A stretch of DNA of 64,000 nt from Alcanivoracaceae bacterium (GTDB lineage: Bacteria > Pseudomonadota > Gammaproteobacteria > Pseudomonadales > Alcanivoracaceae), in the NCBI GenBank assembly GCA_029212745.1, contig JARGOL010000004.1, positions 186,001 through 250,000 of the forward strand. The letters run 5' to 3'. A program made the position numbers and the translations under genes. Of this stretch, positions 1-64,000 are shown one piece after another (the first letter of the stretch is position 1; every line of letters begins with the position of its first letter). The notes beneath the pieces are model-generated. The model was not told the origin of the DNA and did no database searches. It saw only the letters and a list, made by a program, of their open reading frames with translations.

Positions 1-20
1 TTCTTGATATCTTCAATCAC
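1..20 (-). CDS. frr: Ribosome recycling factor, first codons only (runs off left edge)
   Basis: Reading leftwards from base 20, a GTG start is followed by codons for I-E-D-I-K-K, which matches the usual N-terminus of ribosome recycling factor (M-I-x-D-I-x-K). A GAGGA ribosome binding site lies seven bases upstream of the GTG. The position directly downstream of pyrH on the same strand is the conserved rpsB-tsf-pyrH-frr order. RRF, with EF-G, splits post-termination ribosomes. Only seven codons are inside the window, so the call rests on this short match plus synteny. Confidence 0.85.
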
Positions 21-49
21 CGTCTAGTCCTCATCAGAAACCTGATTGA

Positions 50-787
50 TCAGGCGGATTCTACCAGCGTGCCCTCGCTTGACCCCAGCATCAGGCTCAG
101 CAGCGCACCCTTCTTGTTCATGTTGAATACCCGCAGCGGCATGTTGTGATCGCGACACAGGCAGATGGCGGTCAGGTCCATGACGCCGAGCTTGCGGTCC
201 AGCACCTCGTCATAGGTGAGGCGGTCATACTTGACGGCAGAGGGATTCTTTACCGGATCCGAGTCGAACACGCCATCCACCTTGGTGGCCTTGAGCACCA
301 CGTCAGCGCTGATCTCGATACCGCGCAGGCAGGCCGCCGAGTCCGTGGTGAAAAACGGGTTGCCGGTGCCGGCGGAAAACACCACCACCTCACCGTTCTT
401 CAGGTAGCGGTTGGCATTGCGGTGGTCGTAATGCTCCACCACTCCGCTCATGGGAATCGCTGACATCAGGCGTGTGCGGATATTGGAACGCTCCAGCGCA
501 TCGCGGATGGCCAGGCCGTTCATCACCGTCGCCAGCATGCCCATGTGATCCCCGGCCACCCGGTCGAGGCCGGACGCCTGCAGGGCAGCGCCGCGGAACA
601 GGTTGCCGCCACCCACCACCATGCCCACCTGGACACCGATGCCCACCAGCTGGCCGATTTCCAGGGCAATGGCGTCCAGCACCTCCGGATCGATGCCGAA
701 ACCCTCGTTGCCGGCCAGTGCCTCACCGGACAGCTTCAGCAGGATACGCTTGTAACGGGGTGAACGGTCTTTGCTCGGTGAGGGCAT
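50..787 (-). CDS. pyrH: UMP kinase (uridylate kinase)
   Basis: Cytoplasmic hexameric kinase that phosphorylates UMP to UDP in pyrimidine nucleotide synthesis. It belongs to the amino-acid-kinase fold and is unrelated to eukaryotic UMP kinases. The protein has the family N-terminus [13 protein letters not shown], the glycine-rich G-G-G-N-L-F-R-G nucleotide loop, D-H-M-G-M-L-A-T, and a C-terminal V-F-N-M-N segment. I chose the ATG at 787 because GGAG lies about nine bases upstream. In-frame starts at 814 and 877 lack a binding site, and a TACAAT box at 823-828 would put the transcript start downstream of them. That gives 245 residues, normal for the family. frr follows after 29 bases. A terminator at 898-938 separates pyrH from tsf. 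Confidence 0.97.
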
Positions 788-822
788 GTCAGTATCTCCG
801 CCAGTGGGTGCCATGGTCGCGT

Positions 823-852
823 ATTGTAGCGGGTAATTGCCCGCCATGTGCA
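823..852 (-). promoter_or_regulatory. Candidate pyrH promoter
   Basis: On the minus strand, TACAAT (828 down to 823) is preceded at an 18-base spacing by TGCACA (852 to 847). It lies between the tsf terminator and the chosen pyrH start and would give a leader of roughly 30 bases. The -35 element is weak (4 of 6), so this is a candidate only. Confidence 0.4.
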
Positions 853-897
853 GATGCCTGCACCCCGAGGCCAACAACGGGCCATGCCGGGGCTTTC

Positions 898-938
898 AAA
901 AAAAAGCGCCTTGCTGAAATCCTCAACAAGGCGCTTTT
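898..938 (-). terminator. Rho-independent terminator after tsf
   Basis: A 12-base-pair stem (902-913 with 927-938, AAAAGCGCCTTG and its complement) is followed in the minus direction by eight T residues. This is a textbook intrinsic terminator, placed just after the tsf stop codon, so rpsB-tsf is largely uncoupled from pyrH-frr. Confidence 0.92.
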
Positions 939-960
939 GGGTACGGCGGGAATCGACGTA

Positions 961-1839
961 TCAGCCTTTCACGGCCGCTGCCACTTCGGCAGCAAAATCC
1001 GTCTCTTCCTTCTCGATACCTTCGCCAACCACCAGGCGAACAAACGCCTCGACCTCAGCGCCCTGGCCCTTGACCAGCTTGCCAATGGTGGTGTCCGGGT
1101 CTTTCACGAACGGCTGCTCAACAAGGCTGACTTCTTTCAGGTACTTGTTGATACGGCCGCCGAGCATCTTCTCGACGATCTCGGCAGGCTTGCCTTCCAT
1201 GTCCGGCTGGGCACGGATAACGTCTTTCTCGCGGTTGAGCACGTCTTCCGGCACGTCATCGGGGCTGACAACCATGGGCGCGACAGCGGCCACATGCATG
1301 GCCACATCACGGGCCAGCTCTTCAGCACCGCCCTTGAGGCCAACCAGCACGCCGATCTTGCCGCCGTGCACATAGGCACCAATGGTGTCCGAGGCATTCA
1401 GTGACGCCGCACGGCGTACCTGGATGTTCTCACCGATTTTCTGCACCAGCGCCTGGCGGGCTTCCTCTACCGTGGCGCCGTCGTCGAGCTTGAGCTCGGC
1501 GATCCTGGCGGCATCGGCCTCACCGGCGGCGAGGGCGGCATCAGCAACCTTGTTGGCGAATGCCAGGAAGTTGTCATCACGGGCGACAAAGTCGGTTTCC
1601 GAGTTGATTTCAACCATCAGCGCCTGCTTGCCATCATCAGAGACAGCAACGACAACAGCGCCTTCAGCCGCGGTGCGGCCTGCTTTCTTGGCGGCCTTGG
1701 CCTGACCCGACTTGCGCAGGTCATCAATGGCTCGCTCGATATCACCCTCGGCTTCGACCAGTGCTTTCTTGCACTCCATCATGCCGAGGCCAGTGCGTTC
1801 ACGCAGTTCCTTGACCAGAGCAGCAGTTACAGCAGCCAT
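961..1839 (-). CDS. tsf: Elongation factor Ts
   Basis: Guanine-nucleotide exchange factor that reloads EF-Tu with GTP during translation elongation. The 292-residue length is normal. The N-terminal UBA-like module ([15 protein letters not shown], about residues 13-27) and the following T-D-F-V-A-R-D motif (about residues 80-86), which contacts EF-Tu, are both clear. The gene lies downstream of rpsB with a 94-base spacer that holds two GC-rich hairpins, and ends at a strong terminator. The start is fixed by AGAGGAAA just upstream of the ATG. Confidence 0.98.
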
Positions 1840-1872
1840 GATTTTCCTCTTTCATGAATCCGGTGACTGGAA

Positions 1873-1928
1873 CCGCCGGCAAGATGCCGGCGGCGTATAA
1901 TCAGGACAGGGGCACGCGCGGTGCCCCT
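1873..1928 (-). promoter_or_regulatory. Two GC-rich hairpins in the rpsB-tsf spacer
   Basis: Perfect stems at 1873-1880/1886-1893 (eight base pairs) and 1908-1915/1921-1928 (eight base pairs) occupy the spacer. Neither is followed by a T tract in the minus direction, so they look like attenuating or RNA-stabilising structures rather than full terminators. Such structures could tune the S2 to EF-Ts ratio; that role is inference. Confidence 0.5.
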
Positions 1929-1933
1929 GAGAA

Positions 1934-2689
1934 TCACTCCGCGGAGGACTCTTCGCTTTCCTCGACCTCGACGAAGTCGCCTTTCTCGCCGGTACCGGTG
2001 GTCGCAGCATACTGGCGACCTTCGGTGCAGGCATCGGCCACAGCCTTGACGTACAGCTGGATGGCGCGGATGGCGTCGTCGTTACCCGGGATGACGTAAT
2101 CAATGCCGTCCGGGTCGGAGTTGGTATCTACGATGGCAATCACCGGGATACCCAGCTTGCGGGCTTCCTGGACAGCAATGTCTTCGTGGTCGACGTCGAT
2201 CACGAACAGTGCGTCAGGCAGACCACCCATGTCCTTGATACCGCCAATGGAGCGCTCGAGCTTGTCCATTTCACGGGTACGCATCAGGGCTTCTTTCTTG
2301 GTCAGCTTCTCGAAAGTGCCGTCGTTGGCCTGGGCTTCCAGGTCACGGTAGCGCTTGATGGACTGGCGGATGGTCTTCCAGTTGGTCAGCATCCCGCCCA
2401 GCCAGCGGTTGTCAACGTAGGGCATGCCGCAGCGCTGCGCCTCTTCCTTGACGATCTTCTGGGCTGCACGCTTGGTGCCAACGAACAGAATCTTGTTGTT
2501 GCTGGATGCCAGCTTGTTGACGAACGCCAGGGCGTCGTTGAACAGCGGCAGGGTCTTTTCCAGATTCACAATGTGAATCTTGTTCCGGGCGCCAAAAATG
2601 AACGGTTTCATTTTCGGGTTCCAGAAGCGGGTCTGGTGGCCGAAGTGCACGCCGGCCTTCAGCATATCGCGCATGGTTACGCTAGCCAT
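1934..2689 (-). CDS. rpsB: 30S ribosomal protein S2
   Basis: Small-subunit ribosomal protein that joins late in 30S assembly and anchors protein S1. The N-terminus [20 protein letters not shown] is the family signature. The [11 protein letters not shown] block (about residues 95-105) and the [10 protein letters not shown] segment are conserved. Length is 251 residues with the usual acidic C-terminal tail. It is first in the minus-strand operon with tsf, transcribed from the promoter at 2844-2872 through a leader of about 150 bases. Confidence 0.98.
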
Positions 2690-2843
2690 TTTAAAGTCTC
2701 CTTCGGGTTAGGCCTCCATGTTCCCGCATCAACCCAACCCTTCACGGGCACCCGGGGAGATGTGTCGGAACATGTGTGTGATTTCCCTGCCCGATGTCCT
2801 GTGGGTACAATGCGTGACCCGCTGGCCCGGTCAGGGCGCGCGC

Positions 2844-2872
2844 TTTATACCACAGACCGCGGGGCCGGACAA
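2844..2872 (-). promoter_or_regulatory. rpsB promoter
   Basis: On the minus strand TTGTCC (2872-2867), a 17-base spacer, and TATAAA (2849-2844) form a strong sigma-70 promoter. The bases just after the -10 box are GCGCGCGCCC, a GC-rich discriminator of the kind found at stringently controlled ribosomal promoters. The transcript would carry a leader of about 150 bases before the rpsB ATG, the region where S2 autoregulation acts in other gammaproteobacteria. Confidence 0.75.
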
Positions 2873-2955
2873 CGCCGGATTGGTCGAGGCGGACCTGGCC
2901 CGCCGCCGGCGCGAACCACACAACCATTTGTTTTGGCAGGAGTTTTGCCCGATCC

Positions 2956-3729
2956 ATGGATATTACCCTGAAGACCCCTGAAGAGATCGAGGCCATGCGC
3001 GTGGCCGGCCAGCTGGCCGCCGAGGTGCTCGAGATGATCGGCGAGCATGTGCGCCCGGGCATCAGCACCGAGGAGCTCGACCGCCTCTGCCACGACCACA
3101 TCGTCAACCGGCAGGAGGCGATACCGGCCTGCCTGGGCTACCGGGGCTTCCCGAAATCCATCTGCACCTCGGTCAATCACGTGGTCTGCCACGGCATTCC
3201 CAACGACAAGAAGGTCCTGAAGAAGGGCGACATCGTCAATATCGACGTCACCGTCATCAAGGACGGCTGGCACGGCGACACCTCGAAGATGTACTTCGCC
3301 GGCGAGCCCAGCCCGCTGGCCAAGCGCCTGGTCCGGGTGACCCGTGAGTGCATGCTCAGGGGCATCGAACTGGTCCGCCCCGGCACACGGCTGGGCGATA
3401 TCGGCCATGCCATCCAGGAGCACGCCCGGGCGGAACGCTTTTCCGTGGTGCGTGAATACTGTGGCCACGGCATTGGCAAGGTGTTCCATGAAGAACCGCA
3501 GGTGCTGCACTACGGTGAACCCGGCACCGGCCTGGTACTGGAAGAAGGCATGGTCTTTACCATCGAGCCCATGATCAACGCCGGCAAGGCCCGTACCCGC
3601 ATGCTCCCGGACGGCTGGACGGCGGTCACCGCCGACCACAAGCTGTCGGCCCAATGGGAGCACACCATCGCCGTTACCCGTGACGGCTTCGACGTGCTGA
3701 CCAAGCGCAAGGAAGAAACCGACCTCTGA
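2956..3729 (+). CDS. map: Methionine aminopeptidase, type I
   Basis: Removes the initiator methionine from nascent proteins in the cytoplasm. All catalytic residues of the type Ia enzyme are present at the same numbers as in E. coli: His79, metal ligands Asp97, Asp108, His171, Glu204 and Glu235. The protein is 257 residues without the N-terminal extension of type Ib enzymes. It is divergent from rpsB, a common arrangement. An AGGAG lies 13 bases before the ATG, slightly far. glnD begins one base after the stop codon, so the two are co-transcribed. Confidence 0.98.
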   Translation: MDITLKTPEEIEAMRVAGQLAAEVLEMIGEHVRPGISTEELDRLCHDHIVNRQEAIPACLGYRGFPKSICTSVNHVVCHGIPNDKKVLKKGDIVNIDVTVIKDGWHGDTSKMYFAGEPSPLAKRLVRVTRECMLRGIELVRPGTRLGDIGHAIQEHARAERFSVVREYCGHGIGKVFHEEPQVLHYGEPGTGLVLEEGMVFTIEPMINAGKARTRMLPDGWTAVTADHKLSAQWEHTIAVTRDGFDVLTKRKEETDL

Positions 3730-3730
3730 G

Positions 3731-6421
3731 GTGCCTGTGACAGACGCGACGGCGCAATCCCCCGAGACCCTGCTGGCTGATCTCCAGTCCGCCAGCCAGC
3801 CGGGCCAGCTTGCCCGCGAGATTCTCGAGCAGGGCCAGCAACAGCTTGACGACGATTTCCGCAAACGCCCGATCCGCGACCTGGTCCACGAGCGGGCACT
3901 GCTGGTGGACCGTGTGCTGGTGGCTGCCTGGCAGCTGTGCGGCCTGCACGACGAGAACAACATTGCCCTGGTGGCTGTGGGTGGCTATGGCCGCCGCGAA
4001 CTGCACCCCTGCTCGGATGTGGACCTGCTGGTACTCACCCGCGACAAGCCGGAAGAAGCCTGCTGCGACAAGCTGGAGCGGTTTGTCACCTTCCTCTGGG
4101 ATATCGGCCTGGAAATCGGTCACAGCGTGCGCACCCTGGACGAGTGCGTCACCCTGGCCGAGCAGGACATCACCATCGCTACCAATATCCAGGAATCCCG
4201 CACCCTCAGCGGCCCGGATGCCCTGCGCGAAACCCTCACCGAGCGCACCGCCCCCGACAAGATCTGGCCGTCTGATGCCTTTTTCAGCGCCAAGTGGGAT
4301 GAGCAGGTGGCGCGCCACGCCAAGCACAACAACACCGAGTACAACCTCGAGCCGGACCTGAAGAATGCGCCGGGCGGGCTGCGCGACCTGCAGATGGTGG
4401 GCTGGGTGGCCAAGCGGCATTTCAACGCCGACACTTTCGCCGGCCTGGTGGACGCCGGTTTCCTGACCGCTGACGAGCTGTCCATCCTGTTCAAGTGCCG
4501 TGACCACCTGTGGGAAGTGCGCTGGGCCCTGCACATGATCACCGGTCGCAACGAGAACCGGCTGCTGTTCGACTACCAGCGCCAGGTAGCCGCCCGCTTC
4601 CAGTTCGAGGATTCCAGCGCCAACCTGGCGGTGGAGCATTTCATGAAGCGCTACTACCGCGTGGTGCTGGCCATTTCCGTGCTCAATGAGATCCTGCTGC
4701 AGTACTTCGAGCAGGCGATTCTGGAGAAAGACAAGAAACAGAGCGTACAGCCACTGAACCGTCGCTTTCAGGTCCACAATGGCTATCTGGAAGTGGTCAG
4801 CGATGACACCTTCGACCGCTTCCCCTCTGCGCTGCTGGAAGCCTTTGTGCTTCTGGCGCAGAACCCGGACATCAAGGGCATTCGCGCCAGCACGGTGCGC
4901 GCCCTGATCAGCCGACGAAAGACCATCGACGACAAGTTCCGCAACGACCTGCGCAACACCAGCCTGTTCATGGAACTGCTGCGCTCACCCCATGCGCTCT
5001 ACACGCAGCTGCGCCGGATGAAGCGCTACGGCATTCTCGGCCAGTACCTGCCCGAGTTCGGGCGCATCATCGGCATGATGCAGTACGACCTGTTCCACAA
5101 GTACACCGTCGATGCCCATACCCTGCTGGTGCTGCGCAACATGCGCCGCATGCGCTATGAAAGCACGCGCGACACCCTGCCGCTGGCCCATGAGGTGTTC
5201 TACCGGCTGCCCAAGCCGGAGCTGCTGTATATCGTCGGCATCTACCATGACATCGCCAAGGGCCGCGGCGGCGACCACTCGCAGCTGGGCGCCGATGACG
5301 CCATTGCCTTCTGCCAGCGTCATGGCCTTTCGGCCTGGGATACCAAACTGGTGGCCTGGCTGGTGCGCAGCCACCTGGTGATGTCGGTGACGGCGCAGCG
5401 CAAGGACATTTCCGACCCGGATGTGGTGCACGAGTTTGCCACCGAAGTGGGCGACCTGGTGCGGCTGGACTACCTCTACGCCCTCACCGTCGCCGACATC
5501 AACGGCACCGACCCGAAACTGTGGAATTCGTGGCGCGCCTCGCTGTTGCGCCAGCTGTACCGGGACACCAAGCGCGCCCTGCGGCGCGGCCTGAACAATC
5601 CGGTGGAGAAGCAGGACTGGATCGACGAGACCCGCGACGCGGCACTGCAGCTGCTGCGCCAGAACAACGTGGACGAGCAGCGCGCCCGGGAGCTGTGGTC
5701 CGGCGTCGGCGATGAATATTTCCTGCGCGAGAATGCCGCCGACATTGCCTGGCACACCGAGGCCATTCTCGACCGCAAGACGCCGGACGAGCCCATCGTG
5801 CTGATCCGCGCCAGCCACGGCGTGCAGTTCGAGGGTGGCACGCAGATCTTCATTTATACGCCCGATACCATGAACCTGTTTGCCGCCACGGCGACGGCCA
5901 TGGACCAGCTGGGCCTGACCATCATGGACGCACGCATCATCACGTCCGCTGATGGCTTCTCGCTGGACACCTACATCGTGCTGGACGAGAACGGCACGCC
6001 CATTGGCGAGGACTGGCCTCGCATCGAGGCAATCCGGGCATCGCTGACCGACACCCTGCGGGACCCGGAGAATTTCCCGGAAATCCTGCAGCGGCGCATG
6101 CCGCGGCGGCACAAGCATTTCCAGGTGCCCACCGAAGTCACCATCAGCAATGATATTGCCCAGGACCGCACCATCATCGACCTGCAGACCCTGGACCGCC
6201 CCGGCCTGCTCGCCCGCGTCGGCCAGCTGTTTGCCGAATACAACATTGCCGTGCAGAACGCCCGCATCGCCACCCTCGGTGAGCGCGTCGAGGACGTCTT
6301 CTTTGTCACCGGCACGGACGGCGAACCGCTGTCTGATCCGGACCTGTGCATCCAGTTGCAGCAGGTCCTGAAACGGGAACTGGATGCCGACAACCTGAAC
6401 AAGGACACCGCCCACGCATGA
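3731..6421 (+). CDS. glnD: Bifunctional [protein-PII] uridylyltransferase / uridylyl-removing enzyme
   Basis: Senses glutamine and adds or removes UMP on PII proteins (GlnB/GlnK), setting nitrogen assimilation. The 896 residues carry the full domain order: nucleotidyltransferase with G-G-Y-G-R-R-E-L-H-P-x-S-D-V-D (about residues 84-98), a GlnD linker domain, an HD hydrolase domain (H-D at about 506-507 followed by K-G-R-G-G-D-H-S), and two C-terminal ACT domains (about 690-770 and 810-885). The start is GTG directly after the map stop. A second in-frame GTG six bases later is possible. The ATGA overlap at its end couples it to dapC. Confidence 0.97.
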   Translation: MPVTDATAQSPETLLADLQSASQPGQLAREILEQGQQQLDDDFRKRPIRDLVHERALLVDRVLVAAWQLCGLHDENNIALVAVGGYGRRELHPCSDVDLLVLTRDKPEEACCDKLERFVTFLWDIGLEIGHSVRTLDECVTLAEQDITIATNIQESRTLSGPDALRETLTERTAPDKIWPSDAFFSAKWDEQVARHAKHNNTEYNLEPDLKNAPGGLRDLQMVGWVAKRHFNADTFAGLVDAGFLTADELSILFKCRDHLWEVRWALHMITGRNENRLLFDYQRQVAARFQFEDSSANLAVEHFMKRYYRVVLAISVLNEILLQYFEQAILEKDKKQSVQPLNRRFQVHNGYLEVVSDDTFDRFPSALLEAFVLLAQNPDIKGIRASTVRALISRRKTIDDKFRNDLRNTSLFMELLRSPHALYTQLRRMKRYGILGQYLPEFGRIIGMMQYDLFHKYTVDAHTLLVLRNMRRMRYESTRDTLPLAHEVFYRLPKPELLYIVGIYHDIAKGRGGDHSQLGADDAIAFCQRHGLSAWDTKLVAWLVRSHLVMSVTAQRKDISDPDVVHEFATEVGDLVRLDYLYALTVADINGTDPKLWNSWRASLLRQLYRDTKRALRRGLNNPVEKQDWIDETRDAALQLLRQNNVDEQRARELWSGVGDEYFLRENAADIAWHTEAILDRKTPDEPIVLIRASHGVQFEGGTQIFIYTPDTMNLFAATATAMDQLGLTIMDARIITSADGFSLDTYIVLDENGTPIGEDWPRIEAIRASLTDTLRDPENFPEILQRRMPRRHKHFQVPTEVTISNDIAQDRTIIDLQTLDRPGLLARVGQLFAEYNIAVQNARIATLGERVEDVFFVTGTDGEPLSDPDLCIQLQQVLKRELDADNLNKDTAHA

Positions 6422-7608
6422 ACCCGGACCTGGACAGGCTTCACCCGTACCCGTTCGAGAAGCTCACCGCCCTGTTCGACGGCATCAGCGCCGCGGACAA
6501 GCCGGCCATTGCGCTGTCCATCGGTGAGCCGCAGCACCCGTCCCCGGCCATCGTAAAAGACGCGCTGGCCGCACAGCTGGATGCCCTGGCGAAATACCCG
6601 ACCACCGCGGGACTGCCGGCGCTGCGCGTTGCCATCAGCGACTGGCTGACACGCCGCTTCCAGCTCCAGGGCGTGGATGCCGACGCACAGGTCCTGCCGG
6701 TGAACGGCACCCGCGAGGCCCTGTTTGCCTTCACCCAGGCGGTGGTGGATCGCAGCCGCGATGGGCGCGTGCTGATGCCCAACCCGTTCTACCAGATCTA
6801 CGAAGGCGCAGCCCTGCTCGCCGGCGCGCAGCCCCATTACCTGCCCTGTACGGCGGCCACCGGCCTGCAACCCGACTTCGATGCCATTGATGACCGCATC
6901 TGGGAACAGACCCAGCTGCTGTTCCTGTGCACGCCGGGCAATCCCACCGGCGCCATCCTCGATACGGCAACCATGCAGATGCTGGTCCGCAAGGCCGATG
7001 AACACGATTTCATCATCGCCTCCGATGAATGCTATTCCGAGATTTACGCCACCACCCCGCCACCCGGCCTGCTGCAGGCCTGCGCGGAAATGGGCCGGCA
7101 TGACTACCGCCGCTGTGTGGTATTCCATTCCCTGTCCAAGCGCTCCAACCTGCCCGGCCTGCGCAGCGGTTTTGTCGCCGGTGATGCCGATGTGCTCCGG
7201 CAGTTCCTGCGTTACAGGACCTACCACGGCTGTGCCATGCCAGTGCATCACCAGCTGGCCAGTATTGCCGCGTGGAATGATGAACAGCACGTGGTGCAGA
7301 ACCGGGCGTTGTACCAGCAGAAATTCGATGCCGTGCTCGACGTGCTGTCCGGGGTGATGGATGTGCAGCGCCCGGATGCCGGTTTCTACCTGTGGCCACA
7401 GACACCGGTGGATGACGAGACCTTCGCCCGCGAGCTGCGTCGCCAACAGAATGTCACGGTGCTGCCAGGACGCTACCTGTCGCGCGACGTAGACGGCAGC
7501 AACCCCGGCACCGGCCGCGTGCGCATGGCGCTGGTCGCCACCCTCGAGGATTGCCTGGAAGGCGCCAGGCGCATCCATGAACTGATTACCCGCGGAGGAC
7601 TGGCATGA
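6418..7608 (+). CDS. dapC: N-succinyldiaminopimelate aminotransferase
   Basis: Class I/II PLP aminotransferase that converts N-succinyl-2-amino-6-ketopimelate to N-succinyl-LL-diaminopimelate in lysine and peptidoglycan synthesis. Seen features are the Y-P-x-x-x-G-L-P-x-L-R substrate region (about 60-70), C-T-P-G-N-P-T-G (171-178), S-D-E-C-Y (202-206) and the PLP lysine Lys241 in S-L-S-K-R-S-N. Length is 396 residues. The ATG overlaps the glnD stop (ATGA). Position between glnD and dapD supports DapC over a generic aminotransferase. Confidence 0.93.
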   Translation: MNPDLDRLHPYPFEKLTALFDGISAADKPAIALSIGEPQHPSPAIVKDALAAQLDALAKYPTTAGLPALRVAISDWLTRRFQLQGVDADAQVLPVNGTREALFAFTQAVVDRSRDGRVLMPNPFYQIYEGAALLAGAQPHYLPCTAATGLQPDFDAIDDRIWEQTQLLFLCTPGNPTGAILDTATMQMLVRKADEHDFIIASDECYSEIYATTPPPGLLQACAEMGRHDYRRCVVFHSLSKRSNLPGLRSGFVAGDADVLRQFLRYRTYHGCAMPVHHQLASIAAWNDEQHVVQNRALYQQKFDAVLDVLSGVMDVQRPDAGFYLWPQTPVDDETFARELRRQQNVTVLPGRYLSRDVDGSNPGTGRVRMALVATLEDCLEGARRIHELITRGGLA

Positions 7609-7955
7609 GCGTCACCGTTTACGGCATCAAGGCCTGTGACACCATGAAAAAGGCCTTTACCTGGCTGGACCAGCAGGGCATTGACTACCATTTCCACGAC
7701 TACAAGAAAGAAGGCGCGCCGGAAGCGGCACTGCGGCGCTGGATCGCGGCACTGGGCTGGGACGTGGTCATCAACCGCCGCGGTACCACCTGGCGCAAGC
7801 TGCCGGAGGCGCTGCGCAACAGCATGGATGCGGAAAAAGCCGTGCAGGCGGCACTGGACAACCCGTCCCTGATCAAGCGCCCCATGCTCGAAACCGGTAA
7901 ACTGGTGGAAGCCGGTTTCAAACCTGAGCGTTACGCCGACATCTTTTCGCGCTGA
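7605..7955 (+). CDS. ArsC/Spx-like reductase family protein (YffB type)
   Basis: Small thioredoxin-fold protein of the ArsC/Spx superfamily, 116 residues. The N-terminal Y-G-I-K-A-C-D-T-M-K-K motif (residues 6-16) holds the single active-site-type Cys11, and the C-terminal I-K-R-P-M-L segment is typical. YffB relatives use glutathione or thioredoxin, but their substrate is unsettled, so no specific reaction is assigned. It overlaps dapC by four bases and is followed by dapD, a linkage also common in pseudomonads. Arsenate reductase activity is unlikely because no ars genes are nearby. Confidence 0.85.
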   Translation: MSVTVYGIKACDTMKKAFTWLDQQGIDYHFHDYKKEGAPEAALRRWIAALGWDVVINRRGTTWRKLPEALRNSMDAEKAVQAALDNPSLIKRPMLETGKLVEAGFKPERYADIFSR

Positions 7956-7998
7956 CAAGCGCACATCATCCATCGCAACAGGAACAACGGATATCACC

Positions 7999-9033
7999 AT
8001 GAGCGACTACTATGCACTGGCCATCGGCTGTGGCACACAGAACCGCGAGGACGAATGGCTGGAGGTCTACTTCCCCGACCCGGTGCTGAACCCGGACAGC
8101 AAACTGATCAGCGCCATTGCTGACGAAGTCGACTATGACGGTGGCAACCTGACGCGGGAACTGAGTCACCGGCAGGTGGCCCATATTGCCCGCGAATGGC
8201 GCAGCGCCGGCTTCGAACACCAGGCCTCTTACGCCGTCGCCCTGCAGGAGGCGGAACGCCCACTGGTGATTGTCATTCTGGCGAAGGACGAGGCACCAAC
8301 CAGCACGCCCGAGGCCTACCTGAAGCTGCACTTGCTGTCGCATCGCCTGGTCAAGCCCCATGGCACCGATCTCAGTGGCATCTTCCCGCTGCTGCCCAAC
8401 GTGGCCTGGACCAGCGAGGGCGCCGTGGACCTGAATGAACTGCCGGAGCGGCAGCTGATGGCCCGCCTGGAGGGACGCATTCTCGAAGTGAATGCGGTGG
8501 ACAAGTTCCCGAAGATGACCGACTACGTGGTACCCGCCGGTGTGCGCATTGCCGACACCTCCCGGGTGCGCCTGGGTGCCTACGTGGGCGAAGGCACCAC
8601 CATCATGCATGAGGGCTTCATCAACTTTAACGCCGGCACCGAAGGCCCGGGCATGATCGAAGGCCGTATTTCGGCCGGCGTGTTTGTCGGCAAGGGCTCC
8701 GATATCGGTGGCGGCGCATCCACCATGGGCACCCTCTCCGGCGGCGGCAATATTGTCATTTCCCTCGGTGAAGGCTGCCTGCTGGGTGCCAATGCCGGCA
8801 CCGGCATCCCCCTGGGTGACCGCTGCACCATCGAAGCGGGCCTGTATATCACCGCCGGCACCAAGGTGGAGCTGGTGGATGCAGACCGCAACGTGGTGGA
8901 AACCGTCAAGGCACGGGACCTGGCCGGCAAGAGCGACCTGCTGTTCCGGCGCAACTCCCTCACCGGCGCGGTGCAGTGCGTCACCAACAAGTCAGCCGTA
9001 CAGCTGAACGAGGAGCTGCACAGCCATAACTGA
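7999..9033 (+). CDS. dapD: 2,3,4,5-tetrahydropyridine-2,6-dicarboxylate N-succinyltransferase
   Basis: Transfers succinyl from succinyl-CoA to tetrahydrodipicolinate, the committed step of the succinylase diaminopimelate pathway. The 344-residue protein is the long DapD type found in Pseudomonas and relatives. It has an N-terminal alpha/beta region, then a left-handed beta-helix from about residue 175 rich in hexapeptide repeats with many glycines (for example G-T-E-G-P-G-M-I-E-G-R and G-G-G-A-S-T-M-G-T-L-S-G-G-G). A strong terminator follows at 9055-9080, ending the transcript that begins at or near map. Confidence 0.96.
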   Translation: MSDYYALAIGCGTQNREDEWLEVYFPDPVLNPDSKLISAIADEVDYDGGNLTRELSHRQVAHIAREWRSAGFEHQASYAVALQEAERPLVIVILAKDEAPTSTPEAYLKLHLLSHRLVKPHGTDLSGIFPLLPNVAWTSEGAVDLNELPERQLMARLEGRILEVNAVDKFPKMTDYVVPAGVRIADTSRVRLGAYVGEGTTIMHEGFINFNAGTEGPGMIEGRISAGVFVGKGSDIGGGASTMGTLSGGGNIVISLGEGCLLGANAGTGIPLGDRCTIEAGLYITAGTKVELVDADRNVVETVKARDLAGKSDLLFRRNSLTGAVQCVTNKSAVQLNEELHSHN

Positions 9034-9054
9034 GCATGGCGGAAACGCAGACAG

Positions 9055-9080
9055 AAAGGGGCCCGCGTGGCCCCTTTTTT
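9055..9080 (+). terminator. Rho-independent terminator after dapD
   Basis: A nine-base-pair stem (9055-9063 with 9069-9077, AAAGGGGCC and its complement) with a five-base loop runs into six T residues (9075-9080). It closes the map-glnD-dapC-dapD transcript and isolates the RND operon downstream. Confidence 0.93.
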
Positions 9081-9110
9081 GTGCCAGAATCAGACACGGA
9101 CATGGGCCGA

Positions 9111-9139
9111 TTCATATACCCCTTGGGGTATGATAAAAT
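9111..9139 (+). promoter_or_regulatory. Promoter with CsoR/CstR-like palindromic operator upstream of the RND operon
   Basis: TTCATA (9111-9116), a 17-base spacer and TAAAAT (9134-9139) form a plausible promoter. An overlapping alternative -10 is TATGAT (9129-9134). The spacer is almost filled by a perfect seven-base inverted repeat, ATACCCC-TT-GGGGTAT (9116-9131). C/G-tract palindromes of this shape in the promoter spacer are typical operators of the CsoR/RcnR/FrmR/CstR repressor family, which senses copper, nickel, formaldehyde or persulfide. No gene for such a repressor is in the window, so the assignment is by motif only. Confidence 0.6.
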
Positions 9140-9185
9140 AACCCCATGTATGGCAGGACGCCCGACAGACTTGAGGGGGAAGACC

Positions 9186-10199
9186 ATGGCACGATCCATT
9201 CTGCAGCTCACTGCTGCCGCCGCATTGCTGCTCGGCCAGCCGGCCCACGCCTTTGAAACCATCGACGTAACGCCAGTGTCTGTCGCCGACATGATTGTGG
9301 TGGATGGCACCCTGGAGGCCATCAACCAGGCCACCCTGACGGCGCAGACCAGCGGCCGGGTCACGGCGATCCACTACGATGTGGACGATTACGTGGTACA
9401 GGGTGCAGTGGTGCTGGAGCTGGAAAACAGCGAACAGAGCGCCCGTCGAGACCGTGCCCTGGCGGCACAGGATGAGGCACGGGCAGCGGCCAGCGAGGCA
9501 GAAAAGAATTTTGCCCGCGTCGAGGACCTGGTTGCCTCCGGCACCCTGTCCCAGTCCGATTTCGACAAGGCCCGTGCCAACAGGGACACCGCCCGTGCAC
9601 GCCTGAAGCAGGCCGAGGCGGCCCTCGCCGAAGCCGAACAGCAGCTGTCCTACACCCGGCCGCAGGCGCCCTACAACGGCATCGTCACGGAGCGGTTTGT
9701 CGAGCCGGGCGAACTGGCCAACCCCGGCACCCCGTTGATCAGTGGCCTGTCCCTGGAACGCATTCGCGTCACCGCCACGGTGCCGCAACGGCATGTCGAT
9801 GCCGTCCGCCAGCAGCAGGCGCTGGCAGTGGTCCTGGATGATGGCACCCGCCTGACCAGCGACCGCATCACCGTGTTCCCCTATGCCGAACAGGGTAGCC
9901 ACAGTTTCCGTATCCGGGCTGAACTGGACGCCAACGTGGACGGCATCTACCCGGGCATGTTTGCCCGCGTGGAAGTGGTCACCGGCCAGCGGGATATCCT
10001 GGTGGTGCCGGAATCCGCGATTATCCGCCGGCATGAACTGACTGCCGTGTTCACCCTGGAAGGTGATACCCCCCGACTGACCCAGGTACGCCTGGGCCGG
10101 CAGCTGGCCGAGGGCGTCGAAGTACTGTCCGGCCTGCAGGACGGTGATCGCATCGCCAGCGATGCCAACGCCGTGCTCGCCGCACTGGCGGGAGAGTGA
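9186..10199 (+). CDS. RND efflux periplasmic adaptor (membrane fusion protein)
   Basis: Periplasmic adaptor linking an inner-membrane RND pump to an outer-membrane channel. The ATG at 9186 has a GAGGGGGA binding site and gives a clean Sec signal peptide (about residues 1-22, ending A-H-A); the longer in-frame upstream start would read through the promoter. After it come a biotinyl/lipoyl-like half (about 40-75), an alpha-helical hairpin rich in Ala, Glu and Arg (about 80-150), the second lipoyl half with P-Y-x-G-I-V (about 165), and the beta-barrel and membrane-proximal domains. Length 337 is at the short end of the HlyD/AcrA family. It ends within a few bases of the pump gene. No outer-membrane factor is adjacent. 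Confidence 0.92.
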   Translation: MARSILQLTAAAALLLGQPAHAFETIDVTPVSVADMIVVDGTLEAINQATLTAQTSGRVTAIHYDVDDYVVQGAVVLELENSEQSARRDRALAAQDEARAAASEAEKNFARVEDLVASGTLSQSDFDKARANRDTARARLKQAEAALAEAEQQLSYTRPQAPYNGIVTERFVEPGELANPGTPLISGLSLERIRVTATVPQRHVDAVRQQQALAVVLDDGTRLTSDRITVFPYAEQGSHSFRIRAELDANVDGIYPGMFARVEVVTGQRDILVVPESAIIRRHELTAVFTLEGDTPRLTQVRLGRQLAEGVEVLSGLQDGDRIASDANAVLAALAGE

Positions 10200-10201
10200 C
10201 C

Positions 10202-13200
10202 ATGGCGCGCTTCGGCATTTCCGGCCGCATCGCGGCCCTGTTCCAGTCCTCCGAACTGACCCCGCTGCTGGCGCTCACCGGCCTGTTGCTGGGCCTGTTC
10301 GCCGTGCTGGTCACGCCCAAGGAAGAAGAACCGCAGATTGATGTCACCTTCGCCAACGTGTTCGTGCCCTACCCCGGCGCCAGCGTTGCCGAGGTGGAAT
10401 CGCTGGTGGCCTCCCCGGCCGAGCAGGTGATGTCTGAGCTTGCCGGCGTGGACCATGTGTTTTCCGTGTCCCGCCCCGGCATGGCCGTCCTGACGGTGCA
10501 GTTCGAGGTGGGTGTCCCGCGCCGTGATGCCATCATCGACCTGTACAACCAGGTGTTCTCCAACCAGGACTGGCTGCCGGCCGATCTCGGCGCCCTGCCG
10601 CCACTGGTGAAGCCCATGGGCATTGATGACGTGCCTATCGTCAGCCTGACCCTGTGGCCGGAAGACCCGGTGGCCAGTGCCCGCGACCTGGGCGACCTGG
10701 CCCATACCCTGGAGACCGAGCTCAAACGCGTGCCCGGCACCCGCGATATCTACACCCTCGGCAAGCCCGAAGACGTGGTGCGGGTGACGCTGGATCCGGC
10801 CGCCCTCAATGCCTATGGCCTGGACATCAGCCGCCTGGCCGCCGCCATCCGCTCCGCCAACCTGGCCCTGCCGGCCAGCGGCATCGTCAGCCAGGGCCAG
10901 TCCGTGGACGTGCAGCCGGGCGGTTTCCTGTCCACGGCCGATGATATCCGTACCCTGGTGGTGGGCGCCCAGGGCGGCGCTCCGGTTTACCTGGACGACG
11001 TCGCTGACATCCAGCGCCTGCCCGACCAGCCGGTGCGTGCGGCCCGCATGGGCTTCGGCCCGGCCCACCCGCGCGCTGGCGAGGCAGCCCGCACGGCAGT
11101 GACACTGGCGATTGCCAAGCAGCCGGGCGAAAACGCGGTGGACATTGCCGAGCGCATTTCCGCCAAGGTGGACAGCCTGCGCAACACCCTGATTCCGCCG
11201 GACATCAACGTGTCCATCACCCGCGATTATGGCCGCACCGCCGCCGACAAGGCCAGCAAGCTGATCAACAAGCTGCTGTTTGCCACCGCTGCCGTGATTT
11301 TCCTGGTGCTGTTTGCCCTTGGCTGGCGCGAGGCCATTATCGTCGGCGTGGCCATCCTGGTGACCCTGGCGGTGACGCTGTTCGCTTCCTGGGCGTGGGG
11401 ATTCACCCTCAACCGGGTGTCCCTGTTTGCGCTGATATTTTCCATCGGCATCCTCGTCGATGACGCCATCGTGGTGGTGGAAAATATTCACCGCCACCGC
11501 GCCATGGGTGATGACAGCCTGCGCGACATCATTCCCCGGGCCGTGGACGAAGTCGGTGGCCCCACCATCCTGGCCACCCTCACCGTGATTGCCGCCCTGA
11601 TGCCGATGGCGTTCGTGTCCGGCCTGATGGGTCCGTACATGAGCCCGATCCCGATCAACGCCAGCACCGGCATGCTGATTTCCCTGGTGGTGGCGTTTGT
11701 GGTCACGCCCTGGCTGGCACTGCATTTTCTTGGCCGCCACCACGGCGAGCACCAGGAAGAAGGCCAGGACGCACTGGGGCGCATGATGCGCCGCATCAAC
11801 GGGCCGTTCCTGGATGCCGGCCGCGGCTCGCGCCGCCGCGGCCTGCTCTACGTGGGCGTAACCCTGCTGATCCTGGTGGCCATGGCGTTGCCGGTGGCAC
11901 AGCTGGTGGTACTGAAGATGCTGCCATTCGACAACAAGTCGGAGATACAGGTACTGGTTGACCTGCCCGAAGATGCACCGCTGGAAAAAACACTGGCGGC
12001 GCTGGATGCCCTGGCCACCCACGTGGAAACCGTGGCCGAAGTGCACGACTACCAGAGTTATGCCGGCACCTCGGCGCCGATCAACTTCAATGGCCTGGTG
12101 CGGCAATACTACCTGCGCGAGGAACCCTGGCAGGGCGACATCCAGGTGAACCTGGTGGACAAGCACGAACGCGCACGCCAGAGCCACGCCATCGCCCGCG
12201 ACCTGCGCGCGCCCCTGCAACAACTGGGTGAGCGCTTCGATGCCACCGTCAGCATCGTCGAGGTACCACCGGGCCCGCCGGTGATGGCTCCCATCGTCGC
12301 CGAGGTGTATGGCCCGGACCCGGCCAGCCGCGCTGCCACCGTGGCACGCGTACGCCAGGCCTTCGAACAGACCGCCGACGTGGTGGACATTGATGACACC
12401 CGAACCAGTGCCGCACCGCGCTGGCAGCTGACCGTCAACCGCGACCGTGCCGCGCGCCTGGGCGTGGACCATACCCGTATTGTGCAGACGCTGGGCGCGG
12501 CCCTGGGCGGGCTGGATGCCAGCTACCTGCATGAGCCCGGCAGTCGTTACCCGGTGCCCATCCGCCTGCGCCTGGCCGAAGCAGACCGGGCGCAACTGGA
12601 CCGGGTGCTGGCCATTGCCCTGCCCACCGCCGGCGGCCAGTCCGTGGCCCTGGCCGATGTGGTCAACGTCCATGAAGGGGTGATCGAGCAGCCGCGTTAC
12701 CACAAGGACCTGCTGCCAGTGGCCTTTGTCACCGGTGACATGGCCGGCACCATCGACAGCCCGCTGTATGCCATGTTTGCTATCCGGGCGGCACTGCAGG
12801 AACAGGATGCACCGCTGCAGCAGCACTACATCGACCAGCCCTGGCTGGCCAATACCCCGGCCATCAAGTGGGACGGAGAATGGCAGGTCACGTACGAAAC
12901 CTTCCGTGACATGGGCATTGCCTATGCGGTGGGCATGCTGCTGATCTACCTGCTGGTGGTGGCGCAGTTCAAGAGCTACGTCACGCCCCTGATCATCATG
13001 GCACCCATCCCCCTGACCGTGATCGGGGTGATGCCCGGACACGCCCTGCTGGGCGCCCAGTTCACCGCCACCAGCATGATCGGCATGATCGCCCTGGCGG
13101 GGATCATCGTGCGCAATTCCATCCTGCTGGTGGATTTCATCAACCAGCAACGGGCCCAGGGTGTGCCGTTTGCCGAGGCAGTGGTGAATTCCAGTGCAGT

Positions 13201-13393
13201 GCGTGCCAAGCCGATCCTGCTCACGGCACTGGCCGCCATGCTCGGGGCACTGTTCATTCTTGATGACCCGATCTTCAACGGCCTGGCCATCGCACTGATC
13301 TTCGGCATCCTGGTGTCATCGGTGCTGACCCTGGTGGTGATCCCGCTGCTGTATTACACCGTCATGGGGTTCCTGGAGGCACGCGGCAACTAG
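10202..13393 (+). CDS. RND efflux transporter permease (AcrB/HAE-like family)
   Basis: Inner-membrane proton-driven pump of 1063 residues with the duplicated architecture of the family: TM1, a large periplasmic loop, TM2-6, TM7, a second loop, TM8-12. TM4 contains the proton-relay pair in G-I-L-V-D-D-A-I-V-V-V-E-N. TM10 contains I-V-R-N-S-I-L-L-V-D-F, with Arg where AcrB has Lys940, a variant seen in other HAE-type pumps. The Asp-Asp pair argues against a heavy-metal CzcA-type pump. I chose the ATG at 10202 because GGAGA sits six bases before it; a GTG at 10196 is also in frame. The substrate is unknown; the upstream operator hints at a reactive sulfur, metal or electrophile stress signal. 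Confidence 0.93.
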   Translation: MARFGISGRIAALFQSSELTPLLALTGLLLGLFAVLVTPKEEEPQIDVTFANVFVPYPGASVAEVESLVASPAEQVMSELAGVDHVFSVSRPGMAVLTVQFEVGVPRRDAIIDLYNQVFSNQDWLPADLGALPPLVKPMGIDDVPIVSLTLWPEDPVASARDLGDLAHTLETELKRVPGTRDIYTLGKPEDVVRVTLDPAALNAYGLDISRLAAAIRSANLALPASGIVSQGQSVDVQPGGFLSTADDIRTLVVGAQGGAPVYLDDVADIQRLPDQPVRAARMGFGPAHPRAGEAARTAVTLAIAKQPGENAVDIAERISAKVDSLRNTLIPPDINVSITRDYGRTAADKASKLINKLLFATAAVIFLVLFALGWREAIIVGVAILVTLAVTLFASWAWGFTLNRVSLFALIFSIGILVDDAIVVVENIHRHRAMGDDSLRDIIPRAVDEVGGPTILATLTVIAALMPMAFVSGLMGPYMSPIPINASTGMLISLVVAFVVTPWLALHFLGRHHGEHQEEGQDALGRMMRRINGPFLDAGRGSRRRGLLYVGVTLLILVAMALPVAQLVVLKMLPFDNKSEIQVLVDLPEDAPLEKTLAALDALATHVETVAEVHDYQSYAGTSAPINFNGLVRQYYLREEPWQGDIQVNLVDKHERARQSHAIARDLRAPLQQLGERFDATVSIVEVPPGPPVMAPIVAEVYGPDPASRAATVARVRQAFEQTADVVDIDDTRTSAAPRWQLTVNRDRAARLGVDHTRIVQTLGAALGGLDASYLHEPGSRYPVPIRLRLAEADRAQLDRVLAIALPTAGGQSVALADVVNVHEGVIEQPRYHKDLLPVAFVTGDMAGTIDSPLYAMFAIRAALQEQDAPLQQHYIDQPWLANTPAIKWDGEWQVTYETFRDMGIAYAVGMLLIYLLVVAQFKSYVTPLIIMAPIPLTVIGVMPGHALLGAQFTATSMIGMIALAGIIVRNSILLVDFINQQRAQGVPFAEAVVNSSAVRAKPILLTALAAMLGALFILDDPIFNGLAIALIFGILVSSVLTLVVIPLLYYTVMGFLEARGN

Positions 13394-14647
<1,254 letters not shown>

Positions 14648-14737
14648 AACATCAATTCCTCGCGCAGCCGGTTGCTGGTCAAGCGACAGCGGGTGTGTTT
14701 CCATTCTGGCCAATGGCCTGATACTGGAGACAGCCCC

Positions 14738-16336
14738 ATGAATGCCCCAGAACACCCGGACGCGCGTATGGTCGGTGACATCAACCCGGCCACCGGCGAG
14801 CGCTTTTTCGAGATCCCGGAAACGGACCTGGCACAGATGCCGGCGATCATGGAAAAGGCCCGCGCTGCCCAGAAGGCATGGGCAGACAAGTCCTTCCACG
14901 AGCGCGCCTCACACATCTACCTGATGCGCCGCTACATCGTCGACCATGCCGAGGAAATCGCCGGCATCGTCAGCCAGAGCAACGGCAAGACGCTCACCGA
15001 TGCGTTGGCCACCGAGGTGCTGCCCTGCGCGCTGGCATGCAACTGGTATGCAAAGAATGCCGAGAAGCACCTGAAGCCGCGCATGCGCCGGGGCGGCCAC
15101 CTGCTGTTCTTCAACAAGCGCACCATGATGCTGCGCCTGCCCCTGGGGGTAGTGGGCATCATCAGCCCCTGGAACTACCCGCTGTCGATCCCGTTTGGTG
15201 AAATTGTCATGGGCCTGATGGCCGGCAACGCCGTTCTTCTCAAGGTGGCCGCAGCCACGCCGGCGGTGGGCCGGGCGATCGAAAACATCATTGCCGCCGG
15301 CCAACTGCCCGACGGCCTGTTTACCCATATCGTCGGGTCCGGCAGCAAGGTGGCCGGCGCCTTTTTCGACAACCGCATCGACAAGCTGTTTTTCACCGGC
15401 TCAGTACCGGCCGGCAAGACGCTGATGGCCCAGGCGGCGGAAACACTGACGCCGGTGTCGCTGGAACTGGGCGGCAACGATGCCATGCTGGTACTGAAAG
15501 ACGCCGACCTGGAACGGGCAGCCAACGGTGCCGCCTGGGGCGGCTACCAGAATGCCGGCCAGTCCTGCGGCGGTGTCGAGCGCATCTATGTGGAAGCACC
15601 GGTGTACGACCAGTTCGTCACCCTGCTGGCGAGCAAGACCCGGGCCCTGCGCCACGGGGTCGGGTGCCGCGATCACAGCGTCGATATTGGCAGCCTGACC
15701 ACAGAAGGCCAGTTGCGCACGGTGCAGCAGCACCTGGAAGATGCCCTCGCCAAGGGCGCCCGTATCGAGGCGCAATCACAGCCGGTGGGCGACCAGAACG
15801 GCCTGTTCCACCCCGCCACCCTGCTGACCAACCTCAGTGACGACATGCTCACCGTCTGTGACGAGACCTTCGGCCCGCTGCTGGCAGTGCAGAAAGTGGC
15901 CGACCTGGACGAAGGCATCCGCCGCGCCAACGCCTCCAACCTTGCCCTGACCTCCTCCGTGTGGACCCGCAACACGCGCCTTGGCAAGGAGGTAGCGGCA
16001 CGCCTGGAAGCCGGCGTCACCACCATCAACGACCATCTCTACACCCATGGCCTGTCAGAAACCCCCTGGGGTGGCTGGAAGGAGTCCGGCATTGGCCGCA
16101 CCCATGGCCCGGAAGGCCTGGAGGAAATGACCCACGCCAAGGTGGTCAACTGGGACATGCTGCCGGCCAAGCGCAATCTCTGGTGGTACCCGTTCGACGA
16201 CACCACCTGGCAGGGGCTGCTCAATGCCCTGCGCTTCGCCTTTCCTTCCAACCCGGGACAGTGGCTGTCCGCCTCCATGAAACTGACACCGTTTCTGGTC
16301 AGGAAGATGTTCACGGGCTGGAAAACTGACGACTGA
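14738..16336 (+). CDS. NAD(P)-dependent aldehyde dehydrogenase with extended C-terminus
   Basis: Oxidises an aldehyde to the acid with an NAD(P) cofactor. The full ALDH active site is present: Asn146 in P-W-N-Y-P, Lys169, Glu243 in L-E-L-G-G-N-D and nucleophile Cys277 in G-Q-S-C. GGAGA precedes the ATG by eight bases. The 532 residues exceed the usual 480-500; the last 50 or so, after the oligomerisation strand, are aromatic and basic (W-W-Y-P-F-D-D, then L-T-P-F-L-V-R-K-M-F). They could be a membrane-binding tail, as in ALDHs acting on long-chain fatty aldehydes. That substrate is inference from the tail and the lipid-related neighbours. Confidence 0.9.
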   Translation: MNAPEHPDARMVGDINPATGERFFEIPETDLAQMPAIMEKARAAQKAWADKSFHERASHIYLMRRYIVDHAEEIAGIVSQSNGKTLTDALATEVLPCALACNWYAKNAEKHLKPRMRRGGHLLFFNKRTMMLRLPLGVVGIISPWNYPLSIPFGEIVMGLMAGNAVLLKVAAATPAVGRAIENIIAAGQLPDGLFTHIVGSGSKVAGAFFDNRIDKLFFTGSVPAGKTLMAQAAETLTPVSLELGGNDAMLVLKDADLERAANGAAWGGYQNAGQSCGGVERIYVEAPVYDQFVTLLASKTRALRHGVGCRDHSVDIGSLTTEGQLRTVQQHLEDALAKGARIEAQSQPVGDQNGLFHPATLLTNLSDDMLTVCDETFGPLLAVQKVADLDEGIRRANASNLALTSSVWTRNTRLGKEVAARLEAGVTTINDHLYTHGLSETPWGGWKESGIGRTHGPEGLEEMTHAKVVNWDMLPAKRNLWWYPFDDTTWQGLLNALRFAFPSNPGQWLSASMKLTPFLVRKMFTGWKTDD

Positions 16337-16352
16337 TACCGACACCGGAAAC

Positions 16353-16366
16353 TTGACCGGCGTCAA
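16353..16366. promoter_or_regulatory. Palindrome TTGAC-N4-GTCAA (possible FNR/CRP-family site)
   Basis: A perfect five-base inverted repeat with a four-base spacer lies between the aldehyde dehydrogenase stop and the small membrane-protein gene. Geometry matches FNR/ANR boxes (TTGAT-N4-ATCAA) except at the inner base. It could be a regulator site for the small gene, or chance. Confidence 0.25.
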
Positions 16367-16418
16367 AGGCCTCCCGCTGGCACCATGGCAAGGTGAAGCC
16401 AGTCAACGGGAGGCTTTT
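16365..16418 (+). promoter_or_regulatory. Stem-loop that masks a ribosome binding site, or a weak terminator
   Basis: GCCTCCCG (16369-16376) pairs perfectly with CGGGAGGC (16407-16414), and inside it CTGGC (16377-16381) pairs with GCCAG (16398-16402). The 3-prime arm contains the GGGAGG ribosome binding site of the 49-residue gene that starts at 16420. Four T residues follow the stem, so it may also act as a weak terminator of the aldehyde dehydrogenase transcript. Confidence 0.5.
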
Positions 16419-16419
16419 C

Positions 16420-16569
16420 ATGTATACAGATGACGTGGTGATTGCCGGGCTGCTCGCGGTTCTGGGTACCGCAGCGGTGGCCGCCGGCTTCTTCCTCTAC
16501 ATATGGCTCGACAGCGCCGATCACCCGGGCGATGAGCACCCGGATGAGCGGCAGGAACGGCAGGACTGA
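16420..16569 (+). CDS. Small single-pass membrane protein, 49 residues
   Basis: An ATG with a GGGAGG binding site six bases upstream opens a 49-codon frame. The product has a short acidic N-terminus (M-Y-T-D-D), one hydrophobic helix of about 22 residues ending F-F-L-Y-I-W-L, and a charged tail rich in Asp, Glu, Arg and His. Such composition is not expected by chance and resembles known small inner-membrane proteins that tune larger complexes. It ends immediately before the stop codon of the convergent gene at 16570. I do not recognise a family. Confidence 0.65.
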   Translation: MYTDDVVIAGLLAVLGTAAVAAGFFLYIWLDSADHPGDEHPDERQERQD

Positions 16570-17247
16570 TCAGCCGCCGAAGCCGGGGAAACCACCCGGC
16601 ATGGCTGGCATCTTCGGCATTTTCTGTACCTGCGTGCCGGCCGGAAGCGCAAATACGTCGTCTGCCAGGTCGTCGGTGCTGAGCGACTGCATCACCATGT
16701 TGTCAGCCTGGCGCAGCATGCCGGTGGGTGCGCTCTGGTCCAGGGCTGACAATACCCGGTCCGGACTGATGGCTGCGCCACCCATGAGCTGGGCCGTGGC
16801 AGCAGAGAATTCCAGCCACGCCCGTGACACCTGTTCCACGTCATCATGGTCGGTGAGTACCATGTCATGGGTACGGCCGGCGCTGTCCGTGACCTTGTAG
16901 ACCTCACCCTGGTACCCCGCCACAGTCTCCGTCTTGCCGGTGGCGCTGAACGACGCCTCCCCGGCTTCCTGCTCTGCCCCCTTGCCGGACGGCATGCCGA
17001 AGCCTTTCATCATGCCGCTCATCTGGTTCAGGTCCATGGCCATCCAGCCACCGCCCTGGCGCATCACCGACCAGACCTTGCCATCCGCCAGCAACAGGAA
17101 GTTATCCGCGGAAACCTGCATGCGGATATGGTCACTGTCGCGGTAACTGATACGGATCTCATCACCGCCCTTGACGGTGTAGGTGGCGGCGACATCGGCC
17201 CAGGCCGAGGTCGCAAGAAACAGGGCAATAAGTGGGAAAAAACGCAT
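16570..17247 (-). CDS. Exported DUF4412-like protein
   Basis: A 225-residue protein with a clear Sec signal peptide (about residues 1-17, ending A-W-A). The mature part starts with beta-rich segments (D-E-I-R-I-S-Y, D-H-I-R-M-Q-V) of the type seen in DUF4412 and LolA-like periplasmic proteins. It ends in a Met, Pro and Gly-rich tail (repeated K-M-P, then G-G-F-P-G-F-G-G). The tail could bind metal or be disordered. An AAGGAGG site precedes the ATG. It lies 87 bases after the SpeE-like gene. The family call is tentative and the function unknown. Confidence 0.7.
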   Translation of the reverse strand: MRFFPLIALFLATSAWADVAATYTVKGGDEIRISYRDSDHIRMQVSADNFLLLADGKVWSVMRQGGGWMAMDLNQMSGMMKGFGMPSGKGAEQEAGEASFSATGKTETVAGYQGEVYKVTDSAGRTHDMVLTDHDDVEQVSRAWLEFSAATAQLMGGAAISPDRVLSALDQSAPTGMLRQADNMVMQSLSTDDLADDVFALPAGTQVQKMPKMPAMPGGFPGFGG

Positions 17248-17334
17248 GAGGCCTCCTTGTCTTACGATGCTTGTCTGGCGTTACTCCCCCAGGGGGGGGA
17301 CAACGGGCTGATACTAGCACACAGCGGCGGCGCG

Positions 17335-18084
17335 TCAGCCGTCCAGTTTGCGCACCGTGTAGTTGAGCAGGCCGGTGCCCAGGTGCCAGGAAAGGTCGTC
17401 GCGGGCCTGGATCTGCTCACGCAAGCCGGCACTGCTGGCAACGGTGCGCCGGAACACGATAACCGCGTTGTGACAGTCGCGCGTGGCAAACCGGTAGCGC
17501 TGCTTCCAGCCGCGCATGCTGCGTCGGCCGGTGATGCGACTGTTGCGGTACTCGGCCCAGTCGCCAAAGTTCATCACCAGCATGCCGTCATCTGCGACCA
17601 GCCGTGACAGTTTGCCCAGCCAGCGACCGCTGGCTGGCACCGCCCGGGACACCGTGCGGTCATGGGGGGCGAAGAGATCCTCGATCACCAGGTCGAACGG
17701 CGGGCCGTCATAGGCCTCGACAAAATCCACCGCGTCGGCACAGTGACACTGCACGCCGTCGCGGGCGACACCGAAATGATCGCGGGCCACGGCCAGGTGC
17801 AACGGGTCCTTTTCCACCGCGATGATCACCTCCGGTGATGCCAGCGCCTTCAGTGGCGGCACCAGGCTGCCACCACCGAGCCCCAGTACCAGCACCCGGC
17901 GGTAGCGCGTCGGGTCATCAAACAGCACCGGCAGCCACAGCAGGTCCCAGACACTGCCGGTAACCAGTCGCGACGGGTTGTACTCGGAATGCTGGATGCC
18001 GTTGGCATACAGGCGCAGGGTGCTGCCATGACTACGCACCTCATAGGCGACGCCGTCCCGGGATTCATGCCAGATCAGCGCCAT
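17335..18084 (-). CDS. Spermidine-synthase-like (SpeE-family) methyltransferase-fold protein
   Basis: A 249-residue Rossmann-fold protein with the nucleotide-binding loop L-V-L-G-L-G-G-G-S-L (about residues 65-74), an acidic residue after strand 2 (A-V-E-K-D-P), and D-L-V-I-E-D-L-F at the active-site position. This matches short SpeE-like proteins. The usual polyamine-site residues are not convincingly conserved, so a real spermidine synthase is doubtful. It starts 30 bases after the DUF748 gene and is probably co-transcribed with it. Confidence 0.8.
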   Translation of the reverse strand: MALIWHESRDGVAYEVRSHGSTLRLYANGIQHSEYNPSRLVTGSVWDLLWLPVLFDDPTRYRRVLVLGLGGGSLVPPLKALASPEVIIAVEKDPLHLAVARDHFGVARDGVQCHCADAVDFVEAYDGPPFDLVIEDLFAPHDRTVSRAVPASGRWLGKLSRLVADDGMLVMNFGDWAEYRNSRITGRRSMRGWKQRYRFATRDCHNAVIVFRRTVASSAGLREQIQARDDLSWHLGTGLLNYTVRKLDG

Positions 18085-18114
18085 GGGCCATCCACCCTGG
18101 CCACGTCGGCTGCG

Positions 18115-21100
18115 CTACTGTGCCGCAAGGCCAACCTGCACCCCGCTGACCGGTGCCTGGTCGCGCAGGGCTTCTGACTGCAGGAACAGGCGGCCGCTGT
18201 CGACGCCGCCCTCCTGCACCAGCCAGGCCTTGGCGGCCTGGCTACGCTGCGCCGCCAAGGCCTGCAGCCGGTCACCGGCCATGTTGTCTGCGCCGCGCTG
18301 CACCAGCGCCTTGAAGGCGGCACGGGCCACCTCACGCTCGTAGGCATCGCGGGCTTCGCCGTCGGCATCGTCGGCGATCTGTGCAAGCGCATAAGCGTCC
18401 TCACCAGTGAGTTCCCGGTAGGCGTTACGCACCTTGCGACGGAAGTTCCAGCTGTCCACGGCTGTATCGAGACTGTCCCAATCATCGCCCCACAGAGCCG
18501 CGACCTGGTCCTGACGTGCCAGCGCTTCACTGTCCTCGCGGGTCCATGTGCCGGCCAGCTGCATCTGCAGTGTTGGCCGTTCCGCCAGCACCTTGACCAG
18601 CGCATTCAGGCGACTGCGTCCCTGGTCAGACGGGGTCGCGGCCCCGGCGGGGAACGGCACCATGTCCAGGTCATCGCCACCCGCCATGGCCGCGAGCATG
18701 GAAAATGGCGACGTCGCCGCCTTGACCAGGATATTGCCCAGCGCCTTGAGAATAATGCCGCGCACGCTGACGCTGGGATCAGACAGGTCGCCCGATGCTT
18801 TCACCGGCAACTGGATCAGGCCATCGCGGTTGCGCAGGACTGCCAGCCCCAGCTTCACCGGCGCCTTGATGGCCTCCTCACTCTCCACTTTTTCCCCGAG
18901 GTAGAAGTTCTGGGCGCGCAGCTCGGTACGGGAATCCAGCAGCATGCCCTCAAGGGTCATGCGCATGCTCAATCCCAGCTGGCCGCTGGTGACCTCGTGC
19001 CCCACATACAGCCCGGTGTAGGGGGTAAGGCTGGTCATTTCATAATTTTCCAGGGAGATATCAAGATCGCCGTAGGGCGCTTCGGTGGCCAGCTTCAGCG
19101 CACCGTCGACGCGCAACGGCGCATAGCGGTCCACGGACGCGCTGAGCGACAGCTGCGACGGCGACTGGCTGCGGGTATCCACAGATCGCAGACGACCATT
19201 GAGTTCATACAGGCCAAAAGAAAAGTCCGGGCTCATGGACAAATCCTGCATGGCCAGTGAGCTGTCCTTGAGGCGCACATCGCCAAGGCGGATGCGCCAC
19301 TGCGGTGTCTCTCCCACCTTCACCGGTGCAGCCACAGGAATCACCACCCGGTCAGCCACGTGACGCCCCTGTTCGTCGATCACCGTCTCGATAGCCAGGC
19401 CGCTGACATCAGTGCGGCGCACCGCCAGCTCCCGTGCTGCCACATCGACACTGATGTCGGCCAGGTCGAATGCCTGCAGCTGCAGCAGTGGCGCCCCGTC
19501 CAGTTCCAGCACGCTGATCTCGCGCCCGGATACCTGGCCACCGCCCGTTACCTGGATGTTGCCCTGCTCATCCTTCACCGTGGCGCTGATCTCGGCGGAC
19601 ACCTGGCCACCAGCAAGATCAAGCCGGGCCTGCTCCCGCAACCAGGGCTCCAGCGGCAGCAGGCCGACATCCGAGGCCGTCAACGTCAAGTCCACCCGCA
19701 GAGGCTGCAACTGGCCAGCACCGCTGTAGGCCAGCGCGCCCTGGCCAGCAATGGTGGCATCACCCTCATAGGTAAACTCACCCTCACGCCCCCAGAGCAG
19801 ATTTTCCATGACCAGGTTGATGGGGGTAATCAACACCTCGGCAGGCTCACGCAGATTGTCTTCGCGGAATGTCACCCTGCCCTGCTGCAAATCCATGCGC
19901 GCCAGCGCTACCTGCCAGGCCGAGGCGACAGGCTGCGACGGCGTGTCCGTCGGCGCCGTACCTGCGTCCGCCGGGCCAGGTTCGCTGGTCTCTTCCTGCA
20001 CCGTATCCTGCGCTTCTTCCTGTGCACCAGCCGCGCTGTCAGCGACGGTGTCTGCTTCCCCGGTGTCTGCTTCCACAGTACCGGCATCTGCCGGTGGGTC
20101 GAACAGCCCCGCCAGATCAATCCCCGCCGACGTCTGGCGCGCCATCAGGGCAGGCTCGCGCAGGGTCAGGCTGTCGATGGCAAGCGCCTGTTCCGTGGAG
20201 TTCAGGGCCACGCCCTGGATGGTCAACTCGGGCAGTGTCAGGGTGTCCTGCTCCAGTCCCGGCTGGCGCACCCGGAAGTCACGCAGGCGCACGCTGCCAT
20301 CAACCAGCGTCACCAGAACCTCTTCACCACTGAGGTCGACAGAATAATTGGTGGCGATATCCAGCTGCCCCTCGGGAATGTCAAAGCGCAGCTTTTCCCG
20401 GTAGAAGTCGGCGAACGGCGGCAACTCGAGGCCTGCCATTTCCAGACGCCCGTTGAGGATCAGTGGCTCCACCGACATGGAACCACTCCACTCGAAACGC
20501 CCACCCTCGGGACTGGTGATGGCCAGTGAATAGTTGTTGCCATCAGCGCCGTCACTGCGGGTGGAGAAATCCAGGATCTCGAAGTTCAGGTCATCCATGA
20601 CCAGTTCCTGGGGCTCACCCCGGGTCATGTCACGGAAACGGAAATCGCCTGCGGATAACACCAGTTCGCTGATGGAAAATGCCGGTATGCCGGCGCCCTC
20701 ATCCGTCTGCGGTGCTTCGCCTGAATCGGCCAGCGCACGGGCGACAATGTCATCGAAATTGAAATCGCGCGGGCCGGTCTGGGATATGTTGATGCGTGGG
20801 CGGTCCAGCTCCAGCACATCGAAATGCCAGCTCAGCCGAAACAGGGAAGACAGCTCGAAATCCGTATACAGCCGGTCGAAGGCCACGAACTCGGTGCCGT
20901 CGGCATCACGCAGGGCAAAGTTTTCCAGTGTGAGGGTAAGCCCCAGCGGGTTGAACACCACGCGCTCGAGGTCCACGTCACGACCACTGGCCTCAGACAG
21001 GCCGGACTGGATGGAGGAACGCAGCAACGGCGATAGCGCGAAATAGCCGACCAGGCCGTAAACCACATACAGCAGAAACACAATGATGCCGATCCTGTGT

Positions 21101-21138
21101 GAACGTGGCCGCTGACGCCAACTGTCTACAAAGCCCAT
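18115..21138 (-). CDS. DUF748 / AsmA-like envelope protein
   Basis: A 1007-residue protein with an N-terminal membrane anchor (about residues 17-37) and a very long, repetitive beta-rich periplasmic body of the DUF748/AsmA type. Phrases such as F-N-P-L-G-L-T-L-T-L-E-N and L-E-L-D-R-P-R-I-N recur in this family. A low-complexity linker of Ala, Glu, Asp and Thr interrupts it at about 345-405. AsmA-like proteins such as YhdP and TamB form bridges thought to carry phospholipid to the outer membrane. The C-terminal third contains the usual G-L-A-V-L-R-N-R-D-G-L-I-Q-L-P-V block. It follows the thioesterase by 21 bases. Confidence 0.88.
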   Translation of the reverse strand: MGFVDSWRQRPRSHRIGIIVFLLYVVYGLVGYFALSPLLRSSIQSGLSEASGRDVDLERVVFNPLGLTLTLENFALRDADGTEFVAFDRLYTDFELSSLFRLSWHFDVLELDRPRINISQTGPRDFNFDDIVARALADSGEAPQTDEGAGIPAFSISELVLSAGDFRFRDMTRGEPQELVMDDLNFEILDFSTRSDGADGNNYSLAITSPEGGRFEWSGSMSVEPLILNGRLEMAGLELPPFADFYREKLRFDIPEGQLDIATNYSVDLSGEEVLVTLVDGSVRLRDFRVRQPGLEQDTLTLPELTIQGVALNSTEQALAIDSLTLREPALMARQTSAGIDLAGLFDPPADAGTVEADTGEADTVADSAAGAQEEAQDTVQEETSEPGPADAGTAPTDTPSQPVASAWQVALARMDLQQGRVTFREDNLREPAEVLITPINLVMENLLWGREGEFTYEGDATIAGQGALAYSGAGQLQPLRVDLTLTASDVGLLPLEPWLREQARLDLAGGQVSAEISATVKDEQGNIQVTGGGQVSGREISVLELDGAPLLQLQAFDLADISVDVAARELAVRRTDVSGLAIETVIDEQGRHVADRVVIPVAAPVKVGETPQWRIRLGDVRLKDSSLAMQDLSMSPDFSFGLYELNGRLRSVDTRSQSPSQLSLSASVDRYAPLRVDGALKLATEAPYGDLDISLENYEMTSLTPYTGLYVGHEVTSGQLGLSMRMTLEGMLLDSRTELRAQNFYLGEKVESEEAIKAPVKLGLAVLRNRDGLIQLPVKASGDLSDPSVSVRGIILKALGNILVKAATSPFSMLAAMAGGDDLDMVPFPAGAATPSDQGRSRLNALVKVLAERPTLQMQLAGTWTREDSEALARQDQVAALWGDDWDSLDTAVDSWNFRRKVRNAYRELTGEDAYALAQIADDADGEARDAYEREVARAAFKALVQRGADNMAGDRLQALAAQRSQAAKAWLVQEGGVDSGRLFLQSEALRDQAPVSGVQVGLAAQ

Positions 21139-21159
21139 GGTGGATTCCCCGTGCTGTCC

Positions 21160-21963
21160 CTACCCATTGAATTCCCTGTTGGGCTGCACTGATTGCAGCA
21201 CATACCCGATGGCACCGAGGCTGTCGAAAACCTGCGAATGCACCACCCCGGTACCCTGTGGCTGGCACTGTGCCCGTGAAGACAGGGCAATCCAGTCTGT
21301 CGTCGGGTCGCGGCTCAGGGTGAGCACAATGTCTGCATTAATGGTGCCAACACCAGCCCCGTAATTCAGCTGGCCAGTGCCATTGCCCAGGTCAGACAGC
21401 ATACAGGCCTGCTCCAGTGGGGTGACAGCCTGTTGATCGACAATCTGCGCGGGCCAGTGCAGCCAGGCCGTGGATTGACCGCGCTCATCCCAGGGTGTCA
21501 CCGGACGCACCTGCACGTGGGTATGAAAACCGCTGGGGATGGCCAGACCCTTGTCATCCAGCATCTGCTGGATGCTGAACGGGGCAATGCCTTCGGGACC
21601 GGCCGGTGGTGGTTCCGGCACCGGCGCATGGTCAGGCAGCTGCACCGGCTGCTTCTTCTGCCACAGCCCCTCACCGCGTGCCACCAGCTTGTCGCCGGCG
21701 TACAGAGACAGGGCCACCATCTTCATGCGCCGGCCCTCGCGCACTGGTTCCATCACCATGGCCAGCGGTGCCCGAGGCACCGGCCGCAGCATGGTCAGGG
21801 ACAGGCGCGACAGCTGAAAGCCGTCCGTGCCGGGCCATCGGGCCAGGTGATAACCGAACAGCGCCGCCACCGGCCCACCATGCAGGAGGTCCGGGTGCCA
21901 GGGGCTGCGCGCGTACTCGGTGGGCTCGAACAGGTCACCGCGTTGATGGTAGAGGCAGGGCAT
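21160..21963 (-). CDS. Acyl-CoA thioesterase family protein (double hotdog)
   Basis: A 267-residue thioesterase-like protein resembling the TesB/4HBT_3 group, with two hotdog halves. H-P-D-L-L-H-G-G-P-V-A-A-L near the N-terminus is the hotdog helix motif, and the C-terminal half has T-P-L-E-Q-A-C-M-L-S-D-L-G-N-G. Substrates are probably acyl-CoAs; the exact one cannot be read from sequence. I chose the ATG at 21963 because GGAGAG sits six bases upstream, while the in-frame ATG at 21993 overlaps a TACAAT promoter box. It heads a minus-strand run with DUF748 and the SpeE-like gene. Confidence 0.82.
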   Translation of the reverse strand: MPCLYHQRGDLFEPTEYARSPWHPDLLHGGPVAALFGYHLARWPGTDGFQLSRLSLTMLRPVPRAPLAMVMEPVREGRRMKMVALSLYAGDKLVARGEGLWQKKQPVQLPDHAPVPEPPPAGPEGIAPFSIQQMLDDKGLAIPSGFHTHVQVRPVTPWDERGQSTAWLHWPAQIVDQQAVTPLEQACMLSDLGNGTGQLNYGAGVGTINADIVLTLSRDPTTDWIALSSRAQCQPQGTGVVHSQVFDSLGAIGYVLQSVQPNREFNG

Positions 21964-22060
21964 ACAGGTCTCTCCGGCAAATACGGCCGGCATTGTAGCG
22001 GTTGTGATGGCAACGCGCCCGTACCAGAATAGGCGCCACCATGAATCAGAGGGTCAATCC

Positions 22061-22531
22061 ATGAGCAGCGACAACTACCTGCTTAACCTGTGGGAAAAAG
22101 TCGGCAAGATGCCGGCCGGGAAAAAAATCTTTTCCATGTTCTTTGCACGCAAGGCGCCCTACTTCGGCACCATCAGTCCGCTGGTGAAGGAAATCCGGCC
22201 CAACTACGCGGAAGTTTTCTTCAAGAAACGCAATGCCGTGCACAACCATATCCAGACTGTGCATGTGATCGCCATCTGCAACGCACTTGAGATGGCCATG
22301 GGCGCCCTGGCCGAGGCCACTATTCCGAAACACCTGCGCTGGATCCCTCGCGGCATGGACGTGAAGTACACCGCCAAGGCGAGCAGCGACATTACCGCTG
22401 TGGCGGAAACCAGCCCGGAAGACTGGAAGCCGGGCGATCTGCCGGTGCGAGTCAAGGCCATGCGCGAGGACGGCACCGTAGTCGTGGAAGGCACCATCAT
22501 GTTGTACGTGTCCGAGAAGCCGCAGAAGTAA
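22061..22531 (+). CDS. DUF4442 hotdog-fold protein (putative thioesterase)
   Basis: A 156-residue single-domain protein. The core F-F-K-K-R-N-A-V-H-N-H-I-Q-T-V-H-V-I-A-I-C-N-A-L-E (split by the hotdog helix) is characteristic of DUF4442, a family related to PaaI/YiiD-like acyl-CoA thioesterases. GAGGG lies eight bases before the ATG at 22061. It is transcribed divergently from the thioesterase at 21963, so two hotdog proteins share a control region. Biochemical role is unknown. Confidence 0.83.
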   Translation: MSSDNYLLNLWEKVGKMPAGKKIFSMFFARKAPYFGTISPLVKEIRPNYAEVFFKKRNAVHNHIQTVHVIAICNALEMAMGALAEATIPKHLRWIPRGMDVKYTAKASSDITAVAETSPEDWKPGDLPVRVKAMREDGTVVVEGTIMLYVSEKPQK

Positions 22532-22539
22532 CCACCCGG

Positions 22540-22645
22540 CCCTCACCCGTCTCCCACGGGACGAGGGGCTTGAATGTGCGTACCCGACCTCTACCCGCTG
22601 GAACGGAGCGTCCCCTCTCCCTGTGGGAGAGGGCCAGGGTGAGGG
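22540..22645. repeat. REP-like inverted repeat pair
   Basis: Bases 22611-22645 read as a dyad (C-C-C-T-C-T-C-C-C, short loop, G-G-G-A-G-A-G-G-G) followed by CCAGGGTGAGGG. Bases 22540-22566 carry an inverted, diverged copy that starts CCCTCACCC and includes CTCCCACGGGA. Paired, oppositely oriented units of this kind are typical of REP/BIME elements in gammaproteobacterial intergenic DNA. The pair lies after the DUF4442 gene and just before a hairpin terminator. Confidence 0.7.
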
Positions 22646-22687
22646 CTTTGACCCTGGCAGTGTTAACCGGCCGGGCCAGAGAAACGC

Positions 22688-22710
22688 AAATGGGGCCCGC
22701 AGGCCCCTTT
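22688..22710. terminator. Hairpin terminator between convergent genes
   Basis: GGGGCC (22692-22697), loop CGCA, GGCCCC (22702-22707), flanked by AAA and TTT. It lies between the convergent DUF4442 gene and secreted hydrolase and could serve both directions. The T tract is short. Confidence 0.55.
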
Positions 22711-22729
22711 CCCCATACAGGCTGTCGAA

Positions 22730-23917
22730 TCAGTATTCGATGTAGCGCGCTTTCAGGTTGACGCCGGAGTAACCCCAGAAACCGGCCTTGACCAGAATCT
22801 CGTAGGTCCCCTCGCCCCACAGGGTGCAGGTTTCGTTATTGCCCCAGCCACGATCACGGCAGTCATAGCTCCATACTGATACCCCGCCGTGGCGGCGCAC
22901 ATACAGATCCGCCGATCCGCTACCACCACGGGTGGTGATCTCCACCTTGCCCACCGGACCTGCCGGCACCGTCACGGTGAACCTGTCTTCACCGTAAATG
23001 GACTCACCAATCGTTTCATCCAGCACCGTCAGCCAGGTGCCGGAGGCATCCTTGATCAACTTTGCATCTTCGCCATTCAGCAGTGCATTCAGGCGCGCAC
23101 CGCCGGGGTAGAAGTCGGCACTGAAACTGCCGGTGAGCATATCCCCTGCCCACGCCACGCCGAAATCACGCAAGGCAAGGATGTTCTGCTCGCGGGGGAA
23201 GCCGCAGGCAATCTTGGCAACGATATCGCTGTTGTTGCCCTCCGAGTCCACATGGGTGGAGCGGTCCGTCAGCTTGATGCCCACGTACTGGCGCGGCAAA
23301 CCGCGCAGGTCTCCCTGGGTATCATTGAAGGTATTGCACAGCGAGCCGTTGGCCGTCACGGCACGCACCGGGATGCCGGTGGGCGCCAGTGCATCCATGG
23401 CGCGGCCGAAAGGCCCGAATGCGTTAACCGGATCAAACAGCACCAGCCCGGCGATCCGTGCCCCGTTGCCGCTATTGACCATGCGCTCGGCAACCAGGCT
23501 CACATGCAAGCCGCCTGCCGAATGGCCGGACAGCACCAGGTTACCCGCCGGGAACACCCGCCCATCCGGTGATACCGGCGGGTTGTTCGCCAACACATCC
23601 GCTACGCGATTGGCGAGATCAGCGTTACCACCCGACATGGGCGCGTTGATGCTCAGCACCATCATGCCCTGGTTCATCATCGCCACCGCCAGGTCCCGGT
23701 AGTTGCCACCGCCCCGGGTAAAACCGTGCTGCAGGTAGACCGCGCCCACCGCAGTGCCGTTGGGCAGGTACCAGTCGCCGTTGTAGACATCGCCGTTGAA
23801 GGAAACGCTATCGTTGATGACCACGCCCTTGTCGTTCTGCAGCACCACCACACCGGCCTGGGCCAGGCTGGCGCTGAACAGGCACAGGGCCACACATATT
23901 CTGCTGATTATTTTCAT
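22730..23917 (-). CDS. Secreted alpha/beta hydrolase with C-terminal beta-sandwich domain
   Basis: Probable extracellular or periplasmic esterase/lipase of 395 residues. A Sec signal peptide (residues 1-21, ending A-Q-A) follows the ATG at 23917, which has GGAGAG nine bases upstream. The nucleophile elbow is G-H-S-A-G-G (Ser133), and Y-L-Q-H-G-F (about 61-66) is the oxyanion strand. The last 80 or so residues (T-R-G-G-S-G-S-A-D-L-Y-V, then a W-x-Y-x-C pattern and C-T-L-W) look like a pre-peptidase C-terminal (PPC) beta-sandwich, often found on secreted hydrolases. Substrate unknown. It is divergent from yaeQ across a perfect palindrome. Confidence 0.85.
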   Translation of the reverse strand: MKIISRICVALCLFSASLAQAGVVVLQNDKGVVINDSVSFNGDVYNGDWYLPNGTAVGAVYLQHGFTRGGGNYRDLAVAMMNQGMMVLSINAPMSGGNADLANRVADVLANNPPVSPDGRVFPAGNLVLSGHSAGGLHVSLVAERMVNSGNGARIAGLVLFDPVNAFGPFGRAMDALAPTGIPVRAVTANGSLCNTFNDTQGDLRGLPRQYVGIKLTDRSTHVDSEGNNSDIVAKIACGFPREQNILALRDFGVAWAGDMLTGSFSADFYPGGARLNALLNGEDAKLIKDASGTWLTVLDETIGESIYGEDRFTVTVPAGPVGKVEITTRGGSGSADLYVRRHGGVSVWSYDCRDRGWGNNETCTLWGEGTYEILVKAGFWGYSGVNLKARYIEY

Positions 23918-24000
23918 GTCCCGAGCTCTCCGTTTGTTATTCTTCCCTGCCAGGCCACCAGCACGGCTGGCCTGCAGCAGAACCGACCGGTTCCACTGCC

Positions 24001-24026
24001 AGCATGTTATGCTGACCAATTGGTCA
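24001..24026. promoter_or_regulatory. Two adjacent palindromes between the hydrolase and yaeQ
   Basis: TGACCAATTGGTCA (24013-24026) is a perfect 14-base palindrome. Next to it, sharing one base, is AGCAT-GTT-ATGCT (24001-24013). Both lie in the divergent promoter region, about 85-110 bases upstream of each gene. A perfect uninterrupted palindrome of this length is typical of TetR-type or similar dimeric repressors. A TTGACA follows at 24053-24058 on the yaeQ side, but no convincing -10 is seen. Confidence 0.5.
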
Positions 24027-24110
24027 CACTTGACGCACGGAGACACGGATCGTTGACACAACCGCACCCGGCAATGCGGATAACTTATTGGCACTTAAGG
24101 ATTTTTTCTG

Positions 24111-24656
24111 ATGGCCCTGCCTTCCACGCTGTACACGTTCCGCATCGACCTGGCCGACCAGGATCGCGGCCACTACGACCAGCTCAAGCTGAAGCTGCCG
24201 TGCCATCCCTCGGAAACGGTGGAGCGGCTGGTAGTGCGGGCACTGGCCTGGTGCCTGTTCGACAGCCCGGATCTCAAGGCCGGCCCGGACCTGTCTGACC
24301 ACAGTGAATCACCGCTGTACGAACAGGACGCCAGTGGCGAGATCCGCCACCGCATCGAGCTGGGCGAGCCTGACCCGCAACGGATCAAGCGCGCCAGTAA
24401 CCGCGGCACGGCGGTGACCGTGATCACCTATACGCCCAGCGCCGCCACCTGGTGGAAGAAACAGGAAAACGCCCTGCGCGCGTTTGCCGGCGTGGAGGTA
24501 CTTGCCATGCCCGCCGATGCGGTCAGCGCGCTGGCAGCGGAGCTGCCCCGACAGGTGCACTGGCAGGTAATGGTCAGTGAGCGCACCCTGTTTGTCAGTG
24601 ACGAAACGGGCGACAGCACCGAGATCCAGGTGACAGGCTTGCAGGAACGGCGTTAA
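24111..24656 (+). CDS. yaeQ: YaeQ family protein
   Basis: A 181-residue protein with the YaeQ pattern throughout: M-A-L-x-x-T-x-Y-x-F at the start, the D-R-G-H-Y-D-Q-L segment, E-R-L-V-V-R-A-L-A-W-C-L (about 39-50), and I-E-L-G-E-P-D-P-Q-R-I-K-R-A (about 82-95). YaeQ has a PD-(D/E)XK nuclease-like fold; in E. coli it was first noted as a suppressor of RfaH loss, but its role is not established. The stop codon overlaps the stop codon of the convergent gene at 24653 by four bases. Confidence 0.93.
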   Translation: MALPSTLYTFRIDLADQDRGHYDQLKLKLPCHPSETVERLVVRALAWCLFDSPDLKAGPDLSDHSESPLYEQDASGEIRHRIELGEPDPQRIKRASNRGTAVTVITYTPSAATWWKKQENALRAFAGVEVLAMPADAVSALAAELPRQVHWQVMVSERTLFVSDETGDSTEIQVTGLQERR

Positions 24657-25519
24657 ACCGGTGCCAGTTCAGCCTGCCTTGAAAAGTCGTTAAATCGCAA
24701 TGGTGTATTTTTCTCAAGATAACTCCTGGTATCGCCAATCGACGAAAAACCACCGTCGAAAACAGGCGCACCATCAACATCTATGCGCAGCCACACACGG
24801 TCTGCTTCTATTTTTATCTCCGCAATATAGCGTCGAATCTTTCCGCCATCTTCTCTGTCCAGAATTGTGGAGAGCGCCACCGAGGGCAATTTGCCCTCAC
24901 TATCAAACAGCGCAACTACAGTTCTTAGCTCGGCCAGCAATTCTGCCAATCGCACGCCGCGCTCTGCACTAACGGAATCACGAAAAGTCAGGACTTTTCC
25001 GGAACGCACCTCAATATGCCGGCTCTCCGTCTTCAACAAATGGTAAATCACAAGATTGCTGAAAAGCGCCCGGACACGATCGGGCTCGTTTGAACTCAAT
25101 ACATACCGATCTGCAAATTCAGCGTCATCGCATTCAACAACCGGCGCCCTCTCCTCCAAGGTCCGGTCAAGGACTCCTCGGGGTCTAAGCATAAATTCGG
25201 GAACCGAAGAACTGAGATCATGAGCCAGAATGGTGGAGTGCTTTCCGTACTTCGAATACCAGACAACAGATGAGCGCCAGAACACGCCAATACGAGGCTC
25301 GGACTCTACAGACAGATAGAACCGGTGACTTCTACCCACCCAGTCGATTCGACGCAGGCTTTCAAAGCAGCCCTGACAAAGCCATTTACGGAAGATCTCT
25401 TCGGGAACCTTGACCATACCTTCCCTTATGAAGACTTCCTGCCGATCCCGATAGGTGGCATACATATAACAAAAGGTGATAACGATTATCATCAACCCAA
25501 AGATGGTATCCCAATCCAA
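24653..25519 (-). CDS. Hypothetical membrane-anchored protein
   Basis: No family recognised. The product has one N-terminal membrane helix (F-G-L-M-I-I-V-I-T-F-C-Y-M-Y), then a soluble mixed alpha/beta part of about 250 residues with no clear motif. The TTG at 25519 is the best start, with GGAG seven bases upstream; the frame stays open to another TTG at 25609 without a binding site. The gene is clearly richer in A and T than its neighbours, which suggests recent acquisition. It sits alone between yaeQ, whose end it overlaps by four bases, and the divergent ATP-grasp operon. Confidence 0.65.
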   Translation of the reverse strand: MDWDTIFGLMIIVITFCYMYATYRDRQEVFIREGMVKVPEEIFRKWLCQGCFESLRRIDWVGRSHRFYLSVESEPRIGVFWRSSVVWYSKYGKHSTILAHDLSSSVPEFMLRPRGVLDRTLEERAPVVECDDAEFADRYVLSSNEPDRVRALFSNLVIYHLLKTESRHIEVRSGKVLTFRDSVSAERGVRLAELLAELRTVVALFDSEGKLPSVALSTILDREDGGKIRRYIAEIKIEADRVWLRIDVDGAPVFDGGFSSIGDTRSYLEKNTPLRFNDFSRQAELAPV

Positions 25520-25696
25520 ACCCCTGCTCCTGGCGAACTGTTGCCCGGCTACCAGTCTACCCCAGGAGAGCGCTAGCCGGAGGACCGACTGTTTTCTCCC
25601 GGCCACCAAATAATCGTAGCGCTTCCGCCTCCGGTTGCCCTACATTTGCGTCTCCGGGGCCATGGTCATGGCCCCGCGCACACGCACGAGAGCGCC

Positions 25697-27181
25697 ATGA
25701 CGCACGTCATTCTTGTTGTTGAGGACCGCAAGGACTGGTCCGCCTATTACCCGTCACAGAACCTGATGACCGCTCGGGAGTATCTCGACGGGGCGCCATC
25801 GCCAGCCAGCGGCCGCGTGCAGGTGATCAACCTGTGCCGCAACTACCGCTACCTCGGGCCCGGCTATTACTGTTCCCTGCTCGCCGAGGCGCGTGGCCAC
25901 AAGGTGATCCCCAGCGTACGCACGGTGAATGACCTGTCGCGCAAGGCGCTCTACCGCCTGCAGCTGGAGGCCTTTGACGGCGACCTGGACAAGGTGATGC
26001 GCAAGCATCACAAGGACAGCGAGCGCCTGACGCTCAATCTCTATTTTGGCCAGACCGAAATTACCGGCCTCGCCGAACTGGCCCGGCAGATCTTTGACCA
26101 GTTGCCCTGCCCGGTGCTGCAGGTCACGCTGCGACGGCGCGAACACTGGAGCATTGAATCGGTCAAGGCCATCGGCATCAACAACCTCAAGGACTCCGAG
26201 GAAGACCGTTTTGCCGCGGCGCTGGAGGCGTTCAATACCCGTATCTGGCGCAAGCCCGGACGGCGACGCAAATACCGCTACGATCTCGCCATGCTGGTGA
26301 ATCCGGAAGAAGCGCTGCCGCCCTCCAACGGGCGCGCCCTGAAAAAATTTATTCGCGCCGGCAAGGACCTGGGCATCAATGTGGAGCTGGTGGGTCGCGA
26401 GGACTACACGCGCCTGGCGGAATACGATGCACTGTTCATTCGGGAAACCACCGCACTGGATCATCACACCTACCAGTTCGCCCGCAAGGCGGAACAGGAA
26501 GGCATGGTGGTCATGGATGATCCGGCGTCCATCCTGCGCTGCACCAACAAGATCTACTTTGCCGAGCTGATGCAGGCACACAAGGTACCGACACCGGGCA
26601 CGCGTTTCCTGTACCGCGACAGTGAGCCGGACCTGGATGCCTTGATAGACGCGCTGGGTCTGCCCATCGTGCTGAAAATTCCCGACGGGTCTTTCTCACG
26701 CGGGATCAGCAAGGCGGAAACCCGCGAGGCATTGCACAGGGAACTGGCCGGCTATTTCAAGCAGAGTGCCGTGGTGCTGGCGCAGGAATACCTGTACACG
26801 GACTTCGACTGGCGTATCGGCATTCTCAACAACCGCCCCCTGTTTGCCTGCCAATACATGATGAGCAAGGGGCACTGGCAGATCTATCACCACCAGGAAG
26901 GCGGCAAGACCGACAGCGGTGACTTCGCCACGCTGCCGATCCAGCAGGTGCCCTCACGGGTGCTTCGCACGGCGATGAAAGCGGCGCGCCCCATGGGTGA
27001 TGGCCTGTATGGCGTCGACCTCAAACAGAGCGGCGAACGCCTCGCCGTGGTGGAGGTCAATGACAACCCCAACATTGATGCCGGCATCGAGGATCGCTGG
27101 CTCGGCGATGACCTCTACCGCCAGGTGATGCTGGAATTCCTGCGCCGCATGGAAGCACGACGCCTTGGCCTCGCGCTATGA
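25697..27181 (+). CDS. RimK-like ATP-grasp amide ligase with N-terminal RLAN domain
   Basis: A 494-residue protein. The N-terminal 150 or so residues (from V-I-L-V-V-E-D-R-K-D-W through L-C-R-N-Y-R-Y-L-G-P-G-Y-Y-C-S-L-L) are the RimK-like ATP-grasp N-terminal domain. An ATP-grasp domain follows: P-I-V-L-K-I-P-D-G-S-F-S-R-G near 320, the D-F-D-W-R-I-G-I segment, and the metal-binding V-V-E-V-N-D-N-P-N-I-D near 455. The family ligates amino acids to a carboxylate using ATP (RimK adds glutamates to ribosomal protein S6). The gene overlaps the next by ATGA and begins a three-gene operon. The substrate is unknown. Confidence 0.9.
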   Translation: MTHVILVVEDRKDWSAYYPSQNLMTAREYLDGAPSPASGRVQVINLCRNYRYLGPGYYCSLLAEARGHKVIPSVRTVNDLSRKALYRLQLEAFDGDLDKVMRKHHKDSERLTLNLYFGQTEITGLAELARQIFDQLPCPVLQVTLRRREHWSIESVKAIGINNLKDSEEDRFAAALEAFNTRIWRKPGRRRKYRYDLAMLVNPEEALPPSNGRALKKFIRAGKDLGINVELVGREDYTRLAEYDALFIRETTALDHHTYQFARKAEQEGMVVMDDPASILRCTNKIYFAELMQAHKVPTPGTRFLYRDSEPDLDALIDALGLPIVLKIPDGSFSRGISKAETREALHRELAGYFKQSAVVLAQEYLYTDFDWRIGILNNRPLFACQYMMSKGHWQIYHHQEGGKTDSGDFATLPIQQVPSRVLRTAMKAARPMGDGLYGVDLKQSGERLAVVEVNDNPNIDAGIEDRWLGDDLYRQVMLEFLRRMEARRLGLAL

Positions 27182-28251
27182 TGGCGGGCATGGATACCGA
27201 CCTGTTTGCCGACAGTTATGCGGGCGCGCGCCAGTGCTTCCTCAGCGCCGTCAGCCGCGCCAGCGCGTCAATGCCGGCCATTGTGCAGGACACCTTTCCC
27301 TGTCCGGCCACCGGACCGGACGGCGATTCCCTGTTCACCGACATTGCCTGGCTGGGTCCACACACCGCTGAAAAAGTACTGGTGCTGCAGTCCGCCACCC
27401 ATGGCGTGGAAGGCTATGCCGGCAGCGCCATCCAGTGCCAGTGGCTGCAGAACCTGACCACCTTGCCAGCGGATACGGCGGTGCTGCTCGTGCATGCCCT
27501 CAATCCCTGGGGCATGGCGTGGCACCGGCGCTGCGACCAGGACGGCATCGACCTGAACCGCAACTTCATCGATTTCAGCCAGCCGCTGCCCAGCAACCCC
27601 GGCTATCAACAGCTGCGGGATGTGCTGTTCGACAGCGATGCTGACACGCGCCGCGCCCACCTGGAGGCCTACCTCGCGGCACACGGCCGTGAGGCCCTGG
27701 AAGTGGCACTCAGCGGCGGCCAGTACCTGGATCCACACGGGCCGTTCTTTGGCGGCTCGCAGCCGGCCCATGCCAACCGCCTGGTACATGACTGGATCAA
27801 CCGCTTTGCCCTGTCCGGCAAGCAGCTGGCCGTGATCGACCTGCATACCGGCCTGGGCCCGTTCGGCGAGGGCGAAATCATCTGTGACCACGCGCCGGAC
27901 TCAGCCGGCGTCATCACCGCGCGACGCTGGTACGGCGACGAGGTGGCGCTGCCCCTTGAAGGGACCTCCAGCTCGGTGCCGAAACTGGGCCTGATTGATT
28001 TCGCCTGGCACGCCATCATGGCCAACAACAGCTGCTTCGTGACGCTGGAATTCGGCACCTTCGCCACCGATGCATTGTTTGAGGTGCTGCTTGAGGACCA
28101 CCGGCAATGGGCATCCGGCCAGCGTGACGCTGCCTGCGTGGCCGCCATGCGCCATCACTTCTGCCCGAATGACCGTCACTGGCGCGACCAGGTCCTGCGC
28201 CGCGGCGCAGACGTCATAGCCCGTGCGCTGGACGGCCTGGCCGAATCATGA
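27178..28251 (+). CDS. DUF2817 / M14-like zinc carboxypeptidase
   Basis: A 357-residue protein with the zinc carboxypeptidase layout: His75 and Glu78 in T-H-G-V-E-G, an L-N-R-N-F segment (126-130) matching the substrate-binding N-R pair, third ligand His223 in D-L-H-T-G-L-G, and catalytic Glu291 in L-E-F-G-T-F. This matches DUF2817, related to M14 carboxypeptidases and succinylglutamate desuccinylase. There is no signal peptide, so it acts in the cytoplasm. Its ATG overlaps the end of the ATP-grasp gene and its end overlaps the GNAT-C39 gene, implying a joint task such as removing what the ligase adds. Confidence 0.88.
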   Translation: MMAGMDTDLFADSYAGARQCFLSAVSRASASMPAIVQDTFPCPATGPDGDSLFTDIAWLGPHTAEKVLVLQSATHGVEGYAGSAIQCQWLQNLTTLPADTAVLLVHALNPWGMAWHRRCDQDGIDLNRNFIDFSQPLPSNPGYQQLRDVLFDSDADTRRAHLEAYLAAHGREALEVALSGGQYLDPHGPFFGGSQPAHANRLVHDWINRFALSGKQLAVIDLHTGLGPFGEGEIICDHAPDSAGVITARRWYGDEVALPLEGTSSSVPKLGLIDFAWHAIMANNSCFVTLEFGTFATDALFEVLLEDHRQWASGQRDAACVAAMRHHFCPNDRHWRDQVLRRGADVIARALDGLAES

Positions 28252-29372
28252 ACACAGCGGCCGCCCCGTTCCAGTTGCGCCCCTCCCGGCCGGACGACCT
28301 GGAGGCCCTGGATGCCCTGGAACAACGATGCTTCACCATCGACAGACTCAGCCGGCGAAGCCTGCGGCGCTGGCTGGCCAGCGACCATGCGGCACTGGTT
28401 GTTGCCGAACGCGACCGACAACTGCTCGGCTATGTGCTGGTCATCCTGCAGCGCGGTACGCGGCTGGCGCGGCTGTATTCCATCGCCGTTGACCAGGCAA
28501 GCCGCGGCACAGGGCTGGGGCTTGCGCTGTTAGAGGCGGCTGAAGACGCTGCCCTTGGTGCCGGACGCGTGGACATGCGCCTGGAAGTGCGGCCAGACAA
28601 TGCAGCGGCCATCCGCCTGTACGAGCAGCAGGGATACCGCCGTTTCGGTGCGTACGACGACTACTACGAAGACCACTCGCCGGCGCTGCGCTACCAGAAA
28701 CGTATCCGCCAGTTCGACCCCAGCCACTGGCAGCACGCCATGCCCTGGTACCGGCAGACGACGGAATTCACCTGCGGCCCTGCCAGCCTGATGATGGCGC
28801 TGCGTGCGCTGGACAGCGACTATCGCTTCAACCGCGAGGAAGAACTGCGCCTCTGGCGCGAGGCCACCACCATCTACATGACCTCGGGCCATGGCGGCTG
28901 CCATCCGCTGGGCCTGGCGCTGGCGGCGGTCCGGCGCGGATTTTCTGCCGAAGTGTGGATCAGTCACCAGCAGCCGCTTTTCGTCGACAGTGTTCGCAAT
29001 GACGAAAAACGGGCGGTGATCGAAACCGTGCACAGTGACTTTACCCGGGCCGCACATGAGGCAAACATCCCGGTCCATTACCGGGAGGTCAGCCAGCATG
29101 ACCTGGACACCGCCCTGAAGAGCGGCGGGATCCCGGTGGTGTTGATATCCACCTGGCAAATGGACCGCAAGCGCGCCCCGCACTGGGTCGTGGTTTCAGC
29201 CATTGATGATCAGTTCATCTACTTGCATGACCCGGACCCGGACGCCGAGTTCCAGACCGAACTGGACTGCCAGTACCTGCCTATTGCCCGCGCCGATTTC
29301 GAACGCATGGCCCGCTTCGGGAAGGACCGGCTGCGAACCGTTCTGATCATCCGCGCACGCAGTCAACCCTGA
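28248..29372 (+). CDS. GNAT acetyltransferase fused to a C39-like cysteine peptidase domain
   Basis: A 374-residue two-domain protein. Residues about 8-150 are a GNAT fold with the acetyl-CoA loop Q-A-S-R-G-T-G-L-G (83-91) and Y-E-Q-Q-G-Y-R-R-F near its end. Residues about 165-370 are a C39-like peptidase: Cys176 in T-E-F-T-C-G-P-A-S, His312 in P-H-W-V-V-V, Asp328 in L-H-D-P-D. The combination is known next to RLAN ATP-grasp genes in Pseudomonas relatives and has been grouped with amidoligase systems. The ATGA overlap makes it the third gene of the operon. Without an adjacent ABC exporter, a classic bacteriocin leader peptidase role is unlikely. Confidence 0.9.
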   Translation: MNTAAAPFQLRPSRPDDLEALDALEQRCFTIDRLSRRSLRRWLASDHAALVVAERDRQLLGYVLVILQRGTRLARLYSIAVDQASRGTGLGLALLEAAEDAALGAGRVDMRLEVRPDNAAAIRLYEQQGYRRFGAYDDYYEDHSPALRYQKRIRQFDPSHWQHAMPWYRQTTEFTCGPASLMMALRALDSDYRFNREEELRLWREATTIYMTSGHGGCHPLGLALAAVRRGFSAEVWISHQQPLFVDSVRNDEKRAVIETVHSDFTRAAHEANIPVHYREVSQHDLDTALKSGGIPVVLISTWQMDRKRAPHWVVVSAIDDQFIYLHDPDPDAEFQTELDCQYLPIARADFERMARFGKDRLRTVLIIRARSQP

Positions 29373-29591
29373 CGCACAGCGCCTTCGACCCCGAGATCAC
29401 CGAAGTCACCGCCCGTTGCGCCGCTCATACTGATGACGCAATGCCGGTCTACGCAGAATGGACCAAGTTCCTCATCATTGCCGTCAAACGGCCGTACAAC
29501 GGCGCAAAATGTGTGCCCGGGTGGCCGTAATTGCATGGCCGATTGCCCTATAGTCGGAGCGTCAATGCACACTTTCATTGCAGGTCTGGCC

Positions 29592-30956
29592 ATGATGACA
29601 CCAATAAAAAACACCCTCGCCACCCTCCCTCGTTTCCTGCTGCTGACCGCCATCGCGGTGCTGCTGGCAGGCTGTGATTTTGAAGTCAGCCCCACAGACG
29701 GTGGCTATGTGTTCTCCGATATCCAGTCGCCGGTGGGCATCAGCCAGTGCCGTCGTACCTCCGGAACCTGTGTGGTCCGTGACTACGAAGACAATGGCAG
29801 CCTGTTCGCAGAGGTGGATGTTCGCCTCACCGCCATCGCCGACCCGGGGTACCGCTTCTCCCACTGGCAAGGCTGTGACAGCAGCGAACGGCTGCACTGC
29901 AAGATACACCTGGACGGCGATATCTATATCAGGGCTCACTTCGAGCCAATCCAGCCCGCGGCAGCCAGCGGCAATAACCAGAGCCTGCGTTTTGTTGCCC
30001 TGGGCGACTTCGGCACCGGGGGTGATGGCCAGAGGGCAGTGGCGGATGCCATCCACAGCGAATGCGAAAAGCGCGGTGGCTGCGATTTTGCCATCGGCCT
30101 GGGCGATAACATCTATTCGGACGCCGCGCCGAAAGATGTAGACGACGCCCTTTTTGCCAGCCGCTTCGAAGCACCGTTCAGCGCCATCGACTTCCCCTTC
30201 TACCTGACCCTTGGCAACCACGACAACGACTGGTTGATTGATGGTCTTGGCAGCTTTAATGCCGCCGGCGAAATTCAGGTGAATTACAGCAGCAACAGCG
30301 ACAAGTGGGTCATGCCAGACCGCTACTACATGCACGAGCAACCACAGCAGGCGAACCAACCACTGGCATCCTTTTTTGCCCTGGATTCGAATCCCCTGAT
30401 GGCGCCCCTTGAAATCGTGCCAGAGTACTGGATGCTCAAGCACAAGATCGAGATGGGCGACTGGATCGACCAGGCCATCGCATCAGCACGCGGCACCTGG
30501 AAGATTGCCTACGCGCATCACCCGTACATCTCCAATGGCATCCACGGCAATGCCGGCAACTACGAAGGACTGCCCCCGGTCTGGCCGCTGCTGTCACCGT
30601 CCGGGGAAATCTACCGCAAATGGCTGGAAAAGCATGTCTGCGGCAAGGTCGACGTCTTTTTTGCCGGGCACGACCATGAAGTACAGCTGCTGCGCTCCGT
30701 GCCCGAGTGTGGCAACACCCTGCTGGTGGTATCCGGCGCCGCCGCCAAAACGCGGGAGTTTGCCGACGCCAGCCGCAACCCGACCTGGTACCAGAAAGAC
30801 AACACCCTTGGGTTTGTGATCGGCGAAATCAGCGGTGACAGCCTGACCATGACCCCTTTCCAGGTACAGTTGCCCACGGTGCCGGGCGCACCGCCAACGG
30901 TATCCACCCCGCCTGCGGGCCAGATACCGGTCTTCCAGCGCCGGCAGCTTGACTGA
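29592..30956 (+). CDS. Calcineurin-like metallophosphatase lipoprotein
   Basis: A 454-residue lipoprotein: the hydrophobic N-terminus ends in lipobox L-L-A-G-C, so it is anchored to the envelope. A short region of about 100 residues resembles a divergent InlB B-repeat (G-Y-R-F-S-H-W-Q-G-C, then Y-I-R-A-H-F-E-P). The catalytic domain follows, with G-D-F-G-T-G-G, G-L-G-D-N-I-Y, G-N-H-D-N-D, A-H-H-P-Y and G-H-D-H-E. This is the dinuclear-metal motif set of the purple acid phosphatase/TRAP type. A phosphomonoesterase role outside the cytoplasm is likely. CAGG before the ATG at 29592 supports this start. Confidence 0.87.
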   Translation: MMTPIKNTLATLPRFLLLTAIAVLLAGCDFEVSPTDGGYVFSDIQSPVGISQCRRTSGTCVVRDYEDNGSLFAEVDVRLTAIADPGYRFSHWQGCDSSERLHCKIHLDGDIYIRAHFEPIQPAAASGNNQSLRFVALGDFGTGGDGQRAVADAIHSECEKRGGCDFAIGLGDNIYSDAAPKDVDDALFASRFEAPFSAIDFPFYLTLGNHDNDWLIDGLGSFNAAGEIQVNYSSNSDKWVMPDRYYMHEQPQQANQPLASFFALDSNPLMAPLEIVPEYWMLKHKIEMGDWIDQAIASARGTWKIAYAHHPYISNGIHGNAGNYEGLPPVWPLLSPSGEIYRKWLEKHVCGKVDVFFAGHDHEVQLLRSVPECGNTLLVVSGAAAKTREFADASRNPTWYQKDNTLGFVIGEISGDSLTMTPFQVQLPTVPGAPPTVSTPPAGQIPVFQRRQLD

Positions 30957-31102
30957 CGTCGAGCAACGCAAGCACAACCGCGACCGCCAATCTGGCGCGG
31001 TCGCGGACCAGTCGTAGTTACTGCATGCACCTGGCATCGGGGTAGAGACACAGCCGCTGCCATGCCATCATCGTAATCATCTGATAACTACCGCTGCGCA
31101 AC

Positions 31103-32428
31103 ATGCTTATTATTCCCGTACAGGACCGTGTGGAATGGCGCCGCCCGCCCCTGCTGGTCCTTGCCCTCGTTCTGCTGAACAGTGTCATCTTCTTTGCCTG
31201 CAGCCAGCACGACGATGACATCCATACCGCACTGGAAAGACAGCCCATCAGTGAGCTGGCCCGGTACGAGCACGCGCTTGCCCGTGAGCATCTCATCGAC
31301 ACCAGTGACATGCCGGTGCATGAGATCGAACAGATGGGTGCAGAGGCCGCCTTCCACCAGGTCATGTATGACCGCAGTTTTGACCAACGGGTTGTTACCT
31401 ACTGGGCAAACCATCCGGTGGATGAAAACTGGCGTGCCTTGCGCGAGGCGTTTGTGGAGCAGCGTGACCAGCTCACCTGGCTGGACTGGGGCTTCATACC
31501 GGCGCAACCAGAACTGGCAGATGCACTGGCCAGCATGTTCCTGCATGGCGACATCTTCCACCTGTTCGGCAACATGCTCTTCCTCCTGCTGTTCGGCCTT
31601 CCGCTGGAGCATCACTGGGGCAGTCGCCGCCTGCTGCTCATCTATATGCTTGCCGGTTTCGCGGCCACGGGACTGCACTGGGCTGTGGACCCCGCCAGCA
31701 ACATTCCGGGCATTGGTGCCTCCGGCGCCATTGCCGGGCTGATGGGATGCTACGCCGCTACCTATGGCCTGCGGCGCATCGAATTCTTTGCCACCGTCGG
31801 TTTCTGGTTTGGCAGCTTCCGCGCACCGGCGTTGATGATGTTCCCGGTATGGCTCGGCTATGAGCTGGTCCAGAATCTTCTCAGCGACAGCAACATTAAT
31901 TACATGGCCCATGCAGGTGGCCTGCTCGGCGGCCTGGCGGTTACTTTTATCCTCAGGCACGGCTGGGCGCCGGACGAGGTGGCCGAGACGGTCGCCGTCC
32001 AGGATGAGGACAGTGGTCCGGCCCATGCAGACATCCACCGGCTAATGGAAGAACTGCGCTTCCGTGACGCCCATGCCGTGGCCAGCCAGCGCCTGAGGAT
32101 GAGGCCGGATGATCTGTCGTTGTGGCTACTGCGGCTGGATAACGCGGCACGAATTGGCAGCGACGCGCTTGACCAGTGTCTCAAGGATGCGCTGGCATTA
32201 CTGAAAACACCGCCGTTCCCTGACCAGCTGGTGTCCGAGGTGATCAGCGAACACGGCCGTCTGGGTGGCAACCGCCAAAAGCTGCCGCCACCGTTCAGGT
32301 TACTGGAGGCGGAGTGGCTGGCCCGCCAGCAGAAACACCAGGCGGCCCTGGCGCTGGCAACCGATCTCGCGAGTCGCTGGCAGCACCCCAGACTGGCGCG
32401 CCTGGTGTCACAATTGTCAGGCCAGTGA
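31103..32428 (+). CDS. Rhomboid family intramembrane serine protease
   Basis: A 441-residue polytopic membrane protease. The catalytic dyad is Ser207 in G-I-G-A-S-G-A-I-A-G and His270 in Y-M-A-H-A-G-G-L-L-G-G. The upstream H-G-D-I-F-H-L-F-G-N motif (His148, His153, Asn157) is the conserved rhomboid helix. A large insert of about 95 soluble residues sits between the first helix and the core. After the core about 150 residues of soluble helical tail may mediate protein contacts. The M-L-I-I-P-V start is typical of bacterial rhomboids, although no strong binding site is visible. Its last 12 bases overlap the convergent gene. Confidence 0.9.
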   Translation: MLIIPVQDRVEWRRPPLLVLALVLLNSVIFFACSQHDDDIHTALERQPISELARYEHALAREHLIDTSDMPVHEIEQMGAEAAFHQVMYDRSFDQRVVTYWANHPVDENWRALREAFVEQRDQLTWLDWGFIPAQPELADALASMFLHGDIFHLFGNMLFLLLFGLPLEHHWGSRRLLLIYMLAGFAATGLHWAVDPASNIPGIGASGAIAGLMGCYAATYGLRRIEFFATVGFWFGSFRAPALMMFPVWLGYELVQNLLSDSNINYMAHAGGLLGGLAVTFILRHGWAPDEVAETVAVQDEDSGPAHADIHRLMEELRFRDAHAVASQRLRMRPDDLSLWLLRLDNAARIGSDALDQCLKDALALLKTPPFPDQLVSEVISEHGRLGGNRQKLPPPFRLLEAEWLARQQKHQAALALATDLASRWQHPRLARLVSQLSGQ

Positions 32429-33832
32429 ATGGCCGCGCTGCTTCAATGCAGCATCCAGCTCGCGGCCGGGTTCACTGTTCAACGCTGAGGCAAAATTCTG
32501 GCTGACATATTTATGCAGCTTGTGCGTATTTTCGGGCTTGCCCAGCCCCTCCAGGTATACCCGTGCAAGCACCAGGTAAGCCTCACCCAGAGATGGATAG
32601 CGCGGGTGACTCTGGTGCATGTTTACCAGCATTCGCTTGGCATCTTTCCAGCGACTCTGGCGGGCCAGCTCGGCACCCAGCAGGTGACGTAGATCGCCCG
32701 CTTCCGGAACGTAGCCGGGCAACCGGTCACCCACTTCCCGCCAGGCTGCCACGGCTTCGATAGGCCGTGACTGGGCAAACAGCAAACGCATGTAATCCGC
32801 CGCCACCCGCTGCAACTTCTTGTCGCTGCCCCTCAGCAGCGTCAGGCGAAAAAGGCGTTTGTTCAGCTCAAGGTCCGCGATGTTGCTGGTGAGCGCCCGT
32901 TCCACCACACCGAAGGCATCCTCATAACGTCCTTCCTGAATGTACACATGCGAGCTGCCCAGCGCCTGGGCAAGAACCAGTCTGTCGGGCGGCAAAGAGC
33001 GCCCGCGACGTCCGGGCACATGAATGCCGAACTGCTGGCGATGCTGGTACAACAGGTAGCCCATCATCGCCGAGGCGACAAAAGAGGAATAACCACCCAG
33101 CAGCGCCACCGAAAAAGCCACTGCGCTGCGGCTGACCTGGCCATCGCCCGAGACCAGCAGGGCAATTTCCGGCGCCGATGTCACCGCCGTGTACGCCAGC
33201 CACATGAGAATGTAGGACAGCCCCGCAATGCGCATCATCTTCAGCAGCAGCAGCGGATTGATCGCTGACAGGAATGACTCTGTCATCGCCAGCACCATGA
33301 TGGCAGCGGGCAAGGCCAGCATACCGAAAACCAGCACCACCCAGCCCAGCGGCTCAGACGCCAGCATCACCAGGAACCCGGCACCGGTCAAAACGACAAA
33401 CACCCCCACCAGCCTGATCACCAGCCCTTCAGTATCCTGCAGGGCATCGTTCACCGAAGGCGGTTGCCAGTTGTCATGCGCCACGGCCCTGATGATCGAC
33501 AGGGAATAGCGCATCACCACCAGGTTCATGAACAGGCCGAGCAGGCCACCCATCAAGCCGCCCCAGGTGGCGATCAGGCCATGGACCAGCAGCAAAGCCA
33601 CAAGCAGTCCGTTGAAAGGGTAGGCAAAGAACTGGTTGGAGATGCGCCAGAATGGCTTGTCATCTTCACCCTCATCCCAGAATTTCAGGCTCTTGCTGCA
33701 CATCAGGCAACGCGGCTGACCGGCGCTGAAATTGTCGTCACCGCCCGGCACGCAGGTGGCACAAAACAGGGTATGGCAACCTGGACAGAACCAGCTGGCC
33801 GGCTGACGTGAATGGTACTTGCAAGCAGTCAT
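32417..33832 (-). CDS. B-box-like zinc finger, multi-pass membrane and TPR-like protein
   Basis: A 471-residue protein of three parts. Residues 1-45 hold paired Cys/His motifs (C-x2-H, C-x2-C, C-x2-C, later C-x2-C) like a B-box-type zinc ribbon. Residues about 75-265 form six or so membrane helices, similar in style to DUF4013-type proteins. Residues about 290-470 are soluble helices with TPR-like hairpins (Y-E-D-A-F-G-V-V-E-R-A-L and so on). Function unknown; a sorting or scaffold role is conceivable. It is convergent with and overlaps the rhomboid gene. Confidence 0.75.
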   Translation of the reverse strand: MTACKYHSRQPASWFCPGCHTLFCATCVPGGDDNFSAGQPRCLMCSKSLKFWDEGEDDKPFWRISNQFFAYPFNGLLVALLLVHGLIATWGGLMGGLLGLFMNLVVMRYSLSIIRAVAHDNWQPPSVNDALQDTEGLVIRLVGVFVVLTGAGFLVMLASEPLGWVVLVFGMLALPAAIMVLAMTESFLSAINPLLLLKMMRIAGLSYILMWLAYTAVTSAPEIALLVSGDGQVSRSAVAFSVALLGGYSSFVASAMMGYLLYQHRQQFGIHVPGRRGRSLPPDRLVLAQALGSSHVYIQEGRYEDAFGVVERALTSNIADLELNKRLFRLTLLRGSDKKLQRVAADYMRLLFAQSRPIEAVAAWREVGDRLPGYVPEAGDLRHLLGAELARQSRWKDAKRMLVNMHQSHPRYPSLGEAYLVLARVYLEGLGKPENTHKLHKYVSQNFASALNSEPGRELDAALKQRGHSLA

Positions 33833-33924
33833 GGCAACATCCTTGTGCGCCGTAAAGGTGAACCTGGTGTCAGTGTGAAAGTGGCTGGCTGAAAAATCCA
33901 GTGTTCGCCCGCACCGGGCGCTAA

Positions 33925-34896
33925 TCAGAGTGCGCCGGCAAAGCGTCTGACCACATCACCCGCTGACTCCACCGCATCTATGTTGCCGATACCCTTGCCG
34001 GCCTGCCAGAACTGGGCGTAACCCGGATTCAGTGCCACCTTCTTGTAACGCTGCGTGGAGCGCAACAACAACAGCATGCGCGTCAGCTTCTTGGTCTTGC
34101 GGTTCTTCAGCAGCCGGCTGGTGATGGGCCCGGCGCGCAGGCCGAGCTTCTCGATATCCGGTGTGCGGATCACGGAAGAGAACGTCCCTGCCAGCTTGTT
34201 GGTCCAGACAATGTCGTCTTCACCGTGATCGACAATGGCCTGCTTGTAGTCGTCCGGCACCTGGCACTCCTGCGTGGCGAGAAAGCGTGTACCCAGCTGG
34301 GCTCCGGCATACCCGGCATCGAGCATGCGCCGGAAATCGTTTTCGTCACCGACACCACCGGCACACACCAGCGGCACATCAAAAGACGCCAGCTCATCCA
34401 GCATCTGCTCGGGCGAAAGCTGGCCGGTCTGGCCGCCAGCGCGGTTGTTGACACAGTTGAGGCCATCCACACCCGCGTCTACTGCCTTGCGTGCAAAGGC
34501 GGGCGTTGTCACGTCGTGATAGACCACGATGCCATGTTCCCTCGCCGCCTTGACCACCGGCCCGGGATTGCCCAACGAGGTAAGGAAGAACTTGACCCCT
34601 TCCTCGATGGCGATGTTCATCCATTGCCGATTGCGCTCCTCATATACCTTTACCCCGTCCATGAGGGTAAAGTTGACGCCAAACGGTTTGTCCGTGAGCG
34701 ACTTGATCAGGCGCAGGCCCTCACGGAAATCATGCTGGTAGATATGGGTCAGGGAGATCGGCTGCACCACGCCCATGCCACCGGCGTCCGACACCGCCGC
34801 CACCAGTTCAGGATTTGAGCCTGGGTACATCGGCCCACAGATTACCGGCACATCAATGCCCAGTTGCTGTTTCAGCTGTTCGGTCTTTGTTGTCAT
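33925..34896 (-). CDS. Nitronate monooxygenase-like FMN protein (2-nitropropane dioxygenase family)
   Basis: A TIM-barrel flavoprotein of 323 residues. Family signatures are P-V-I-C-G-P-M near the N-terminus, the A-G-G-M-G-V-V loop, N-N-R-A-G-G-Q-T-G, C-A-G-G-V-G-D-E and G-A-Q-L-G-T-R-F. The catalytic His is likely in V-V-Y-H-D-V. Members oxidise nitronates or act as enoyl-CoA-type reductases. GAGAG six bases before the ATG at 34896 favours it over an in-frame ATG at 34902. It follows the hydrolase gene by 42 bases. Confidence 0.87.
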   Translation of the reverse strand: MTTKTEQLKQQLGIDVPVICGPMYPGSNPELVAAVSDAGGMGVVQPISLTHIYQHDFREGLRLIKSLTDKPFGVNFTLMDGVKVYEERNRQWMNIAIEEGVKFFLTSLGNPGPVVKAAREHGIVVYHDVTTPAFARKAVDAGVDGLNCVNNRAGGQTGQLSPEQMLDELASFDVPLVCAGGVGDENDFRRMLDAGYAGAQLGTRFLATQECQVPDDYKQAIVDHGEDDIVWTNKLAGTFSSVIRTPDIEKLGLRAGPITSRLLKNRKTKKLTRMLLLLRSTQRYKKVALNPGYAQFWQAGKGIGNIDAVESAGDVVRRFAGAL

Positions 34897-34938
34897 GGCC
34901 ATCTCTCTTCTCGCTGTTGCCCTGCCCGAAGGGCCTGG

Positions 34939-35559
34939 TCAAAGGCCTGCCACGAATGCGCCCACCGCCGCGGCACAGGCCTGCAGATTATCCTCATGGC
35001 TTAGACCCGACGCCTTGCGCGGCTTGAGGTCATGGTTGCCATCTTCCAGCCAGGCGACGTGCACCTGCGGTGGCAGCGTCATGGCTTCCACCTCGGCACG
35101 GGTGCCAAAACTGTCCCGTTCACCCTGGCAGATCAGCACCGGCGCCTGGATATCGGCAAAATGCGCAATACGCAGTTTCTCCGGCTTGCCCGGCGGGTGA
35201 AAGGGATACCCCAGGCAGGCCACGCCCGCCACCGGGTGATCCACTGCCAGCATGGACGCCATCCGTCCGCCCATGGATTTGCCCCCTACCAGCACCGGCA
35301 CATCGTCAGGCAGGCCCGCCAGCTGGCCGGCAAATGCCGCCAGCAGCGCCGGGGCCCGGTCAGGCGGGCGCTTGCGCCCATCCTCGCGCCGCTTTTGCAT
35401 GTACGGGAACTCGAAACGCCGCACAGCGATGCCCTGCCCGGCCAGCAAGTCACTGATAGCGTTCATGAAATCGCTATCCATGGGCGCACCGGCACCGTGC
35501 GCCAGCAACAGTCGCGCCCGGCATTCACCCGCCGGCCGGGTATCGATCACACCATGCAT
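34939..35559 (-). CDS. KANL3/Tex30-type alpha/beta hydrolase
   Basis: A 206-residue single-domain alpha/beta hydrolase. L-L-A-H-G-A-G-A-P-M-D-S-D near the N-terminus is the oxyanion-hole strand of the KANL3/Tex30 group, and Ser95 in G-G-K-S-M-G-G is the nucleophile. Asp in G-E-R-D-S-F and His in D-G-N-H-D complete the triad. The substrate is not known for this family. It is probably co-transcribed with the flavoprotein gene downstream. Confidence 0.85.
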   Translation of the reverse strand: MHGVIDTRPAGECRARLLLAHGAGAPMDSDFMNAISDLLAGQGIAVRRFEFPYMQKRREDGRKRPPDRAPALLAAFAGQLAGLPDDVPVLVGGKSMGGRMASMLAVDHPVAGVACLGYPFHPPGKPEKLRIAHFADIQAPVLICQGERDSFGTRAEVEAMTLPPQVHVAWLEDGNHDLKPRKASGLSHEDNLQACAAAVGAFVAGL

Positions 35560-35685
35560 GCTGTCATCCTGTCAGGGTGGAATTGAGCCATAAAACCCGT
35601 TTCAGGCCGACATTGTCACATAGGCCGGGTTAGTCTCATCCAAAGGCTTCAATCAGTGAACAGGCAGCTTACAACCGGAGGCGCC

Positions 35686-36345
35686 ATGATCAAGCTCTAT
35701 ACCGCTGCAACCCCGAATGGCTGGAAAGCGTCGGTCACCCTGGAGGAAATGGGCCTGGCCTACGAGGTACATGCCCTGGACCTGATGAAAGGCGACCAGA
35801 AGACCGCCGAATTTCTTGCCATCAATCCCAACGGCCGTATCCCCGCCATCGTCGACACCGACGAAGACAATTTCGCCGTATTCGAATCCGGGGCCGTGAT
35901 GATCTACCTGGCGGAAAAGACCGGCCAGCTCATGCCCACCGACATGAAAGGCCGTTCCAGGGTGCTGCAGTGGCTGATGTTCCAGATGGGCGGCGTCGGT
36001 CCGATGATGGGCCAGGCCAATGTCTTCTTCCGCTACATGCCGGAGAAGATCCAGCCGGCCATTGACCGCTACCAGAACGAATCCAAACGGCTGCTGACGG
36101 TGCTCGACGGCCAACTGGCAGAGAATGAGTTTCTCGCCGGCGACTATTCCATTGCCGATATCGCCAACTGGTGCTGGGCGCGCACCCATGCCTGGTCGGG
36201 CGTGGACATCACTGACCTGCCACACCTGAACCGCTGGCTGGAGCAGATTGGCAAGCGCGACGCCGTCGCCCGGGGCGTCAAGGTGCCCGGCGACCTGAAC
36301 CCGGCCCAGGTGGTGGAGGCCGCGAAAAAGATGGTGCAGCGCTAA
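35686..36345 (+). CDS. Glutathione S-transferase family protein
   Basis: A 219-residue GST. The thioredoxin-like N-domain begins [14 protein letters not shown], typical of the nu/Ure2p/YghU-like group, where Thr and Asn contact glutathione. The N-P-N-G-R-I-P-A-I cis-proline loop and F-E-S-G-A glutathione-binding turn follow. The C-domain carries [11 protein letters not shown], the hydrophobic staple. GGAGG stands directly before the ATG at 35686. These enzymes often reduce organic hydroperoxides or disulfides. Confidence 0.93.
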
Positions 36346-36355
36346 CGGCGCTGCC

Positions 36356-36658
36356 TCAGTGGGCTTTGCCGGGCTGTATCAACACGAAAGGCGCCACCAC
36401 CACGGCCCACATTTGCGGGTTGGTCTGGCTCCAGACCCCGGCCTCCTGCTCGCTGACTGGCGCCACGCGGCGGTCAGCCATCCACGCCTGGACCGCGGCA
36501 GAATCGTCGCTGGCAAACGCCATCGCCACCGCCACCAGGTCCAGTTCGCTGTCCACGCGGATGGCCTGGCCGCGGGCGAAAAAGGGCTGCAGTGCCTGCC
36601 ACTCGATCTGCGCCGTCTCGCGATTGAGTTTCTGAAAAAGCGAATCCTTGTCCTGCAT
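36356..36658 (-). CDS. DUF2288 family protein
   Basis: A 100-residue protein matching DUF2288: L-N-R-E-T-A-Q-I-E-W-Q-A-L-Q-P-F-F-A-R-G, then D-L-V-A-V-A-M-A-F-A-S-D-D, then A-W-M-A-D-R-R-V. The family is small, soluble and of unknown function. The ATG at 36658 has GGAGG five bases upstream; a TTG just before it is less likely. It converges on the GST gene. Confidence 0.85.
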   Translation of the reverse strand: MQDKDSLFQKLNRETAQIEWQALQPFFARGQAIRVDSELDLVAVAMAFASDDSAAVQAWMADRRVAPVSEQEAGVWSQTNPQMWAVVVAPFVLIQPGKAH

Positions 36659-36755
36659 CAATTCCTCCGGGGCAACGGCGCGCCATTATCCCTGCTAGTG
36701 GCGGGCGTTGCACGCATGTGCCCGCAAGCCCCGCAGCCAACCAAGAGGGTTCCCC

Positions 36756-37193
36756 ATGCGTACACCCATTGAGCACTTGTTCGGCAGCCTGAAAGACATG
36801 GGCGACGAACAGGCACTGGAGGAAATGATCTTCGAGCGCTATGCCGCCGAGGCCACCTTCGAGGACCCGTTGCAACAGGCCCGTGGGCGCAAGGCCATCC
36901 TCAAGATGTACCAGGATATGGCGCGCGTGTTTCCGGACATGAGTGCCACTCTCAAGCGCCAGGCCTGCGATGGTGACAGCCACGTCGCAGAATGGGAGAT
37001 GACTTTCCGTTCCCGTCTGTGGCCCAAGGCCATCACCATCAGCGGGGTTACCTGGCTGACGCTGGACAGCCAGCAGCGCATTGTCGCCCATGTGGACTAC
37101 TGGGACCTGTGGCAGTTCCTGCGCCGTGCCCTGCCGATCCCCGCCGCCCTGCTCGAGCGTCTGCCCGAGCCCCTGCGCCACCTGATTGAATGA
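36756..37193 (+). CDS. SnoaL/NTF2-like protein
   Basis: A 145-residue protein with the pattern of the NTF2-like fold: an N-terminal helix pair, A-T-F-E-D-P-L (about 36-42), G-R-K-A-I-L-K-M-Y followed by a beta sheet with V-A-E-W-E-M-T-F and I-V-A-H-V-D-Y-W-D. This is common in steroid-isomerase-like and SnoaL-like proteins. GAGGG precedes the ATG at 36756. No partner is evident, so the reaction, if any, is unknown. Confidence 0.83.
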   Translation: MRTPIEHLFGSLKDMGDEQALEEMIFERYAAEATFEDPLQQARGRKAILKMYQDMARVFPDMSATLKRQACDGDSHVAEWEMTFRSRLWPKAITISGVTWLTLDSQQRIVAHVDYWDLWQFLRRALPIPAALLERLPEPLRHLIE

Positions 37194-37310
37194 TGGCGCA
37201 CCCTGCGGCCATGCCCGGGCACCGGACGGCGCTGGGGTGACGAACGCGCGGCCGGCACGCTGAAAACCGGAAAGCGGGAAAAGCAAGAAAGTGACGGAAC
37301 GCTGAAAAAG

Positions 37311-37337
37311 GAAACGCCCGCAGAATGCGGGCGTTTC
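37311..37337. terminator. Bidirectional terminator
   Basis: A perfect 11-base-pair stem, GAAACGCCCGC (37311-37321) and its complement (37327-37337). On the minus strand it is followed by CTTTTT, giving a good terminator for the PhoD-like gene; on the plus strand it may also stop the NTF2-like transcript. The rest of 37194-37453 shows nothing I can name. Confidence 0.78.
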
Positions 37338-37453
37338 TCCAGGCCGAACTGAACTTCCGTGTTCGATTGCGTCCCTGCACCGTCAGAATAGCAAACCCGC
37401 CAGCGCAGGATGCCAGCCATCCGCCCCTTCTCGCGTAAGCCTTTTCTTACATG

Positions 37454-38884
37454 CTAGCCGGTAAAGCGGATCTCGCAGGAGGCCTCCGGCACCGGCTCGC
37501 CCTTGCGGGTAAACACACGGAACAGGCAGCCCTCCGGGTCGATCTCGATGCGGGCAAAGGCGTCACGGCTGTAGACATCAGTCAGCGGCGTGAGCCGGTA
37601 ACGCCCGGCACGGCCGTGACTGCGCAACGGGCCATCCGCGTCCACAGTAAGGGCATGCCAGCGGAAGGCGAACAGGGACGCCGGCCAGAACAGGCCGGAA
37701 CAGACCAGGTTGTGTACCGCCAGGTTACGGCCGGCAGCACTGCGCATCTGCAGGCGTGTGGCCAGTGCCGCGTGCACATCACCGCTGAGCACCAGTACCC
37801 GGTGCAGGTTCTCGCGCCGGATGAACTCGAGGATGCGCGTGCGCTGGGCCAGGAAGCCTTCCCAGGCGTCATCACCGCGAAAGAAACGGCGCTGGTCGGG
37901 GAACATCACCACCGGCGACACCAGGCACTTTACCCGGTCGCGGCCATCCAGCAGCCACTGGTACAGGGCCTGCTCCTGCTGGGCCGACAGCATCAAGCGT
38001 TGTCCGGCAGTGCTGGCCAGCTGGCGCTCGGTGCGCACATCCATGACAAAGAAGTCGGCACAGCCGCGGCTGAAGGTATACCAGAGGTGATCGGGGTCAC
38101 GTCCCAGGTAACGGCCACTGGCATCCAGGGGCACGGCGGGGGAATGGCTGGCCTGGTAGACCTGGTAGGCCTTGAGCGCTGCCGGGTACTTGCCCACCCA
38201 GTCTGCCGCCCGCGCCTGCGCTGGCCAGTTGTTCTCGATCTCATGGTCGTCGAGGATCATGTAGTTGGCGCCATCCGCCAGCAACCGGGTGAGCCACGGC
38301 TGGGCAAGGGAATGCCGGTACAGGGCCATGAACGATTCGTGGTCATGCAGGTCGAGCAGCGCATTCATCGGGTCGGCATAGACCTGGTCGCCGACGAACA
38401 GGTTGAAGTCCACCGGCCCGTCACTGGCGGACAGCGCCAGCATTGAGCGAAACGCCTTGTCAGCCCTGTCATCCAGGTTCTCCATGTCACCAGCAAAAAA
38501 ACGGTAACAACAGGAGCCCATGTGGAAACGGATGGGCGCCGCATCATCGGCCGGGGCAGTACGGAACTGGCCGCTGCTGATTTCACGCCATTGCAGTGAA
38601 CGTGAGCCCGGATCACCCGGCAGGCAGCCGGCCTGGTATTCGTAGTGGGTGCCGGCATCCAGGTCGGGCAGGATGACCACGCCGGAGAAATCAAAATTGC
38701 GGTTCAGGCGAAACCGCAGCGGCGCGGACCATTGCCCCGCACCCTGTCGCCGCCAGCGAATGACGCCGGCATCCGGTTTCAGTTCTGCGGGCCAGAGTAA
38801 CGGCTCCCCGCGCCCGAATATGCGTGCACTGTGACGGTCCACATGACCGACCACCGGGCCAACGCTGAATGGCTTTACCTGCAT
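37454..38884 (-). CDS. PhoD-like phosphatase (alkaline phosphatase D family)
   Basis: A 476-residue protein with an N-terminal Fn3-like PhoD domain (V-G-P-V-V-G-H-V-D, then the G-V-V-I-L-P-D-L-D-A-G-T-x-Y-x-Y strand) and a metallophosphatase domain: M-G-S-C-C-Y, F-V-G-D-Q-V-Y-A-D, L-D-D-H-E-I-E-N-N-W and V-L-S-G-D-V-H-A-A. No signal peptide is present, unlike secreted PhoD with its Tat signal, so it is probably cytoplasmic. The ATG at 38884 has GGGAG upstream. Substrate is likely a phosphodiester or phospholipid-derived phosphate. Confidence 0.88.
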   Translation of the reverse strand: MQVKPFSVGPVVGHVDRHSARIFGRGEPLLWPAELKPDAGVIRWRRQGAGQWSAPLRFRLNRNFDFSGVVILPDLDAGTHYEYQAGCLPGDPGSRSLQWREISSGQFRTAPADDAAPIRFHMGSCCYRFFAGDMENLDDRADKAFRSMLALSASDGPVDFNLFVGDQVYADPMNALLDLHDHESFMALYRHSLAQPWLTRLLADGANYMILDDHEIENNWPAQARAADWVGKYPAALKAYQVYQASHSPAVPLDASGRYLGRDPDHLWYTFSRGCADFFVMDVRTERQLASTAGQRLMLSAQQEQALYQWLLDGRDRVKCLVSPVVMFPDQRRFFRGDDAWEGFLAQRTRILEFIRRENLHRVLVLSGDVHAALATRLQMRSAAGRNLAVHNLVCSGLFWPASLFAFRWHALTVDADGPLRSHGRAGRYRLTPLTDVYSRDAFARIEIDPEGCLFRVFTRKGEPVPEASCEIRFTG

Positions 38885-39183
38885 GAGCAACACTCCCTGT
38901 CACGACTTCCGCAGCGACGCCTGCGACGCCCGGCCGCGGCTGTCTGGAGGACTACCGGCATGTTCCCCATGCCGCCTTCACGGCTACCGTTATGCGTGAT
39001 CAGGCCGCAAATGTACAGACGGCGAACGTCACCGGCAGTGTGGCGCCATGCCCGGCACTGACCGCAAAGATCGCCTTCACGCCCGGGCTGGCCATCCATG
39101 CCATTGCACCGGCGCGCACAACCGCCGCAGAATGAAGCCAACTACAAGTATAAAAAGGAGCGAGGCGACTCGCGCTCAGGGAC
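38885..39183. other. Intergenic region between divergent PhoD-like and kinase genes
   Basis: About 300 bases with no gene I can support. A TATAAA (39149-39154) lies 30 bases before the kinase start and may be its -10 box, but no good -35 is seen. Short open frames here have poor start signals or arginine-rich, unlikely products. Confidence 0.5.
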
Positions 39184-41940
39184 ATGACACATGCCATGCG
39201 CCGGCTGACAGGAGTTCTCGGGGCTGTGCTGCTGTTACTGCAGGCACAAGGCAACGCTGCGCCTGCTGTTCCAGCCGGCCTGGACGGCCTGGCCACCAGT
39301 GAACTGCTTTACCTGTGCCAGCCGGCGTCGCAGGCTCCGTCCCTGCGCTCGTTCAGCAGCCAGCTCCCCCAGCAGGGCTGGCAGCCGGTCAGGGGCATTT
39401 TCAATCGCGGCTTCACTGCAGATGTGTGCTGGTTCCGGCTGTCCCTTGAAAACCATGGCATGCAGGATCATGAGCTGGTGCTGTCCGTGGGCTACGCCCT
39501 GCTGGAGGACGTGCGCATGCTGGCCCTCGATCCGGAATCCGGCGACGGCATTGTCCAGCGCCTGGGCACGGCCATTCCCTTCGAGCAGTGGCCCATTGCC
39601 TCGCACACGCCGGCATTCCTGCTGTCCATGCCGGCAGGCAGCCAGCGCGACCTTGTCTGGCGGGTGAGAGGCCCGCACAGCATGCAGTTCCCGCTGCGCC
39701 TGAGCACGCCAGAAGCATTCCGCCAGCAGCAGGAAACCAGCCTGCTGATTCATGCGCTGTTCTTTGGCGCCATGCTGGTCATGATTCTCTATAACCTGTT
39801 CCTGTACTTCAGCATCCGCGAACACGCCTACCTTCTCTATGTGGGCTGGTCGCTGGTCATCAGCTCCTTCCAGTTCCTCCTGCACGGTTTTGCCCAGCGT
39901 TTCCTCTGGCCCGGCAGTGACTGGCTGGCGGTATACGCCATTGATCTGCTGCTGCCACTGGTGGTGCTGTTTGCATCCCTGTTCACACGCGAGTTCCTCC
40001 AGCTGGCGTGGCGCTCCGCCATTGATGACAAGGTCCTCAAGGGCTTCAACGTGGCTGGCCTGGCGCTGCTGGCCATGACCCCGTTCATCAGCCGTTACTA
40101 CCTGATTCCTCTCAGTGCCCTCGCCATCGCCTTGATGACCATGACCATTCTCGGCATCTGTATCCGGCGTATCCGGGCCAACGACCAGGATGCCAAGTTC
40201 TTTACCCTGGCCTGGGTCTGCTTTCTGGTCGGGGCAACCACCATGGCATTGAACAAGTATGGCGTGCTGCCGCGCAACCTGGTCACCGAGAATCTTGTCC
40301 AGGTGGGGACATTCCTGGAAGTCACGCTGCTGTCCCTGGCCCTGGCGGAACGCATCAATCGCCTCAAGGAAGCGCATTCGCGCTCTCTCACCGAACGCAC
40401 GCGGGCGGAAATGGAAGCCTACAAGGCGTCGGCACTGAGCGAGGCAAAGAGCGAGTTCCTGGCCACCATGAGCCATGAAATCCGCACCCCCATGAACGGC
40501 GTGCTGGGCATGGCAGATCTGCTCAAGCGCACCCGGCTGGCACCACAGCAGGCGCAATATGTGGATACCATCCACCAGTCCACCCAAAGCCTGCTGACGG
40601 TGATCAACGACATTCTCGACTATTCTCGTATCGAAGCCGGCAAGCTGCAGATCGAAAGCGTGGAGGTGGACCTGGAAGCCATTGTTGATGACTGTATTGC
40701 GCTGTTCTCGGCGCAGGCCAGGGACAAGCGCCTGCCCCTGATCACCTTCATTGATACCACTGTGCCGGCGCGGGTGAGGCTGGACCCGGTGCGTTTCAAG
40801 CAGATCATCACCAACCTGCTCAGCAATGCGTTCAAGTTCACGGATACCGGCGAGGTCACGCTATCGATCTCGTTCCGCCGCGGCAGCATCGACGGCCAGG
40901 GCGACCTGCTGGTGGAAGTGACGGACACTGGTGTCGGCCTCAACCAGGCCCAGCAGTCGAACCTGTTCCGTGCCTTTTCCCAGGGGCCGGAGCGCAGCGC
41001 CCATCGCTATGGCGGGTCTGGCCTGGGCCTTACCATCTGCAAGAAACTGTCTGAACTGATGGGCGGGGAAATCGGCATGGAAAGTACGCCCGGCCACGGT
41101 GCCACGTTCTGGTTTTCGGTGCCGGTCACGGTACGCCAGCTGCAGGCACGGGTGCCCGGCCTGCAGGGGCGCAAGGTGCGTATCGCCGCGCACCCCCCGA
41201 ACCAGGTACTGGCGCTGTGCCAGCTCTGCAACCGCTGGGGCATGGACGCCCGGCCACTGGCCGAAGATGCGGATACGGAACTGCTTGTGCTGGATGCGGA
41301 CCATGGCCAGACGTTGTCCAGCACCGATGCGCCCCTGTTGCAGCTGGCGCCCCTGTCACACACCGTGCCTGTACCCGACCGTGAGGCCGCCGCCGTGGTA
41401 GATACCCCGGTGCGCCCACCCGCGTTCAGGCGGCAGGTCATGGAAGCGCTCAACCTGGTGGAGGACAGCGCGCCCAGCGCCCCCGAACCGGCCATTGAAA
41501 CCATGGACTGGGCCGGCGTCAGTGTCACCGTGGCCGAGGACAATCCGGTCAACCAGCTGGTCATACGCAGTATTCTCGAGACCCTGGGCATACAGGCGCA
41601 GGTCTACGCCAACGGCCGGCTGTTGCGGGAAGCCCTGGCGGCCACCCGCAAATGGCCGGACGTGGTGTTCATGGACTGCGAAATGCCCGAGGAAGATGGC
41701 TACCAGGCCACCAGCGGCATCCGCGCCCTGGACGGCGGTGCCACCCTGTGGATCATCGGCCTGTCCGCCCATGCTGCCAGCGATTATGAACTGCGCGCCC
41801 GCAATGCCGGCATGGACGACTACCTGACCAAACCGGTCACCCGCGACCAGGTGCTGGCGTCGCTGGAGCGCTGGCGCAAGAACCATTCGTCCGGTAATTC
41901 GGCCACCCCGCCCCACGCGACCCCGTCACAGCCACAGTGA
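39184..41940 (+). CDS. Hybrid sensor histidine kinase, 7TMR-DISM type
   Basis: A 918-residue membrane sensor. A signal peptide is followed by a periplasmic 7TMR-DISM extracellular domain (about 30-185), seven membrane helices (about 190-385), then HisKA with phospho-acceptor His431 in S-H-E-I-R-T-P, HATPase_c with [14 protein letters not shown] and G-G-S-G-L-G-L, a degenerate receiver-like stretch (about 655-760), and a full receiver with Asp831 in [11 protein letters not shown]. Kinase and receiver look active. 7TMR-DISM domains are thought to sense carbohydrates or small ligands. The start is uncertain: AGGGA is one base from ATG 39184; ATG 39196 is an alternative. No Hpt protein or output regulator is nearby. 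Confidence 0.9.
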
Positions 41941-42042
41941 GACTGTCATCACACTTTCAGGTGATATAGCATCATAATGCTATCGCATTAGTGCCTGTGG
42001 GCAGGCATTGCGCCCACCACCTGCAAAAGGAAAGGAGGGCCC

Positions 42043-44721
42043 ATGGACGAGGGCCGCACGACGTCGGGGTTCGGCTTTTTCCCGGTACTGCTGTTGACGC
42101 TGCTGCTGAGCCTGCTGGGCGGATGCAGTGATGACCGCCAGGGTGGCGATGACCTGCAGCTGGCGACGTTCTGTCCACAGCCGGGTGAATCGCTGCCAGA
42201 CGCGGCACAGGTGCTGGGCCAGGGTTCTCTTGGCTGGACGCCGGTAAAGGGCCAGCGCCTGTCCCTGTCGCCCGCCGATCAGCAGTGCTGGGTGCGTGTC
42301 ACCATGCCGGCGCCGCACAGCGCCAGTCCACAAACGCGATTGCTGGTCATCGACAACCCCCGAATTGCGCTGATCCGCTTCTACGCCTCTGGCTCCCCGG
42401 GCGGGGCCCCCAACACGGATATCCGTCATTACCGCGCCGGTGCCGACCTGGCCCATGACAGCCGGCCCGTGGTCGGGCCTTTCCCGGCCTTCCCGATACC
42501 AGAAACCGGTGCAGACAGCAGCACCGCCTACCTGGCGCTTTCGGCGCCGGGCAAGCTGCAATTCCAGGCCCGGGTGCTCAGCCGAAGCGCCTACCAGCAT
42601 CTGGCCCTTGTCACCACGGCCAGCCAATCCGCCATCAGTGGTGCGCTGTTTCTGCTGGCTGTGTGGCTGCTGGTACTGTACGCCGCCCACCGTGACAACC
42701 TCATGTTTTACCTGGGGCTGTGCCTGGCGCTGTCGTCACTGGCATTTTTCAACCTCAATGGCCTTGGCCACATGCTGCTGTGGCCAGACTCGCCCACCGC
42801 CAACCAGTACCTCTATCCGATACTGACGCCGTTGCTGACCATGCTCACCGCCATGGCCGGGCGTGATTTCCTGGCCCGCAACGGCGTCAGCGAGACGCCG
42901 GCGCTCACGGTCGCGATCCGCACGGCGTTCGTGTTGCTGCTGGCCACGCCTTTCCTGCCACGTTACCCGTTGCTGGTGACCGACCTGGCGGTGCTGATGG
43001 CCACCCTCGCAGCGCTGGCCGGATACTGCCGCACCGACAGCACCACCTCCCGGGTGCGTGGTCTTGGCATCGCCAGCCTGGTGCTGATGCTGTCACTGGC
43101 ACTCAGCTACGCCGCCTTCCTCGGTGTACTTCCCTACCACCCCCTGTGGCAGAACCAGTTGCAGCTGGTGGCGCTGGTGATCGCGGTGCTGATGGCACTG
43201 ATTGTAATCGTTCCGCAGCGACGCCAGGCTGATGCTGGCGAGGCACTGTCCCACCCGGGCGCGCGAGCCGAGGACCGGGCCCTGCAAACGGCCAGAAGCC
43301 GCTTCCTGGTCAGCCTCAGTCACCAGATCCGCACACCGCTCAACGGTATCCTTGGCATGGCCGATCTTTTGCGCCGGAACAAGGACCTCCCGGGGCCGGG
43401 CAAACAGCAGGCAGAAACCATCTACCAGGCCGCCACGGCCCTGGTCAGCAACGTCAACGACATGCTTGATCATTCCGCCATCCAGCAGGGAACGCTGCAG
43501 CTCAGCCTGAATCCGGTGCAACCGGATGACATGCTGTCCGACGTCATCGACCTGTTTGCCCAGGCCAGTCGACGCAAGGACGTCCCTATCTATTGCTACA
43601 TCGACTCCCGTGTTCCCCACGAAATCATTACCGACGAAATGCGGGTCAAGCAGGTGCTGACCAACCTGGTCAGCAACGCCTTGCGCCACACCGACACAGG
43701 TCGCATCGACATCAGCATCAGCACCCGCGAGCTGGATACCCGACTCAACACCGTGACCCTCAATATCGACGTCAGCGACACCGGCTGTGGCCTGGATGAG
43801 GCTACACGCGCGCAGCTGGACAGCGCGCAGAACAACGGCAACAGCGGACTGCAGATTAGCCGTCAGCTGGTCAGTCTGCTCGGCGGCGAGCTCACCTGCA
43901 CCGGCGCGCCGGGCCACGGTGCCAGCTTCTGCTTTACCCTGCCGGCACGGGTTCGACCGGCGCCACCGCTGTGCCTGGACCAGAGGCAGGTGACCGTACT
44001 CACCGATTCCATGCCGTTGCGCCTGTCCATTTCACAGATGCTGCACCGCTGGGGTGTGCGCTGCCACGACACGGATCTGGCGGCGCTGGACAGCCCGCCG
44101 GAGATCTCGGGCCAGCAGGCCCTGGTCATGGATGCGGCCAGCTTCAACGCGCTGGACACCATGCCCGGCTGCACCTGGCCGGATGTGCCGCTGGTGGTCG
44201 TGGGCGCGGCCTTCACCACCAGTGACGACAGTGCCACTGGCATTCCGTTACCGCTGAAGCCGCGCATGCTCAAGCATGCCCTGGCCAACGTGCTGGCCGA
44301 GCCCGACCGAAGCAGCACTGATAATGCCCTGAAACCCCCCAGCCCCGGCATCAGTGTGCTGGTGGTTGATGACGACCAGGTCAGCCAGATGGTCATCGCC
44401 AGTCTGCTGCAATCATTGCAGGTGCAGACCCGTACCGTGGGCAGCGGCGAAGAAGCGCTCGATGCCCTGGACCGGGAAAAGGCGCAGGTGGTGTTCCTGG
44501 ACTGGGAGATGCCGGGTATGGACGGGGAGGAAGTCGCGCGCCGGATTCGCCAGGCCCATCCACAGGAGGACATCTGGATCATTTGCCTGACCGCCCATGG
44601 CGCTGACGCCGTGATGGAAAAGGCCCGTGCCGCCGGTGTCGATGATTTCCTGCCCAAACCGGTCAACCGCCAGCAGGTGCGAACAGCCCTCAGGCGCGCG
44701 CAGTCCTCGGTAACTCGCTGA
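42043..44721 (+). CDS. Hybrid sensor kinase with degenerate catalytic core, 7TMR-DISM type
   Basis: An 892-residue paralogue of the preceding kinase with the same domain order, and AAGGAGGG just before the ATG. The N-terminus ends in a lipobox (L-L-G-G-C, Cys28), so it may be lipid-anchored on the periplasmic side. The phospho-acceptor His427 is followed by Gln428, not Glu (S-H-Q-I-R-T-P). The F-box and most of the ATP lid are missing, and G-L-G-L has become S-G-L-Q. The N-box (N-L-V-S-N-A-L) and D-T-G-C-G are retained. The receiver has an intact phospho-acceptor Asp820 in F-L-D-W-E-M-P-G-M-D-G. It may be a phosphatase-type or signalling pseudokinase. Confidence 0.87.
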   Translation: MDEGRTTSGFGFFPVLLLTLLLSLLGGCSDDRQGGDDLQLATFCPQPGESLPDAAQVLGQGSLGWTPVKGQRLSLSPADQQCWVRVTMPAPHSASPQTRLLVIDNPRIALIRFYASGSPGGAPNTDIRHYRAGADLAHDSRPVVGPFPAFPIPETGADSSTAYLALSAPGKLQFQARVLSRSAYQHLALVTTASQSAISGALFLLAVWLLVLYAAHRDNLMFYLGLCLALSSLAFFNLNGLGHMLLWPDSPTANQYLYPILTPLLTMLTAMAGRDFLARNGVSETPALTVAIRTAFVLLLATPFLPRYPLLVTDLAVLMATLAALAGYCRTDSTTSRVRGLGIASLVLMLSLALSYAAFLGVLPYHPLWQNQLQLVALVIAVLMALIVIVPQRRQADAGEALSHPGARAEDRALQTARSRFLVSLSHQIRTPLNGILGMADLLRRNKDLPGPGKQQAETIYQAATALVSNVNDMLDHSAIQQGTLQLSLNPVQPDDMLSDVIDLFAQASRRKDVPIYCYIDSRVPHEIITDEMRVKQVLTNLVSNALRHTDTGRIDISISTRELDTRLNTVTLNIDVSDTGCGLDEATRAQLDSAQNNGNSGLQISRQLVSLLGGELTCTGAPGHGASFCFTLPARVRPAPPLCLDQRQVTVLTDSMPLRLSISQMLHRWGVRCHDTDLAALDSPPEISGQQALVMDAASFNALDTMPGCTWPDVPLVVVGAAFTTSDDSATGIPLPLKPRMLKHALANVLAEPDRSSTDNALKPPSPGISVLVVDDDQVSQMVIASLLQSLQVQTRTVGSGEEALDALDREKAQVVFLDWEMPGMDGEEVARRIRQAHPQEDIWIICLTAHGADAVMEKARAAGVDDFLPKPVNRQQVRTALRRAQSSVTR

Positions 44722-46828
44722 TCAGGCGGGCACAAACTCGCTGCAGTTCGCTGGCACGTACCGGCTTGCCGAGAAATTCGGTGCAACCTGCGGCCAGGCA
44801 GCGGCGCCGGTCCTCGACCATGACATTGGCGGTCAATGCCAGGATCGGACCGTCAAATCCCTCGTCACGGATGCACCGGGCAGCATCATAGCCATCCATG
44901 ACCGGCATCTGGATATCCAGGATGACCAGGTCAAAGCCGCCGTCCTCCTGCATTTTGGCCACCGCTTCCGCACCGTTCTCCACCAGGGTGACCTGCATCC
45001 CGCCCTGGGACAGGATGTTTTCCACCAGCATCCGGTTGACGGCATTGTCTTCGGCCACCAGCACACGACCGCCCACGCGTATCGCCGGGCGCCGCTGGCT
45101 TTCCATGGACGGGTCCGCAGCGGCACCGGGCTTGAGCCGTACCATTGCCGGGTCTGCCTGCGCCTCGATGCGGACCACAAAGGAGGAGCCCACACCCGCC
45201 TCGCTGGTGACCGAAATGTCACCGCCCAGTGAACGGGCCAGCTGTCGGGCAATGGCCAGGCCCAGGCCGGAGCCGCCGTAATTGCGGGTCGATGTCTCGT
45301 CCGCCTGGGAGAAGGGCTCGAACACCGTCTCCAGCGCATGCGGCGGTATGCCCACGCCAGTATCCCGCACCTCCACCTGCAACATGCCCGGCTCTCCCTC
45401 GAGCCAGGTTACCCGCACATCAATGCTCCCCTGCTCGGTGAACTTGATGGCATTGCCCACCAGGTTGAGCAGTATCTGGCGCAACCGGAACGGGTCGCTG
45501 GTCACTTCCCGGGGTACCGGGTTGCGGTAGTGCAGTTCCAGGGACAGGTCCCGGTCCCGGGCGCGCAGCTGGTTGCTCTGGATGACATCCTGCATCAGTG
45601 AGGCCACGTCGAAGCGCTGGTTCTCCACCTTCATCTGTCCCGCTTCGATGCGGGACAGGTCCAGCACTTCTGAAATCAGTGCCATCAGCGCATCACCATT
45701 GTGCTGGATGATGCCCAGGTAGCGACGGCGATCCGCCTCGGACACATCTGGACTTTCCAGCAGCTCGGCATAGCCGAGGATGGCCGTCATCGGCGTGCGG
45801 ATTTCATGGGAAACATTGGCCAGGAACAGGTTCTTGGCCCGATTGGCCGCCTCGGCATCGTCATGGGCCCGGGCCAGCGAACGCTGGGCTTCATTGATAT
45901 TGTCCACCATGGTATTGAAGTCACTGCCCAGCTGGGCCAGCTCATCATCACCGGGCACCTGCACCTTCAACGACAGGTCGCCACCGGCGGCGATACGGCG
46001 CACGGTTTCATGCAGTATGCCCAACCGGGCAAACACCAGCTGACGAACGCGGGCATGGACCAGCGTCACGGCCAGCATGGCCACCAGCAGCAGCACCACC
46101 GCCACCAGCAGTATCAGCCGGGTACCCCGCTGGTATACCGGCCGCGGCACCGCCACCTCGGCGCGCAGGATCGGCTGGCCGAGGTAGTCCATCACGGCAA
46201 ACGCCCCGTGCATGGTCTCGTTACCCACGCGCTCAATGTGAATGCCACGCTCGCTGGGCAGGTCATCGTCGTGCAGCGTCAGCTCCAGGCCGGTGACCCC
46301 GGAGAGCTCTCGGGTCAGCCCCTCATCCATGGCCAGCGCGAACACCACCGCGCCACACTCGCCAACCTGCTCCACGGAAAAGATGTGGGGCACACCCTCA
46401 ATGCGCATGACACCCCAGAACGGGTAGCAGAAACGGGACTGGTAGGTCTGGTAGAGGCTGTCCAGGGCACCCCGGTCCTCGGCGGCAGACTGGATCCAGT
46501 GCTGACGCCCCTGCTCGTCGATCACCAGCACCAGGTCGAGCCCGTGCGGATCAAGGGCGTCACTGGGGGCTTGCGGGCGCTGGCCGGACTCGCCGGCCAC
46601 CAGCTGCCGGACATCGGGCCGCTCCGACCAGTCCCGGGCCCGGGCATGCATGGTGGAAAGGGTCTGCATGAACGCCGCCTCGACCCGGCGCACCTCACTC
46701 TTGACCGTGCCTTCTTCCAGATCGAACAGGTTCGGGATAATCACCATATACACCGCCACTGACCCGGCCAGCACGGCAGAGAGGGCCGCGGCATAAAGCA
46801 ACACCAGCAGGCGGCGGCGAAGTTGCAT
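44690..46828 (-). CDS. Hybrid sensor histidine kinase, CHASE4-like / HAMP type
   Basis: A 712-residue kinase with two membrane helices (about 8-32 and 236-258) enclosing a CHASE4-like periplasmic domain, a HAMP domain (about 255-312), HisKA with His341 in S-H-E-I-R-T-P-M-T, HATPase_c with N-L-V-G-N-A-I-K-F, D-T-G-V-G-I and G-G-S-G-L-G-L, and a C-terminal receiver with D-I-Q-M-P-V-M-D-G. All catalytic motifs are intact. Its 3-prime end overlaps that of the degenerate kinase by 32 bases, tail to tail. The upstream region is shared with metG. Confidence 0.92.
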   Translation of the reverse strand: MQLRRRLLVLLYAAALSAVLAGSVAVYMVIIPNLFDLEEGTVKSEVRRVEAAFMQTLSTMHARARDWSERPDVRQLVAGESGQRPQAPSDALDPHGLDLVLVIDEQGRQHWIQSAAEDRGALDSLYQTYQSRFCYPFWGVMRIEGVPHIFSVEQVGECGAVVFALAMDEGLTRELSGVTGLELTLHDDDLPSERGIHIERVGNETMHGAFAVMDYLGQPILRAEVAVPRPVYQRGTRLILLVAVVLLLVAMLAVTLVHARVRQLVFARLGILHETVRRIAAGGDLSLKVQVPGDDELAQLGSDFNTMVDNINEAQRSLARAHDDAEAANRAKNLFLANVSHEIRTPMTAILGYAELLESPDVSEADRRRYLGIIQHNGDALMALISEVLDLSRIEAGQMKVENQRFDVASLMQDVIQSNQLRARDRDLSLELHYRNPVPREVTSDPFRLRQILLNLVGNAIKFTEQGSIDVRVTWLEGEPGMLQVEVRDTGVGIPPHALETVFEPFSQADETSTRNYGGSGLGLAIARQLARSLGGDISVTSEAGVGSSFVVRIEAQADPAMVRLKPGAAADPSMESQRRPAIRVGGRVLVAEDNAVNRMLVENILSQGGMQVTLVENGAEAVAKMQEDGGFDLVILDIQMPVMDGYDAARCIRDEGFDGPILALTANVMVEDRRRCLAAGCTEFLGKPVRASELQRVCARLISELPRTARA

Positions 46829-46855
46829 GGCTAAACCTCTGTAAACCTGTCACGG

Positions 46856-46884
46856 ATGAAATCGGGGGGTGTGACCAGTATCAT
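46856..46884 (+). promoter_or_regulatory. Candidate metG promoter
   Basis: ATGAAA (46856-46861), a 17-base spacer and TATCAT (46879-46884) lie 33 bases before the metG ATG, in the 89-base gap to the divergent kinase gene. The match is moderate. Confidence 0.4.
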
Positions 46885-46917
46885 AGGCGCCCTGACTGAA
46901 CAGGGATACCGCACTGC

Positions 46918-48957
46918 ATGAGCCACACACCCCGCAAGATTCTTGTTACCAGCGCGTTGCCTTACGCCAATGGCCCCATCCACCTGGGCCATCTGCTGGA
47001 GTATATCCAGACGGATATCTGGGTGCGCTTCCAGAAACTGCGTGGCGAGCACTGTATTTATGTGTGTGCCGATGACGCCCACGGTACCGCGATCATGCTC
47101 AAAGCGGAAGAAAACGGGGTGACCCCCGAGCAGCAGATTGCTGCCGTTCAGGCGGAGCATGAGACAGACTTCGCCGACTTCCGCATCGCCTTCGATAATT
47201 ACTACACCACCCACAGCCCGGAGAACCAGGCGCTGTCGAGCCTGATCTTTGAGCGTAACAAGAACGCCGGCTTCATTATCGAGAAGGAAATCACACAGCT
47301 GTACGACCCGGACAAGGGCATGTTCCTGGCTGACCGCTTCGTGCGCGGCACCTGCCCCAAGTGCAAGACCCCGGACCAGTACGGTGACAACTGCGAGGCC
47401 TGTGGCGCCACCTACTCGCCGGCTGAACTGATCGACCCCTATTCCGCCATTTCAGGCGCCCGTCCGGTGGAGAAGGCGGTGACCCAGCTGTTCTTCGACC
47501 TGCCCCGGTTCGAAAACATGCTGCGCAACTGGACCCGCTCCGGTGCCCTGCAGCCGGAGGTGGCCAACAAACTGGCAGAATGGCTGGATGCCGGCCTGCA
47601 GCCCTGGGACATTTCCCGTGAGGCACCCTACTTCGGCTTCGAGATCCCCGGCTACCCGGGCAAGTACTTCTATGTCTGGCTGGATGCCCCGATTGGCTAC
47701 ATGGCCAGCTTCCAGCATTACTGCAACGCCCACGGCCTGGACTTCGACGCCTACTGGGGCCGCGACAGCGAGGCCGAGCTGTACCACTTCATCGGCAAGG
47801 ACATCATCAACTTCCATGGCCTGTTCTGGCCGGCCATGCTCGACGGCGCCGGCTTCCGCAAGCCCAGCGCCATCTACTGCCACGGCTTTGTCACCGTCAA
47901 CGGCGCCAAGATGTCCAAGTCACGCGGCACCTTCATCAAGGCGCGCACCTACCTGGACCACCTGGACGCGGAGTACCTGCGTTATTACTTCGCCGCCAAG
48001 CTGACCAGCCGCGTGGATGATTTCGACCTCAACCTCGAGGACTTCGTCCAGCGGGTCAATTCCGACCTGGTGGGCAAGGTGGTCCAGATCGCCAGCCGCA
48101 CTGCCAACTTCGTCAAGAAGTTCGGCGGCAGCCTGTCTGACGAACTGGACAATCCCATGCTGGTACGCGAGGTACAGGAAGCAGCACCGCGCATCGCCGA
48201 ATTCTATGAGCAGCGTGAGTTTGGTCGCGCCATGCGCGAGATCATGGCGCTGGCCGACCATACCAACCAGTACGTGCAGGAGCGGGCGCCCTGGACAGTG
48301 GCAAAGAACGAGGGTGCCGAAGCTGAGGTACTGCGTATCTGCACCACGGCGGTGAACGTGTTCCGGCTGCTGGCGCTGTACCTGAAACCGGTGTTGCCGG
48401 GCCTGGCCGAGCGCGCCGAGGCATTCCTGAATATTGAGCCGCTGCGCTGGCAGGACCACAGCGACATCCTGCTGGGCCATGCCATCAATGCCTTCAAACC
48501 GCTGCTGCAACGGATCGAGGCTGAGCAGATCGAGAAACTGATGGAGGCGTCCCGCGAGGCGGCCGCCAACGCCGAGGCCAGCAAGGCCACTGACACCAGC
48601 ACCAGCAAGAAGGAAAGCGACGTGAGCGACACCATCACCATTGACGATTTCCTCAAGGTGCAGCTGCGCGCCGCGCGCATCACCCGGGCATCCCATGTGG
48701 AAGGCGCCGACAAGCTGCTGCAGCTGACCCTGGACGTGGGCGCGCTGGGCGAGCGCAACGTGTTCGCCGGCATCAAGGCGAAGTATTCGCCGGAACAGCT
48801 GGAAGGCCGGATGGTGGTCCTGGTGGCCAACCTGGCGCCGCGGAAAATGAAGTTCGGCGTGTCCGAGGGCATGGTGCTGGCTGCCGGCCCCGGCGGCGAG
48901 GACATCTTCCTGCTCGGCCCGGACAGCGGCGCCGAACCGGGCATGGAAGTGCGCTGA
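46918..48957 (+). CDS. metG: Methionyl-tRNA synthetase
   Basis: Charges initiator and elongator tRNA-Met. Class I signatures are H-L-G-H in the N-terminal Rossmann domain (about 22-25) and K-M-S-K-S (331-335). The zinc knuckle has C-P-K-C and C-E-A-C pairs. At 679 residues it is the long type that includes a C-terminal Trbp111-like tRNA-binding OB domain (about 575-679), joined by an Ala, Ser and Lys linker, which makes the enzyme a dimer. An AGGGA lies about 11 bases before the ATG. A patatin gene follows by three bases. Confidence 0.98.
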
Positions 48958-48960
48958 TCC

Positions 48961-50025
48961 ATGCCTGACGCACACCGCGTCCTGCATATCCGCGCCGGCG
49001 ACGAGGCCCGCCAGCAACTGCGCGACGGGCCACTGCGCCAGCAGGACATCGGCATGATGCTGGGCGCCAGCGGCGGCCCCAAGTGGCTCGCACTGTACGG
49101 TCTGGACCGTTACCTGTTCGGTCACTTTTTCCGCTACCGCCAGACCCCGTTGCAGGTTCTGGGCAGCTCAGCCGGCGCCTGGCGATTCGCCTGCTTCGCA
49201 CAAACCGATCCAGTGGCTGCCACGGAGCGCTTCGCACGCGGTTACATCGACGCCGCCTTCCCGCGCGGCATGTCCGTGGCCGACATCACGCAGGCCTCGA
49301 AAACACTCCTCCACACCGTCATGGACAGCCAGCAGCACGCCGCTGAGATACTGGCCAATCCTGTTGTCCGCCTGAACCTGGTGGTGGCGCGGGCGCGGGC
49401 GATCACCGCAGCGCGGCATCCCGGTGCACAAATGGCAGGCCTGGCCCTGGCCGCCAGTGCCAACGCCCTGTCGCGGCGACTGCTGGGTGCGTTCTTCGAG
49501 CGCGTCATCTTTCACCGGGACAGCGCCAGCCCGTTTGCCGGGCTCAATGACCTGCCCACCCGCCACGTGCCCCTGACTGGGAACAACCTGCACGATGCGG
49601 TGCTGGCATCAGGCTCGATTCCGATGGTGCTGGATGCGGTGGAAAATATTGCCGGCGCCGGCCCCGGCCGCTATTTCGATGGTGGCGTCACCGATTACCA
49701 TTTCGACCTGCCACTTCCGGGCGACGCGCTGGTGCTTTATCCGCACTTCTACAGCCACGCCATACCCGGCTGGTTCGACAAGTCCCTGCCCTGGCGCCGT
49801 GCCGGCGGCAGCCATTACCAGCGGGTCGTCATGGTCAGCCCGTCCCCGGAGTGGGTGGACAGCCTGCCCCACGGCAAGATTCCGGATCGCAAGGATTTCG
49901 CCCGCCTCGACGATGATGACCGGCGGCGCTACTGGAACCGGACGCTGGAACACTCGCTACAGCTCGCGGATGCGTTCGACCGGTTCGTGCAGCAACCGGC
50001 CGCCTTTGCCATCGATGGTTTCTAG
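48961..50025 (+). CDS. Patatin-like phospholipase
   Basis: A 354-residue serine lipase-type protein with the Ser-Asp dyad of patatins: nucleophile Ser70 in G-S-S-A-G, the oxyanion loop G-A-S-G-G-P-K-W (35-42) and Asp240 in F-D-G-G-V-T-D-Y. A-S-G-S-I-P-M-V is the helix that usually precedes the D-G-G motif. No signal peptide or own beta-barrel is present, so it is a cytoplasmic or peripheral membrane acyl hydrolase acting probably on phospholipid. It begins three bases after metG and is likely co-transcribed. Confidence 0.9.
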   Translation: MPDAHRVLHIRAGDEARQQLRDGPLRQQDIGMMLGASGGPKWLALYGLDRYLFGHFFRYRQTPLQVLGSSAGAWRFACFAQTDPVAATERFARGYIDAAFPRGMSVADITQASKTLLHTVMDSQQHAAEILANPVVRLNLVVARARAITAARHPGAQMAGLALAASANALSRRLLGAFFERVIFHRDSASPFAGLNDLPTRHVPLTGNNLHDAVLASGSIPMVLDAVENIAGAGPGRYFDGGVTDYHFDLPLPGDALVLYPHFYSHAIPGWFDKSLPWRRAGGSHYQRVVMVSPSPEWVDSLPHGKIPDRKDFARLDDDDRRRYWNRTLEHSLQLADAFDRFVQQPAAFAIDGF

Positions 50026-50034
50026 AAACGGGGC

Positions 50035-51090
50035 TCAGTCCACCGTCAGCTGGCCAGAACCGGGCAGGGATTCCACCAGCGCCTCGCCCATCAGCATGGC
50101 CGGCGTGTAACTGCCGCCCTGCGGACGGTTGTTGAGCAGGAAGCGGACCACGGCCAGGGCGCCATCCACGGTCAGGGAGTAGCCATTGGCGGTGCGGACC
50201 CGCACCGTGGTGACCTCACCGCGACCGTTGCGGGCCTCGCCCCAGACATACGTCGGCGTGGCCGCCCGCCGGCTGTCATCCGGGCCGGTCACCCAGCGCT
50301 CCACCAGTCGCTTCAGGAAACCCTGCACGGGCGCTGTGCGCAGCAGGGGGCGAAACAGGTTCATCAGTCGCGCGCCGGCAATCACCGGTCTGGGCGCCGG
50401 CACCCAGGTGTCGATATTCTCGATGCCCGTGGTGTAGAAAGCCGTGGAGACATCCCCCCACGGAATGGTCATCGCCCACTTTTTACCGCGACCGAAATCA
50501 ATCTGGCGTTTGCCGCGGGCCATGCCCACGGTGACCAGCTCACCGTGCCGGCGTTCCAGACAACCCTCGCCAAGGCCCTCCACCACCGTCTTCGCGGTAC
50601 CCGGAGACAACCCGGAATCGGTATCAAAACCCAGTGACAGGTGCGTAGCATCCGGCATTACCTGGCGCAGCTTCAGGGCAACGCAGTCAGTGGGAATGAC
50701 ATCGAATCCCACCCCCGAACACAGCACCACGCCGGCGGCCAGTGCACGCCGCGCCTGTTGCGCCGCATGGGTATGCTCGAACACCGGTGCCTCACCGGTA
50801 ATATCGAGGTAGTGGGCACCAACCGTCAGGCACCCCTCAATCATCGGCGCACTGGTGGCAGAAAACGGCCCGGCGCAGTGCAACACCAGGTCCATGTCTC
50901 CCAGGCCCTGGGCCACCACGGCGGCCTCATCAAGGGCAAAGGCACGCCAGGGCAAGCCCAGCTCCCGGGCCAACGGTTCCACCCGGTCAGCACGACGTCC
51001 GGCCAGGCACGGACGCAAGCCGGCACGCGCCGCCGCCCGGGCAATCAATTCGCCGGTGTAGCCATTGGCACCGTAGATCATCCATTGCAT
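50035..51090 (-). CDS. Saccharopine dehydrogenase-like NAD(P)-binding protein (trans-acting enoyl reductase type)
   Basis: A 351-residue Rossmann protein with the dinucleotide loop Y-G-A-N-G-Y-T-G at residues 6-13, then L-A-G-R-R-A. The following H-C-A-G-P-F and Y-L-D-I-T-G-E segments match the saccharopine-dehydrogenase-like family that includes bacterial trans-acting enoyl reductases. Real lysine saccharopine activity is not expected, because this organism uses the DAP route. It ends ten bases from the convergent patatin gene, and may act on lipids. Confidence 0.85.
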   Translation of the reverse strand: MQWMIYGANGYTGELIARAAARAGLRPCLAGRRADRVEPLARELGLPWRAFALDEAAVVAQGLGDMDLVLHCAGPFSATSAPMIEGCLTVGAHYLDITGEAPVFEHTHAAQQARRALAAGVVLCSGVGFDVIPTDCVALKLRQVMPDATHLSLGFDTDSGLSPGTAKTVVEGLGEGCLERRHGELVTVGMARGKRQIDFGRGKKWAMTIPWGDVSTAFYTTGIENIDTWVPAPRPVIAGARLMNLFRPLLRTAPVQGFLKRLVERWVTGPDDSRRAATPTYVWGEARNGRGEVTTVRVRTANGYSLTVDGALAVVRFLLNNRPQGGSYTPAMLMGEALVESLPGSGQLTVD

Positions 51091-51258
51091 GTCAGGCTCC
51101 CAGATGCGCCCTTCACGGCGCTCCCGTCAGGCTACCCCGGTGGCTAAACCCCAGCAAGACAGCAACGGCGGTTCGCCGGCCGGGACAGCGCCGCCGAGTT
51201 CGGCTAATGTGGTCAGGTCCGCACCCCACGGACACACTCTCAATCAGCGAAGTTGTTC

Positions 51259-52953
51259 ATGAGATCTGCGTTTTTCCTCACTGCCGCATTGCTGCTGGCA
51301 ACGGCCCCGGGACTGGCCAACGAGCCGGATAATCCTGACGCCGGCGAGTGCACCTCCCTGTACCAGAGCGACGACCCGGCCCTGTTTGATTTTGTCGACA
51401 CGCGCAAGGCTGTGTCATTCGCACAGTACGCCGGGCGCACCATTGGCACGGTGGAATACCGGGTACTGCCGATTTTCAACGAAGCGGACCCGGACGAGAA
51501 CAACTGGGCCTATCGCACCCTCAACAAGCTGCACATCGAGACGCGTCCGGCGACGCTGAAGAAACAGATGATCATCAGCGCCGGCGACACCCTGGACCCG
51601 GAAACCCTGTACGAGAACGAGCGCACCCTGCGTGACAACGACTACCTGGTGGATGCCATGATCCTGCCCGCCCGGGTCTGCGCCAACAGCATCGACCTGC
51701 TGGTGGTGGTGCGTGACGTGTGGACCTTCTCGCCCAGCGCATCAGCATCCCGCTCCGGTGGCGACAACAGCTTCGGTGCCGGCCTCAGTGAAAAGAACCT
51801 GCTTGGCACGGGGCAGGAGCTGTCGGTGGGCTATTTCAGTGACAGTGACCGTAGCGGCAAGGGCTTTGCCTGGCGCATTCCCCAGCTGTTCGGCACGCAG
51901 ATGATTGTCGACCTGGAGTACTCGGACAATTCCGACGGCCAGGTGGTGGGCGCCAGCCTGGCGCGCCCGTTCTACCGTCTCGACAGCCGCTGGAGCGCCG
52001 GCCTTACCTTTGACGAAGAACAGCGCACCGACACCATCGAGGTCAACGATCTGGTCACCAACCGCTACGACCACCAGATCAATACCTACGAGGCCTACGT
52101 GGGCTGGTCACCCGGGCTTCGGGGCGACAAGGTGCACCGCTGGTACCTCGGCGTGACGGAAGCGGAAGAAGTGTTCGAACGGGTGGATATCCCGCCCTCC
52201 AATCCCCCCGCCGACGAACGGCTGGTGTACCCCTGGCTGGCATGGGAATACACCGAGGATCGCTACTGGACCACTTCCAATATCTCCCGCAGTCACCGGC
52301 AGGAGGACATCCTGCTGGGCACCTACAGCTACGTACGGATGGGCTACAGCGACACCAAGCAGGGCAGCACGCGCAATGCCATCGTCTATTCCATGCTCTA
52401 CAACTACACCGCCAGCTTCGGCGACCACCACCTGTTGCGCAGCGGGCTCAGTGCCGACGGTGAGCACGACACCGATACCGATGCACCAAACAGCACGTTC
52501 TTTGGCGCCGCCATGCAGTACTACAATTTTATTGACCGCAAGAACCGCTGGTATGCCCACCTGCGTTTCAATGGCGCGCGCAACATCCGCGAAGATGAGC
52601 AACTCACCACCGGCGGCAACGACACCCTGCGCGGCTATCCCAGCGATATCCAGCGTGGCAACCGGCGCTGGCTGTTCACCCTTGAGCGTCGCCATTTCAC
52701 CGACATCCACCTGTTCAACCTGGCCTACCTCGGCGGCGCTGCTTATGTGGACACCGGCCGCACCTGGGACACCCAGGACCGCAACCCGCTTTACACCGAA
52801 CGTACCCTCACCAACGTCGGCCTTGGCCTGCGCCTGAGCCCGTCCAAGTTCCGTATCGAGAAGGTGCTGCATGTGGATGTGGCCGTGCCGCTGGTGGAGC
52901 GGGACAACATCGACGGCTACCAGCTGATCGTGTCCGGGCGCGTGGATTTCTGA
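51259..52953 (+). CDS. Omp85-superfamily outer-membrane protein with one POTRA domain
   Basis: A 564-residue outer-membrane protein. A signal peptide (residues 1-20, ending G-L-A-N) is followed by a single POTRA-like domain (about 45-150, including V-E-Y-R-V-L-P-I-F and G-D-T-L-D-P-E-T-L-Y) and a C-terminal beta-barrel of alternating polar and hydrophobic strands that ends in Phe, the usual outer-membrane signal. The L-R-G-Y motif near residue 457 corresponds to the conserved V-R-G-F lid loop of BamA/TamA/FhaC. One POTRA is fewer than BamA (five) or TamA (three), so this is a separate, less characterised member. The ATG at 51259 is preferred over a TTG six bases earlier. Confidence 0.87.
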   Translation: MRSAFFLTAALLLATAPGLANEPDNPDAGECTSLYQSDDPALFDFVDTRKAVSFAQYAGRTIGTVEYRVLPIFNEADPDENNWAYRTLNKLHIETRPATLKKQMIISAGDTLDPETLYENERTLRDNDYLVDAMILPARVCANSIDLLVVVRDVWTFSPSASASRSGGDNSFGAGLSEKNLLGTGQELSVGYFSDSDRSGKGFAWRIPQLFGTQMIVDLEYSDNSDGQVVGASLARPFYRLDSRWSAGLTFDEEQRTDTIEVNDLVTNRYDHQINTYEAYVGWSPGLRGDKVHRWYLGVTEAEEVFERVDIPPSNPPADERLVYPWLAWEYTEDRYWTTSNISRSHRQEDILLGTYSYVRMGYSDTKQGSTRNAIVYSMLYNYTASFGDHHLLRSGLSADGEHDTDTDAPNSTFFGAAMQYYNFIDRKNRWYAHLRFNGARNIREDEQLTTGGNDTLRGYPSDIQRGNRRWLFTLERRHFTDIHLFNLAYLGGAAYVDTGRTWDTQDRNPLYTERTLTNVGLGLRLSPSKFRIEKVLHVDVAVPLVERDNIDGYQLIVSGRVDF

Positions 52954-52959
52954 CGGCGC

Positions 52960-53014
52960 CGGCGCTGTCCCCTCCGGTCAATAAACATGGTGTTTCCTCG
53001 TCCTGACAGCGCCG
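52960..53014. promoter_or_regulatory. Long-arm stem-loop in the Omp85-rnf gap
   Basis: CGGCGCTGTC (52960-52969) pairs perfectly with GACAGCGCCG (53005-53014) around a 35-base loop that contains a smaller inverted repeat, AAACA-TGG-TGTTT. No T tract follows. It starts just after the Omp85 stop codon and could stabilise the mRNA end or slow transcription into the rnf operon. Confidence 0.45.
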
Positions 53015-53085
53015 TCCGGCACCACTACACTGGCGGACAGAAAACCGTGATGAAAACAGGGGCTTATGCTTATTCGTAATCAATC

Positions 53086-53116
53086 TTGAGCGCCTTGTTC
53101 CTGTGGCTCATACTAT
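53086..53116 (+). promoter_or_regulatory. Candidate rnf operon promoter
   Basis: TTGAGC (53086-53091) is followed by CATACT at 17 bases, or TACTAT (53111-53116) at 19 bases, about 75 bases before the rnfA ATG. Moderate match. Confidence 0.4.
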
Positions 53117-53187
53117 GCCACCCCCGGGTCCGGGGCGGGCATTTTTAGCCAACAAATTCAACGACTTGGGTAGCAGCGGCCGATTCC

Positions 53188-53772
53188 ATGACTGAATATG
53201 TGCTGATTCTGATCAGCGCCGTGCTGGTGAACAATTTCGTGCTGGTCCAGTTCCTGGGGCTGTGCCCGTTCATGGGTGTCTCCAACAAGGTGGAGACCGC
53301 CATGGGCATGTCCCTGGCCACCACTTTTGTGCTCACCCTGTCGTCGGTGCTCAGCTACCTCACCTGGCAGTACATCCTGGTGCCGTTTTCACTGGAGTAC
53401 CTGCGCACCATTTCCTTCATCCTGGTGATTGCCGTGGCCGTGCAGTTCACCGAAATGTTCGTGCGCAAGGCAAGCCCCCTGCTCTATCGGGTACTGGGCG
53501 TATTCCTGCCACTGATCACCTCGAACTGCGCCGTGCTCGGCGTGGCCCTGCTGAATGTGCGCAAGGAAGAAACCACCTTCCTGTCCTCACTGACCTACGG
53601 TTTTGGTGCAGCGCTGGGCTTTTCCCTGGTACTGGTGCTGTTCGCCGCCATGCGTGAACGTATCGCCGTGGCTGACGTGCCGGAAGCGTTTCGCGGCCCC
53701 AGCATCGGCCTGATCACGGCCGGCCTGATGTCACTGGCATTCATGGGCTTCAGCGGGCTGATCAAGCTATGA
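53188..53772 (+). CDS. rnfA: Rnf electron transport complex subunit A
   Basis: Integral membrane subunit of the Rnf complex, which couples ferredoxin:NAD+ electron transfer to proton or sodium translocation. The 194-residue protein has six hydrophobic helices and the family start M-T-E-Y[15 protein letters not shown]. N[16 protein letters not shown] and [11 protein letters not shown] are conserved; the Cys residues hold an iron-sulfur cluster between RnfA and RnfE. It is first in the operon and overlaps rnfB by four bases. Confidence 0.97.
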
Positions 53773-54368
53773 CCACCATCGTCATCGCCATCCTCGCCCT
53801 GTTGGCACTGGCCGCCGGTTTCGGCGCCCTGCTCGGCTTCGCCTCGGAAAAATTCAAGGTGGAGGGCGACCCTATTGTCGACCAGATCGATGCCCTGCTG
53901 CCGCAGACCCAGTGTGGCCAGTGCGGCCATCCCGGTTGCCGCCCCTACGCCGAGGCCATTGCTGCCGGCGAGGAACACAACCGCTGCCCGCCCGGTGGCG
54001 AACAGACCGTGGTGGATCTTTCCGAGCTGCTCGGTCGCGAGGTCTTGCCACTGGATGCGGAAGAAGACGCCGACGTGGGCATCAAGAAAGTGGCCTATAT
54101 CCGCGAGGACGAATGCATCGGTTGCACCAAGTGCATCCAGGCCTGCCCGGTGGACGCCATTCTCGGTGCCGCCAAGCAGATGCACACCGTCATTGCCGAT
54201 GAGTGCACCGGTTGCGACCTGTGTGTGGAGCCCTGCCCGGTGGACTGCATCGACATGCTGGAAGTGAAACCCACGCTGGGCACCTGGATCTGGGACAAGC
54301 CGCCGGGCATCGGCAAGAAGCCGGACAACCTGATTCCGGTGGTCAACGTGGATCCGGTGGAGGCCTGA
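53769..54368 (+). CDS. rnfB: Rnf electron transport complex subunit B (ferredoxin-type)
   Basis: Membrane-anchored ferredoxin-like subunit that takes electrons from soluble ferredoxin. It has one N-terminal helix, then a C-G-Q-C-G-H-P-G-C four-cysteine cluster domain (about 49-57, with a fourth Cys near 73), and two [4Fe-4S] motifs, [12 protein letters not shown] and [12 protein letters not shown]. Length 199 residues is normal. Its start overlaps rnfA (ATGA) and its end overlaps rnfC by one base. Confidence 0.97.
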
Positions 54369-56791
54369 TGAACGCACGCATTCCCGCCACCACCGTGCCC
54401 GTGGGCCAGTACCAGAACCCGCGCCCGATCCATGATTTCCGTGGCGGCATTCACCCGCCCCAGAACAAGGACCAGTCCACCGGCCGGCCCATCCGCCGTG
54501 CACCGCTGCCGGAACAACTGGTGCTGCCCCTGAACATGCACCTGGGCGCGCCGGCCAAGGCCCTCGTCAGCGCCGGTGACCGGGTACTCAAGGGGCAGAA
54601 GATTGCCGAGGGCAACGGCGCGGTGAGCCTGCCCATCCATGCCCCCACCTCCGGTACCGTCATGGCCGTGGGCGAACGCCCGATCCAGCACCCGTCCGGG
54701 CTGCACGCGCCCTGTATCGTCATCGCCCCTGACGGCGAGGAAACCTGGACAGAGCTCCATCCGCTGACACACTGGCGCGAGTGTGCGCCGTCCATGCTGG
54801 TGGCCCGTATCCGCGAGGCCGGCATCGCCGGCATGGGCGGCGCCGGCTTCCCGGCCGCAGTAAAGCTCAACCTGCGCGACGGCCAGCAGATTGAAGAACT
54901 GGTGATCAACGCGGTGGAATGCGAGCCCTACATCACCGCTGATGACATGCTGATGCGCGAGCGCGCCGAGCAGATCATCGCCGGCATCGAGAAGCTGCAA
55001 TTCCTGCTGCAACCGAAAGCCACCCTGGTGGGCATCGAAGACAACAAGCCCGAAGCCATCAAGGCCATGTGCGCCGCCGCCGAGGGCAAGTCCATGGATA
55101 TCCTGGTGGTGCCCACCAAGTATCCGTCCGGCGGTGAGAAACAGCTGATCGAGTTGCTCACCGGCAAGGAAGTGCCCAGCGGCGGCATTCCCGCCCAGGT
55201 GGGCGTGGTGTGTCACAACATTGGCACAGCCGTGGCCATTCACCGGGCGATCGAATTCGGTGAGCCGCTGATCTCGCGCATTACCACTCTCACCGGTGAT
55301 GCGTTCACCGAACCGGGCAACGTGGAAGTGCTGCTCGGCACCCCGGTACAGTCGCTGCTGGATTATGCCGGCGCTACTGCCGAGCGCATCGGCCGGTTGA
55401 TCATGGGCGGGCCGATGATGGGCTTTGCCATCCACACCCCCAGCGTGCCGATCGTAAAGACCACCAACTGCATCATCGCTGCCAGTGCCGCCGAGTTGCC
55501 GGCACCGCCACCGGAACAGCCGTGCATCCGCTGCGGCAGCTGTGCCGAAGTCTGCCCCGCCAACCTGCTGCCCCAGCAGTTGTACTGGTACAGCAAGACC
55601 GAAGACCTGGAACGCGCGCAGCAGTACAACCTGATGGATTGCATCGAGTGTGGTGCCTGCGCCTACGTTTGCCCGTCCAATATTCCGCTGGTGCAGTACT
55701 ATCGTCACGCCAAGGGCGAAGTGCGCCAGCAGGTGGCAGAACAGCAAAAAGCCGACAAGGCACGCGAGCGTTTCGAAGCACGCAAGGCGCGACTGGAAAA
55801 AGAGGCGGCCGAGAAAGAAGCTCGCCGCAAGGCGCGCCTGGAAGCCAGCAAACAGAAAAAGAGCGCAGCCCCGGGCGTCGATCTGGCGGCACTGAAAAAA
55901 GCGTCACTGGACGCTTCCTCTGCCTACAAGGCGGCGGTAAAGGCGTTGAAGGCCGCCGAAACCGAGGGAGCCGACCCGGATACCGTGGCTCAACTACGCA
56001 CCGACGCGGACAACCTGAAAGCGAAAGCGGATGGCGCCAAGGCCGCTGTGCGTGACGCTAAGGCCGGTGGTGCCAGCGTCGCCGATACCGGCGCAGACAA
56101 GGTGGCCGAACTGAAGAAGGCCGTGGGCGAGGCCTCATCGGCCTACAAGGCAGCAGTGAAAGACGCGAAAGCGGCGGAAGAAGCCGGTGCAGAAAATGCC
56201 TCAGAGCTGCGCAGCCATGCCGACACCCTGAAAGCCAAAGCGGACGAGCTGAAGGCACAGCTTCGCGATGCCAAGGCCAGTGCCCCGGCCACCGCTGCAA
56301 CAGCGCCAGCCAGCAAACCGGAGAAATCTGCCGAGCAAGCCTCCTCCGAAGCAGCGGACCGGGCAAAGAAGATGAAAGCCCTGAAGACCGCCTTTAACAT
56401 GGCCAACAAACAGTGGAAGGAAGCCAGTGCCTCACTGGAGCGCGCCGAGCGTGACGGCGCCGACGACATCGACACGCTGAAAAAGACCGTCGACAAGCTG
56501 CGCTTCAAGGCCGACAAGGCCAAAGAGGCCCTGAACGTGCTGGTGGAAGAAGCAAAAAAGAATATTGAAGCGGCCAGTGGCTCCGACCTGAAGACACTGA
56601 AGCTGGAAGCCGGCCGTGCCGAAGCCGCCGTGCGCGCCAAGGAAAAGGAACTGGAAGACGCCAAGCGCAGCGGTGACCAGGAAAACATTGACGTGATCTA
56701 CCGCGAGCGGGATGCCCTGCGACGGGAGGCCACCATGGCGGCCAGTTCCCTGCAGTCCGCCATCGACGAACAGGGACTGAAGGAAGACTGA
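54368..56791 (+). CDS. rnfC: Rnf complex subunit C with long repetitive C-terminal extension
   Basis: The peripheral NADH-binding subunit. The core of about 450 residues has the family start region (F-x-G-G-I-H-P-P), G-M-G-G-A-G-F-P flavin/NADH segment, an SLBB-like region and two [4Fe-4S] motifs, C-I-R-C-G-S-C-A-E-V-C-P and C-I-E-C-G-A-C-A-Y-V-C-P. A tail of about 350 residues, rich in Ala, Lys, Glu and Asp, follows and should form coiled coil. It contains three related repeats starting near residues 506, 579 and 668 with A-S-S-A-Y-K-A-A-V-K and L-K-A-K-A-D. The ATG at 54368 overlaps the rnfB stop; total 807 residues. Confidence 0.96.
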   Translation: MNARIPATTVPVGQYQNPRPIHDFRGGIHPPQNKDQSTGRPIRRAPLPEQLVLPLNMHLGAPAKALVSAGDRVLKGQKIAEGNGAVSLPIHAPTSGTVMAVGERPIQHPSGLHAPCIVIAPDGEETWTELHPLTHWRECAPSMLVARIREAGIAGMGGAGFPAAVKLNLRDGQQIEELVINAVECEPYITADDMLMRERAEQIIAGIEKLQFLLQPKATLVGIEDNKPEAIKAMCAAAEGKSMDILVVPTKYPSGGEKQLIELLTGKEVPSGGIPAQVGVVCHNIGTAVAIHRAIEFGEPLISRITTLTGDAFTEPGNVEVLLGTPVQSLLDYAGATAERIGRLIMGGPMMGFAIHTPSVPIVKTTNCIIAASAAELPAPPPEQPCIRCGSCAEVCPANLLPQQLYWYSKTEDLERAQQYNLMDCIECGACAYVCPSNIPLVQYYRHAKGEVRQQVAEQQKADKARERFEARKARLEKEAAEKEARRKARLEASKQKKSAAPGVDLAALKKASLDASSAYKAAVKALKAAETEGADPDTVAQLRTDADNLKAKADGAKAAVRDAKAGGASVADTGADKVAELKKAVGEASSAYKAAVKDAKAAEEAGAENASELRSHADTLKAKADELKAQLRDAKASAPATAATAPASKPEKSAEQASSEAADRAKKMKALKTAFNMANKQWKEASASLERAERDGADDIDTLKKTVDKLRFKADKAKEALNVLVEEAKKNIEAASGSDLKTLKLEAGRAEAAVRAKEKELEDAKRSGDQENIDVIYRERDALRREATMAASSLQSAIDEQGLKED
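55883..56600 (+). repeat. Tandem coding repeats in the rnfC tail
   Basis: Three diverged repeat units of about 220-270 bases begin at 55883, 56102 and 56371. Units 1 and 2 are closest and share L-K-K-A, A-S-S-A-Y-K-A-A-V-K and L-R-x-x-A-D-x-L-K-A-K-A-D. Unit 3 is more diverged (K-A-L-K-T-A-F, then L-R-F-K-A-D-K-A-K). They encode an Ala/Lys coiled-coil tail, a region that varies in length among Rnf-bearing bacteria. Confidence 0.8.
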
Positions 56792-57813
56792 TGGCGTTTA
56801 TCACCGTCACCTCACCGCACACTACGCAGACCGGCAACCACACCGGGGCCTTCATGCGCCAGGTGCTGTACGCCACCGTGCCCGGCCTGGCGGTACTCAC
56901 CTGGCTGTTCGGTTTCGGCACACTGATCAACCTGCTCTGGGCCATTCCCGTGGCACTGGCCAGCGAGGCGCTGGTGCTCAAGGCCCGTGGTCGCGATGTG
57001 CGCTTCTTTCTGGCCGACTACAGCGCGGTGGTCACCGCCGTGCTGCTGGCCCTGGCCATTCCCCCCACCGCACCCTGGTGGCTGACGCTGGTGGGCGTGT
57101 CCTTCTCCATTGTCGTCGCCAAGCAGATCTACGGCGGCCTGGGCATGAACCCGTTCAACCCGGCCATGGTGGGCTATGTGTTGCTGCTGATCTCCTTCCC
57201 GGTGGAAATGACCCGCTGGATTGCGCCCCATGAGGCGCCGTCACTGATGGAATCCGTGCAGCTGTTCCTCGGCAGCACCTCAGCCGATGCCTTCACCGGC
57301 GCTACACCGCTGGACACTTTCCGCACCTGGGCGGGTGACGCGGAGAAACTCGCCAGCCAGGCCATTCTCAACGGCAAGCTGGCCGGACAAGGCTGGGACT
57401 GGGTCAACCTGGCGTTTCTGGTGGGCGGCCTGTATCTGGTCTGGCGCAAGATCATTACCTGGCATATCCCGGTGGGCGTACTGGCCGGCCTGGCGCTGAC
57501 CGCCACCCCGTTCTGGCTGTATGACCCGGTGCGGTACGGCACGCCGGTGTTCCACCTGTTCAGCGGTGCCGCCATGCTCGGCGCGTTCTTTATCGCCACG
57601 GACCCCGTCAGTGCCGCCACCAGCCGACTGGGCCGTTTGATCTACGGTTTCCTCATTGGCGTACTGGTGTGGGTGATCCGCAGTCACGGTGGCTACCCGG
57701 ATGCCATGGCCTTTGCCGTGCTGCTGATGAACCTGTCGGCGCCGATGATCGACTACTACACCCAGCCGCGCACCTACGGCCACAAGGCCGCGCACCGGGG
57801 GGCCAGCCGATGA
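56791..57813 (+). CDS. rnfD: Rnf electron transport complex subunit D
   Basis: Integral membrane subunit that carries covalently bound FMN, related to NqrB. Multiple membrane helices span the 340 residues. The flavinylation motif appears as F-T-G-A-T-P-L-D-T near residue 170, matching S-G-A-T-x-x-T with the Thr that bears FMN. N-P-F-N-P-A-M-V-G-Y and I-A-T-D-P-V-S-A are conserved. The ATG shares one base with the rnfC stop codon, and its end overlaps rnfG. Confidence 0.96.
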   Translation: MAFITVTSPHTTQTGNHTGAFMRQVLYATVPGLAVLTWLFGFGTLINLLWAIPVALASEALVLKARGRDVRFFLADYSAVVTAVLLALAIPPTAPWWLTLVGVSFSIVVAKQIYGGLGMNPFNPAMVGYVLLLISFPVEMTRWIAPHEAPSLMESVQLFLGSTSADAFTGATPLDTFRTWAGDAEKLASQAILNGKLAGQGWDWVNLAFLVGGLYLVWRKIITWHIPVGVLAGLALTATPFWLYDPVRYGTPVFHLFSGAAMLGAFFIATDPVSAATSRLGRLIYGFLIGVLVWVIRSHGGYPDAMAFAVLLMNLSAPMIDYYTQPRTYGHKAAHRGASR

Positions 57814-58469
57814 TGATGCGCCAGGCCATTACCCGCAATTCGCTGATCCTCGGCTTGTTTGCCATCACAACCGCGGGGCTGCTGGCGCTGACCAATAACG
57901 CCACGGTGCCGAAGATCGAATGCAACCGCCAGGCGGCACTGAAGAACTCGCTGCTCGAAGTCATGCCGGCGGCGCAGTTCGACAATACGCTGCTGACGGA
58001 TTTCATAACCGTCAGCGACCCGCAGCTGGGCCGAAACAGGCATCACATCTACCGCGCCCGTCTCGACGGCAGCGCCAGTGGTGCCGTACTGGAGGCCACT
58101 GCCCCGGACGGCTACGGCGGCAAGATTTCACTGCTGGTGGGCGTCACCGCCGATGGCACCGTCACCGGTGTGCGCGTGGTACCGCCGCACAATGAAACCC
58201 CGGGCCTGGGTGACAAGGTGGAACTTAAGAAGTCCGACTGGGTGCTGGATTTCGACGGCACGTCACTGGGCGACCCGGAGCCTGAACGCTGGGCCGTAAA
58301 GAAGGACGGCGGTGACTTCGACAGCTTCACCGGCGCCACCATCACCCCGCGTGCGGTGGTGGGCCAGGTAAAGCGCGCGCTGGAGTATTATGAACAGCAC
58401 CGCGAAGAGATTTACGCGACACCGGCGGAACCGGTGGAAGCACAGAGCTGCGAGGAGGCCGACGCATGA
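57810..58469 (+). CDS. rnfG: Rnf electron transport complex subunit G
   Basis: Single-pass membrane subunit with a periplasmic FMN-binding domain, related to NqrC. After the N-terminal helix (about 8-28), the FMN-binding domain ends in [14 protein letters not shown], the S/T-G-A-T-x-T flavinylation motif. The [10 protein letters not shown] motif (about 130-139) is typical. The first of three consecutive ATG codons, at 57810, gives the ATGA overlap with rnfD and 219 residues. Confidence 0.96.
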
Positions 58470-59167
58470 GCGACTACCGCAAGATCACCATGGATGGCCT
58501 GTGGCACAACAACCCGGCCACGGTGCAGATCCTCGGCCTGTGCCCGTTGCTGGCCGTCTCCGGCACGGTGGTCAACGCCCTGGGCCTGGGCCTTGCCACC
58601 ATGGCGGTACTGGCCGGCTCCAACGCCTGCGTATCGCTGATTCGCCGCTATGTCACCGACGCCGTGCGCCTGCCCGCTTTTGTGATGATCATCGCTGCGC
58701 TGGTGACGGTGATCGAAATGCTGATGCAGGCATTTACCTTCGAGCTGTATGAAATCCTCGGCATTTTCATCCCGCTGATTGTCACCAACTGCGTGGTGCT
58801 CGGCCGCGCCGATGCGTTTGCCTCCAAGAACCCCATCGGCCCCGCCCTGCTCGATGGCGCCATGATGGGCGCCGGCTTCCTGGTGATACTGCTGCTGCTC
58901 GGCGGCATGCGCGAAGTCATTGGCCAGGGCACGCTGTTTACCAACATGCAGTTGCTGTTTGGGCCGGCGGCGGCCAGCTGGGAAATCAACCTGTTTGGCG
59001 CGGATTACCGTGGTTTCCTGTTTGCTGTGTTGCCACCGGGCGCGTTTATCGGGCTGGGGCTGTTGATTGCGGGAAAGAATGTGATCGACAGGCGACTGAA
59101 GGAAGCGGAGAAGAAGCGACTGAAGGAAGCGCCGAAGGTGTCGCGGCGAGTTCGAACAACAGGCTGA
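58466..59167 (+). CDS. rnfE: Rnf electron transport complex subunit E
   Basis: Integral membrane subunit paired with RnfA, with which it shares inverted topology and an iron-sulfur site. [20 protein letters not shown] and [11 protein letters not shown] match the family, and the Cys residues mirror those of RnfA. Six helices span the 233 residues, with a basic cytoplasmic tail. It is the last rnf gene; nth, which follows rnfE in many gammaproteobacteria, is absent here. The accessory cassette begins 87 bases later. Confidence 0.96.
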
Positions 59168-59254
59168 CTCTTCACAGGCACAAAAGCGTCGCGATGACGA
59201 TCAAGCATATGGAGATGAAAATCACCATGCGGCGGAAAACGATAAAGCCAACAT

Positions 59255-59875
59255 TTAATGTAGACCTGGAATACTAGCCGCACTGACAAACCTGAAATTT
59301 CCACCAGAAACAGCTTCCTGAATAAAATTATCAAGTCTGTGATGTGCCGAGGAATCAGTCATTAGTATAAAACCAAAACCCACCTCACCATGAGGATAAA
59401 GAACCATTCCGTGATCTATCGACCCTATAAAGAGGTGCCCATCAAGGCCGCCCATATTCATTTTAGCGAACAACAACCTCTCAATAATGCATCTCTCAAA
59501 CTGAGATACCTTTAAGTGGGAAAAGGATCGACACCACAGCTCAGAAGGATCCGCCTCTCCGACCTGAAGCTCTTCAAAGATCCCATCAGCCTCCACAGAG
59601 AAAACGAGGCCATGCTCTTCAAAAACAAGCAATTCCTGATAATCAATATTTTCAGCACCATAGAAAGTTTCTAACAGGCGCCTGCTTTTAGGAAAATGCA
59701 AAGACGTGGCAATGGAAAACGTGTGAGCATCTGAATAAATCCAATCGGTCAACAGTCCAATAATCTGCCTACTGTCTGCTAATCGGCTATCGGTAATGCT
59801 CTCAACAAATCCGATAAATCCATTCGATGTTGAGTACCCATTCAGATTAACCAAAGACTCCAATGAAGCCATCAT
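59255..59875 (-). CDS. Probable immunity protein for the Rhs-core toxin
   Basis: A 206-residue soluble protein of no family I recognise, with mixed hydrophobic and acidic segments and no signal peptide. The ATG at 59875 has an AAGGAG site six bases upstream. It begins one base after the toxin candidate ends, which is the normal place for a cognate immunity gene. A + T content is visibly above that of the backbone genes. The immunity role is inference from position and lack of any other signal. Confidence 0.65.
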   Translation of the reverse strand: MMASLESLVNLNGYSTSNGFIGFVESITDSRLADSRQIIGLLTDWIYSDAHTFSIATSLHFPKSRRLLETFYGAENIDYQELLVFEEHGLVFSVEADGIFEELQVGEADPSELWCRSFSHLKVSQFERCIIERLLFAKMNMGGLDGHLFIGSIDHGMVLYPHGEVGFGFILMTDSSAHHRLDNFIQEAVSGGNFRFVSAASIPGLH

Positions 59876-59876
59876 A

Positions 59877-60878
59877 TTAATCTCCTTGGATTTTCTGAAC
59901 TCGCCCAGCCAATCTTGATTCAGGGACCACCGTTACCTTCCGAGAATCTGTTGCGACCTGGCCGGGTTTAAGACCAACTTTCCATTCGCCTGTCGCTGAA
60001 TAATGGGCAGAGTTGGAGCGCGTCCAAATCTCACCGGTTGCCTTGTTTCTAAACCGCCCCCCTTTTAATCTAGTAAAACCAGACATGTGCGTGTCGGGCG
60101 TTCTGATGAGATCGCCGGGCTTAGACTGTGACGCTTTTTTTCTTTTCTTAGGGGCTTTTCCGTTCGGGTCATCTCCATTATTCCCTGGCGGGGTAGCCGC
60201 CGAAACAGCAATATCTTCAGCGAACCCATCATTATCAGACTTATCAGATGCCAGCCACGAGTATGGACCTAAAACGGCTGATGTTAATGGAGGGAGATGG
60301 GCACCAGATAAGTCAGAAGATAAGGAGCTACCATCGTGCCAATTCGGGTCGTGAAAAGCACCGGTTGTGGCAGCAAGATAAACTACTCCTAATGCAATAC
60401 CAAGGGCAAGGGCTTGCTCGCCATTTGGGTCAACATAAACGTAAGGAGAATTAGCACCATACGCATACATGTTGAAAGTCAAAGGACTGGCGATATGGGA
60501 AGGCACAGGATCCCTGCTAACGAACCGAGCCAGGGAAGGGTCATAGTACCTTGCCTGCGCATAGACGAGGGGCAGCTCAGGCGTAGAGACATGGCCGGTA
60601 TAGCCAAGAATGGGGGCATCTCCAGAGCCGTTTTCCACGGCTTGCCCCCACGCGGAATACTCATGCTCAGAAACAACATGGCCACCGGTATCGGTGACTG
60701 CTATCGGCGACCCCAAATGATCATGATGAAGAAACGTAATTGTCTCGCTGGCCCATGCCGTCATCGGCGCAATGAGAAAACCAAGAAGCACCAGCAATGG
60801 CGCCATCACCTTCAATCTCCAGGAAGCGCCAAACAGCATCCCCGCAGAGGCAGAACCTTGACCCTGAAAATTATTCAT
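59877..60878 (-). CDS. Minimal Rhs-core protein with C-terminal toxin-like domain
   Basis: A 333-residue protein. A hydrophobic signal (about residues 23-44, ending A-W-A) precedes an Rhs-associated core: D-H-L-G-S-P (53-58), Y-Y-D-P-S-L-A-R-F-V-S-R-D-P (111-124) and the Y-A-Y-G-A-N-S-P-Y-V-Y-V-D-P-N-G block (about 138-153). The usual dozens of YD repeats are absent. After the core come a low-complexity linker and a basic C-terminus (about 250-333, with K-P-G-D-L-I-R, R-N-K-A-T-G-E-I-W and G-E-W-K-V) that resembles small RNase-type toxin domains. Its exact family is unassigned. It overlaps the preceding small gene by a few bases and is followed by the likely immunity gene. Confidence 0.8.
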   Translation of the reverse strand: MNNFQGQGSASAGMLFGASWRLKVMAPLLVLLGFLIAPMTAWASETITFLHHDHLGSPIAVTDTGGHVVSEHEYSAWGQAVENGSGDAPILGYTGHVSTPELPLVYAQARYYDPSLARFVSRDPVPSHIASPLTFNMYAYGANSPYVYVDPNGEQALALGIALGVVYLAATTGAFHDPNWHDGSSLSSDLSGAHLPPLTSAVLGPYSWLASDKSDNDGFAEDIAVSAATPPGNNGDDPNGKAPKKRKKASQSKPGDLIRTPDTHMSGFTRLKGGRFRNKATGEIWTRSNSAHYSATGEWKVGLKPGQVATDSRKVTVVPESRLAGRVQKIQGD

Positions 60879-61143
60879 CACCCTCTCCCTGCTGCACGGT
60901 GCTGCTGTCAGCCTCGCTTCTGTTAATAGTCGGCACTACTCGCCCCTGCAGGGCACTGCTTTCCTCGATCTTTCCCTGTGATCGCTGTGCGTCCACCACC
61001 AGCGGCACAGGCGGTGGCGGGCCATCGGCGCCGCTCTCTGATCCGCCGTCCCTGGCGACATAAAACAGGGCTGCCACCAGTGCCAGAACGACAATAGCGA
61101 GACCCACCAAGGGCAATATCTTGTTCGTTTGGTTATCTGTCAT
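60871..61143 (-). CDS. Small membrane-anchored protein of the Rhs cassette
   Basis: A 90-residue protein: short polar N-terminus, one membrane helix (about 10-28, L-P-L-V-G-L-A-I-V-V-L-A-L-V-A-A-L), then a proline and acidic tail. The ATG at 61143 follows the stop of the large upstream gene by nine bases, with GAGGGGG as binding site, and its end overlaps the Rhs-core gene. It may anchor or chaperone secretion of its neighbours; no family is recognised. Confidence 0.65.
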   Translation of the reverse strand: MTDNQTNKILPLVGLAIVVLALVAALFYVARDGGSESGADGPPPPVPLVVDAQRSQGKIEESSALQGRVVPTINRSEADSSTVQQGEGDE

Positions 61144-61152
61144 GCTGCCCCC

Positions 61153-64000
61153 TCAAGCAGCCAGCGGGTCGGTGCCCGCGTCCCACTCGTCATAGTTAAT
61201 GACGCCATCGCCATCCGGGTCCATGTCTGCATCGGCCGGGTTCAGCGGGTCAAGCCCATACTGCAGCTCCCAGGCATCCGGAATCAGATCATTGTCACGG
61301 TCCGTTTCCAGCGCGTCCGCCGTACCATCATCATCGGTATCACGGAAATAAGCCGGGTCCGTCTCGAACGCATCGATGTTGTCGCCGTAACCGTCGCCAT
61401 CGCTGTCTGCCCACTCCGTGGCATCCGCCGGGAAAGAATCCTGCGCGTTGTCAACATCATCGCCGTCCCAGTCGGCATCCAGACTGTCGGGAATCAGGTC
61501 GCCATCAAGGTCATGGAAACGGTCATGCCGGAAGATGGAAATCGCCTGCGAGGACGCCGCACTCACATACACATGCCGGCCGTCGGCCGTCACCAGAAGA
61601 TCTTTGGGGTTATCCATCGTGACGGTGCTGCCGAGTGGATCGGGCTGACCATGCCGCATTTGATGCAGGGCGCTCAAGCCTGCAGGGTCATTCACCCTGT
61701 CGATATAAATGTAATCGCCTGTATTTCTCATTGCATACAGCAGAGACTGGTCCGCAGACAGCGCAATACGCTTTACCGCTGAGTGCAGCTTGTCGTTGTA
61801 GACAATCTGTTCAGCCGCCACTGTGTCGTCCCAGGCATAGTCATAGACATAGTAGGTGCCGGTCAGGATCCGCTTGAGATCTTGCTGGTATAACAGCATG
61901 CCGTTACGGTTGGTGCCGCCACTGGCGAGCAGGGTACCAATCGCCCCGGATACCGAATCACGCTCAAGCACGTGGGTGCCGGTATTGGTCAGTGCAATCA
62001 ATAGCTCGTTGGCATCCCCGCCAATGACAACTGACTCTATCTGGTTCCCCAGAGACCGATTAATAAAGTCGTCACCACCTGCATAAATCAGTACTCCTGC
62101 ATCTGTCCGACGGAATATATGCACCATTCCGCCTGTATTACCCAGGCTGGGGACATACACGAACCGGCCATCCGCACTGGCAGCGGGCTTGCCTGTACCA
62201 TTGAAGCGACTGATGGATTGGGCATCGAATGTCTGGATAAGCGTGAGGCCGCCCGTCAGTGCATCACGCCGCATCACCCAGAACCTGTCATCATTCGAGG
62301 AAGTGGCATACAGGTACTCGCCATCGCCGGACATCACCAGCCATTCTATGTCTGTGTCCAGACCACCTATGCTGGAGGCCAGTGCCAGCGAGCCATCCAG
62401 AGGGTTACGGCGATAGACATCGATATACGCGGCCCGCTGCAGGTAGACAAAGCGGCCATCCGGGCTCTCCGCAAGCGGTCCTATGCGCCAGTCGCCTGCG
62501 GCTTGTGTGCCGGTGAACAACAGCTGGGCAACGGAATCAGCCGTTTCCAGCGCATTGTCCAGGTCTGAACCGGCAGCCCACTCTTCCGCATTCGTGAACC
62601 CATCTTGATCAAGATCACCAGCCGCATCGGCGGGATCATCAGGGTCCAGCCCGAGGCCCAGCTCAATACCATCCGGTATACCATCACCATCTGTATCGAT
62701 ATCAGCTGCGTTGCGAACCTCTACGGTCAAGCTGGCGCTAACCATGTCCGTTCCCGACTGTGCCTCAAGGATGTACTCGGTCGTTACAGCAGGTGAAACA
62801 GTCAGCGTACCGTTTGCGGTAACGACAACATCACCCGGCTGCAACGTGACGATGTCGGCATTAGTGGTGGCCCAGGACAGCACTACATCACCGCCCTCAG
62901 GAATGACTTCAAAATCACTGGCGAAGCTGTTGATCTCGGGCATTTCCGCGACCGGCTCGGCCAGCGGAGCGTTGCGACGACTGCCGTCAAAAAGACCGGC
63001 CGGCAGGCCGAGTACGGCCTTCTGGCTGCTGTCTTTGACAGCCACAAATGCCTCTCCCATGGCTGGGTGCACTGGTGGCACAGACTCATATCCAGCGAGA
63101 AAGTTGCCGTGCTGAGGTGAGCTGGACAGCAGGAGCATACTGTCCGAGGGGTAATACGAATTGGTATAGCTTCCGGCTGCGTCCCCGTCAGAGGCCCAGA
63201 ACCAGAAGAAATCTTCAGCCGCCATTGCCGAAAAGGCGATGTCCCCCTGGTCATCAACCCAGAGCCGATCCAGGGCCGAATACACCGGTGTCTGTGACGC
63301 CCACTGTGCCTGTGCATCGCTGCCATAGGCCGCCACCCAGGAACGAACAATCAGATCCATGTGGGGATAGCGCGCGTCAGTTTCGGTGCCGTAGGTCTGA
63401 GAGCCATCGTGCCCCGCAATGACATGGGGTGTGTAAAGCGTTTCCACAAAGCCCATGCGGATATCACCACCGGCGGTTAACGCAAAACTGGTGGGCCACC
63501 AGCCATTATGGCGCTCGTTCAGCTCATCCAGAGCCAGGATTTTTGTGTTAACGCCAGAACCTGGCGACCAATCATCGCCGCATTTATTATAAGGATCCGA
63601 AATATTTCTCGCGGGCATCGGCTTTGTGAGAGCGCGACTGTCCAGCGGCGTCATCTGGTCATCAAACCGGTGCCACGTCAGTGCGCTACTGCGTCTTGCC
63701 TGGAACTCGTTACACCCGATGGAATAAGCCAGATTGAAACTGACGGCATGGATATTATCCTGTCCATCCACACGGAGACCGGGAACCAGGTGATTCAGGT
63801 CATGAACACCCTGCACCAGCCCGGTATCTGCGCGCAGCAACCCGACACGCGCACTGCCACTGTCATGATCGGCTTGCCATGCAATATCGCCATTAGCCAG
63901 CAAATGCGCACTCTCGATATGCGTTACTGCCAGGGCATCTATGGGTGCTGTGGGTATTGAGTCGACGAGCAGACCATCGCTGTCCCGCACTTCAAAACTT
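61153..64000 (-). CDS. Large secreted-type protein with beta-propeller, Ig-like and TSP3 repeats (5-prime end outside window)
   Basis: At least 949 residues, with the frame open to the right edge; a GTG at 63990 is internal. The visible N-terminal half has S-W-V-A-A-Y-G-type strands of a beta-rich domain. An Ig-like stretch (about 62925-62700) follows, then a thrombospondin type 3 calcium-binding segment (D-T-D-G-D-G-I-P-D-G), then a beta-propeller with S-P-D-G-R-F-V-Y and S-G-D-G-E-Y-L-Y blades (about 62550-61560), and a C-terminal run of TSP3-like acidic repeats. Such proteins are surface or extracellular. It leads the cassette that contains the Rhs-core toxin candidate. Confidence 0.8.
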   Translation of the reverse strand, partial: SFEVRDSDGLLVDSIPTAPIDALAVTHIESAHLLANGDIAWQADHDSGSARVGLLRADTGLVQGVHDLNHLVPGLRVDGQDNIHAVSFNLAYSIGCNEFQARRSSALTWHRFDDQMTPLDSRALTKPMPARNISDPYNKCGDDWSPGSGVNTKILALDELNERHNGWWPTSFALTAGGDIRMGFVETLYTPHVIAGHDGSQTYGTETDARYPHMDLIVRSWVAAYGSDAQAQWASQTPVYSALDRLWVDDQGDIAFSAMAAEDFFWFWASDGDAAGSYTNSYYPSDSMLLLSSSPQHGNFLAGYESVPPVHPAMGEAFVAVKDSSQKAVLGLPAGLFDGSRRNAPLAEPVAEMPEINSFASDFEVIPEGGDVVLSWATTNADIVTLQPGDVVVTANGTLTVSPAVTTEYILEAQSGTDMVSASLTVEVRNAADIDTDGDGIPDGIELGLGLDPDDPADAAGDLDQDGFTNAEEWAAGSDLDNALETADSVAQLLFTGTQAAGDWRIGPLAESPDGRFVYLQRAAYIDVYRRNPLDGSLALASSIGGLDTDIEWLVMSGDGEYLYATSSNDDRFWVMRRDALTGGLTLIQTFDAQSISRFNGTGKPAASADGRFVYVPSLGNTGGMVHIFRRTDAGVLIYAGGDDFINRSLGNQIESVVIGGDANELLIALTNTGTHVLERDSVSGAIGTLLASGGTNRNGMLLYQQDLKRILTGTYYVYDYAWDDTVAAEQIVYNDKLHSAVKRIALSADQSLLYAMRNTGDYIYIDRVNDPAGLSALHQMRHGQPDPLGSTVTMDNPKDLLVTADGRHVYVSAASSQAISIFRHDRFHDLDGDLIPDSLDADWDGDDVDNAQDSFPADATEWADSDGDGYGDNIDAFETDPAYFRDTDDDGTADALETDRDNDLIPDAWELQYGLDPLNPADADMDPDGDGVINYDEWDAGTDPLAA

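Follow-up and report, generated by a model that had tools for sequence, protein, structure and literature searches.

A three-gene operon of an RLAN-type ATP-grasp ligase, a DUF2817 carboxypeptidase and a GNAT-cysteine peptidase as a candidate pathway for a short acidic peptide

Three forward-strand genes at 25697-29372 of the window (the whole 64,000-nucleotide stretch of an Alcanivoracaceae genome analysed here) overlap by ATGA at both junctions and combine a ligase, an acetyltransferase and two peptidases, which raises the question of what these enzymes make, and unmake, together. The initial annotation had named the three enzyme classes and proposed that they form a small amide or protein-tail modification cycle. 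Coordinates, strand and junctions proved correct, and the three classes were borne out by Pfam matches over the curated cut-offs (Table 1).

Table 1. Features of the operon, with positions in the window
Feature	Position	Strand	Evidence
RLAN/RimK-like ATP-grasp ligase, 494 aa	25697..27181	+	PF14401, 180.2 bits (cut-off 25); PF08443, 35.3 bits (cut-off 21)
RLAN domain, ligase residues 26-174	25772..26218	+	PF14401; genome search concordant, C17:211772-212218
RimK-like ATP-grasp domain, ligase residues 284-461	26546..27079	+	PF08443; ATP-grasp residues kept in 78 relatives
DUF2817, M14-type metallocarboxypeptidase, 357 aa	27178..28251	+	PF10994, 321.6 bits (cut-off 23); predicted structure; residues
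GNAT fused to C39-like cysteine peptidase, 374 aa	28248..29372	+	PF00583, 62 bits; PF11814, 312.6 bits (cut-off 25)
GNAT domain, residues 20-130, RimI-like	28305..28637	+	PF00583; TIGR01575, 82.4 bits
DUF3335 peptidase domain, residues 165-368, C176/H312/D328 triad	28740..29351	+	PF11814; triad conservation
ATGA overlap, ligase stop/DUF2817 start	27178..27181	+	sequence
ATGA overlap, DUF2817 stop/GNAT-C39 start	28248..28251	+	sequence

The ligase is of the RimK/LysX/ArgX kind and probably joins amino acids. When its predicted structure (pLDDT 80.9) was compared with solved structures by VIA, residues 196-487 matched LysX best (3vpd, Z 27.8), followed by the D-Ala-D-Ala ligases (Z ~24), and none of the structural matches listed covered the RLAN domain. 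By sequence, the best match of solved structure was RimK. Alignment with 78 relatives (here and below these are distinct relatives, though a few entries are fragments of a single gene) showed K285 in 77/78, K327, D371 and R373 in 76/78, D441 in 72/78, and E453 and N455 in 70/78 with gaps in the remainder, while E364 was kept in only 69/78 (otherwise A in 5, Q in 2 and gaps in 2). The protein scored below the cut-offs of the models for RimK (NF007764, 45.4 versus 331; TIGR00768, 77.6 versus 143.4), LysX (TIGR02144, 63.4 versus 275.6 bits) and N-acetylglutaminylglutamine synthetase (TIGR03103, 27.2 versus 569 bits). The S-N-L-H-R-G-G stretch of RimK is replaced in RLAN ligases by H-W-Q-I, which is closer to LysX, so that the ligase sequence does not reveal whether glutamate is its substrate; the literature searched yielded no report giving the substrate of an RLAN ligase. 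LysX and ArgX, the top VIA matches, share the ligase fold but use the LysW carrier and do not have the extra RLAN domain. A LysW-carrier pathway was rejected, since LysW (TIGR01206), found in 4/14 control genomes, gave no match in the genome of the window.

We confidently assign the DUF2817 protein to the M14-type carboxypeptidases on its predicted fold, zinc ligands, Asn-Arg pair and catalytic Glu. The model (pLDDT 96.0) superimposed on 2c1c over 259 residues at 2.6 Å (VIA Z 23.9), and all 50 of the 50 VIA matches listed were carboxypeptidases of the A/B/T/U type. The protein has the full fold and the catalytic residues of the M14 carboxypeptidases A, B, O and T, but only 10-15% identity with them. 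The catalytic residues had been described as complete, and each was indeed kept in 94-97 of 97 relatives (H75 in 96, E78 in 95, R118 in 96, N127 and R128 in 97, H223 in 95 and E291 in 94). By analogy with M14 enzymes, we take H75, E78 and H223 to be the zinc ligands and E291 the catalytic residue; the Asn-Arg pair of these enzymes binds the C-terminal carboxylate. The predicted carboxypeptidase fold is consistent with the role of eraser proposed earlier for this metallopeptidase. Sequence searches found weak solved relatives only (MpaA, E 0.014; best profile match, E 0.0049), and the nearest NCBIfam model, that of MpaA (NF007897), was missed with 18.8 bits versus a cut-off of 157. The AstE/AspA model PF24827 gave 29.7 bits (cut-off 25) over only positions 3-66 of its 192, and relatives were also present among the Foldseek matches listed.

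In the third protein, the claimed Cys-His-Asp triad was confirmed with one variation: Q170, C176 and H312 were found in 60/60 relatives, and position 328 was Asp in 54 of them and Glu in the other 6. The triad and the Pfam score place this domain in DUF3335. The GNAT domain scored below the cut-off of the RimI model TIGR01575 (82.4 versus 86.4 bits); RimI-like GNATs acetylate alpha-amino groups.

Among the 229 genomes of the class survey, RLAN was found in 50 (about one fifth), DUF3335 in 34 and both in 33 (Fisher p 4e-26), with the two genes adjacent by coordinates in 30 of the 33. The RLAN ligase and the GNAT-peptidase belong together, and their association is not chance. Iyer et al. reportedly noted in 2009 an RLAN ligase beside GNAT-DUF3335 in amidoligase neighbourhoods; the operon of the window adds DUF2817 to that pair. 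The initial annotation had asked for co-occurrence of all three genes. This held for the pair, while DUF2817 was present in only 4 of the 33 genomes, adjoining the pair all four times. As the other 29 are without it, DUF2817 was rejected as a core component and its putative eraser activity is dispensable; it is an accessory of the pair. DUF2817 matches (E<=0.001) occurred in 22/229 genomes, of which 13 had partial matches and were left out and nine had a full-length match (E below 1e-70). Genome-level co-occurrence was weak (Fisher p 0.11 with RLAN and 0.027 with RLAN plus DUF3335), so that the case for linkage rests on adjacency. In a wider scan of 80 DUF2817 loci, GNAT-C39 was present at 29, of which 25 also carried the ligase; the DUF2817 system loci showed four gene arrangements and came from Gamma- and Zetaproteobacteria. 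In the alphaproteobacterium BAL199 (G235), DUF2817 lies apart from the GNAT-C39/ligase pair, and three RLAN genomes carry a GNAT that lacks the peptidase. One of the nine full-length DUF2817 matches of the survey (L061) contains an in-frame TAG. Such recurrence in many distant bacteria looks like a pathway to make, cap and undo a product, most likely a small peptide. The three-gene set was described in no title or abstract opening among the literature matches listed, a scope that takes in few subscription papers.

The system-linked DUF2817s fell in a single clade (support 99/98), making up 33 of its 35 rows, and shared a residue signature kept in 27-28 of the 28 rows inspected; for D237 the count was 1/22. 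Two members of the clade (L133 and L163) come from genomes lacking the partner genes, and the signature is confounded with descent because the partnerless L133 protein has all seven signature residues. The GNAT-C39 tree, and it alone, suggests that DUF2817 may have joined the pair a second time. An AU test rejected a single 'with DUF2817' GNAT-C39 clade with Mariprofundus included or left out, and we do not rely on its p-values, as the group was defined after inspection of the tree and long branches are present. In the ligase tree, the position of Mariprofundus was not resolved (81/0), and the Thiothrix ligase (L108) stood apart from the remaining DUF2817-associated ligases.

RLAN ligases without DUF3335 were mostly found in a second operon type, together with a C39-like peptidase, a GCS2-family ligase and a protein of the N-formylglutamate amidohydrolase (FGase) family, and formed their own clade in the ligase tree. 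Both operon types contain an RLAN ligase, a C39-like peptidase and a presumed zinc amidohydrolase, but in the second GCS2 replaces the GNAT and the FGase family replaces DUF2817. Characterised members of the GCS2 and FGase families act on glutamate. The second operon may thereby point, indirectly, to glutamate chemistry, which would narrow the guess on the ligase, and it leans towards a small glutamate-containing product.

Our preferred reading, which we put forward tentatively and at somewhat less than even confidence, is that the enzymes of the operon build a short acidic (glutamate-type) peptide metabolite, cap it by N-acetylation and hydrolyse it again. The GNAT domain would place the acetyl group on an amino group of the initial amino acid or peptide. 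Using ATP, the RLAN ligase would activate a carboxylate and couple it to an acidic amino acid; the DUF2817 carboxypeptidase would remove the C-terminal residue again; and the C39-type peptidase would cleave, or transfer, at another amide bond. This reading builds on what the analysis shows, namely the fold classes, active sites with their catalytic residues in place, a gene set that is conserved and a subgroup of DUF2817 proteins associated with the system. Glutamate as the substrate is suggested by the second kind of operon and by the relatedness of the ligase to RimK and LysX, and we infer the acetyl cap, the order of the steps, the small-molecule product and the physiological role. Mammals use the same set of three activities to build and cleave N-acetylaspartylglutamate: NAT8L provides the acetylated precursor, a RimK-like ligase (RIMKLA/RIMKLB) adds Glu, and a zinc carboxypeptidase (glutamate carboxypeptidase II) takes it off. 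Unlike the operon, the mammalian cycle has neither a C39 nor an RLAN domain. NAT8L is a GNAT, and glutamate carboxypeptidase II belongs to a metallopeptidase family other than M14. Against a small-peptide cycle stand the missing S-N-L-H-R-G-G stretch of RimK, the 29/33 systems without DUF2817, the weak genome-level co-occurrence of DUF2817 with the pair, the three RLAN genomes whose GNAT lacks the peptidase and the separated genes of BAL199. If the reading is right, there is a widespread bacterial acidic-peptide metabolite with dedicated synthesis, cap and removal, and DUF2817, with its own signature, offers a direct handle on it, since this enzyme probably takes off the same residue that the ligase attaches.

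We considered the possibility that the target is instead a protein tail, with the ligase extending a protein C-terminus, DUF2817 trimming it, and the GNAT and cysteine peptidase acting on the same target. A precedent is the Pseudomonas RimK/RimB pair, in which RimK adds a polyglutamate tail to RpsF that RimB takes off again (PMC11957791, PMC12239564). Like the operon, it couples a RimK-like ligase to its own eraser protease, but it includes no GNAT and its RimK has no RLAN domain. The sequence match of the ligase to RimK and the RimI-like GNAT agree with such a function; yet RimK and RimI proper are encoded by other genes of the genome (233 and 112 bits), no candidate target gene recurs beside the system, and the enzymes that accompany the ligase in the second operon are typical of small-molecule chemistry. 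We consider a protein target unlikely. Of the cycle first proposed, the enzyme classes, the active sites, the recurring gene set and a carboxypeptidase fold for the eraser were supported, while its protein-tail half is conjectural.

Scavenging of peptides such as murein peptides, in which the peptidases would degrade peptides that are taken up or recycled, leaving the fragments to be re-used or detoxified by the ligase and GNAT, appears improbable: MpaA is the nearest NCBIfam model of DUF2817 and D-Ala-D-Ala ligases are the next structural relatives of the ligase after LysX, but the MpaA cut-off of 157 was missed and neither murein nor transport genes recur at the loci. DUF2817 could also be a passenger, merely co-located with a pathway formed by the ligase and GNAT-peptidase. 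The 29/33 RLAN plus DUF3335 genomes without it, the partnerless L133 and L163 and the dispersed BAL199 genes would fit, but it adjoins the pair in four arrangements and two classes, its system members share a residue signature, and the GNAT-C39 tree hints at a second joining, which together make mere co-location quite improbable. Least credible, and very improbable in our judgement, is a ribosomal peptide natural product, a small precursor modified by the ligase and processed by the peptidases. Clusters of that kind include ATP-grasp ligases, GNATs and C39 peptidases, but no short ORF of at least 25 aa recurred across lineages within 1.5 kb of the window operon or of the 29 loci, nor did an exporter recur.

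A wider form of the small-peptide reading, which we regard as doubtful, is that a single family of RLAN ligases serves the bacterial equivalent of the N-acetylaspartylglutamate cycle through two operon solutions. One would combine a GNAT cap with an M14 carboxypeptidase eraser, the other a second ligase of the GCS2 family with an eraser of the N-formylglutamate amidohydrolase type, and both would include a papain-like peptidase. Zinc hydrolases would then have been recruited more than once against the same kind of glutamyl amide.

The surroundings of the operon were also inspected. PADLOC gave zero matches for all three proteins and for 24653-25609, and an anti-phage defence role was rejected on this ground. 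In PHROG, DUF2817 had no match and the ligase and GNAT gave general matches only, and no viral contig was matched by the GNAT-C39 profile. A link to methylofuran (PMC8141765), suggested by several methylotroph hosts, was dropped since other hosts, such as Mariprofundus and Alcanivorax, are not known to be methylotrophs. Between 24500 and 30000, one promoter-like site was observed versus 1.7 expected, and nine terminator-like sites versus 4.1 expected (sd 2.2), both forward-strand ones being intragenic; we place no weight on these counts. No fourth gene was common to most of the 29 system loci. DUF155 (PF02582), not found in the genome of the window, is a loose associate: it lies <=1.5 kb away in 5/29 system loci and occurs in 31/229 genomes, 16 of which are RLAN-positive (Fisher p 7.5e-5).

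All three genes lie where the initial annotation had placed them; they are on the plus strand, and successive genes overlap by ATGA, at 27178 and at 28248. The ATG at 25697 is the best choice of ligase start because relatives align there, though the reading frame extends open upstream to a TTG at 25646. Pfam domains above cut-offs are RLAN and RimK in the ligase, DUF2817 in the second protein, and GNAT and DUF3335 in the third (GNAT-C39); none of the three reaches the cut-off of any NCBIfam model. For the ORF separating yaeQ from the operon, none of Pfam, NCBIfam (E ≤ 0.01) and PADLOC gave a match, and the downstream rhomboid protease scored 26 bits with a rhombosortase model, below its cut-off of 84. 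Iyer et al. 2009 reportedly described neighbourhoods of RLAN with a GNAT-peptidase; no description of the three-gene set was found in the literature searched, where the one paper naming DUF2817 has, judging from its title, a different topic. PMC4431377, PMC10092738 and PMC10308900 supply general context only.

Positions of the genes and related features (L, fetched loci; G and C, surveyed genomes and their contigs)
Feature	Location	Strand	Remark
RLAN ligase	window 25697-27181	+	
DUF2817	window 27178-28251	+	
GNAT-C39	window 28248-29372	+	
318 aa ORF	window 24653-25609	-	between yaeQ and operon
Calcineurin-like phosphoesterase	window 29433-30956	+	immediately downstream of operon; weak InlB B-repeat-like match
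Rhomboid protease	window 31103-32428	+	long C-terminal extension
Separate RimK	C17:257453 of the window's genome		outside the window; 233 bits
Second RLAN operon	L170:4888-9002; also L171, L173, L174, L175, L182, L185, L186, L193		tightly packed
GNAT without cysteine peptidase domain, beside ligase	L176:5645-6103, L177:5663-6160, L184:7483-7980		
RLAN ligase, Pseudomonas aeruginosa plasmid record	L199:5911-7500		54% identity
Top-scoring DUF2817 of class survey	L061 (G107:C1:709620-710651)		422 bits; one in-frame TAG
DUF155	L095:10195-11019; flanks of L089, L092, L098, L100; G094:C22:17439; G101:C158:10727		

All three proteins keep conserved residues whose catalytic or binding roles we assign from family knowledge. 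The zinc ligands, Asn-Arg pair and catalytic Glu of DUF2817 are near-invariant in 97 distinct sequences. In 60 relatives of GNAT-C39, Gln170, Cys176 and His312 are unchanged, and position 328 is Asp in 54 and Glu in six. Gaps aside, seven of the eight ATP-grasp positions do not vary among 78 ligases, and the eighth, E364, is Glu in 69. The DUF2817 model (pLDDT 96.0) shows the M14 carboxypeptidase fold: all 50 matches listed are carboxypeptidases of the A/B/T/U type (2c1c, Z 23.9 over 259 residues at 2.6 Å), with aspartoacylase-family and glutaminyl cyclase rows also present in the Foldseek list. Sequence search alone gave only weak rows against solved structures. For the ligase (pLDDT 80.9), modelled residues 195-488 tie between LysX (Z 27.8), ArgX (27.4), LysX/ArgX 5k2m (27.3) and RimK (27.1); none of the structure matches listed extends over the RLAN part (roughly residues 1-194).

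The initial annotation had called for a co-occurrence check of all three genes. Across 229 genomes from the window's class, 50 hold RLAN and 34 hold DUF3335 at E below 1e-70 (38 at E ≤ 0.001, less four weak partial matches). RLAN accompanies DUF3335 in 33 of the 34, the sole exception being G154; DUF2817 is present in only four of those 33 and is an accessory. By coordinates the pair lies together in 30 of the 33 genomes, with DUF2817 between or beside in four; in G060, G199 and G208 the two are on separate contigs, near contig ends in the last two. Full-length DUF2817 occurs in nine genomes, and in the four of these that hold the pair (the window's genome, 3.3 Mb and 99% complete, G033, G094 and G160) it always adjoins it.

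Scanning named genomes confirmed at least 584 DUF2817 stretches, of which the best 80 were searched with profiles of the three proteins. GNAT-C39 was present in 29 of these 80: the ligase is divergent in 17, the genes are collinear as in the window in four, DUF2817 faces an opposite-strand GNAT-C39/ligase pair in four (all Zetaproteobacteria), and four stretches have no ligase. Of the genomes behind these last four, three (two being Alcanivoracaceae) have RLAN at another site, and in these yaeQ, which is also a neighbour of the operon in the window, precedes DUF2817-GNAT-C39; the fourth, L094, is cut just before DUF2817, and its genome gave no RLAN match. Hosts include Alcanivorax, Ketobacter, Methylophaga, Methylomicrobium, Thiothrix, Hydrogenovibrio, Litorivivens and Mariprofundus. 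Neither partner was found in the other 51 of the best 80 stretches, many alphaproteobacterial and some short. Among them is BAL199, whose GNAT-C39 genes are located at other sites, one of them adjoining a ligase; DUF2817 and the pair can thus exist separately. Adjacent DUF2817 gene pairs occur in Candidatus Odyssella and other Alphaproteobacteria (L129, L131, L144, L152), with no ligase in those stretches. No transporter, regulator or target gene is common to most of the 29 system loci.

In a DUF2817 tree of 92 rows, all 33 system-linked rows fall in one 35-row clade (99/98); the other two are L133 and the long-branched L163, whose genomes gave no RLAN or DUF3335 match. In the GNAT-C39 tree (59 rows), four Zetaproteobacterial rows lie inside a 27-row group (100/98) otherwise devoid of DUF2817. 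Since they group away from the other DUF2817-linked rows, the plain reading is that DUF2817 probably joined the pair a second time in Zetaproteobacteria, in a distinct gene order. On this point the ligase tree is undecided (81/0), and it places Thiothrix apart. D237, D274, H238 and L272 are present in 28 of 28 aligned rows of the system DUF2817 clade, and K269, Y275 and W277 in 27, against 1, 4, 13, 8, 5, 4 and 11, respectively, of 22 other rows, L133 and L163 included. Five of these seven residues closely precede the catalytic Glu, in a region that holds S1' residues in carboxypeptidase A. This signature is confounded with descent.

Gene surroundings were compared for the 17 RLAN genomes lacking DUF3335. 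Nine hold a second compact operon, identified by Pfam on L170 and by profile elsewhere: a C39-like peptidase without GNAT, the RLAN ligase, a GCS2-family ligase (PF04107) and a protein of the N-formylglutamate amidohydrolase (FGase) family (PF05013). Its ligases form a separate clade (100/100, six rows). In G216 the ligase is accompanied by GCS2, and in G115 and G114 (contig end) by the peptidase; G151 retains a broken ligase and remnants of GNAT-C39, and the 9 kb read in G116 shows only a ligase. Thus 33 of 50 RLAN genomes have DUF3335, and 11 more have the other C39-like peptidase adjoining the ligase. In G177, G040 and G171 a GNAT without peptidase adjoins the ligase (by Pfam for G177 and G040), suggesting that the GNAT may be nearer the system core than the peptidase. 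The P. aeruginosa plasmid record has no GNAT-C39 annotated within 6 kb of its ligase; its annotation places a glutamate/aspartate transporter and a gamma-glutamyltransferase within a few genes of it.

Characterised members of the GCS2 and FGase families act on glutamate, and the presence of both families in the second operon is the main, indirect reason for suspecting glutamate as substrate; no FGase relative was found at the 29 first-type loci among the best 80 of at least 584 stretches. Housekeeping ribosome modification can hardly be the operon's role, given the separate RimK and RimI (112 bits, C20) in the same genome, where LysW had no match. The nearest working analogue is N-acetylaspartylglutamate turnover: NAT8L makes the precursor, synthetases that include RimK homologues join N-acetylaspartate to Glu, and zinc glutamate carboxypeptidases split the product (PMC8836185, PMC7907349). 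In bacteria, the precedent for pairing a ligase with a dedicated eraser is RimK with RimB (PMC11957791, PMC12239564). By analogy with both, we tentatively favour a short acidic N-acetylated peptide, which both peptidases would turn over. Tagging of protein tails is a less probable alternative. The peptide reading has a weak point: whereas RimK has the stretch S-N-L-H-R-G-G, RLAN ligases have H-W-Q-I there, nearer LysX, so that the ligase substrate is not readable from sequence.

In several distant lineages DUF155 (RMND1/Sif2 family) adjoins the ligase system or is close to it; RLAN is present in 16 of 31 DUF155 genomes, versus 50 of all 229 surveyed.
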